DNA of 35,479 nt, taken from assembly GCA_020201525.1 (NCBI GenBank), contig JAIVGO010000107.1, positions 1 through 35,479 on the forward strand, written 5' to 3'. Position 1 is the stretch's first letter, and the number at the start of each line of letters is the position of its first letter. Source of the stretch: Actinomycetota bacterium (lineage in GTDB: Bacteria; Actinomycetota; AC-67). A program made the position numbers and the translations under genes. The notes under the pieces are model-generated. The model was not told where the DNA came from. It ran no database searches and worked only from the letters and a program-made list of their open reading frames with translations. Of the stretch, positions 1-35,479 are shown piece by piece.

Positions 1-1
1 G

Positions 2-463
2 CCCACATTCGCGCATCCCATCGCGTTCAACGCGATTCCGCACGTCGGCTCATTCGGCGACGGCGGCTTTACGAGCGAAGAGCGGCGGGTGCTTCTCGAG
101 AGCCGAAAGATCCTGTCGGCGCCGTCCCTCGACGTCTTCGCTACGTGCGTGCGCATCCCGACGATCGTTGCACACGGCATAGCAGCGTGGGTGCAGTTCG
201 AGCGTGAGGTCACGCTCAGTGAGGTACGCGACGTCCTCGCGAACGCCGACGGGGTCGAGCTGGAAGATGACCCCGGCCAAACGCGGTATCCGACCGCGCT
301 GCTGGCATCGGCGAAAGACAAGGGATATGTCGGCCGGCTGCGCATCGACCCGGCCGACCCGCGCGCTCTTGGTTTCTTCTCGACGTGTGACAACTTGCGC
401 AAGGGGGCTGCGCTGAACGCGGTCCAGATCGCCGAGCTGCTCGTCGCGATGAATCTTCTCTAA
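2..463 (+). CDS. asd: aspartate-semialdehyde dehydrogenase, C-terminal part
   Basis: This is the 3' end of a gene that starts before the window. Known role of the family: NADPH-dependent reduction of aspartyl-4-phosphate to aspartate semialdehyde, the branch point to lysine/diaminopimelate, threonine and methionine. Seen: about 153 residues that open with an AFNAIPHVGSF stretch and then ERR..ESRKIL, matching the dimerisation/catalytic domain of the family. They continue with CVRIPTIVAHG, which carries the conserved substrate-binding Arg and catalytic His, and end with DNLRKGAALNAVQIAELL, the hallmark C-terminus. The catalytic Cys lies upstream of the window. The TAA stop is followed by a 137-base gap before the next gene on the same strand. 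Identification is firm; only the 5' part is missing. Confidence 0.95.
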   Translation, partial: PTFAHPIAFNAIPHVGSFGDGGFTSEERRVLLESRKILSAPSLDVFATCVRIPTIVAHGIAAWVQFEREVTLSEVRDVLANADGVELEDDPGQTRYPTALLASAKDKGYVGRLRIDPADPRALGFFSTCDNLRKGAALNAVQIAELLVAMNLL

Positions 464-600
464 GAAAACTTCTGGAAAAAAGAGAACTTTCGGTACCGGA
501 GCGCCCGGCATAAAGCCATATACCGGCAGGAAACGTGATTAATTGGGGAGAAGCCCTCATCACGCAATAACCGGTACAAGCAACCATCCGGGAGGATTGC

Positions 601-2163
601 ATGCTCCGCCGTGTCCCGAAGATCGTTCTTCTTCCTCTCGCAATCGCCCTCCTTCTTCCGGTCGTGGCCAGCGCAACGATCGACACCGCTTGTTCGACGA
701 CGGCCGGGATGTCCGGCTACGTCAAAGACCCCTTGGGCGTTCCGTTGCCGAACTTGCGCGTCGCGGTGAGCCCGACGAACAGCACGGTCGAAGATGCCTC
801 GACGAGCACAGGATCGTTACCGACGACAGGGTTCTACCACTTGTGCGCGAAGAACCACGGGACTCTCGACGTTCATGTTCAAGATCGCAACGCCAAGCCG
901 CTGTACGCGGACATCAATCAGCCGTATACGACCGAGACCAACCAAGGACGAGCCGACTTTACGGCACAGACCGGTTATCCCGTGCTCTACAAGCTGAGCG
1001 TCACGCCGTCGCCCGTCGCCGTTACCACGGTGACCGCACCGGCGACGATCACGTTCACCGTCAAGACGAAGATGCCCTTTGCCAACGAGGCGCCGATCAG
1101 CCCGACGCGTTCGGTAACGCTCAAATACGTCGAGGTGCTCAACCCGAGCGGCGCGTCTATATCGGTGACGATGAGCCCCGCGGGCACTACCGGCGGCGGT
1201 CCTGCCGGGGGCGGATGGAATTTGTGGACGGGGTCGGTGACCTTCGCAAAGGGCTACCAGGACGTTGCGTACTATGCGACCGCAAAGGGAAGCGACGCGG
1301 GAACGACGGTGACCCAAAGCGACACGCAGCCGTTTTTCGTCGACAACAAGTACCCGATCTTCGGATCGGGCCCACCCCTCACCACGACGTCGTGCAACAA
1401 CGGTGGCCACAGCGCGATCTACGGCTTCTCGCCCTACTATCCGACGACGAATCAACAACCGATCGCGTCGCACGGTGTGTGCGACAACGGTGACTTTTCC
1501 GGGCTCGATCGCTATTCACCCACATTGAAAGTCTGTCCCGCGCAGGTCGAGGACTCGTCGTGCACGACCGAATCCGTCGTCCTCGGATCGACTGCGATTG
1601 TCTGGGTGCCGCAATCGCCGCTATCGCTCGGAAAGCACTACCTCGTCTGGTCGATTCAAGATCTCGCCGGCAACTTGTCCAAGAGCAGCTGGGATCTCCT
1701 CGAGATAACCACCTCGTGTGAAGCGCCGGCAGTGTGTAACAAGCCGAAGACCTACGCCCCGGCGCCGGCGACATTTCCGACTGGGGACAAAGCCGGAATC
1801 GTCCAGGGATGTTCCGCGTGTACGCCGACGTCGGTGCCGAAGATCGCGTTCAAGATTCAGGATCCCGATGGCATGTACGACATCAGGGAGATCGTTTTGA
1901 AGATCTATTATCAAGACGAGAGCCAGTTGGTGTACGTGTACGACCGGAATCTCCTACCGACAACCCAACCGACGCTGACCGACAAGCGCGGGGGCGGAAC
2001 CCTTCAACCCCAAAGCGACGGACTGTCTTATCAGCTCATCGCCGACGGCTACCCTCTGGTCGGAAAACCAAGCGGGCGGTACATCGTGAGCGCCGCCGCG
2101 TACGACAACGGCGGCAACGCGTCGGAGCTGACCTGGGAATTCATTCTCGTCACCGCGCCGTAA
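601..2163 (+). CDS. large secreted protein with Ig-like/regulatory-like beta domains
   Basis: A 520-residue protein preceded by GGGAGGATTGC, a clear ribosome binding site. The N-terminus (MLRRVPKIVLLPLAIALLL, then VVASA) is a typical signal peptide, with likely cleavage after SA near residue 25. Residues about 34-100 (SGYVKDPLGVPLPNLRVAV, then TGFYHLCAKN) resemble a carboxypeptidase-regulatory-like beta-sandwich. The rest is Ser/Thr/Gly-rich beta sequence with several Cys pairs (for example SCTTE, TSCEAPAVC, GCSACTP) that could form disulfides. Two stretches (YLVWSIQDLAGN and YIVSAAAYDNGGNASELTWEF) look like Ig-like or bacterial surface-protein strands. No catalytic motif, sortase signal or transmembrane anchor was seen. 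It is inferred to be exported and structural or adhesive; the specific function is unknown. Confidence 0.75.
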   Translation: MLRRVPKIVLLPLAIALLLPVVASATIDTACSTTAGMSGYVKDPLGVPLPNLRVAVSPTNSTVEDASTSTGSLPTTGFYHLCAKNHGTLDVHVQDRNAKPLYADINQPYTTETNQGRADFTAQTGYPVLYKLSVTPSPVAVTTVTAPATITFTVKTKMPFANEAPISPTRSVTLKYVEVLNPSGASISVTMSPAGTTGGGPAGGGWNLWTGSVTFAKGYQDVAYYATAKGSDAGTTVTQSDTQPFFVDNKYPIFGSGPPLTTTSCNNGGHSAIYGFSPYYPTTNQQPIASHGVCDNGDFSGLDRYSPTLKVCPAQVEDSSCTTESVVLGSTAIVWVPQSPLSLGKHYLVWSIQDLAGNLSKSSWDLLEITTSCEAPAVCNKPKTYAPAPATFPTGDKAGIVQGCSACTPTSVPKIAFKIQDPDGMYDIREIVLKIYYQDESQLVYVYDRNLLPTTQPTLTDKRGGGTLQPQSDGLSYQLIADGYPLVGKPSGRYIVSAAAYDNGGNASELTWEFILVTAP

Positions 2164-2173
2164 AGCGAAACAG

Positions 2174-3985
2174 CTAGCCGACTTTTGCGCGCTCGCGGGC
2201 GCGCCGGTCTCGAATTCGCTTCCGGACGCGCAGCGTCGACGGCGTCACCTCGACGAGCTCGTCGTCGGCGATGAACTCGATCGAGGTCTCGACCGTGAGC
2301 TCTCGCGGGGGCTCCAGCTTGATCGCCTCGTCGGCGGAATGCGTGCGCATGTTCGTCTTCTGCTTTTCCTTCGTCGGATTGACGACCATGTCCTCTTCGC
2401 GAGCGTTCTCACCGACGACCATTCCTTCGTACACGTCATCTCCCGGCGACACGAAGAGCTTTCCACGCTCCTGCAAGTTGTCGAGCGCATACGCGGTGAC
2501 CTTGCCGGCACGGTCGGCGATCATCGCGCCGCCGCTGCGGTGCGGTAGCTCGCCGGCCCACGGCTGCCAGCCGGCGCTTTCTGTGTGTGCCAGCGCGGTG
2601 CCGCGAGTCATCGTCAGTAGCAGCGTCCGGAACCCCAGCAGCCCACGCGCGGGCGCCTCAAAAACAACGGTCGTCCGGCCGGTGCGACCAGGCGTGATGT
2701 GAGTGATCGTTCCTTTCCGCGGCGCGATGATCTGGCTGATCGTTCCGACGTGCTCTTCTGGAACGTCGACGGTAATGCGCTCGCGCGGCTCGTGGCGATG
2801 ACCATCGACCAGGTGCGTGATGACCTCCGGACGGCTCACTTCCATTTCGTAGCCTTCACGGCGCATCTGTTCGATCAAGACGGCGAGTTGCAGCTCACCG
2901 CGTCCCGCGACCTCGAGGATGTCCGGCGAGTGCGTCGGCCGCAAGCGGATCGACACGTTACCGAGCGTTTCGCGTTGCAGGCGCTCCGCGATGTGTCGAG
3001 CGGTCAAGAAGCGTCCCGTTCCCGAAAGCGGGGACGTGTTCGGACCGAAGGTCATCTTCAGCACCGGCTCGTCGACCGAAAGCCGAGGCAACGCCTCGGG
3101 TTCCTCCGGGTCGGTAAGCGTGTCGCCGATTTCGATCTCCGGGATCCCGGCCGACACGAAGAGATCGCCGGCACCGATCTCGTCGACCGGTTTCCGTCCG
3201 AGGCCGTCGAACCCCATGAGCGATGTGAGCTTCGACACCCGAACTTCGGTGTCGGCTCCGATGAATGCAATCGGTGCCGAGGCGTGCAACGTCCCGGAGA
3301 TGATGCGGCCGATTGCCAAACGCCCGAGATAGTCGCTCGCGTCCAGGTTCGTGATGAGAGCGCGCAACGGCGCGGACGGGTCGCCGGTCGGCGCCGGAAC
3401 CGTTTCCAAAATCGCATCGAGCAACGGAGACAGATCCTCGTCCGGACCCGGAACGCCCACCCCCGGCACCGACTTGCCTTCACGCGCGATGGCCGAGAAC
3501 GCCGGGAAGTCGATGTGGTGGTCCTGCGCGTCCAGGTCGAAGAACAGCTCGTAAATCAAGTCGAGGACCTCGGCCGTGCGCGCATCTTTTCGATCGACCT
3601 TGTTGAGGACGACGACGGTCGGCAGGTGCAGCGCGAGCGCTTTGCTCAGCACGTATCGCGTTTGGGGCAATGGTCCCTCGGCGGCGTCCACCAGAAGGAC
3701 GATGCCGTCGACCATCGCAAGCGCTCGCTCAACCTCGCCGCCGAAGTCGGAGTGGCCGGGTGTATCGACGAGGTTGATCTTGATGCCTTTCCAGACGATC
3801 GAGGCCGCTTTGGCCAGAATCGTGATGCCTTTCTCTCGCTCGAGGTCACCGGTGTCCATGATCCGCGTGTCGATGTTGTCTGCGCGGACCACGCCGGTCG
3901 CGCGCAGGAATGCGTCGACAAGGGTCGTTTTGCCGTGGTCGACGTGCGCAACCAAGGCGACGTTGCGGATCTCGGAAGGTTTCAT
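2174..3985 (-). CDS. typA: ribosome-associated translational GTPase TypA/BipA
   Basis: A 603-residue EF-G-like GTPase of normal family length. The GTPase motifs are all present: P-loop AHVDHGKT (13-20), switch I REKGIT (50-55), DTPGH (74-78) and NKVD (128-131). EF-Tu domain II, the EF-G III/V-like part, and the TypA-specific C-terminus (around GKVTAYALDNLQERGKLF, and NVRTHSADE-like NMRTHSADEAIKL) follow. Known role: binds the 70S ribosome in the EF-G site and helps 50S assembly and stress or cold adaptation. There is no good Shine-Dalgarno sequence. A TAGTCT -10-like box sits 9 bases before the ATG, so the transcript may be leaderless. The upstream L,D-transpeptidase gene on the same strand is separated from it by a strong hairpin, so typA probably has its own promoter. 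Confidence 0.96.
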   Translation of the reverse strand: MKPSEIRNVALVAHVDHGKTTLVDAFLRATGVVRADNIDTRIMDTGDLEREKGITILAKAASIVWKGIKINLVDTPGHSDFGGEVERALAMVDGIVLLVDAAEGPLPQTRYVLSKALALHLPTVVVLNKVDRKDARTAEVLDLIYELFFDLDAQDHHIDFPAFSAIAREGKSVPGVGVPGPDEDLSPLLDAILETVPAPTGDPSAPLRALITNLDASDYLGRLAIGRIISGTLHASAPIAFIGADTEVRVSKLTSLMGFDGLGRKPVDEIGAGDLFVSAGIPEIEIGDTLTDPEEPEALPRLSVDEPVLKMTFGPNTSPLSGTGRFLTARHIAERLQRETLGNVSIRLRPTHSPDILEVAGRGELQLAVLIEQMRREGYEMEVSRPEVITHLVDGHRHEPRERITVDVPEEHVGTISQIIAPRKGTITHITPGRTGRTTVVFEAPARGLLGFRTLLLTMTRGTALAHTESAGWQPWAGELPHRSGGAMIADRAGKVTAYALDNLQERGKLFVSPGDDVYEGMVVGENAREEDMVVNPTKEKQKTNMRTHSADEAIKLEPPRELTVETSIEFIADDELVEVTPSTLRVRKRIRDRRARERAKVG

Positions 3986-3994
3986 TGCTGCCTA

Positions 3995-4000
3995 CAGACT
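3995..4000 (-). promoter_or_regulatory. possible -10 box for leaderless typA transcript
   Basis: On the minus strand TAGTCT (TANNNT pattern) lies about 9 bases upstream of the typA ATG. A start site 6-8 bases downstream of it would fall on or next to the ATG. No convincing -35 box is visible because that region is taken by the terminator hairpin at 4010-4045. This is an inference from spacing only. Confidence 0.35.
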
Positions 4001-4009
4001 ACCCGCTCA

Positions 4010-4045
4010 CAAAGAAGCGCCCGCCGGGCGGCGAGCGCTCCTTTG
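4010..4045 (-). terminator. long hairpin terminator after the L,D-transpeptidase gene
   Basis: Two 16-base arms (4010-4025 and 4030-4045) pair along their whole length around a GCCC loop when read on the minus strand, with two G-T pairs. The downstream arm ends in CTTCTTTGT. The hairpin begins 13 bases past the transpeptidase stop codon and ends 24 bases before typA. The U tract is short and lies partly inside the stem. The hairpin is nearly symmetric and could work in either direction. Confidence 0.7.
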
Positions 4046-4058
4046 TCCGGGTGAGGGG

Positions 4059-4625
4059 TTAGTGCACCCAGACCGGCGTGCCGACCTTCGTCCAGTGGAA
4101 GAGGGACTCGGCGTCGCCGACGTTCACGCGCACGCATCCGTGACTCGCCGGCTTGCCGAGCGTCGACGCGCCGATGTTGACGGGCGAGCTCGGGTAATGC
4201 GGCAACTGGTGGATGAAGTAGTTCCCGTGCCAGTTCATCGCCCACGGCATCCACACGCCCCACTTAGTAGACCAGGCGTTGCGGTTCTTGAAGATGACCT
4301 TGTAGTGGCCGGTTGGTGTTTCGTAGCCGGGGCGGCCGGTCGAGATGACGAGCCGCATGACCGGACGACCGTCGCGCCACGCAGTGAGCCGCTGATGCTC
4401 GATCGAGATTTCGATGACGGCACCGGCAGGGTTCCGCGGGTCGGGATTCCGGCGGACCGACTGCCGCACAGGCGAAGGGACCGGCGCGGCAACTGGTGAG
4501 GCCGACGGTTCGGCGGCCGCTGCCGCAGGCGCCGGCGCGAGCGGTTGATGACGTACGAGCGCAACTGCTTGAAAAACTCCGAGCGTGAGAACAGTTGTTG
4601 CGACCCAGCTAGCGAGCTTCTTCAT
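4059..4625 (-). CDS. L,D-transpeptidase (YkuD domain), exported
   Basis: A 188-residue protein. The ATG at 4625 is chosen because AGGGGGA lies 7 bases upstream; an in-frame ATG seven codons further upstream has no such site. Residues 6-25 form an uncleaved or signal-type hydrophobic segment, followed by a Pro/Ala-rich linker (28-58) that would span the wall. The YkuD domain (about 69-188) starts with IEISIEHQRLTAW and contains STGRPGYETPTG, the conserved His in YFIHQ (H139) and the catalytic motif SHGCVRV with Cys164. Known role: 3-3 peptidoglycan cross-linking or anchoring of proteins to peptidoglycan in the periplasm or wall zone. It is monocistronic, with a strong hairpin after the stop codon. 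Confidence 0.92.
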   Translation of the reverse strand: MKKLASWVATTVLTLGVFQAVALVRHQPLAPAPAAAAAEPSASPVAAPVPSPVRQSVRRNPDPRNPAGAVIEISIEHQRLTAWRDGRPVMRLVISTGRPGYETPTGHYKVIFKNRNAWSTKWGVWMPWAMNWHGNYFIHQLPHYPSSPVNIGASTLGKPASHGCVRVNVGDAESLFHWTKVGTPVWVH

Positions 4626-4917
4626 GGCGACATCCCCCTGAATCACTGGACATCACCGAGGCTAGGTCGCAGGTCGCATTGCTGATGCGTCCGAAGGTTC
4701 ATTCTTCGACGTCTTGTGGCCACTGTCCGTTCGGCCGTTCGGAGGTTGGAGACGCGGGCTTTGCGCTGAGCAATCAAAATTGTTGCGCCAAAAGTGGACA
4801 GATCAGCCGTATTTACTGCTTGGTTGCGCCGTGTAGCTTCGCCGTGCGCAGGAAAGGAGCAATAGTGAAGGCGCATGCGAGGTGTTTGCATGAACCGGCA
4901 GCGAGGTGTGGCAGGCC

Positions 4918-5373
4918 ATGGACGGGACCAGGGGAGCAAATAGAGAAAGCACCGACCGCGTTTCGGTGCTGGATCGAAGGTTCCCGACGAAACCGTCCTC
5001 GGCGGCCCTCGCACGTCATGCCATCCGTGAGCAGCTTGCGCCGGTCGTGCCCGACTCCATTCTCGCCGACGCGGAGCTTCTCGTCACCGAGCTGGTGAGC
5101 AACAGCATCAGGCACAGCGGCATGTCCGAGAGTAGTGATATCGAGCTTATATCTGTCGTGACGCCGAGGTGCGTCCACGTGGAAATACGGGACCGAGGTC
5201 GGTCTCCGTCGCTTGCTCCGCAACGTTCCCGTCACGCACGAGATTCCGGCTATGGCCTCTTTCTCGTCGATCAGTTGTCGTCGCGGTGGGGCGCCTTCCC
5301 CGGAAACCGGACGCGCGTGTGGTTTGAGATCGATCATGACTCAGCGCTTCTTGAACATCGGCTCGAAGCCTGA
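4918..5373 (+). CDS. RsbW-like anti-sigma factor / HATPase_c_2 serine kinase
   Basis: A 151-residue GHKL-fold ATPase. The N box is ELVSNSIRH, with Glu58 and Asn62 placed as in anti-sigma kinases. The G1 box is DRG (92-94), though the following residues are RSPS rather than the usual xG, and the G2 box is GYGLFLVDQL (111-120). Known role of the family: binds sigma factors and phosphorylates STAS anti-anti-sigma partners in partner switching. No STAS gene or sigma factor is nearby, so the partner lies elsewhere. The ATG at 4918 follows GAGGTG at 9 bases; a GTG at 4906 is the alternative start. The 292 bases upstream, back to the divergent transpeptidase gene, must hold both promoters, but no clear -35/-10 pair could be assigned there. 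Confidence 0.85.
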   Translation: MDGTRGANRESTDRVSVLDRRFPTKPSSAALARHAIREQLAPVVPDSILADAELLVTELVSNSIRHSGMSESSDIELISVVTPRCVHVEIRDRGRSPSLAPQRSRHARDSGYGLFLVDQLSSRWGAFPGNRTRVWFEIDHDSALLEHRLEA

Positions 5374-5380
5374 TGTCGCG

Positions 5381-6154
5381 TCAGCGCGGACCCACGACAA
5401 GACTTTGCGTCGCCCCACCGAAGCGACCGCGAACATCCCACAAAGTACTTTGAGCCACCCCCACGCCGTCCGGATCGATGAGGGAGTGGGCGTCCAAGCA
5501 AACCCACTCCCCCTCGGGCATGCGCGTAAAGTGAGCCGTCAATTCGACGTTGATGAACAAGTGCGTTCGAAAGTCGAGAACGGAACTGATGCCGTTGCCA
5601 CTGTCCGCTGCGACAAGAACTCGGGTCAGAGGTGATGGCTCTTCGCCGGCAACGAGTGGTTTGCGCATCCGCATCCAGACGGCCGCGGGACCCGGATCGA
5701 AAAAGACGCCGCGGGCGAACCGCCATTCCATCGCACGAAAGTAACTCGTCTCAGCCGGGTCGGGGACGGGCGCTGTTTCGCTTTCGTTCGGGCCCGGCAA
5801 GGAAGTCGGTCCCGCAGTAACTTCAGGCGCCGAGCCGGGCACGGCCCGAATGCGCCATGCGGAGGCACGAGCAACTTCACTGCCCTCATCCGTCATCGAC
5901 GCAGTGACGAATTCGACGCGTCGTCCGGGCCGGTCGATTTTGGCTGCAATGCGCAGAGGTTTGATGGGAATCGCGCGCAAGATCTCAATGGTGAAGCGCG
6001 CCACCCGCATCCCTTTGGTGCCGATGCTTTCTATGCTTCGCGCAAGAAGCGCGGCCGGCGGGCCCGCGTGTTGCGAGCCGGGATCCCACGGGCCGCGCGT
6101 CCATGCAGTTGGAATGTACCGGTCCCCCTCGGCTACATAGAACGCGTCTTCCAT
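5381..6154 (-). CDS. acyl-CoA thioesterase-like double-hotdog protein
   Basis: A 257-residue protein of the thioesterase family with two hotdog folds (4HBT_3/TesB-like). The first half has WTRGPWDPGSQHAGPPAALLAR (about 18-39), the signature of the central hotdog helix. It is followed by RFTIEILRAIPIKPLRIAAK, typical beta strands. The second hotdog contains LVAADSGNGISSVLDF, where the Asp-Ser-Gly-Asn region corresponds to the family's active-site helix. Known role: hydrolysis of acyl-CoA thioesters. The true substrate cannot be told. It ends 7 bases from the convergent anti-sigma gene. The short gap to the small upstream gene on the same strand (30 bases) suggests cotranscription. Confidence 0.82.
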   Translation of the reverse strand: MEDAFYVAEGDRYIPTAWTRGPWDPGSQHAGPPAALLARSIESIGTKGMRVARFTIEILRAIPIKPLRIAAKIDRPGRRVEFVTASMTDEGSEVARASAWRIRAVPGSAPEVTAGPTSLPGPNESETAPVPDPAETSYFRAMEWRFARGVFFDPGPAAVWMRMRKPLVAGEEPSPLTRVLVAADSGNGISSVLDFRTHLFINVELTAHFTRMPEGEWVCLDAHSLIDPDGVGVAQSTLWDVRGRFGGATQSLVVGPR

Positions 6155-6184
6155 GAAGGAAGACTAGCCGAGGCCGTCACGTTC

Positions 6185-6355
6185 TTACCCGCCCGCTTGT
6201 GCCGTCCGTTCTCGGGCCTTCTCCTGGCCTTCCGGTGGTAGATCCGCGATTTGCTTGCCTTCGGGCTGACAGCAGCCGCCGCCTTCGGCGGCGTGTTCGG
6301 TCCAGGTTCGGCCGTCACAACACCAACCTTTGCTTGTATCGAGTGTCTCTGCCAT
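6185..6355 (-). CDS. small cysteine-rich protein (56 residues)
   Basis: A short gene supported mainly by its translation start: AGGAGG sits 5 bases before the ATG, the strongest ribosome binding site in this part of the window. The product has two paired-cysteine knuckles, KGWCCDGRTW and GGGCCQPEGK, about 15 residues apart. A charged tail (EGQEKARERTAQAGG) follows. The four cysteines suggest metal binding or a disulfide pair, but there is no named family I recognise. A longer frame overlapping here is rejected because its start lies upstream of the binding site and it runs into the thioesterase gene. The thioesterase gene begins 30 bases downstream on the same strand. The gene is divergent from the resolvase-like operon, with a palindrome between them. 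Confidence 0.6.
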   Translation of the reverse strand: MAETLDTSKGWCCDGRTWTEHAAEGGGCCQPEGKQIADLPPEGQEKARERTAQAGG

Positions 6356-6381
6356 TCCAACCTCCTGGTCATTTGGGGTCT

Positions 6382-6393
6382 ACCCACGTGGGT
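6382..6393. promoter_or_regulatory. 12-base perfect palindrome, possible operator
   Basis: ACCCACGTGGGT is a perfect palindrome with a CACGTG core. It lies between the divergent starts of the small cysteine-rich gene (27 bases away) and the resolvase-like gene (46 bases away). The position fits an operator shared by the two transcripts. No regulator gene is adjacent. Confidence 0.35.
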
Positions 6394-6425
6394 TTTGCCG
6401 TAACATCCGCGTTCTTGATCAGTGC

Positions 6426-6431
6426 TTTAAT
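6426..6431 (+). promoter_or_regulatory. -10-like box before the resolvase-like operon
   Basis: TTTAAT matches the -10 consensus at five of six positions and ends 8 bases before the ATG at 6440. The gene has only a weak ribosome binding site (GAG), which fits a leaderless or very short leader transcript. No good -35 was found at 16-18 bases upstream. Confidence 0.35.
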
Positions 6432-6439
6432 TGAGATGG

Positions 6440-7075
6440 ATGAAAGCGGTCGGATACGTGCGTGTTTCCCTCGACTGTCCCGTCGACGAGTTTCTCGACT
6501 TCGACGCCCAGAAAGAAGCGATCGATCACTGGGCGGGGCGAAACCGCGACCATATTGTTCGTATGGTTAGCGACGAAGGCGCAGCAGCATCCGCGAGTTT
6601 GTCCGGCAGAGCAGGTCTCGGCGGGGCACTCCACGACGTCGCAACCGGAATAGCCAACACGCTCGTCGTCGCCCGCCTCGATCGTTTGGCGCCGGACGTT
6701 ATCACACAGGAGTTGATCGCCGCCGAAGTGCGTCGTACGGGCGGCGAGATCCATTGCGCACACCCGAACGAGGAGCGCGCTCTTGTCGACGCTACGGACG
6801 CACGTCGCCAAATCGCGCGCGCCGTTATCGCCGCCGTGCCGGAGTTCAAGACGGCGTTGCGCGATCTGTCCGTTAGAAACCGAGTCGGCAAGCAGCCGTT
6901 GGACGATGACAGCGAGCACGCAGCTATGGCGGTCATCGAACAGCTCGCCGAACGGGGCGTCTCACCTCGCGAGATTTCGTTCCAGCTGAGCGCGGAGGGG
7001 TTTCGTCCGAAGCTCAGTCACGTGTTCAACCTCGGCGCTTTGCGGCGACTGATTGCCGGCTTCGACGGCAAGTGA
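6440..7075 (+). CDS. resolvase/invertase-like serine recombinase domain protein, probably catalytically altered
   Basis: A 211-residue protein. Residues 1-10 (MKAVGYVRVS) match the start of serine recombinases, with Arg8 and the nucleophile-position Ser10. VVARLDRLAPD (76-86) matches the conserved LDRLxRD helix: the first Arg (R82) is kept, but the second active-site Arg is Pro85. Residues about 160-205 (MAVIEQLAERGVSPREISFQL, then GALRRLIAG) resemble the helix-turn-helix-like recombinase C-terminal region. It is shorter than large serine recombinases and lacks their zinc ribbon and coiled coil. It overlaps the next gene by ATGA, so it is translationally coupled to non-recombinase genes. That context suggests a domesticated DNA-binding role rather than mobility. 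No att or res sites were recognised. TTG at 6431 is an alternative start. Confidence 0.7.
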   Translation: MKAVGYVRVSLDCPVDEFLDFDAQKEAIDHWAGRNRDHIVRMVSDEGAAASASLSGRAGLGGALHDVATGIANTLVVARLDRLAPDVITQELIAAEVRRTGGEIHCAHPNEERALVDATDARRQIARAVIAAVPEFKTALRDLSVRNRVGKQPLDDDSEHAAMAVIEQLAERGVSPREISFQLSAEGFRPKLSHVFNLGALRRLIAGFDGK

Positions 7076-7593
7076 TGACAACGGTCACGTCGTTCATCCG
7101 GCGCCATCGTCTCGCGAGCGGCGTCACGGGGTTGCTCGGGATCGGCCTGGCTGTTTTTGTGTTCGTGTGGTTTCAACCGCAGAAGCTTGTCATCAACAAG
7201 ACGGTGAATGAAGCGGCTCCGAAACCTGCGACATCGACTCAGACTGTGGGTTCCAAGGCCGGCCTTGTGGCTTCTGGATCGTTTCGGAGCCTCGAGCATC
7301 GTACGACGGGGAAGGCGAGCCTTCTGCGTCTTGCCGACGACTCGTTCATTGTTCGCTTCGACGATCTCGATACATCGAACGGTCCGAAGCTCCGCGTGTA
7401 TCTTTCCGAGCTGCCGCCGAACCTTGGATGGCGGGACTACGGGAAACGGTTCCTCGATCTCGGAGCGCTCAAAGGAAACCGCGGCGATCAGAATTACACG
7501 GTACGCCGCGGTGTCGACGTCTCGAAATTCCACAGCGTCGTCATTTGGTGCGAACGCTTCACCGTCGGCTTCGGCGTCGCGCCGCTCGCTTGA
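7075..7593 (+). CDS. membrane-anchored DM13 domain protein
   Basis: A 172-residue protein. One transmembrane or signal-anchor segment (about 14-33, GVTGLLGIGLAVFVFVWF) is followed by a DM13 domain from about residue 66. Signature pieces are SGSFRSLEHRTTGKA, RFDDLDTSNGPKLRVYLS, GDQNYTVRRGVD and SVVIWCERFTVGFGVA. The single conserved Cys lies in VIWCERF, the position proposed in the family to take part in redox or cytochrome-like electron transfer. The domain would face outside the cytoplasm. The start ATG overlaps the stop of the resolvase-like gene (ATGA), and its own stop overlaps the next gene's ATG (TGATG). All three are therefore very likely translated from one message. Confidence 0.88.
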   Translation: MTTVTSFIRRHRLASGVTGLLGIGLAVFVFVWFQPQKLVINKTVNEAAPKPATSTQTVGSKAGLVASGSFRSLEHRTTGKASLLRLADDSFIVRFDDLDTSNGPKLRVYLSELPPNLGWRDYGKRFLDLGALKGNRGDQNYTVRRGVDVSKFHSVVIWCERFTVGFGVAPLA

Positions 7594-8354
7594 TGTTCGA
7601 GAGGGAAGTTGTCGACGGCGTTGCCGTTCTTCGAATGACGCATGGTCCGGCAAATGCTCTCGATCTCGAGCTGTTGCAGGGAATCGGCGACGCACTCGAA
7701 GACATTGGCGCCTCGAACGCGAAGGCGCTCGTCATCACCGGACGGGACACCGTGTTTTCGGCCGGTGCCGAGCTTTTTCGTGTTCTCGAGGAAGGCACCG
7801 AGTATCTCGAGATCGCCGGCAAAGCGTTTGACCGAGCGTTCGAAGCTCTCTTTACGTTTCCCCGCCCGGTCGTTGCCGCGATCAACGGGCATGCCGTGGC
7901 GGGCGGATGCGTTATCGCTCAGGCGTGCGACCATCGAATTGCCGCTGCCGGCGGTGCGCGGATCGGGCTTGCCGAGCTCAAGGTCGGCGTTCCGTTCCCC
8001 ACGTGGGCGCTCGAAATCGTGCGGTACAGCGTCCCGCCGCCGCATTTCGCCGAGCTGATCCTCACCGGCCGGTTGTGCAATCCGGACGAGGCTCGCACGG
8101 CATGCCTCGTCGACGTCGTCGTGCCGCCGGACGAGCTGCTCGATGCGGCAGTCGCGATGGCGAGCCGGCTCGCGCGAATCCCTCCGGCCACGTTCGCACT
8201 CACGAAGCGTGCAATGCGCGCTCCAACGCTGGAGCGCGTCGAGCGTTACGGTCCCGTCGCCGACGCTGAGGGCGCGACAGTGTGGGCGTCCGATGACGTG
8301 CGCGCATCGATCAGCGCGTTTCTCACGCGGACTTTTGGCACCGACACGCGGTGA
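7593..8354 (+). CDS. enoyl-CoA hydratase/isomerase family protein
   Basis: A 253-residue crotonase-fold protein of normal length. Oxyanion-hole elements are VFSAGAEL (54-61) and GHAVAGGCV (99-107). The second catalytic Glu position is kept in GLAELKVGVPF (Glu128), but the first (Glu of GGGCEL in hydratases) is Val107. One remaining Glu is the pattern of some isomerases, so simple 2-enoyl-CoA hydration is doubtful. The ATG overlaps the DM13 stop codon. The gene ends directly against the convergent TfoX-N gene with no spacer, so no terminator lies between them. Likely cytosolic acyl-CoA metabolism; the link to DM13 and the recombinase-like gene is unexplained. Confidence 0.85.
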   Translation: MFEREVVDGVAVLRMTHGPANALDLELLQGIGDALEDIGASNAKALVITGRDTVFSAGAELFRVLEEGTEYLEIAGKAFDRAFEALFTFPRPVVAAINGHAVAGGCVIAQACDHRIAAAGGARIGLAELKVGVPFPTWALEIVRYSVPPPHFAELILTGRLCNPDEARTACLVDVVVPPDELLDAAVAMASRLARIPPATFALTKRAMRAPTLERVERYGPVADAEGATVWASDDVRASISAFLTRTFGTDTR

Positions 8355-8711
8355 TTACTTCCTCTTCTTGGTTTTCGCCTTCTTCGGCGGCAACGACGCT
8401 CCAAACGTGACGCCTCGCTTGACCCAGGAGTCGAGCTGTTTTGCGGTGCGGAGTGCCAAGGGCTCGATCATGATGAAGCCCACGGGCGTTCGGCCTTTCA
8501 TCATGTCCATCGTGTGTGTTCCCGACGCCTCGAGCAGCTTCTCGAACTCATCCGGTGCGACGCGGACCATCAACTCATCTTTCATGATGCCGCAACACAT
8601 GTTGCCGTTCAGCGTGAAGCACAGCCCACCGAACATTTTTATCTCTCCGAGCGCCGGCCGGGGACCGATGGCGTCGCGCACGCGTTCCGCAAGCCTTTCG
8701 TCGTAAGCCAT
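8355..8711 (-). CDS. TfoX N-terminal domain protein
   Basis: A 118-residue protein starting MAYDERLAERVRDA, with GGGAGAGAGAG upstream of the ATG at 8711. The TfoX-N signature KMFGGLCFTLNGNMCCGIMKDELMVRV (in part) is clear, as is TMDMMKGRTPVGFIMIEP later on. The C-terminal tail is Lys-rich (KKAKTKKRK). It lacks the TfoX C-terminal domain, as do many actinobacterial standalone versions. In gamma-proteobacteria TfoX/Sxy regulates competence; here that role is not implied and the function is unknown. It is divergent from the alpha/beta hydrolase gene 62 bases away. Confidence 0.88.
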   Translation of the reverse strand: MAYDERLAERVRDAIGPRPALGEIKMFGGLCFTLNGNMCCGIMKDELMVRVAPDEFEKLLEASGTHTMDMMKGRTPVGFIMIEPLALRTAKQLDSWVKRGVTFGASLPPKKAKTKKRK

Positions 8712-8773
8712 GTCGTCTCTCTCTCCCGCTCGCGCTAATCTCGCTCGCGGCAAACTATCAAGGGAGGGGGAAT

Positions 8774-9562
8774 TTGGAACAGTTCATCGTGGACGACCTC
8801 TCCATCGCCTTCGAGCGAGCAGGGCACGGGCCGGCGCTGGTCCTCCTCCATGGATTTACGCACGACTCGCGAGCCTGGCGTCCCCAGCTCGAAGAGCTCA
8901 GCGAAGAGTTCACGGTCATCGCATGGGACGCGCCGGGCGCGGGGCAGTCGTCCGATCCAGCGGACGAATTTGGCATCGGAGATTGGGCCGAGTGTCTTGC
9001 CGCCTTACTACGATACGTCGATGTTGAAAGCGCGCACGTCGCCGGTCTGTCTTGGGGCGGCTTGCTCGCACAAGAGCTGTACCGGCGCCGGCCGCAGACT
9101 GTCCGGTCACTCGTGCTCGCCGATACGTACGCCGGATGGACTGGGTCCTTGCCCGCACCGGTGCCGCAGGAACGACTCGCTGCTTGCGTGCGTGACTCGT
9201 TGCTCTCTCCGGAGGAGTTCGTGCCAAAATATTTGCCGGGCATGTTCGGCCCGGCGCCCCCCCGAGGCGCACTCGAAGACCTCGGACAGATTATGGCGGA
9301 GTTTCATCCGCTCGGCTTCCGCCTCATGGCGTCGGCGCTTGCCGGCGCCGACACGCGCGAGCTCTTGCCCACGATTGCCGTCCCGACGCTCTTGGTGTGG
9401 GGTGATGCCGACGTTCGTTCTCCTTTACCGGTCGCCGTTCACATGCGCGATCTGGTTCCGGGCGCCGAGCTCGTTGTCATTCCCGGGGCGGGCCACGTGA
9501 GCAATCTCGAGGATCCGGCACGATTCAACGATGCAGTCCGCGCATTCCTGCGCGACGCCTGA
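8774..9562 (+). CDS. alpha/beta hydrolase
   Basis: A 262-residue hydrolase with a TTG start. The start is supported by AGGGAGGGGG 3 bases upstream and by alignment of the family's usual N-terminus. Motifs: oxyanion HGFTHDS (26-32), nucleophile elbow GLSWGG with Ser93, acid residue in WGDADVRSP (Asp211 or Asp213) and catalytic His241 in GAGHVSN. A cap region lies between about 120 and 195. There are no secretion signals, so it is probably cytosolic. Relatives include esterases and haloacid or 3-oxoadipate enol-lactone type hydrolases, and the substrate cannot be predicted. It converges with the small gene at 9605, with only 42 bases between them. Confidence 0.88.
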   Translation: MEQFIVDDLSIAFERAGHGPALVLLHGFTHDSRAWRPQLEELSEEFTVIAWDAPGAGQSSDPADEFGIGDWAECLAALLRYVDVESAHVAGLSWGGLLAQELYRRRPQTVRSLVLADTYAGWTGSLPAPVPQERLAACVRDSLLSPEEFVPKYLPGMFGPAPPRGALEDLGQIMAEFHPLGFRLMASALAGADTRELLPTIAVPTLLVWGDADVRSPLPVAVHMRDLVPGAELVVIPGAGHVSNLEDPARFNDAVRAFLRDA

Positions 9563-9604
9563 CCGGATTTTTCTAGGCCCAACTCGTCGTTCTTCGCTGA
9601 GGCG

Positions 9605-9826
9605 TTAGTCGACCGGCTCGATCTCGGGTGCGTACAGGTTCACGATGCGCCCATCGGCGAGCTTGATTTCGAAGACTGCCTTTTCACCGGAGAAGCCGGG
9701 CGTCACCCACTCGATCGTTCCTTCGAGGCCGATGACGTCTTCCGGAACAGGATCGCCCTGGGGATCCTGACGCAACTGAACGACGCGAATGCGATCGCCG
9801 CGCAACAGGTCCTGCTTCTTCGGCAT
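9605..9826 (-). CDS. small beta-rich hypothetical protein
   Basis: A 73-residue protein. The ATG at 9826 is chosen because GGGAGGAGC lies 3 bases upstream; earlier in-frame starts have no site and give a low-complexity extension. It starts MPKKQDLLRGDRIRVVQLRQ and ends with EGTIEWVTPGFSGEKAVFEIKLADGRIVNLYAPEIEPVD in strand-rich form. The GDRIRVV and GLEGTIEWV pieces look like a small SH3/KOW-type barrel, as in many short actinobacterial proteins. There is no catalytic motif and no signal peptide. It is divergent from the membrane/beta-helix fusion gene; the 146 bases between hold both leaders. Function unknown. Confidence 0.7.
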   Translation of the reverse strand: MPKKQDLLRGDRIRVVQLRQDPQGDPVPEDVIGLEGTIEWVTPGFSGEKAVFEIKLADGRIVNLYAPEIEPVD

Positions 9827-9972
9827 GACGCTCCTCCCGACCGCCGGCGTCACCCTAGCGTGACCGGCTGGTTCCTTTCTTTTCGATTCCCCTCTCGGGA
9901 GCAATTGAAGCGTTCGTCCACGGCATGAACGCTCGGGCTGCTCGTTTTCACTGACGAGGGAGAGGGGGAATC

Positions 9973-11838
9973 GTGAAGACATATTCCGTGATCACGCCCG
10001 GGTCTTTTTCGCAGCTTCGCCGGGCCGCAATCGTTGCGTCGATTGGAGCAGGCGCGATTCATTTGGGCGCTGCACACGTCCATTTCAAGGAGTATGCGCC
10101 CGCGGGCGCTTTCATGCTTCTGTCGGGCATCGCGCAGCTTGTTTGGGCGTTCTTTCTCGCGCGCCGGCCGAGCCGCTCGGTGGTGGTCGCCGGCGTCGTT
10201 GCGAACCTCGGCGTCATCGCGCTGTGGATGATCTCGCGCACTTTCGGCCTCCCGATCGGCGCCGAGTCTTGGGTGGCCGAGCACATCCACGCGACCGATG
10301 CGCTCTGCACCGGACTCGAGCTCGTCGTCGCACTGGCCGGCGCGACGCTGTTGCGTCCGTCGCTTGCGGTCCCGTCGGGCCGGCTTCTCGGATTGGCGAC
10401 CGGTGGCCTGGTGTTGAGCGCGACTGTGACCTCGAACGACCCCGTCCGGGAGCGAGCGGTTCAGACCGCAGCCGTCATGGCAGCAGGTGCGTTGCTGGCT
10501 TTCCTCGCCGCAAAGCAGAGGTATTCCCGAGTGCGAGCAGCTCGTCCTCGACGTTCGAAGGTGCGCGCGCTCGCCGCGACGATGCTCGGTGTGACGATCA
10601 TTTTCGGACCGTTGTCGGCGCGTGCCGGTGAGATGCCGCGGACGGCGCACAACGACATCACGATTTCCTGGGACGGCGAGCTCAACCGCGCGCACGGTGT
10701 CCGCTCCGGTCACGGCACGCCGCGAGATCCGTTTGTGATTTCGGGATGGACCGTCAACAACATCAACATCAAGGACACGGACAAGGCGATTCGCATCATG
10801 GACAACTCCATTCCGGGGACCCTGACGCTCAACTGGGTGGGCAGCAATATCCAAGTGATGAATAACGATGTCGGCGATCTTCGCGTGAACGAAAACACGC
10901 CGCGCTGGGGAGATCCCACTGCTGGAATGATTACACGGAACACGTTCCGTCAGGTCGGTCAGCTTCGTCACTTCGACGGCATGTTCGCGTACAACATCGT
11001 CGGTGCCCCGCAGACCGGCGGATTGTCGTCGAAGTACCCGGATGTCCAGGCGGTCAATTTCGACGGATTCAACGGCGCGCATTTCATGAAGAACACGATT
11101 TATGGGTTCGTCGATGCCCGGCTGCATGGTCACCATCACTCGTCTGCCTACGGCACGGCCAGCCACATGCACGCAGACGGACCACACGACGCGAATATGG
11201 TCGACCACACCCGCCGCTTCCACGAGGTCTTTATCGAGGCGAACAGGATCTACACGAGTCACACGTACGCTTTGATGTACGTCGACACCGACCACGCCGG
11301 TAATGACCGGACGGCAAATTCCGAGACGAATCCATACCTCAATGCTCCGCATACGCATTTCACGCGCGTACACATCACGTCGAACCAGCTTTTCGGCGCC
11401 GGTATTCTCGTGAACGTGTTCAACGCGAAGGATGAGCGCCACACAGGAACGCCGAAGGGCCTGGTCGATATCGCGTCGAACCGCGTCACGCTCGAGCGTG
11501 ATTCCGTGAACCCGTTCAAGGTGGTGCAGGGAATCGAGATCGACCAAGCGCGGTATCTCACGCTGCGGATTCGTTCGAACGTGATCAACGGTCCGGCGCC
11601 GCTCGTCGACGTTGCTCAACTGCACTCGTTGCAGACACAAGGTGCCGGGATCGTGCTGAACCAGCTCGATCACGCATATGTGACCATCACGAGCGATCGC
11701 GTGAGTGAGCGGCAGTTCGGCGTCCAAGCCGTACAGCTGAGTAAGAGCGTTACGTGGGTGGTCAAGAGCCTGGCGACGACGAACGTCGATCAGCCCGTGT
11801 CCTATGACGCCTCCGTCGCGAACGCGCCGCAGCGATAA
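9973..11838 (+). CDS. polytopic membrane domain fused to an exported parallel beta-helix domain
   Basis: A 621-residue protein with a GTG start and GAGGGGG upstream. Part 1 (about 16-182) has five or six hydrophobic segments and motifs such as AIHLGAAHVHFKEYAP and EHIHATDALCTG, with conserved-looking His residues. It resembles small actinobacterial integral membrane proteins of unknown function. A basic stretch (RPRRSK, 191-196), a hydrophobic run (199-213) and LSARAGE follow, which together look like a complete signal peptide with an Ala-x-Ala site. Part 2 (about 220-621) has repeated Asn-rich turns (NNINIKD, MDNSIPG, MNNDVGD, EANRIYTS, SNQLFG, SNRVTL, SNVINGP) typical of right-handed beta-helix/NosD-like proteins. 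It also has a His cluster HGHHHSS. The beta-helix would lie outside the cell. Substrate and role are unknown. Confidence 0.78.
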   Translation: MKTYSVITPGSFSQLRRAAIVASIGAGAIHLGAAHVHFKEYAPAGAFMLLSGIAQLVWAFFLARRPSRSVVVAGVVANLGVIALWMISRTFGLPIGAESWVAEHIHATDALCTGLELVVALAGATLLRPSLAVPSGRLLGLATGGLVLSATVTSNDPVRERAVQTAAVMAAGALLAFLAAKQRYSRVRAARPRRSKVRALAATMLGVTIIFGPLSARAGEMPRTAHNDITISWDGELNRAHGVRSGHGTPRDPFVISGWTVNNINIKDTDKAIRIMDNSIPGTLTLNWVGSNIQVMNNDVGDLRVNENTPRWGDPTAGMITRNTFRQVGQLRHFDGMFAYNIVGAPQTGGLSSKYPDVQAVNFDGFNGAHFMKNTIYGFVDARLHGHHHSSAYGTASHMHADGPHDANMVDHTRRFHEVFIEANRIYTSHTYALMYVDTDHAGNDRTANSETNPYLNAPHTHFTRVHITSNQLFGAGILVNVFNAKDERHTGTPKGLVDIASNRVTLERDSVNPFKVVQGIEIDQARYLTLRIRSNVINGPAPLVDVAQLHSLQTQGAGIVLNQLDHAYVTITSDRVSERQFGVQAVQLSKSVTWVVKSLATTNVDQPVSYDASVANAPQR

Positions 11839-11852
11839 GCAACAGATTTGAG

Positions 11853-11881
11853 ACGGCCGGTCCGCGAGGACCGGCCGTTTG
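11853..11881 (+). terminator. intrinsic terminator after the beta-helix fusion gene
   Basis: An 11-base GC-rich perfect stem (ACGGCCGGTCC / GGACCGGCCGT) around a GCGA loop starts 14 bases after the stop codon and is followed by TTTG. The U tract is short, but the stem is strong. It separates two convergent genes. Confidence 0.85.
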
Positions 11882-11889
11882 CTGCATTC

Positions 11890-12966
11890 TTAGGACCCGG
11901 CGGCGATTGTTGCCGCGACTTGCGTCCGACGTTCGTCGAACTGCGCGGCGATCGCTTCGTCGACTTGTGTCGCCTCGTCTGGATTGGTGTCGGCGAGATC
12001 GAGTACCCCCATGTCGGCATACGCTTTCTGTACGCGATCGCCCCATAGTCCGATGTCTTTGACGATCGGGACGATTCGAGAGAAGAGCAGCCGCCGGTAG
12101 AACTGCATACGGTCGGACCGATCCTGCGCGGCGACCGCCTCGCGCACCGGCAAACCCAGGTTCGCCCAGACCTCGCCCGACGTGAACCGGTTGCGCATCA
12201 GGTAGCAGGCTTCGACGACGAATTGCTCGCGTTCGTCGCGCTCCGCTTCGGTTAGCTGCGGGTAGTAGTCGCGCAGTGCGAGCCGTCCGAAGGCGACGTG
12301 CCGTGCTTCATCTTGCATGACGTACGCATTGATCGACGAAGCGAGCGGATGAACGGCCCGGTCGCGGAAGAGAGAGAACGCCGCGAGCGCGAGGCCCTCG
12401 ATGAGCACTTGCATGCCGAGATAGGTGAAATCCCACCGCGAATCTTCGATGACTTGCCGCAGGAGCTCTTTGAGATTGGGGTTGAGCGGATAGACGAGCT
12501 TCACCTTTTCGTGCAGGTAGCGCGAGAACACTTCGACGTGACGCGCCTCATCCATGACCTGAGTCGCCGCGTAGAACTTGGCGTCGATGTCCGGCACCGA
12601 CTGGACAATTTTCGACGCACAGATGAGCGCACCTTGCTCGCCGTGCATGAACTGTGACACGCGCCACGCCTCGGCGTGCAGCCGCGCTTCCGCCTTTTCC
12701 TTCTCCGTCATGCGGTTGTACAAGTCGGTGCCGTAGATGCCGAGGTTGTACTCGTCCGGAATTTGCGCGGGATTCTCGGGATCGACGTCGAGAGACCAAT
12801 CGATGCGGGCATCGGAGTCCCACTGCTTCTGCTTCCCCTTGGAGTACAGCGACAACAGGCGGTCGCGACCGTCGTCGTACTCCCAGTTGAACACCGTGTC
12901 GTAACTACTTGGGACCTTCCACGACATCTCGTGCACCGGCGTGGTGAACAGATCGTGTGTGCTCAT
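11890..12966 (-). CDS. ferritin-like di-iron protein (R2-like fold)
   Basis: A 358-residue protein. The ATG at 12966 follows GGAGAGGGCG; longer in-frame starts give an Arg-rich non-native extension. It has a full set of carboxylate-bridged di-iron ligands with ribonucleotide-reductase R2-like order: Glu110 (HGEQG), Glu140 and His143 (DEARH), Glu190 (LIEGLAL) and Glu220 and His223 (DEARH). The duplicated DEARHxxxF motif is striking. Known relatives are di-iron oxygenases, N-oxygenases such as AurF and R2-like ligand-binding oxidases. There are no signal peptide or membrane spans. No reductase or ferredoxin gene is adjacent, so the electron donor is not apparent. It is divergent from the EamA permease gene. 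Confidence 0.85.
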   Translation of the reverse strand: MSTHDLFTTPVHEMSWKVPSSYDTVFNWEYDDGRDRLLSLYSKGKQKQWDSDARIDWSLDVDPENPAQIPDEYNLGIYGTDLYNRMTEKEKAEARLHAEAWRVSQFMHGEQGALICASKIVQSVPDIDAKFYAATQVMDEARHVEVFSRYLHEKVKLVYPLNPNLKELLRQVIEDSRWDFTYLGMQVLIEGLALAAFSLFRDRAVHPLASSINAYVMQDEARHVAFGRLALRDYYPQLTEAERDEREQFVVEACYLMRNRFTSGEVWANLGLPVREAVAAQDRSDRMQFYRRLLFSRIVPIVKDIGLWGDRVQKAYADMGVLDLADTNPDEATQVDEAIAAQFDERRTQVAATIAAGS

Positions 12967-13105
12967 CGCCCTCTCCGCATTGTCATGCAGCCATGCGAGC
13001 GTACTGGGTACCGCAGCGGAACCACAAGCACGAAGGCAGTCTCGAGGGGGTCCAGCGCGTGGCCGGGATCCCCAGGGGGGAACCGCTACGCGCTCGTCTC
13101 GGCGA

Positions 13106-13111
13106 TACCAT
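13106..13111 (+). promoter_or_regulatory. possible -10 box for leaderless EamA gene
   Basis: TACCAT (TANNNT) ends 7 bases before the ATG at 13119, and that gene has no ribosome binding site. The spacing places transcription start at or beside the start codon. The box overlaps the alternative ATG at 13110, which would then lie upstream of the transcript. No strong -35 is seen. Confidence 0.35.
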
Positions 13112-13118
13112 GCCGGCA

Positions 13119-14057
13119 ATGAGATCCGCCCCGCTCCGATTCTTTTCCGAGCGCCCGCTCCTCGCGGCAGTACTCGGCGCGGCATGCATCGCGTTTTCGG
13201 CTCCATTCGTTCGGCTTTCAAACGCATCGCCGACGACGGTCGCCGTTTTCCGCTGCACGTATGCGCTGCCCGTGCTCGGCGTGCTTTCAAGCCTCGAGCG
13301 TTTTCGCTTCGGACCGCGCACGACGCGTGAACACGTCTTGGCCGTCGTCGCAGGGATCGCATTCGCCGCCGATCTCATAACGTGGCATCACTCGATCGAA
13401 GCCGTCGGTGCGGGGCTTGCGACGGTGCTCGGCAATCTTCAGGTCGTTGTCGTCGGCGTGATTGCCTGGTTGGTGCTCAAGGAACCCGCCGATCGCCGCG
13501 TATTCGCGGCGATCCCTGTTGTGGTGGCGGGCGTCGTGCTGGTGTCGGGCGCCGTCGGCGCCGGCGCATACGGACGTGATCCCACGCTCGGCGTCATCTA
13601 TGGATTGCTGACGTCCGTCGCCTATTCGGTATTCATTCTCGTCCACCGCGAGGGCGCGCGAGATTTAAACCGTCCCGCCGGACCCCTATTCGAAGCCACG
13701 CTCGTCACGACAGTGGTCGCGATGCTGTTCGGGGTCCTGACGCGCGACGTCGACCTCACGCCGGTGTGGCCGGGGCATGGATGGCTGATCGGGCTCGCGT
13801 TGTCGTCGCAAGTTGTCGGGTGGTTGCTCCTGTCGATTTCTCTTCCGAGGCTTCCGGCCGCGATGAGCTCGGTGCTCTTGCTGTTGCAGCCCGTCGGTGC
13901 GCTGATGCTCGGTGCGGCGATCTTTGCCGAGCATCCGTCGCCGGTGCAGCTCGGCGGAGTCGCGTTGATTCTCGCCGGCGTCATTCTTGCGGCGTGGGGA
14001 CGGAGCAGTCGTCGTGCGGACAAGAAAGCGGCGATTCCAGAGCCGGCGACTCCGTAG
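13119..14057 (+). CDS. EamA/DMT family permease
   Basis: A 312-residue integral membrane protein made of two EamA repeats of about five transmembrane segments each. The first repeat runs about 12-145 (LLAAVLGAACIAFSAPFVRL ... ATVLGNLQVVVVGVIAWLVLKE), the second about 155-300 (VIYGLLTSVAYSVFILVHR ... PVGALMLGAAIFAEHPSPVQLGGVALILAGV). Known role: drug/metabolite transporter superfamily, moving small metabolites across the inner membrane; the substrate is not predictable. The C-terminal tail is basic (RSSRRADKK). Start at 13119 is preferred over 13110 because a TANNNT box lies 7 bases upstream and neither start has a ribosome binding site. Confidence 0.88.
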   Translation: MRSAPLRFFSERPLLAAVLGAACIAFSAPFVRLSNASPTTVAVFRCTYALPVLGVLSSLERFRFGPRTTREHVLAVVAGIAFAADLITWHHSIEAVGAGLATVLGNLQVVVVGVIAWLVLKEPADRRVFAAIPVVVAGVVLVSGAVGAGAYGRDPTLGVIYGLLTSVAYSVFILVHREGARDLNRPAGPLFEATLVTTVVAMLFGVLTRDVDLTPVWPGHGWLIGLALSSQVVGWLLLSISLPRLPAAMSSVLLLLQPVGALMLGAAIFAEHPSPVQLGGVALILAGVILAAWGRSSRRADKKAAIPEPATP

Positions 14058-14106
14058 TGCGTCCTTCAGCTCGGACTTTGTTACAGAGACCAAGAGATAG
14101 GGAGTG

Positions 14107-14664
14107 CTACTCCGCGAGCTGCCGGAAGGGTTCGGGAAGGTAGCTCGTGAGGACGTTGCCCCAGTCCGGCAGAGCCGCCGCGATAGCGGCGTCGTCCTTG
14201 GTGAGCCATGACAAGTGACGAAGTGCGTGTTCGAGGACTTGTGCGACCGCGATGTTCGCCGGCGCGGTTGTAGCTTCTCCGCGCGCCAGGTCGGAGCGCT
14301 GCACCGGGGTCGTTCCCCACGACGCCGGCGGCTCGGTTGTGGGCGACACGACGGCGAGATATGTGAGAACGACTTCGCTCTCCGCGTATCGCCACGATGT
14401 CGAGTGGACGACGATGGGATCGAATCCCAGGCGGCTGAGTGCCCCGACGGCGACATCCGCCGGCTCCCGGCCGGCAGGCCAGCCGACGATAAAGGAGTCC
14501 GCGTGATTGGGCTGCACCTGAATTATCGCGCCCTCGCGTAATGTCACCGGCAGTATCTCGATGACTTGCATCACGAAGTCGGCCGACCACGGAACTTCCG
14601 ACAGCGCTTCCGGCAGACCGGTGATCGATCGAGAAGGCGGTTCGTTTTCCTGTGTGCTGCTCAC
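14107..14664 (-). CDS. hypothetical protein coupled to the DUF1059 gene
   Basis: A 185-residue protein. The GTG at 14664 overlaps the stop codon of the upstream DUF1059 gene (GTGA), which decides the start and shows translational coupling. No signal peptide or membrane span is present. The middle part (FVMQVIEILPVTLREGAIIQV ... DSFIVGWPAG) and the part with VGALSRLGFDPIVVHSTSWR and EVVLTYLAVV suggest a mixed alpha/beta fold, followed by a helical C-terminus (AVAQVLEHALRHLSWLTKDDAAI). I do not recognise a family. It converges with the EamA gene 49 bases away, with no obvious terminator between them. Confidence 0.65.
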   Translation of the reverse strand: MSSTQENEPPSRSITGLPEALSEVPWSADFVMQVIEILPVTLREGAIIQVQPNHADSFIVGWPAGREPADVAVGALSRLGFDPIVVHSTSWRYAESEVVLTYLAVVSPTTEPPASWGTTPVQRSDLARGEATTAPANIAVAQVLEHALRHLSWLTKDDAAIAAALPDWGNVLTSYLPEPFRQLAE

Positions 14665-14822
14665 ACGTCGACTTCTGGGGACGGAGTCGCGATCGCCATC
14701 ACTTGCGCTTCGGTGAGCTCGGTTTGATGCGCGGTCCGTCCGTGCTCTTGGACGGCAGGAACAACTTCTTCTCTTGTTCCGCGAGTCCGCCACCCGCAGT
14801 CGCACGTCACTTGCCACTTCAT
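14661..14822 (-). CDS. DUF1059 small putative metal-binding protein
   Basis: A 53-residue protein starting MKWQVTCDCGW, with AGAGGGGGCCTC just before the ATG at 14822. It has the DUF1059 pattern: CDCG (Cys7, Cys9), then REEVVPAVQEHGRTAH with His27 and His32, and a short tail. The Cys/His set suggests a small zinc site, but this is not proven for the family. The stop overlaps the GTG of the next gene. An 80-base gap separates it from the acyltransferase gene upstream on the same strand. Confidence 0.85.
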   Translation of the reverse strand: MKWQVTCDCGWRTRGTREEVVPAVQEHGRTAHQTELTEAQVMAIATPSPEVDV

Positions 14823-14902
14823 GAGGCCCCCTCTTGTTGTTTCCACAGTAACGCGATCGTGCGGTGCCCAGGAGCGCGCTTCGCGGTAGGACGGTGAATA
14901 CG

Positions 14903-16144
14903 CTACGTCGGTCGCGAAGGTCGCTTCCCTGCTTGTTCGTAGCGTGCGAATACCGCAATCATCACAGAGAGGACCGCGCCCGGGGCGACAAGCCATAAAG
15001 GACGCTCCGACCACCATCGCGCGTTCGATTCTCCACCGTGCCCGAAACCAAGCGGCCACAACGCGACCACCGCGAGCAAAAACGCCGTCATGTGCCAAAG
15101 AAACAATGTCATGACGATCGTGTTCGCGAAAACCACCGTTTTCCACGGCCGCTCTCGTTGTAACCACGGCGTCAATCGTTTCTTCAATAGGAGCGCGGCT
15201 CCGATCGTCCAGATCCCGACAGCGAGGTAACAGAGTGTCGGCGGATAGGCATTCGAGATCGACTCGACGTCCGTTCCCAGCAGACTCCGGGGATACGCGC
15301 CGATATGAGGGAACCAATCAAAGCGCTTGGCGCCCCCGATCGCTTGGAACATCCACTGATTCGTGAGAAGGACGAGGGCGCCCACGCCACCGAGCACCAT
15401 AAGCCATAGCGTGCGCCGGGAGAGCTTTCCGAAAGCACCGTCCGCGTAGAGATGTCCGAGCTGGTGCGGGAGCAGCAACACGAACGCTACGTTTGCATAT
15501 CGCACGAAGTGCATTTGGAAACCAAAGCCCGTTATGTCGACGATCACGGCGCAGATTCCCATTGTGATCGGTACAGCCCACCCGAAGCGTCGATGCAAGC
15601 GGATCGTCATGGGGCTGAGAGCTACAACGATGATGTACATACCGAGAAACCAGAGGGGGCCGAACGGAATGGTTGCCCCCGGCGGGTACATGCCGCGTAG
15701 CAGATGCGTGTTCCCCCATAGCGTCGGGCCGGTAGCTCCACCGGTATTTGTCAGATGGAGCACGATCTGCGCGACGGCCCAAATCCCGAGAAGAACGAAC
15801 GACGGACGTAGGAGACGTCGCAGGCGGCTGCGAATGAACGTCCACGTCGAGTTCCCGCGCCGTGCGTTCGAATCGTACGCAACGAGATTCGAGAACCCAC
15901 CCACGAAGAAAAAGATCGGCATCACTTGCAGCACCCATGTTGCCAGCCACAACCCTCGCGTAACCCCGATGGCACTCGTGGTCGAAATGACGCCGCGACG
16001 CCAGTGAATGAGGCTGATGAACCAGTGGCCGATCACAACGGTAGTGATGCTCGCGGCGCGGAGGAAATCCATGAACCGGTCCCGGGTATCCGGGGTCATC
16101 GCAACAAGGTCGTCTAGACCGATGGATGCCCGAGATTCGCCCAT
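14903..16144 (-). CDS. acyltransferase 3 family membrane protein
   Basis: A 413-residue protein with about ten transmembrane segments. The family signature begins with RFMDFLRAASITTVVIGHW, where His40 is the conserved catalytic-type His, and RSRLRRLLRPSFVLL follows. GPLWFLGMYIIVVALSP and FLWHMTAFLLAVVAL are also typical. Known role: O-acylation of exported carbohydrates, lipids or peptidoglycan at the membrane. The specific acceptor is unknown; no sugar gene cluster is adjacent. AGGGGAG lies 4 bases before the ATG. The MFS gene ends 98 bases upstream on the same strand. Confidence 0.88.
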   Translation of the reverse strand: MGESRASIGLDDLVAMTPDTRDRFMDFLRAASITTVVIGHWFISLIHWRRGVISTTSAIGVTRGLWLATWVLQVMPIFFFVGGFSNLVAYDSNARRGNSTWTFIRSRLRRLLRPSFVLLGIWAVAQIVLHLTNTGGATGPTLWGNTHLLRGMYPPGATIPFGPLWFLGMYIIVVALSPMTIRLHRRFGWAVPITMGICAVIVDITGFGFQMHFVRYANVAFVLLLPHQLGHLYADGAFGKLSRRTLWLMVLGGVGALVLLTNQWMFQAIGGAKRFDWFPHIGAYPRSLLGTDVESISNAYPPTLCYLAVGIWTIGAALLLKKRLTPWLQRERPWKTVVFANTIVMTLFLWHMTAFLLAVVALWPLGFGHGGESNARWWSERPLWLVAPGAVLSVMIAVFARYEQAGKRPSRPT

Positions 16145-16242
16145 GGATCTCCCCTACTCTGGTTCCCGAAGCATCCTGACGCTGAGCGCGAGCGAAGGCA
16201 AGGATCATCAACTATGTGCGTACTATTCGCCGGTGCCGACTG

Positions 16243-17925
16243 TCACGGCCTGTTCTCGTGGCGGTGCCATGCGGGAGGAGCGTCGTGCGTGTGGTGCGCG
16301 TGCATGGGAGGACGTTCGGTCGCTCTCGAACGAAAAACGGGGTATACGGGCCGCAGTGCTTCCTTCGTCGTGCGCATCCACGGGGGCCCCTTGGGATCGT
16401 GAAATCCGGCCGCACCGACGACTCCACCCGCTGCAAACAGGCCGGCGGCGAGCATCATCGCGACGTGGAACGAGTGTGTGGATGCGCCTCGGCTCGCCCG
16501 CACGATCTCATCGGGTGTGCTGGGATCGGGCCGGTTGAACGGCGCGACGTTCGCGCGAAATCTCGTCGACGACGTATCGATACCGTGGACGCGTGACTCC
16601 AGGCCGGCGTAGAACGTCGATGCGATGACGACGAAAATCAGCGCGCCGGCAAGTTGAGGTCCGACGCGGGAGATTGCGTTGTTGATGGCCGAGGCGACAC
16701 CGGAGTGTTGTTTGGACACGGAACTCATCAGTGCGGTGGTCAACGGAGCGACGAGCATTGACAGGCCCAGCCCGAACACGATGTATCCCGGCAGCAGGTC
16801 GATGAAGTAACGCGCCGGCGGGAGTAAACGAGCCGGCGCCGTCGTCCCGAAGATCCAGCCTGGCGAAGCAGCCGGGAGTCGCGCGAACCAGAGGACGCCG
16901 AGTGCCATGATCGCGGGACCAACGCTCATGAAGATTCGAGCGCCGTATCGAGAGGCCAGTTTGCCGAATCGAGACGACAACGTGGCAAGCAATAGTGACA
17001 TCGGGATTCCTACGAGGCCCGCGGCCGCCGGCGAGTAGCCGAGCGTGCCTTGCAAGAAGATCACGAGAAACGCAAAGGCGACGTAGAGCGCACCGTAGAT
17101 GATGACCGTCGCCACGTTCACCACGGTAAAGTTTCGCGAACGGAAAAGGTTCGGCGGTATCAGCGGGTCTTTAAAGCGGCGCATCTCGATCGGCAGAGCG
17201 ACCGCCGCCAACGCGCCGACGAGAAGTGACGTGAACGGGATCGCACCTCGCCATTGCTGTTGCTGGCCGATAATCGCGCCGAACGAAAGGCCGCCTACCG
17301 CGAGGAACACCGTCAGCGCGCCGAGCCAGTCGAAATGCGGCGTCGCGTCGTCGCCGCGTGACTCTTCGACGTGAGCCTGAGTTGCGTACACGGCGAAAAC
17401 AACCAGCGGAACGTTTATGAAGAAAACTGCGCGCCAGGAAACTGAATCGACGAGCAATCCGCCGACGAACGGTCCGAGGATTGTCATAAACGCGGACGCC
17501 CCCGCCCACATGCCGAATGCTCGTCCCTGTTCCTCGCCGTCGAACGCGGCTGTGATAATCGCGAGCGAGCCAGGGATCAACAGCGCGCCGGCTGCGCCTT
17601 GAAGGATGCGACCGATGATCAGTAGCAGGATGCTCGGGGCTATGGCGCAAAGAACCGAGGTAACGCCGAATCCGATCAGGCCGTACGAGAACATCTTGCG
17701 TCGGCCGTAATAGTCGGCGAGCACGCCGGCCAAAATCAGCAACGCCGACAGGGAGAGCAAGTAGCCGTAGTAGACGAAGTTTTCCGCGGCAAATTTTCCG
17801 AGAAAAGAGCTTTGAAGGTCTTCGCCGATCTTCGGCAACGCGACGTTGACGACGGTGGAGTCGAGAAAGACGATGCCGGAACCGAGGACCGCAGCGGTTA
17901 TCGTCCACCGCTTCGACGAGCTCAC
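16243..17925 (-). CDS. MFS drug exporter, DHA2 (EmrB/QacA) type
   Basis: A 560-residue transporter with 14 predicted membrane segments. Motifs: GSGIVFLDSTVVNVALPKIGEDL (in part) in helix 1, LADYYGRRKMF (MFS motif A), GRILQGAAGALLIPGSLAII and GPFVGGLLVDSVSWRAVFFINVP (motif C). The start is uncertain. GTG at 17925 lies 1 base after the stop of the NTF2-like gene and matches the family N-terminus, while an ATG at 17997 would overlap that gene. After the last membrane segment there is a long tail with a His-rich end (MHAHHTHDAPPAWHRHE). Known role: proton-coupled efflux of drugs or metabolites. Confidence 0.9.
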   Translation of the reverse strand: MSSSKRWTITAAVLGSGIVFLDSTVVNVALPKIGEDLQSSFLGKFAAENFVYYGYLLSLSALLILAGVLADYYGRRKMFSYGLIGFGVTSVLCAIAPSILLLIIGRILQGAAGALLIPGSLAIITAAFDGEEQGRAFGMWAGASAFMTILGPFVGGLLVDSVSWRAVFFINVPLVVFAVYATQAHVEESRGDDATPHFDWLGALTVFLAVGGLSFGAIIGQQQQWRGAIPFTSLLVGALAAVALPIEMRRFKDPLIPPNLFRSRNFTVVNVATVIIYGALYVAFAFLVIFLQGTLGYSPAAAGLVGIPMSLLLATLSSRFGKLASRYGARIFMSVGPAIMALGVLWFARLPAASPGWIFGTTAPARLLPPARYFIDLLPGYIVFGLGLSMLVAPLTTALMSSVSKQHSGVASAINNAISRVGPQLAGALIFVVIASTFYAGLESRVHGIDTSSTRFRANVAPFNRPDPSTPDEIVRASRGASTHSFHVAMMLAAGLFAAGGVVGAAGFHDPKGPPWMRTTKEALRPVYPVFRSRATERPPMHAHHTHDAPPAWHRHENRP

Positions 17926-17926
17926 T

Positions 17927-18298
17927 TCATGATCTTTCGGTCCACGCTGACCGCCATTGGGGCGGCTCGAAGGGCGCGGCGAAGTAATCGGTTTCACGCA
18001 CGATCATGCCGCCGGAAACCTCAAAAACGCTCACGCATTCGTATCGGTCGCGGCCGTAGGAAAGGGAGACTTCGCTCACCCACACGTCGTCGCTCCCGGT
18101 CACCCGTCGCACGGTCGCAACCGGGAGCCCGGGATAGCTTTGGTTGATCGCGATGATGTTGGCGCGCCCGACGACACGCTCGCCGGATTGCGGCCATTCC
18201 TGGACTGCGTCCTCCGCATAAAGAGCGCCCAGGGCGGCGAAATCATTGCTATCGACGGCGCCCCAAAACTTTTCGACGATCGATCGCCCGTTTTCCAT
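17927..18298 (-). CDS. NTF2/SnoaL-like protein
   Basis: A 123-residue protein with a cone-shaped alpha+beta fold signature: VEKFWGAVDSNDFAALGALYAEDAVQEWP at the N-terminus, then VVGRANIIAINQSY, a run of strands (VWVSEVSLSYGRDRYECVSVFEV) and IVRETDYFAAPFEPPQWR at the end. GGAGGTAGAGA precedes the ATG. Known family roles range from polyketide cyclases and isomerases to stress-associated binding proteins. It is directly followed by the MFS exporter (1-base gap), which suggests that the two share a substrate or a regulator. Confidence 0.85.
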   Translation of the reverse strand: MENGRSIVEKFWGAVDSNDFAALGALYAEDAVQEWPQSGERVVGRANIIAINQSYPGLPVATVRRVTGSDDVWVSEVSLSYGRDRYECVSVFEVSGGMIVRETDYFAAPFEPPQWRSAWTERS

Positions 18299-18652
18299 TC
18301 TCTACCTCCGTCGAGCCACCATAAACGCGCACGGCCGTCCCCTTCACGTTCAACGAGGTGTTTGAAGAGAATGCTGGTTCACGTGCGCACACCATCAGCC
18401 TGTCCCTTCCCGACTCGGCGCTCCAGACTTCGCCGGATCGTCCGAGAAGCCGGCGGACCTCCGCGTCGGCGCTTGGAAAGGCAAATGATGGGTGCGCCGT
18501 GCGAGCCGCCGGCAACACGACGAGAGTGGCCAATCTGTGCACCCCCATCTCGGGCCATGATAGCGAGCAGGCAGCGACCTTATCCATGTGGTTGACTGCC
18601 GGTGAAAGAGCAGCGCGAGACGTCTTTCCTTGACCCGGGAATAGGAGAAACC
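18299..18652. other. 354-base gap without a convincing gene
   Basis: This gap lies between the divergent NTF2-like and MMPL genes and must hold both promoters. Frames are open across it on both strands, but each one overlaps a neighbour's start. Third-position GC of the leftward frame is only moderate, and no ribosome binding site or known domain was found. The only clear signal is the GGAG site of the MMPL gene at its right end. I could not assign a -35/-10 pair. Confidence 0.5.
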
Positions 18653-20812
18653 ATGCTCGATCGACTTGCACGATGGACGTACACGCACCGCTGGAAAACG
18701 CTGATCATATGGGTCGTCGCACTCTTCGGTTCGCTCTTCTTGAGCTCCGCAGTGAAGGGGCCGTACGAGAAGAACTTCTCTCTGCCCGGCGCCGAGTCGC
18801 AGAAGGCGCTCGATCTTCTGAAGTCGCACTTCCAGTCGCGCGCCGGCGGGACGGTCGACGTGGTGTTCGAAACCGATCGCGGCGTGAACGATCCTGCAGT
18901 CAAGGCTGCGGTATCATCGCTGTTCGGCGATATCCGAGCCCTTCCCGGTGTCGACGAGATCGTCAGCCCGTACGAAAAGAACGGCGCCCGTCAGCTCGGG
19001 CGCGGCGGCAAGATCGCGTTCAGCGAAGTCCATTTCAAAGCGCAGGCACCCGACGTCCCGAAGGATGTCGTGGACAAGCTGATAGCTCGGGGCGATGCGC
19101 TGAAGGAGTCCGGAATCAAGATCGAATACGCCGGCGACGTCATCATGTTCGCCATCCAGCAGCAACCCGGCGGTGCGGAAGCCGTCGGCCTCATTGCAGC
19201 CATCCTTATCCTGTTCTTTACATTTGGATCGTTGCTCGCAATGGGTTTGCCGCTGCTGAGCGCGATTTTCGGCATCGCGATCGGTCTGTCTCTGGTTTTG
19301 ATATCTGCCAACTTCATCAGCGTTCCGCAGTTCGCTCCGCAGATCGCCGCGATGATCGGTATCGGCGTCGGGATCGATTATGCGCTGTTCATGGTCACGC
19401 GATACCGGCAAGGTCTGCATGATGGAATGGAGCCTGAAGATGCGATCGTGCTCGCGATGACGACGTCGGGACGCGCGATCGTTTTCGCCGGCGTCGTCGT
19501 CGTTATCTCGCTCTTGGGAATCTTGCTTATGGGCTTTCAGTTCATCCAAGGGCTCGCCGTCGGCGGCGCTGCAGCCGTTTTCGTTACGATGCTCGCTTCG
19601 ATCACATTGCTCCCCGCAATGCTCGGATTCGTCGGGCGCAACATCGACAAGTTCCACGTACCAGCATTCCTTCATCGCAAGACGCCGGAAGGTGGCGGAT
19701 TTTGGTACCGCTGGAGCAACTTCATCCAGCGTCGTCCGTGGACGGCTGCGATTGCCGGCCTGATCGCGCTGCTCGTGCTGGCGCTTCCGCTCTTTCACAT
19801 GCGCCTCGGCTCCGCCGATGCCGGAAACGATCCGGAAACGCTGACCACGCGTCGCGCGTACGACTTACTTTCGAAGGGTTTCGGGCCGGGATTCAACGGC
19901 CCATTGATTCTGGCGGCACCGGTGAGCTCGGCGGCCGACATTCAAGCGCTCGATCGCCTTGCGACGACGCTGGACACCACCCCCGGCGTCGCGGCCGCCA
20001 CTCCGGTATTTGCAAGCCCGTCGGGCGGCGCAGCGATCATCACCGTCTACCCCAAGACTTCGCCGCAAGACGCGCAAACGTCTGAGCTTGTCAAGAGGCT
20101 TCGTCGCGACGTCATTCCCTCCGCCATGCAGGGAACCGGTGTCAAGGTCTACGTTGGAGGGCTCACTGCGGTGTTTGTCGATTTCGCAACAAAGATTGCA
20201 CAACGTCTTCCGGTGCTAATCATCGTCGTCATCGGCCTTTCGTTCCTGTTGCTCATGGCCGTGTTCCGTTCGATTCTGGTGCCGGTGAAAGCCGCGCTCA
20301 TGAACTTGCTGTCGATCGGCGCGGCATACGGTGTCATCGTCGCCGTGTTCCAGTACGGGTGGGGCCGGTCCATCGTCGGCGTCGGTAAGACCGGACCGAT
20401 CGAATCATGGATTCCGATGATGATGTTCACGATTTTGTTCGGCCTGTCGATGGACTACGAGATCTTCCTGCTGTCCCGCGTACGCGAGGCGTACGTCGAA
20501 ACCGGGGACAACGCTGCATCGGTCGCGGACGGCGTCGCGCAGACCGGGCGCGTGATCACCGCCGCGGCTGCGATCATGATCGTCGTTTTCCTGACGTTCG
20601 TCATCGGCTTCGACATCCGTCAGGTAAAGGAGATCGGTCTCGGCCTCGCCGTCGCAGTCTTCGTTGACGTGACGTTCGTCCGCATGGTGCTGGTGCCGGC
20701 GACGATGGAGCTCCTCGGCAACGCGAACTGGTGGCTGCCGAAATGGCTCGATCGCGCGATCCCGAAGCTATCGATCGAGCAAAGCACGCCGCGGGAGCTT
20801 GAACGGGTGTGA
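18653..20812 (+). CDS. MMPL/RND family transporter
   Basis: A 719-residue membrane protein. The ATG at 18653 follows TAGGAGAAACC, a strong site. TM1 is at about 15-33, followed by an extracytoplasmic domain to about 160 and five close membrane segments. A second half of the same plan follows. The conserved proton-relay helices are GIGVGIDYALFMVTRYR (near residue 241) and GLSMDYEIFLLSRVRE (near residue 600), the Asp-Tyr pair typical of MmpL-type transporters. Known role: proton-motive export of lipids, siderophores or drugs to the envelope. There is no MmpS or lipid-synthesis gene next to it, so the substrate is unknown. It converges with the following gene with 10 bases between stops. Confidence 0.92.
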   Translation: MLDRLARWTYTHRWKTLIIWVVALFGSLFLSSAVKGPYEKNFSLPGAESQKALDLLKSHFQSRAGGTVDVVFETDRGVNDPAVKAAVSSLFGDIRALPGVDEIVSPYEKNGARQLGRGGKIAFSEVHFKAQAPDVPKDVVDKLIARGDALKESGIKIEYAGDVIMFAIQQQPGGAEAVGLIAAILILFFTFGSLLAMGLPLLSAIFGIAIGLSLVLISANFISVPQFAPQIAAMIGIGVGIDYALFMVTRYRQGLHDGMEPEDAIVLAMTTSGRAIVFAGVVVVISLLGILLMGFQFIQGLAVGGAAAVFVTMLASITLLPAMLGFVGRNIDKFHVPAFLHRKTPEGGGFWYRWSNFIQRRPWTAAIAGLIALLVLALPLFHMRLGSADAGNDPETLTTRRAYDLLSKGFGPGFNGPLILAAPVSSAADIQALDRLATTLDTTPGVAAATPVFASPSGGAAIITVYPKTSPQDAQTSELVKRLRRDVIPSAMQGTGVKVYVGGLTAVFVDFATKIAQRLPVLIIVVIGLSFLLLMAVFRSILVPVKAALMNLLSIGAAYGVIVAVFQYGWGRSIVGVGKTGPIESWIPMMMFTILFGLSMDYEIFLLSRVREAYVETGDNAASVADGVAQTGRVITAAAAIMIVVFLTFVIGFDIRQVKEIGLGLAVAVFVDVTFVRMVLVPATMELLGNANWWLPKWLDRAIPKLSIEQSTPRELERV

Positions 20813-20822
20813 GAACCGCGAA

Positions 20823-21233
20823 TCAGCGCGTCGGTTCGGCGGCGAAAGGAAGCGCGATCGCGTCGGGCTCTACCCAATGTCGTTTTGCCGCCTCGCCGTT
20901 CAAGACCGCAGGTGTCCAATGCTTCAACGCCAAGGACTTGTCGAGCAGTTCCGGATGACGAGCCACCAAGTCATCGAAGGAGTTGGCGCCTTCGCGGACG
21001 GCCGCTTCAGCGACGACGAGAATCCAGAAGCGCGTCATGGTTTCGTTGTAGAGCTCGACTGCGCCCTTGGTGCGTGCGAAACTCCTGATGCCTTCGACGA
21101 TCATGCGCGGGGCGTTAGCAATGCCGAGCCGTTGTAGATACAGAAAAGTCATCCGAAGGTGGTCGATGTGGTGAAATGCCGGCAGCGAGCCAGATTCGAA
21201 TGCCGAGAGGAATTGGTCGTCGCTCAGTTCCAT
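20823..21233 (-). CDS. conserved hypothetical protein with HxxDHLR and YNETxT motifs
   Basis: A 136-residue protein, likely starting at the ATG at 21233; longer starts add 68 residues of non-native sequence. Motifs resemble a widespread uncharacterised family: FHHIDHLRMTFLYLQRLG (about 20-37), then RMIVEGIRSFARTKGAVELYNETMTRFW (43-70). The His, Tyr and Glu/Thr positions look like a possible metal or ligand site. The remainder is helical (LVVAEAAVREGANSFDDLVARHPELLDKSLALKHW). There is no signal peptide. Upstream, 222 bases separate it from the divergent secreted-protein gene. No function can be given. Confidence 0.68.
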   Translation of the reverse strand: MELSDDQFLSAFESGSLPAFHHIDHLRMTFLYLQRLGIANAPRMIVEGIRSFARTKGAVELYNETMTRFWILVVAEAAVREGANSFDDLVARHPELLDKSLALKHWTPAVLNGEAAKRHWVEPDAIALPFAAEPTR

Positions 21234-21410
21234 GCCCGTCAGTGTACGGCCCAGCTTACGCGCGCCTATATTCGTCAGGGTTCGGTACACAAAGCCAAAC
21301 CCTGATTGGTTCCCAGGAACCGTGACGGAAAGGCTGCTCGTCATGATGATGACTGAGCCGCTGGACAAATGATCCAAACCGAAAAGAGCAGACGAAGCAG
21401 GAATATGTCC

Positions 21411-21445
21411 CCTGGGTAGAGAAAGGTGTAGAGCCACCTACCAGG
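21411..21445 (+). promoter_or_regulatory. hairpin overlapping the ribosome binding site
   Basis: CCTGG-G-TAG pairs with CTACCAGG (one bulged G). The downstream arm ends in AGG, the first part of the AGGGAGAGG ribosome binding site of the secreted gene at 21456. If it folds in the message it would partly hide that site. There is no known riboswitch consensus here. Confidence 0.35.
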
Positions 21446-21455
21446 GAGAGGGCTC

Positions 21456-23039
21456 ATGCGTTCACGTCCCCGTTTTCTCGCATCGATCGCCGCGTTCGCG
21501 ATCCTCGCATCTATCGGCGTTTCACATGCCGGCCCGGTGAGCCCGGCCGACGACTTCTCCGCCACGCCGACGGTGGATTGCTCGAACGACCCGCTGCATG
21601 AATCGACGCAAGGCCGGACGCCACTTGCCGACTATGCCGGTGGCACGAGCAGTCGGGCCGCACAGGGATACAGCTGCAACGCCGAGCAGCTCGCTTTCGT
21701 CGGGGCAGACGACGGCAGCACCGGGGGCCACGGGGGCTATCGCGTGTACCGCTACGTCGACTCGAATGGCAACATCTGCGCGTTCTTCGACACAACGTTG
21801 CTGTACCCCGTGAATGCAAAGGCCGGTGGTACCAACCTCACCGGCGTCTGGGTCCTCGATATGAACCCGGATCACTGGGTGAACGGCGTACCGCCTCGTA
21901 CCGCGAGCTTGGTGACGCCCGCGATGCAGTCGCCGCACGAATCCTTCAGCTTGAACCGGTCGCGGGGCCTCCTCGGAGCGGTGTTTGCGAACCCCGCCTT
22001 TTACCACGGCCAGTTCGACCTATACGACGTGAAAGACGACTGCCTTCACCCGACGCCGCTGTCGACATTGCCGATGGGCGTCCTCGGTCACGAAGGCTCG
22101 TTCTCGCCGGACGGCAACACGTACTACGCCGCGTCGCTCTACGGCCACACGCTGACCGCCATCGACACCTCGAATCCACTCGCGACCAAGATCATTTGGT
22201 CGTCCACGAAGTGGAACGTTCACGGAATGAACGTCAGCGATGACGGGAACCTCCTCTACTTCGCGGATGTCTCGCGCAACGGAGCGCCGGATATCGCGGG
22301 TCAGACGGGAACGGCGACGAAAGGCCTCACGATCCTCGACGTCAGCCAAGTCCAGTCGCGCCAGCTGAACCCAAACGTCGAAGCCGCGCAAGATGAGGAT
22401 CCCTTCGTCCCGCGTGTCAGCCATATCACGTGGGCGCACGTGGGGACACCGCAGACGGCTCTTCCCTTTACGGCACCCGACCCGAACAATGCCACGGTGA
22501 AGCGCCATTACTTGGTCGAAATCGACGAGTTCGGCGGTGTCGACAACGTCGGAGCGGCGCGCATCATCGACGTCGAGGACCCGACGGACCCGTTCGTCGT
22601 GTCGAACATGCGCCTTGCGGTGAACAACTTGGCGGGACAGAACGATCCGGACCAAAAGGCGGATCCGGCGGCGTCGAACTCGCTCGGCGGCTATCGCGGC
22701 CACTACTGCAGTATCCCGCGCCAGGACAACCCGCTCCTCGTCGCGTGCTCGTTCATTCTGTCGGGGCTGCGTGTGTTCGACATCAGCCACCTCGCCCGCC
22801 CGATTGAGATCGCGTATTTCAACAAGCCGTCGGTAGCCGACGGCGTCGGGACGACGGGATACGGACCACAAGGCTCTTACGCGATGTCTCAGCCCGCATT
22901 CGACATTGCCGGCCGGCAGATCTGGTATTCCGACGGAAACACGGGCTTTTACGCGCTTCGGATCGACGACGCCGTATGGCCGAGCGGGCTCGCCGACTGC
23001 GGGAGCACGCCGGACGACCCGTACTGTGCGCACAGCTGA
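21456..23039 (+). CDS. secreted LVIVD/beta-propeller-like protein
   Basis: A 527-residue protein with signal peptide MRSRPRFLASIAAFAILAS...SHA and likely cleavage after SHA near residue 25. The rest contains repeats that look like propeller blades: GLTILDVSQVQ, HYLVEIDEFG..VGAARIIDVEDPTDPFVVSNMRL, LRVFDISHLARPIEIAYF and IWYSDGNTGFYALRI. These match LVIVD-type repeats. HEGSFSPDGNTYYAASLYGHTLTAIDTSNP is also typical. Residues about 55-75 (TSRAAQGYSCNAEQLAFV) form a conserved-looking lead-in with one Cys. It is exported; binding or enzymatic role is unknown. The gene has a possible hairpin over its ribosome binding site and no adjacent partner gene. Confidence 0.85.
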   Translation: MRSRPRFLASIAAFAILASIGVSHAGPVSPADDFSATPTVDCSNDPLHESTQGRTPLADYAGGTSSRAAQGYSCNAEQLAFVGADDGSTGGHGGYRVYRYVDSNGNICAFFDTTLLYPVNAKAGGTNLTGVWVLDMNPDHWVNGVPPRTASLVTPAMQSPHESFSLNRSRGLLGAVFANPAFYHGQFDLYDVKDDCLHPTPLSTLPMGVLGHEGSFSPDGNTYYAASLYGHTLTAIDTSNPLATKIIWSSTKWNVHGMNVSDDGNLLYFADVSRNGAPDIAGQTGTATKGLTILDVSQVQSRQLNPNVEAAQDEDPFVPRVSHITWAHVGTPQTALPFTAPDPNNATVKRHYLVEIDEFGGVDNVGAARIIDVEDPTDPFVVSNMRLAVNNLAGQNDPDQKADPAASNSLGGYRGHYCSIPRQDNPLLVACSFILSGLRVFDISHLARPIEIAYFNKPSVADGVGTTGYGPQGSYAMSQPAFDIAGRQIWYSDGNTGFYALRIDDAVWPSGLADCGSTPDDPYCAHS

Positions 23040-23121
23040 AAAGCGGCTCTGCGCGCCGGCTTGGACGTGTACCGGCAACAGCTGTGACGTTGCGCCGGCC
23101 CGCCGAATCAATTCATGTGGC

Positions 23122-23142
23122 AAAAAAGGGTCTCACAGACCC
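23122..23142 (-). terminator. intrinsic terminator for the cupin gene
   Basis: Read on the minus strand: GGGTCT, loop GTG, AGACCC, then six Ts. This is a perfect 6-base stem with a clear U tract, 141 bases past the cupin stop codon. It also lies between the convergent secreted gene and the cupin gene. Confidence 0.75.
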
Positions 23143-23283
23143 CTAATGTCCGCCTGAATTAGCGCCGGGGTTCCCGTTGCCCTTTCGTCGCCTCTTCTCG
23201 CCGGAAGAGTCGCGATCGCGTGCGAGCAGTCATGTTCGCCTGTGAGATGCCAACCGGGTGAATGACCACGCCTCGCAGATCAG

Positions 23284-23655
23284 TCAGGCGGAAAGCTCCT
23301 TCGCCCTTTGCATCATGTGCGCCTCAACGCCGGACATGATTTCGGTGGGGCTGAACACGACGAATTCCGTTCCCTCGTCGGCTCCGGAAGTATGTCCCGG
23401 GTTGACGTAAAAGGCGTCGCCGGCGCCGAACGCCTCTTCCTGGTCGCCGTCGCGAAACCACATACGGCCCTTGAAAACGTAACCCCAATGCGGCGACGGG
23501 CAGTGATCGCCGGGAAGACCTTTCAAGAGCTCGGTGAGATCGCCGTCCGCGTCGAGCTTCACGATGCTCGCGGTGTATCCATTCAGTTCCGCTCGCCACT
23601 CCGTTGCCGGGCCTTGCGCATCCGGGGTAGTGCTCTCTCTCGACATCTTCGGCAT
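23284..23655 (-). CDS. cupin domain protein
   Basis: A 123-residue protein starting MPKMSRESTTPD, with AGGGGGGACC just before the ATG at 23655. Cupin motif 1 is PSPHWGYVFKGRMWF (His56 with the G-x-G-like turn), and motif 2 is FGAGDAFYVNPGHT (His88). The usual second motif-1 His and Glu are not both present, so metal binding is plausible but incomplete. It is probably a small-molecule-binding or sensor cupin rather than an enzyme with a known reaction. It reads toward the terminator at 23122 and is monocistronic. Confidence 0.82.
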   Translation of the reverse strand: MPKMSRESTTPDAQGPATEWRAELNGYTASIVKLDADGDLTELLKGLPGDHCPSPHWGYVFKGRMWFRDGDQEEAFGAGDAFYVNPGHTSGADEGTEFVVFSPTEIMSGVEAHMMQRAKELSA

Positions 23656-23710
23656 GGTCCCCCCCTGCTCATCGGGTTGCTTGACGGGAGCGTAGTAGCG
23701 AAGTGGGAGC

Positions 23711-23768
23711 GGGGCATGAGGAGTTCCCCTCATGTTTCGTTTCTGAGAAGCCCCCGGGGCATGAGGAG
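23711..23768. repeat. pair of 13-base direct repeats with an inverted copy
   Basis: GGGGCATGAGGAG occurs at 23711-23723 and again at 23756-23768, 45 bases apart start to start. Between them CCTCATG at 23728-23734 forms an inverted repeat with the first copy. The stretch lies in the 148 bases between two leftward genes. It could bind a regulator of the cupin gene or be chance in GC-rich DNA. Confidence 0.4.
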
Positions 23769-23803
23769 ATCGCACGTGCGCTGAGGAGCGGGGAAAGATC
23801 GCA

Positions 23804-25393
23804 TCATCTTTCTCTGCGTGCCGAGGGCTCTGCGCGCAGCCCCGCGCCGGCAAGCGCGAAAAGCGCCATCAGAATGACGATGCCGAGTAGATAAAGCGAG
23901 GCATTGGGGTGATGCGTCGTTATCCTGGCCACCGGCCAGATGGTGCGCAGGTGGCCGTCGGGAAGACCCGGCAGCGGAGTCGACGGGTCGCCCACGTCGA
24001 GCTCTACCTTCTCGTCATCCATCGTCATCGCGTGCATCGGGGCTCCGGCGGCCACGAGTGTCCCGTCGCGCGTGACGGTCGCGAGCCCGAAGACTGCGAC
24101 TTCGGAATGCGTCGGCGGAATGAGCGGGCTTCCGATACCGCTTCGTCCGTGATGCCAGACGTCCATTCCCACACCCCACCACGTACCGAAGCGTCCGAGC
24201 GGGTCGTCCACCATCGGCTTGGTCACGCTGATGTCGTACCGGTGCCCGTCGGCATAATCAATGGAGGCCGTCACGAGCAGCGTGTCGTGCGGTGGGAGTG
24301 GAGTGACGCGAGGATTGCGATCTATCGCAGTGAGGGCCAGTGTGCCGCTGCCGGGCTGCAAGGAACCGCGGAAGTACTGACCGTTTTCGGTTTGTGCGGA
24401 TCCGCTCGCCGAGACCGTTGCGTTCGAGCTCGTCGGCGTGACTTTGGGTGCGATCAAAGCCCCGACGGCTGCCACGACGATCGCTCCAATCGCGAACGAA
24501 ATTGCACCACGGCTGCTCGGACCCGCTCGATCAGGCTCGGTACGCGATAGAACGAGGAAAGCACCGAGCGCGGCCAGGAACGTGATCGGCATCGCGATGA
24601 GTGCCTCCTGACGGAACGTGAGCCAGTGTGCCGTGGCGCCCGGTGCAGCGCGCTCGAAGACGCGAATCGGCAAGTCTGGCAGCCCGACAGGCCCGAGAAA
24701 ATGCGAGTAGGCGGTCAAGATTGCCGTAAGGACGACGGTGCCGCCAAGCGCCGCGCGAACGTCCCGGCCGGCGAGCGCCTGCCATGCGAGCAAGAAAGAC
24801 ACAACAATCAAGAGCCGCACGACGTACCACGTCACGCCCTGAAACTCTCCGATTGCCAACGCCTCGAGTGCTCCCATCACCACAACGGCAAGAAGGCCAA
24901 CGATTAACGCCTCGATGCCACGTACGCGCGTCGTCGGCTGCGCGCTGTCCAACGTCAGCATCGCAACGCGCTCGCGTCGCCTCCAGGCCCACAGTGCGGT
25001 GAGGTACCCGAGATAAATGACGCCGAAGTGAATCGGCACGCCGGAAACCCAGGTGTGCTCGAGATCGAGCCAGGATGCGTGTGACGGCAGTCCGATCGGA
25101 GACAACGACCAGTAATAGACGGTGAGAACGACGGTATGGACGGCGGTGATGGCGGCACCCTTCCTGGCTCCGACCCCGAACCAAGCCGTACCGAGACCGA
25201 AGACGGTTGCGATCAAAAACGTTTTCGTCACCCAATAAGTCCAGTAGGGATCGTTCTCCCAGGCGAGTGCGTGCCCGATGACGGCATCCGAAAGGATTGC
25301 CAGCAGCGCGACGCCGGCGGTGAATTTGGCGACCTCGCGTATATCCATGCCGGACCTGCCCAAGTGCTGCCCCCGTTCGGTGGCCGTGGCCAT
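23804..25393 (-). CDS. polytopic membrane protein with a large extracytoplasmic C-terminal part
   Basis: A 529-residue protein. The ATG at 25393 follows GGGAGGCGATTGG. About nine hydrophobic segments fill residues 20-340 (for example KFTAGVALLAILSDAVIGHAL, TFLIATVFGLGTAWFGVG, IHFGVIYLGYLTALWAW, GIEALIVGLLAVVVMGAL). A soluble part follows (about 350-495) with GTWWGVGMDVWHHGRSGIGSPL and TTHHPNASLYLL. A final membrane segment (LYLLGIVILMALFALAGAGL) and a basic tail close the protein. The His residues of WHHG and TTHH are notable. No family was recognised. The reading frame extends upstream, but that part is non-native. It is divergent from the CocE-like hydrolase gene. Confidence 0.72.
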   Translation of the reverse strand: MATATERGQHLGRSGMDIREVAKFTAGVALLAILSDAVIGHALAWENDPYWTYWVTKTFLIATVFGLGTAWFGVGARKGAAITAVHTVVLTVYYWSLSPIGLPSHASWLDLEHTWVSGVPIHFGVIYLGYLTALWAWRRRERVAMLTLDSAQPTTRVRGIEALIVGLLAVVVMGALEALAIGEFQGVTWYVVRLLIVVSFLLAWQALAGRDVRAALGGTVVLTAILTAYSHFLGPVGLPDLPIRVFERAAPGATAHWLTFRQEALIAMPITFLAALGAFLVLSRTEPDRAGPSSRGAISFAIGAIVVAAVGALIAPKVTPTSSNATVSASGSAQTENGQYFRGSLQPGSGTLALTAIDRNPRVTPLPPHDTLLVTASIDYADGHRYDISVTKPMVDDPLGRFGTWWGVGMDVWHHGRSGIGSPLIPPTHSEVAVFGLATVTRDGTLVAAGAPMHAMTMDDEKVELDVGDPSTPLPGLPDGHLRTIWPVARITTHHPNASLYLLGIVILMALFALAGAGLRAEPSARRER

Positions 25394-25546
25394 GGCCAAT
25401 CGCCTCCCAAGATGAGTGCCGCTTGTATCGGTTTCGTCCAGAAGGTTCCCTATCCGACGCGCGCCAAAACGAAGCCACGTTGAGGCAATGCGGCCCACCG
25501 TCGTGTCTCCTTCTGAGCAAGATTCGTCTGGGCTAGCAGGTAAAAG

Positions 25547-25560
25547 CGACCGATCGGTCG
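25547..25560. promoter_or_regulatory. 14-base perfect palindrome, TetR-operator-like
   Basis: CGACCGATCGGTCG is a perfect palindrome between the divergent membrane-protein and hydrolase genes, 58 bases before the hydrolase ATG. Sites of this shape are typical of TetR-type repressors, but no regulator gene is adjacent. No confident -35/-10 pair could be named. Confidence 0.4.
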
Positions 25561-25618
25561 AAATGGACGTGTGACGGCCGGTCCCCCCGTATCCGGTCGC
25601 GTCCCCAGGGAGGGTCCG

Positions 25619-27109
25619 ATGCGAAAGCACAGGGTCGCCGCCTTTCTCGTCTGCGTGAGCACAGCGGTTGGCTTGCTCGCGGGCGGAGCGGCACACGCAG
25701 ACAACACGATCACGGACGGGACCGTGACGAGTGCCGACGGGACCGTCATCTATTACACGCTGTTTCGACCGGCGTCGGCCGACGCGACGCACCAGGTGCC
25801 GATGATCTTGCATTCCCACGGCTGGGGCCAGTCGCGTTCAACGTCGGGTTTTAACGACTGGCTGAACGACGGTTTCGGGGTTCTGAGCTTTGATCAGCGT
25901 GGCCACGGCGAATCGCAAAGCATCGCGACGGTCGAAGACCCGGACAAGGAAGGCCAAGACGTCCGCGCGCTCATCGATTTCGTTGCGACACTGGACTGGG
26001 TGAAGCTCGATGCGCCCGGCGATCCTGTTCTCGGTGCGATCGGCGGAAGCTACGGTGGTGGCTACCAGACGATTGGAGCGCTGAAGGATCTCCGCGACCG
26101 CGGCGCCACCCGCTTCAATGCGCTCGCTCCAGAAATCACGTGGTTCGACCTTCCCGAGTCACTCGGGCCGCAGGGCGTGCCGCGAACGCTGTGGACGACT
26201 CTGCTGTACGGCGTCGCACCGCCGCACGCGGATTACATCGATCAGGGCGAAGCCGTCGGCCTCGCGACCGGCGATTTTCCGGACGGCACCGTCCCAGGCA
26301 CCGTCAATTTAAAGGACATCTTTTACCGACACAGCCCGCGTTGGTTCGCCGACAACGGCTACAACCTGGACATCCCGGTGCTGTTCGGGCAGGGGATCAC
26401 CGACAACTTGTTCAACTTGAACCAAGGGGTGCACAACTGGTCCGATGTCCTCACGGCGAATGCCCGCTCGAAGAGCATCTTCGTCGGATACAACCAGGGT
26501 CACGTCCTACCGGAAGCGTTCCCGCTCGGCACGAACCCGTCGGGAAATCCGTGCATCGACGACTGGGATGCGTATGAGCGTTCGTTCTTCCACGCAGCGT
26601 TCGCCGGCTTGAACCCACGCACGAAGCTCGACGCAGCCGCGTTTAATCTTGCGACGTCGAGCAACGATTGCATCCGCACCGACGATATTTCGACCTATGA
26701 GTCCTTCAGCCCGGCACCGCTTGGCTCGACGATCGTTGTGTCTGCACCGGCCGGACCTCCGGTTGCGTATTCGCTTGCCGCGGGTCCGATACAGATCGCG
26801 GGCGTTCCGCACCTTCGAGGATCGCTCACCGCCGCAGGTGTCGACGCCCGAGCGTTCTTTGCGCTCGCGGTGGGAATGACGCCGGCCGACGCGCGGGTGA
26901 TTCAGAACAACGTGATGCCGATTCGTTCGCTGTTACAGTCGGTTGCCCAACCGTTCGACATCGAGCTTCCGGGCGTCGCCGTCGACATCCCCGCCGGGTC
27001 GAATCTCTACCTCATGGTCGCCTCGACGGCGACTGCGTTCGCCGGTACGACCCGTGCTCCCGGCGCGATCGTCATCAGCGACGCAGTTGTCGACGTTCCG
27101 GTTCAGTAG
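25619..27109 (+). CDS. secreted CocE/S15-like alpha/beta hydrolase
   Basis: A 496-residue protein. The ATG at 25619 follows CAGGGAGGGTCCG. Signal peptide MRKHRVAAFLVCVSTAVGLL...AHA ends near residue 27. The fold signature is MILHSHGWGQSRST (63-75), FGVLSFDQRGHGESQS and the nucleophile elbow GGSYGGGYQ with Ser144. PVLFGQGITDNLF supplies the likely acid Asp, and NQGHVLPEAFPL the likely His. The C-terminal region from about residue 365 is beta-rich, as in the jelly-roll domain of X-Pro dipeptidyl-peptidase/CocE proteins. Known family activities: hydrolysis of peptides or acyl esters. It is exported and monocistronic, with a terminator after the stop. Confidence 0.88.
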   Translation: MRKHRVAAFLVCVSTAVGLLAGGAAHADNTITDGTVTSADGTVIYYTLFRPASADATHQVPMILHSHGWGQSRSTSGFNDWLNDGFGVLSFDQRGHGESQSIATVEDPDKEGQDVRALIDFVATLDWVKLDAPGDPVLGAIGGSYGGGYQTIGALKDLRDRGATRFNALAPEITWFDLPESLGPQGVPRTLWTTLLYGVAPPHADYIDQGEAVGLATGDFPDGTVPGTVNLKDIFYRHSPRWFADNGYNLDIPVLFGQGITDNLFNLNQGVHNWSDVLTANARSKSIFVGYNQGHVLPEAFPLGTNPSGNPCIDDWDAYERSFFHAAFAGLNPRTKLDAAAFNLATSSNDCIRTDDISTYESFSPAPLGSTIVVSAPAGPPVAYSLAAGPIQIAGVPHLRGSLTAAGVDARAFFALAVGMTPADARVIQNNVMPIRSLLQSVAQPFDIELPGVAVDIPAGSNLYLMVASTATAFAGTTRAPGAIVISDAVVDVPVQ

Positions 27110-27143
27110 AAGCTCCTTCTTCGAACTGAGCTCGAGATAGCGT

Positions 27144-27170
27144 TCGCCAGGTCGAACCTGGCGATTTCTT
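27144..27170 (+). terminator. intrinsic terminator after the CocE-like gene
   Basis: TCGCCAGGT, loop CGA, ACCTGGCGA, then TTTCTT: a 9-base perfect stem followed by a U-rich tail, 35 bases after the stop codon. Confidence 0.85.
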
Positions 27171-27225
27171 GCTACTCCTGGCGCCAGCTCTGTAAGGGGA
27201 AACAATTGCCGGAAAGGAGTGGAGC

Positions 27226-27663
27226 ATGGGTGTCGAGGGCAACAAAAAAACTGTGCAACTCATCGAGGATGCTTACAACAGGGGAGATCTCAACTCCTTG
27301 AACCAGTACTTCGCGGAGGGGTTCGACAATAGTCAGAGTGCGCCGCCGGGCTTCCCGATCGGCATTGAACCCGCGAAGCAGATGCATCTGATGTCGATGC
27401 AAGCGTATCCAGATCGCAAGACCGAGATTCTGCAGTTGATAGGGGAAGGTAACAAGGTCATGGCTTTCGTCCGGGTCACCGGCACGAACAAGGGCGGCGT
27501 TCCTTGGTTCGAGGTGCCGGCCAATAATGCCAAGATGGACTTCAACTTCATGAGCATTTTCGAGTTCGACGACCAAGGAATGATCATCAAGCACACCGGA
27601 CTCGTCGATGGCTTTACGCAGCTCGTCCAACTCGGTGTGTACACGCCGCCATCGACGGGCTGA
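27226..27663 (+). CDS. SnoaL-like / ester cyclase family protein
   Basis: A 145-residue protein with AAAGGAGTGGAGC before the ATG. NTF2-like fold signature: KKTVQLIEDAYNRGDLNSLNQYFAEGFDN at the N-terminus, GIEPAKQMHLMSMQAYPD (the helix before the strands), KVMAFVRVTGTNKGG and FNFMSIFEFDDQGMIIKHTGLVDGFTQLVQLGVY at the end. This is the SnoaL-like polyketide cyclase group, though most standalone members have unknown substrates. The neighbouring methyltransferase does not overlap it and no polyketide genes are present, so a biosynthetic role is not implied. Confidence 0.86.
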   Translation: MGVEGNKKTVQLIEDAYNRGDLNSLNQYFAEGFDNSQSAPPGFPIGIEPAKQMHLMSMQAYPDRKTEILQLIGEGNKVMAFVRVTGTNKGGVPWFEVPANNAKMDFNFMSIFEFDDQGMIIKHTGLVDGFTQLVQLGVYTPPSTG

Positions 27664-27743
27664 GCGCCCACGCTCCAATCTCTCCCCCAGCCTGTTCAGG
27701 CCGTCATCTACACTGACGGCGGGGCCGATACCGGAGGCCGGCG

Positions 27744-28362
27744 ATGGGAAACCTCGAGTCCGCACGCGCGGCATTCTCGAATCATGACTGGACGCGCGCA
27801 CGCGATGCCTTCATCGCCGCAGAGGCGGAGGGACCCCTTAGCGCCGACGATATGGCATCGTTTCGCGAAGCCTCATGGTGGCTCGGCCTGATAGACGAAT
27901 CGATCGCCGCTGCCGAAAGGGCGTACACGCTTTACGTCGAAGCATCCAACAACCGTGGTGCCGCGTACCAGGCTTTCGAGATCGCCTACGCTCATTTGCT
28001 TAGAGGGGATGCAGCCATCGGCGCCGGGTGGATCGGCCGAGCACAACGTTTGCTCGCGGGTGAGCGGGACTGTGCCGAGCAGGGGTACCTTCGCTATTTC
28101 TTCGTCGTGACCTCACTCGATGGTGGTGAGGAAACTCTTGTGAAAGCCCGTAGAGGTCCAGGAGATCCGGCGACGGAACGCCGACCGCAACCTCATCGCC
28201 GCAGGGATGGTCGCCGAGGGCAGGGTCATGATCAAGTTGGACACGCAAAGCGGTCTCGCCCTCCTCGATGAGGAATGCTGGAGGCGTCGTCCGAAGATCT
28301 TTCGCCGACCTTCGCCACCCGCAGTGCTGTTTAAAGGGATCTGTCGCGTTCACCGCGCACAG
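27744..28362 (+). pseudogene. decayed N-terminal region of a TPR-type (LuxR-associated) protein
   Basis: The start is intact: GGAGG then ATG at 27744, followed by about 135 residues of helical TPR-like sequence (NHDWTRARDAFIAAEAEGPL, FREASWWLGLIDESIAAAERAYTLY, GAGWIGRAQRLLAGERDCAEQGYL). Near 28151 an apparent one-base insertion shifts the frame. The expected continuation (EVQEIRRRNADRNLIAAGMVAEGR ... GLALLDEE) is in the next frame. Near 28273 an apparent one-base loss shifts back (MLEASSEDLSPTF). A stop and an apparent internal deletion follow, after which the family's CRVHRA motif (GICRVHRAQ, 28336-28362) remains in a third piece. Members of this family usually continue with more TPRs and often a LuxR HTH, all absent here. 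Confidence 0.75.
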
Positions 28363-28381
28363 GTAATTGTTCAACGAGCTG

Positions 28382-29227
28382 ATGACGCTCGTCAACCGGC
28401 TCGTGACCGAGGCCGAAGCCGTCGCTGCGCTGATCGCACGTCTCGAGCTCGACGCGAACGGGGAGTATGGGGATTCCGAGGTACGGGCACAACTCGACCG
28501 AGTTATTGATGTTCTGGGCGCGCGCAAGCTATGCGCGGATCCCGGCGAGCTGGAGCGCAGAACGGTGATTGGTCACGTAACGACGATGCTGCGCCAGGCA
28601 ATGGAGCTCATCGAGCATCCCGGCCGCGCCGGAGGATGGATCTATACGGACCCGGCGATCATCCAGGGGCAGGGTGCGTCGACGGGGATCGTCGCCCAGC
28701 TGATTGCCGGGGCGGGTATCGGCAAGCCGGACGCGCGCATCCTGGATGTCGGCACGGGCGTCGGAGCTCTTGCCGTTGCGTTCTGTCGAACCTTTCCGGG
28801 ATCGACGGTCGTGGGTATCGATCCGTGGGAACCGTCGCTTGGCCTCGCGCGCTCCAACATCGCGGCGGCGGATCTGGGCTCGCGGATAGCACTGCTCAGC
28901 ACGCGTATCGAAGACTTCACCGACGACGGCTTCGATCTCGTCTGGATGCCGGTCATCTTTCTTGCCGAGCAGGTCCTCGAGGACGCCGTCGCGCACGCCG
29001 TCGCGGCGATGCGATCCGGCGGGGAGATCGTCCTGGGCCGTTACTCCGGCTCCGACGACGCATTGGCCGGCGCGCTCGGCGATCTTCGAACGATCCGTTC
29101 GGGCGGAACGTTGCTGAACGCCGGCGACGTACGCAAGCTGCTCGAACACGCGGGATTGGTCGATGTGCGCGAGGTCCAGCGCACGTGGAGTGCGCCGATC
29201 GGGCTAACGGCCGGCCGTCGGTTGTGA
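28382..29227 (+). CDS. class I SAM-dependent methyltransferase
   Basis: A 281-residue protein if started at the ATG at 28382. There is no good ribosome binding site, and TTG at 28367 is an alternative, so the start is uncertain. The N-terminal 100 residues are helical (LIARLELDANGEYGDSEVRAQLDRVIDVLG). The Rossmann core starts with ARILDVGTGVGALAVAFC (motif I, 118-134), then STVVGIDPWEPSLGLARSN (motif II Asp), DDGFDLVWMPVIFL (post-motif) and AMRSGGEIVLGRYSG. Substrate unknown. It directly follows the remnant of a TPR-type regulator, and its first codons may have been shaped by that deletion. It converges with the broken acyl-CoA dehydrogenase, 13 bases away. Confidence 0.82.
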   Translation: MTLVNRLVTEAEAVAALIARLELDANGEYGDSEVRAQLDRVIDVLGARKLCADPGELERRTVIGHVTTMLRQAMELIEHPGRAGGWIYTDPAIIQGQGASTGIVAQLIAGAGIGKPDARILDVGTGVGALAVAFCRTFPGSTVVGIDPWEPSLGLARSNIAAADLGSRIALLSTRIEDFTDDGFDLVWMPVIFLAEQVLEDAVAHAVAAMRSGGEIVLGRYSGSDDALAGALGDLRTIRSGGTLLNAGDVRKLLEHAGLVDVREVQRTWSAPIGLTAGRRL

Positions 29228-29240
29228 CGAGAAGAAATGC

Positions 29241-30315
29241 TCAGCGACCGAAATATGAGCCGCCGTCGGACCAGGACGAGGCGATGAGTGCGTCGTAGGC
29301 GAGCGGCCACGGCGGGCGCAGGAATCCGAGCGCCCGCACATCTTCGAACCAGAAGCCGAACGGCGAGTGACGTGCGAAGGTGCCGCCGCCCATGATGCGA
29401 ACGATTCGTCGAAGGCATTCCTCGGCAAGATGTGCGCACGCGGTTTTGCCGAGTAACACAGCACGGAGCGGCGATGGATCGTCTTCCACGGCTCGAAGCA
29501 TTCCCTCGTAGGCCTGCCGCATGAGCCACGCTTCCTGTTCGGCGTTCGCCCACTCGACTTCTTCGTATGGCCGCAACGTATCCTTCCGTTTGGCGAGCTG
29601 TTCCGATGCCGTCTCCATCGCTGCTTCAACGATGCCGAGGATGACAGCGGTGAACAGCGATCCCACGAATCGCAGCCATCCCGTGACCGTCCCACGGTGC
29701 CGTCAGGGTGACCCCGCGGGAACCGTCCCACGGAACGCCGCGCATATCGAGATAGAACCAGTCCGGCTCGTCCTCGCCTTCTGGGCGACCGCTCGTCAGC
29801 ATGAAGCTCGTGATGCCACTGCCGCTGCCGAAATGCTTCTGTCCGGACAGGAGCCAGGTGCCGTCGGGACCTCCGGGCTTCGCGACGGCCTTCGTGCCGG
29901 AGACATCACCGCCGCTTCCCGGCTCCGACGTAATCGTGCCGAACTGCGCGCCTTCGAGGGTCACTTTCGCAAGGTAGGAGCGTTGTTCGGCCCACGCCTG
30001 TGCGTGCGGCTCCGGCGCGGACGGCGTTGCGAGCCAGAACGCGAGAACGGCGGGATGCATCGAGGAAACCAGAGCAAGCGATGAGTCGCCCTTCGCAAGC
30101 GCGCGCAGGATTTCCGCGATGGGCCGCGTCGAGCGCGGCACGCTCTCGAACAAACCGTCATGTTCGATGGGAACGCCTGTTAACAGGTAGCCGGTCTTGT
30201 GCAATTCGGCGAAGTCCGACGGGTCTAGCTCACGCCGCCGCTGCCGATCGTGGCGGTCGGCGGCAAACGTCGCGGCAATTATCTTGACATCCTCGAGTAG
30301 CCCCGCTGCGTCCAC
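29241..30315 (-). pseudogene. acyl-CoA dehydrogenase family gene, frameshifted with an internal deletion
   Basis: Two open frames on the minus strand make one gene. The 5' part (GTG at 30315 with GGAGGACGGC upstream, to about 29680) has SSMHPAVLAFW, FGTITSEPGSGGD (the flavin-contacting TSEPGxGSD-type motif), WLLSGQKHFGSGSG and GVTLTAPWDGHGMAA. The 3' part (about 29680 to 29241) is in another frame. It opens with FVGSLFTAVILGIVEAAMETA and continues to RIVRIMGGGTF and LRPPWPLAYDAL. At the junction the family's segment after GMAAT (SHAxRxxG...) is missing, so there is a deletion and not just one base. The product cannot be made as a single protein. Assembly error is the alternative. Confidence 0.75.
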
Positions 30316-30521
30316 GCCGTCCTCCTCGTCGAATCCGGAAGCATAGACGAGCTGCGAGCGTCATCGCTTTTGCGTCGCGAATTTGAGGGCTTGCCGAACA
30401 TGACGCTCGCTTTCAAGATGGCGAAGTCACTCGCCGCCGACGGATCGCCGTTACGAGGCCGTGAAACTCGCTTGGGTGCCGAAACGCGGTAATCGCGCCA
30501 TTCCGGAAACAGGCTCGGTCA

Positions 30522-30550
30522 TTGCGCTATGTGCTCCCTGTACCTACAGT
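30522..30550 (+). promoter_or_regulatory. promoter for the small membrane protein gene
   Basis: TTGCGC (30522-30527), a 17-base spacer, then TACAGT (30545-30550), which matches TANNNT. The GTG start codon at 30557 is 6 bases after the -10 box, where transcription would begin. This fits a leaderless transcript. No ribosome binding site is present. Confidence 0.5.
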
Positions 30551-30556
30551 CGGTCC

Positions 30557-30925
30557 GTGGGGATGCTCTCCGCCAGACGAACGCTCGTTGCCGGCATGAC
30601 GCTTGCCGTCGGGCTGGCTCTGGGGTGGTTTAGCTCTGCCCTACTCTTCGACGACGGCGTGGGGAGGTACTCAGGACGCGACCGCGTCGCCGCCGAGGAC
30701 GCAGTTGAGACGGCGGCGCGGGGATGCTCAAACAGGATCGGGTGGAGGCTCATCGTTCCGAACTTGTCGCTCAGGAAGATCCGCGTTGAGCCGACAGATT
30801 TCGATGGTGTGCCGGCTTACAGCGCCGAGCTTCGAGAGCAGACCTTGTTCGGGATTGCCATCGGAAACGTCGTGCTCGTGAGGGGAAGTGACACGGGCAA
30901 AGGCCGCCTCGACTGCGACTTCTGA
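30557..30925 (+). CDS. small membrane-anchored hypothetical protein
   Basis: A 122-residue protein. The start is either GTG at 30557 (favoured by the promoter position) or ATG at 30563; both lack a ribosome binding site. One hydrophobic segment (about 12-32, TLVAGMTLAVGLALGWFSSALLF) anchors it, and the rest is predicted to face outward. The soluble part includes AVETAARGCSNRIGWRLIVPNLSLRKIRVEP, AYSAELREQTLFGIAIGNVVLVRG and a final LDCDF, with two Cys that might pair. I do not recognise a family. It converges with the cyclase gene 74 bases away. Confidence 0.6.
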   Translation: MGMLSARRTLVAGMTLAVGLALGWFSSALLFDDGVGRYSGRDRVAAEDAVETAARGCSNRIGWRLIVPNLSLRKIRVEPTDFDGVPAYSAELREQTLFGIAIGNVVLVRGSDTGKGRLDCDF

Positions 30926-30999
30926 TGGTCTTCGCTTTGAGCGTTCCGATGCCGCCGGGCAGCGACGGCCGAACATCGAAAAAGCAGGCAATCTGAAGA

Positions 31000-33900
31000 T
31001 TAGGTGGGATCGCCGACGGGGGAAAAGGAATCGAAGCTGTTGCGACTTTCCGGTAATGGCACCTGCGGCGCTCGTTCCACGCCGAGCCGTGCGAGGATGC
31101 GCGCTGCTTCGGCGCGAGACTGTTTTCCGGGTCCAGATGCGGGACCGCGGAGCAGTGCGAGCGCTTGGTGGGTCAGCGCCATTTCGTATTGAGCTTTCGC
31201 CGCCGTCCCAATGCGCAAGCTTTCTTCGAGCGACGCTGCCGCAGCGGCGCGGTCGCCGACCTGCAGCAGCGCGTACCCCCTGGCGCGGTGAAGCATCGCC
31301 TGCAAGGCAGGCATTCCACGGATGCGTTCGGTCGCGACGAGCGTTTCCTCGATGATCGATAGCGCATCATCGGGACGGGCCGCCAGTACGTACGCTTCTG
31401 CGATCCGCGCACGGGCTTCGGCGATCCAGCTTTCCGCTTTGATCTCGGTGAATCTCGCGAGCGCACTCTCGAGAAGTGCTTGTGCTTCATCCTGGCGTCC
31501 TGCTCGCGCGGCTGCGCGCCCGAGATTGATCTCGGAAAGCGCAATGCCGTACGGTGAACGAGCGGCCCGATAGCTTGCGAGCGATTCTGCGAACGTAGCC
31601 TGCGCATCGTCGAGCCGCCCTTGATCCGACAGGATCTCTCCGATGTTGTTGAGTGCATCCGCGACACCGATGACATCACCGATTTGTTCCAGCACTTCCT
31701 TAGCGCGACTATTCACGTCCAGCGCGTGGTCCCACTCACCGGCGAAGTACGCGTCGACGCCGAGGTTGATCAAGGTGTTCGCCTGACCCAGCAAGTCGCC
31801 CAACTCTTCGTAGATCGGCAATGCGAGATCGCGATAGTCGGCGCGGCGTTCGTCGCCCAACCATGTGTACGCGGTGTGGACGAGGTAATAGATGTGCGCC
31901 AGCGCCGACCGCAAGTTGAGACGACGCGCCTGCGGCAACGCGCGCTCGCACATCGCAATGCATTTCCGGTACCGGCCCTGGTGAAAGAGAACGCCGGCGT
32001 ACGCGATGAGAAGCTCGACGCGCTCGTGATCGGCGTCCACACCGGCTTTCTTCAAGCCGCGAGAAAACCACGTGAGCGCTCGAGAATACTGCCCAGACAA
32101 TCGGCATACGACACCCTCTTTGCGGAGCAATCGCGGAAGATCTGATTCGAGAGCAGTCAGCTTGCGAGCGTTGCGATACGCCTCTGAGGCTTGCGCGTAC
32201 ATTGCTGCTTGAGTGCTGACATCGCCGAGGCGCTCATGCACGCCGGCGACGTCGACGGGTGAGATTCCCAGCAATCGGCGTGCCGAATCGAGCGCACGAC
32301 GATAAAACTCCACCGCTTGAACGTTGGCGAACTTTGCGTGCGCACGGTCTCCTGCGACTACCGAGTATTGCCACGATTTGTCGAAACGCTGTGCTTTGTG
32401 GAAGTGCAAGGACAAGATTTCCGCGACCTCTTCCCCGGATTCCCTTTCAAGAGCAGAGCCGATACGGTCGTGGATTTCGCGCCTTCGACCGAACGGCAAG
32501 GCTTCATATGCGACGTCGCGGAACAGCATGTGTCGAAAGCGGAATGTGTTGGGGCCGTTCGGTTCGAGGAACTCGGCGAGCCGGTTCCACGACGCGCGCT
32601 CGACGACGTCCGGGAATCGGTCCGAAGCCACGCTGTTCAACAATTCGAGAGAGAACTGGGCTCCGATAACGGCGGCGTACCGAAGCAATGTTCGATCCGC
32701 CGGTTCGAGGCGGTCTAGCCGCGTCGTGATCACGGCTTCTACCGTGTCCGGTAGAGATTCGACGCTACCTCCTGCGCGCGACTCCGACACGAGCTCCTGA
32801 AGAAACAGCGGATGGCCGCCGCCTCGGGCCGCGAGCGCCGCGAGCTCGTGTGCCGCTAAGTCCAGTCCTCGGCTGGCCTCCTTGACGAGTGCCGCCGCCG
32901 CCCCCCCCGGAAGTGGCGACAGCACGAGTATTGTCGATTTGCGGTCGCTCGGAAGCAGCAACGTCCTGCCTTCGAGGCGCGAAGTGACGCACACGAGCCA
33001 CCATCGTGCAGGCAATCCGAGAACGAGCGAGCGCAAGAGTTCGTTCGAGGCTTCGTCGAGCCAGTGAGCGTCCTCGATCGCTATCAGAGCCGGGCCATCG
33101 ATGGCGCGCTCCAAAAGGGTCGCAACACTTCGGTGCAGACGCTCACGCTTGAACTTTTCGTCGAGACCGGACGCTTCTCGCGTCTGTGGCACGCCGGCGT
33201 CGACGGGCAAGGCGAGCAGCGGAAGCCACGGCGATAGATCCGGTGCAGTTCGTTCGACGGTTTCGGCCAGGCGACGGCCCGCTTCTTCGCGCGATGCATT
33301 CTGCGCGAGGCCGAGCACCGAACGCAGAAGGCGCCGGAACGCGAAATACGGCGTCGAGGATTCGTATTGCTCCGCAACGACATGTACGACTCGTGCGTCA
33401 CCGGCGTTCGCGAGCAACTCTTCCAGCAGCCGCGACTTTCCGATGCCGGCATCCCCCACGATTTCGCACAGGCCTCCGGTGCCACGTTTTGCTTCATCGA
33501 GCGCGTCGAGCAGCACTTCCAATTCAGTCTCGCGCCCGAGGAGCGGAAGATGCTGAGCGTCTTTCGATTGTCGAGATCCACAAATCGATCCGACCGCGAA
33601 AGCGGTTACCGGGTGTGCCTTCCCCTTGACGGCAAAAGCCGCCAGCTCTCGCGTGTCGAAGAGCGTCCGAGACCGGTCTAGCACCGAAGGCGTCGATAGA
33701 ATCTGTCCCGTTTCTGCGCGCGCCATGACCCGAGCCGCGAGATTCACTGCGTCGCCCATGATCGTGTAGGTCCGGCGATAGTACGGGCCGACGTCCCCGG
33801 CAAAGACATGACCGCGATTCACGCCGATGCGTATCGAAATCGCAGGCTTCGCGTCCATGATCGCGCGGACGGCGCGCAGCATTTGCTCCTCGTCGTGGCC

Positions 33901-34863
33901 CGTCCCAACAGGTGTGCCGGCGGCGAGAATGATCTTCCCGCCGTCGTGGTCCACGTCGGTGGCGAGGAATGTGACGTCATGCTCCGCGGCTGCGCGTTGC
34001 GCGGTCCTAACGAGCTCGTGCAATTGCTGCGTTACCTCCGAGCATCCAGCCTTTTGGACGAGCTCGTCCGATCCGTCGAAGTGAACGAACGCAATCGTGA
34101 CCTGCCGGTGCTCGGGCTCGAGCGGACCTTCTGCGAGCCGCTCGCGGATCGCCGGTGGGATGAATTGTGCTGGGTCGACCTGTGACGCCGGCGCCGGTTC
34201 ACGTGCATCGACTTTCGGCGCCGGCGGCATCCGAGCCAGGAGCACACCTCCCCCTTTTTCGCGGCCGAGAAGCGAGGGGTCAACGGTGGCGGCCATTGCC
34301 GGGCTCAGAAGGATCTCGCCCGCTTCGGCGGTCGATTCCATCTCGACGGTCTTGCTTGCCGCCGGTCCGGCGACGATCAGCTCGCGGTGCAGCTCGCCGA
34401 CGAGGAAGAAATGGAAAATACCCGTGTGCACTCCAACAGACATTCGAAGGGTGACGTTGCCGGCCGAGCTCTTGAGGCCTTTGCCGATCTCGGCCAGCTT
34501 CCGCCGCATGCCCGCAGCCGCGTAGACCGCGCGCGCGGCGTGACCCTCGCCGCGGTAAAACACCAGCAGCGCATCGCCGCCGAATTTGAGCAATGAGCCG
34601 CCGTTTTCATAGGCGACGGCGAGAAGCCTGGTAAAGGTCGAGCTCATTATCTCAGTGACTTCTTCCGCGCCGACCTTTCCTTTCTCCGCCAGCCGCTCGG
34701 ACATTTTCGTAAATCCGGAAATGTCCACGAAGACCAAGCTGCCGTCCATCTCGCGGTACGAGGGGCCCTCGGAGGCGGGCCACTCCAGCAACATCCTGGG
34801 GAAATAGGCCGTCATCGCAGAAGGGGGCAGTGCGCCGAGCGCTGCGCCATTTTCTACGTTCAT
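31000..34863 (-). CDS. tandem adenylate/guanylate cyclase - AAA ATPase - TPR protein
   Basis: A 1287-residue protein; ATG at 34863 with GGGGGCC nearby. Class III cyclase domain 1 (about 40-190) has both metal Asp positions: FVDISGFT (Asp47) and FGGDALLVF (Asp97). The transition-state Asn/Arg positions are Ser170 and Glu174. Domain 2 (about 253-425) has YTIMGDAVNLAARV with Asn374 and Arg378, but the metal positions are His261 and Lys310. A P-loop ATPase follows: Walker A GDAGIGKS (470-477) and Walker B LIAIEDAHW (593-601). The last 400 residues are TPR-like helices. The order cyclase-cyclase-ATPase-TPR is that of soluble adenylyl cyclase. It is cytosolic and likely makes cAMP, but the substrate could be GTP. 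Confidence 0.9.
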   Translation of the reverse strand: MNVENGAALGALPPSAMTAYFPRMLLEWPASEGPSYREMDGSLVFVDISGFTKMSERLAEKGKVGAEEVTEIMSSTFTRLLAVAYENGGSLLKFGGDALLVFYRGEGHAARAVYAAAGMRRKLAEIGKGLKSSAGNVTLRMSVGVHTGIFHFFLVGELHRELIVAGPAASKTVEMESTAEAGEILLSPAMAATVDPSLLGREKGGGVLLARMPPAPKVDAREPAPASQVDPAQFIPPAIRERLAEGPLEPEHRQVTIAFVHFDGSDELVQKAGCSEVTQQLHELVRTAQRAAAEHDVTFLATDVDHDGGKIILAAGTPVGTGHDEEQMLRAVRAIMDAKPAISIRIGVNRGHVFAGDVGPYYRRTYTIMGDAVNLAARVMARAETGQILSTPSVLDRSRTLFDTRELAAFAVKGKAHPVTAFAVGSICGSRQSKDAQHLPLLGRETELEVLLDALDEAKRGTGGLCEIVGDAGIGKSRLLEELLANAGDARVVHVVAEQYESSTPYFAFRRLLRSVLGLAQNASREEAGRRLAETVERTAPDLSPWLPLLALPVDAGVPQTREASGLDEKFKRERLHRSVATLLERAIDGPALIAIEDAHWLDEASNELLRSLVLGLPARWWLVCVTSRLEGRTLLLPSDRKSTILVLSPLPGGAAAALVKEASRGLDLAAHELAALAARGGGHPLFLQELVSESRAGGSVESLPDTVEAVITTRLDRLEPADRTLLRYAAVIGAQFSLELLNSVASDRFPDVVERASWNRLAEFLEPNGPNTFRFRHMLFRDVAYEALPFGRRREIHDRIGSALERESGEEVAEILSLHFHKAQRFDKSWQYSVVAGDRAHAKFANVQAVEFYRRALDSARRLLGISPVDVAGVHERLGDVSTQAAMYAQASEAYRNARKLTALESDLPRLLRKEGVVCRLSGQYSRALTWFSRGLKKAGVDADHERVELLIAYAGVLFHQGRYRKCIAMCERALPQARRLNLRSALAHIYYLVHTAYTWLGDERRADYRDLALPIYEELGDLLGQANTLINLGVDAYFAGEWDHALDVNSRAKEVLEQIGDVIGVADALNNIGEILSDQGRLDDAQATFAESLASYRAARSPYGIALSEINLGRAAARAGRQDEAQALLESALARFTEIKAESWIAEARARIAEAYVLAARPDDALSIIEETLVATERIRGMPALQAMLHRARGYALLQVGDRAAAAASLEESLRIGTAAKAQYEMALTHQALALLRGPASGPGKQSRAEAARILARLGVERAPQVPLPESRNSFDSFSPVGDPT

Positions 34864-34911
34864 ACCGGCCCCCGTTGCGGAGCAACACAAGCGGTGGTGG
34901 TGCCTGCCTCA

Positions 34912-34939
34912 TTGACCACGGCCCGTGACATAGTAGACA
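34912..34939 (+). promoter_or_regulatory. possible promoter upstream of the RCC1-like gene
   Basis: TTGACC (34912-34917), a 16-base spacer, then TAGACA (34934-34939). It is in the 175-base divergent gap between the cyclase and RCC1-like genes and would leave a leader of about 90 bases. The -35 is good; the -10 is weak. Confidence 0.35.
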
Positions 34940-35038
34940 ATCTTGAAATTGGCCGTTGGGCGGCCGTCGCACGGCGTCTGAGGCATAGCACTTTCGTCGC
35001 GCGTCATGTCTTTTGGTACCTCACGGGGAGATCGAGCA

Positions 35039-35479
35039 ATGGTCGTAATTCCACCCAGCCCTACCGCACCTCGTCTTCGCTCACTTTCTATCGTGCTGGC
35101 TCTTGCGGTGATCAGCTCGTTACTGGTCGTGCAGCCGGCGGCGGCGGTCACCGCGGGCACCCCCTTCGGGTGGGGCCGCAACGGCAACGGCGAAGTCGGC
35201 GATAACACCACGGTGAACCGGTCTACTCCCGTCGCGATCTCCACGGCGCAGACCTTTGCCGAGATTTCGGGTGGCTTCTTCCACACCATCGGGCTCACGT
35301 CGACCGGAAACGTCTACGGCTGGGGCACCAACTCATCGAACCAGGTGGGAGTAGGAACCACGTCCGACGAGTACCACACCCCCGTTCTCGTGACGGCTCT
35401 GCCGGCGAACAGCATCTCCCAAATCTCCGCGTATGGCGATCAGAGCCTCGCGCTGCAGAACGACGGCACGATCTGGCAG
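35039..35479 (+). CDS. secreted RCC1-repeat protein, 5' part
   Basis: The gene runs off the right end of the window, so only 147 codons are visible. GGGGAG lies 8 bases before the ATG. The N-terminus has a short charged lead (PRLRS), a hydrophobic run (LSIVLALAVISSLLVV) and QPAAAVTAG, a signal peptide with likely cleavage near AAA/VTA around residue 38. Two RCC1 blades follow: FGWGRNGNGEVGDNTTVNRSTPVAI...FAEISGGFFHTIGLTSTGNVYGWG and then TNSSNQVGVGTT..YHTPVLV....ISQISAYGDQSLALQNDGTIW. Bacterial exported RCC1-like proteins are found in many environmental genomes; function is unknown. More repeats are expected past the end. Confidence 0.88.
   Translation, partial: MVVIPPSPTAPRLRSLSIVLALAVISSLLVVQPAAAVTAGTPFGWGRNGNGEVGDNTTVNRSTPVAISTAQTFAEISGGFFHTIGLTSTGNVYGWGTNSSNQVGVGTTSDEYHTPVLVTALPANSISQISAYGDQSLALQNDGTIWQ

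Follow-up and report, generated by a model that had tools for sequence, protein, structure and literature searches.

The gene described here lies on the minus strand of a window of 35,479 nucleotides (the whole stretch of DNA that was analysed) from an Actinomycetota bacterium. It very probably encodes a bacterial enzyme of the soluble adenylyl cyclase (sAC) type with one composite active site, a dead second site, control by a STAND ATPase and TPR repeats, and a cyclic nucleotide as product. The N-terminus carries two class III cyclase domains in tandem in one chain (C1 and C2, found by Pfam as two Guanylate_cyc stretches), and C2 is followed by a P-loop STAND ATPase and then by TPR repeats, according to Pfam and the fold. 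AAA_16 was matched at residues 441-616 and TPR repeats up to about residue 1139. The open reading frame (34863..31000) starts with ATG, and an in-frame TTG is located 27 bases upstream of it. The gene and its domains are as follows:

31000..34863, minus strand: whole gene, 1287 aa, C1-C2-STAND ATPase-TPR (open reading frame and translation; Pfam)
34228..34752, minus strand: cyclase domain C1, residues ~38-212 (profile, alignment, AlphaFold model)
33571..34125, minus strand: cyclase domain C2, residues ~247-431 (Pfam 251-420; AlphaFold model)
33016..33543, minus strand: AAA_16 / STAND ATPase core, residues 441-616 (Pfam; Foldseek)
31084..32493, minus strand: helical TPR array, residues ~791-1260 (Pfam TPR; in the model, helices from ~791)

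A chance open reading frame is ruled out by a paralogue in the same genome (see below) and by full-length homologues elsewhere. The TOMM kinase/cyclase fusion family (TIGR03903) was rejected, the query scoring 183.5 bits against a curated cut-off of 705.75. The gene has an RCC1-repeat gene on one side and a small unknown one on the other, with no functional link seen. An acyl-CoA dehydrogenase gene at 29241-30315 of the window (minus strand) is broken over two frames (29629-30315 and 29244-29666) and is either a pseudogene or affected by a sequencing error.

In human sAC, D47 and D99 bind the metals, and N412 and R416 serve catalysis (PMC12867704 table 1, PMC12250328). The corresponding codons of the query are given below, with counts for a family set of 31 sequences (30 tandem homologues and the query):

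34723..34725, minus strand: D47, first metal Asp (human D47); D in 31/31
34573..34575, minus strand: D97, second metal Asp (human D99); D in 31/31
34354..34356, minus strand: S170, transition-state Asn position of C1, lost; N in 0/31
34342..34344, minus strand: E174, transition-state Arg position of C1, lost; R in 4/31, never with N
34081..34083, minus strand: H261, first metal position of C2, lost; D in 1/31
33934..33936, minus strand: K310, lost metal residue (second position of C2, judged by sequence register); D in 0/31
33742..33744, minus strand: N374 (human N412); N in 30/31
33730..33732, minus strand: R378 (human R416); R in 30/31

The query thus confines the metal Asp pair to C1 and the transition-state Asn/Arg pair to C2. 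Translation and alignment agree with the original prediction on all eight residues. For K310, the residue and the loss were borne out, while its place at the metal position is assigned by sequence register alone, since C2, like its counterpart in human sAC, has a longer beta2-beta3 hairpin than C1. The tip of this hairpin reads DHDG, and D307 sits where human sAC has K340 (FDKG loop). Since H261 replaces the first Asp too, domain 2 would be without the usual two-metal site whatever the register of K310. The residue set argues for a single composite site and a dead second one. C1 and C2 would pack head-to-tail in one chain to form a single working site, in which D47 and D97 of C1 would hold two metal ions and N374 and R378 of C2 would stabilise the transition state; the pseudo-symmetric second site would be catalytically dead.

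AlphaFold modelled residues 1-451 with a pLDDT of 90.8 and a pTM of 0.89. A Foldseek search with this model returned human sAC structures for all of the top 24 matches, followed by AC9. The best match, to human sAC, has a TM score of 0.79/0.77 over about 465 columns, with about 22% identity in the fold alignment. The high score across both domains suggests the same head-to-tail pairing as in human sAC; judged by this score, the model does not show the non-pairing arrangement that was looked for.

The tandem homologues (n=30) came from two scans, one over species genomes, the other over 60 relatives. They span five phyla (Actinomycetota, Chloroflexota, Spirochaetota, Bacteroidota and Fermentibacterota), and the nearest named homologue of the query is from Thermoleophilia. 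A match extending from within or before C1 through C2 into the ATPase was present in 9 of the 60 relative genomes, the own genome included. The metal pair of C1 is D/D in every tandem sequence (31/31), and in C2 the Asn and the Arg are each present in 30. Both N and R together were found in none of the 31 C1 domains, and both metal Asp in none of the 31 C2 domains. The single-domain relatives obtained in these searches differ, 22 of 30 carrying all four catalytic residues, so the split belongs to the tandem family; being kept across the tandem homologues, the residue pattern is more than chance. The homologue alignment and the structure prediction, both suggested earlier as checks, therefore speak on the same side as the claim of one composite and one dead site: the split is conserved, a full residue set in both domains occurs in none of the tandem homologues, and the predicted pairing is that of human sAC.

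Several further tandem genes were observed. The own genome contains a second tandem cyclase (L095:7018-10938), which is 50% identical to the query over the whole length and has the same split. In a relative from the same family, two tandem cyclase genes (L092 and L093, contig G001:C85) lie about 12 kb apart in opposite orientation. The open reading frames of L092, L050 and L094 are 1746, 1770 and 1674 aa long, with about 300-500 aa of open frame ahead of C1, which represents either an extra N-terminal part or merely open frame in GC-rich DNA.

Human sAC reads the base with K334 and T405, and its K144 contacts pyrophosphate (PMC12867704 table 1, PMC12250328). Bicarbonate is bound by K95 and R176, both of which are needed (PMC12867704). 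The equivalents in the query are:

34585..34587, minus strand: K93 (human K95, bicarbonate ligand), kept; K in 15/31
34345..34347, minus strand: V173 (human R176, bicarbonate switch), not kept; R in 1/31
33961..33963, minus strand: A301 (human K334, base recognition), lost; K in 3/31
33763..33765, minus strand: T367 (human T405, base recognition), kept; T in 14/31

The mammalian bicarbonate pair is not complete in the query, with K93 present and V173 in place of R176. The single tandem sequence with Arg at the R176 position lacks the K95 equivalent. Activation by bicarbonate through the mammalian switch is not expected from these residues, and the bicarbonate response suggested in the original prediction finds no support in them. 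One residue of the base-recognition pair K334/T405 is kept, and the equivalent of K144 is S142. The changes at K334 and K144 make the substrate choice and the rate of the query less certain, and with those at R176 and K334 neither bicarbonate activation nor ATP specificity is to be assumed.

The product would be a cyclic nucleotide, cAMP being likelier than cGMP. Formation of cGMP, or an unselective composite site in place of an ATP-specific adenylyl cyclase, is rather unlikely, although the query pair A301/T367 is not K/T and the pair varies widely across the tandem family, with K/T in 3/31 only. The C2 domains of L050, L016 and L027 have the guanylyl cyclase-like pairs E/S and E/A, and the substrate may differ within the family, as judged from these residues. 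T367 is retained as in human sAC, and Thr is present in 7 of 8 members of the query clade. The cNMP-binding proteins encoded next to some tandem cyclases cannot separate cAMP from cGMP. Their genes (all PF00027) are:

L013:5110-5901, plus strand: upstream of the tandem gene in a Chloroflexota locus; ends at 5901, with the first possible Met of the tandem gene at 5908, same strand
L012:5022-5810, plus strand: upstream of the tandem gene in a Chloroflexota locus; ends at 5810, with the first possible Met of the tandem gene at 5875, same strand
L026:12352-12789, plus strand: about 2 kb downstream of the tandem gene
L095:10932-11429, minus strand: tail-to-tail with the own-genome paralogue of the query

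These proteins are possible effector partners of the tandem cyclases. A search within the window found no cNMP-binding gene. In the own genome (G000, 3.7 Mb), 24 matches to cyclase domains and 13 to cNMP-binding domains were counted, and this rich repertoire, together with the cNMP-binding neighbours, is consistent with cyclic nucleotide signalling.

A role of the cyclase pair as a degenerate nucleotide sensor without catalysis, controlling the STAND-TPR part, is improbable. The equivalents of K144 and K334 are lost in the query clade, as could be said for such a sensor, but the composite site retains its four residues even though C1-C2 identity drops to 22-31% in distant homologues, and a dead enzyme is not expected to hold on to an exactly complementary residue set.

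The ATPase of the query has both Walker motifs:

33433..33456, minus strand: Walker A, GDAGIGKS, residues 470-477; P-loop G and K invariant or nearly so
33055..33078, minus strand: Walker B, IEDAHWLD, residues 596-603; invariant or almost invariant E and D

Foldseek with residues 431-1287 gave as top match the archaeal STAND-TPR sensor PH0952 (PDB 6mfv), at a low overall TM of 0.29/0.37, followed by Avs3. PH0952 likewise has a STAND ATPase followed by a TPR array, but is without a cyclase. By analogy with STAND proteins, the TPR part may sense a signal and the ATPase may switch the cyclase. The C-terminal STAND ATPase and TPR array would then sense a ligand or partner, and a nucleotide-driven rearrangement would release or restrain the cyclase pair.

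The best sequence match of the query in the PDB is human sAC (ADCY10; 1.6e-18, in two stretches). With a profile built from the 31 sequences, a single match to human sAC spanned both domains (8.5e-73, 249 bits); the next family was CyaB of P. aeruginosa (2.7e-36, 128.6 bits), and transmembrane cyclases scored lower still. Human sAC being the best match in both sequence and fold, and the C1-C2-ATPase-TPR order being recognised by Pfam, the proposed sAC-like layout is supported. Whether the likeness is old or convergent had been left undecided. In a tree of C1, C2 and single domains, human C1 is nested within the C1 domains of bacteria (SH-aLRT 100), and the bacterial C2 group likewise includes human C2 (SH-aLRT 96). 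When the catalytic columns were removed, the C1 group held (99) and the C2 group admitted one single-domain row. The C1 domain profile scored 127.6 bits against human C1 and 33.8 against human C2, and the C2 domain profile 109.6 bits against human C2 and 13.1 against human C1. Since each human domain joins its bacterial counterpart, the layout appears inherited rather than convergent, and common ancestry of the C1-C2 layout with ADCY10 is well supported on these sequence comparisons, though not beyond challenge, because the human rows stand on long branches and transmembrane cyclases were left out of the tree. Convergence through a separate domain duplication in the query lineage, for which the long human branches could be cited, is highly improbable given that the trees with and without catalytic columns and the domain-specific profiles agree.

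PMC6660944 describes bacterial sAC that has a P-loop NTPase domain (citing Roelofs and Van Haastert 2002, Kobayashi 2004), and PMC11006738 a Chloroflexus cyclase activated by bicarbonate. As cited there, reports of bacterial sAC-type enzymes go back to 2002-2004, and the C1-C2 layout of the query is not new. By its sequence, the query is to be placed as a bacterial sAC-type enzyme whose branch has changes at regulatory and base-reading positions. Of more interest is the lack of the bicarbonate Arg in the tandem family at large: in these bacterial relatives of ADCY10 the composite site is almost strictly conserved, and the bicarbonate Arg and the base-reading Lys are mostly absent. Reviews describe bicarbonate sensing as ancient in the sAC family (PMC11006738), animal data point to a recent origin (PMC12867704), and the bacterial set makes this question testable. 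It also opens a test of STAND-TPR control over the cyclase, a question shared with full-length human sAC (PMC12802110). A tentative view, possible though somewhat doubtful, is that the bacterial sAC class is run by its STAND-TPR part instead of the K95/R176 bicarbonate switch, that this switch came late in mammals, and that the base residues have drifted, with some members (perhaps the query) using another nucleotide.

Among known systems, the single-domain cyclase-AAA_16-TPR fusions common in Actinomycetota have the same order, with a match of about 30% to C2-ATPase of the query, but a lone cyclase domain that usually carries the full set of four residues; they are expected to work as homodimers. 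The bacterial sAC-type enzymes of Chloroflexus and others (Kobayashi, Buck and Levin 2004) are, as cited in PMC6660944 and PMC11006738, likewise sAC-like with a P-loop NTPase, and the Chloroflexota homologues collected here have the same C1/C2 split as the query. The Chloroflexus enzyme differs in that it is said to respond to bicarbonate. The comparison with human ADCY10 (PDB 4clf, 4usu and others) covers C1-C2, full-length human sAC being absent among the solved structures. The human enzyme differs from the query at R176/V173, K334/A301, K144/S142 and in the loop (FDKG/DHDG). It is alike in the C1-C2 tandem, the predicted pair fold and the dead second site, in having D47/D99 in C1, N412/R416 in C2 and a longer beta2-beta3 loop in C2, and in the P-loop STAND domain reported for the full-length enzyme (PMC12802110).
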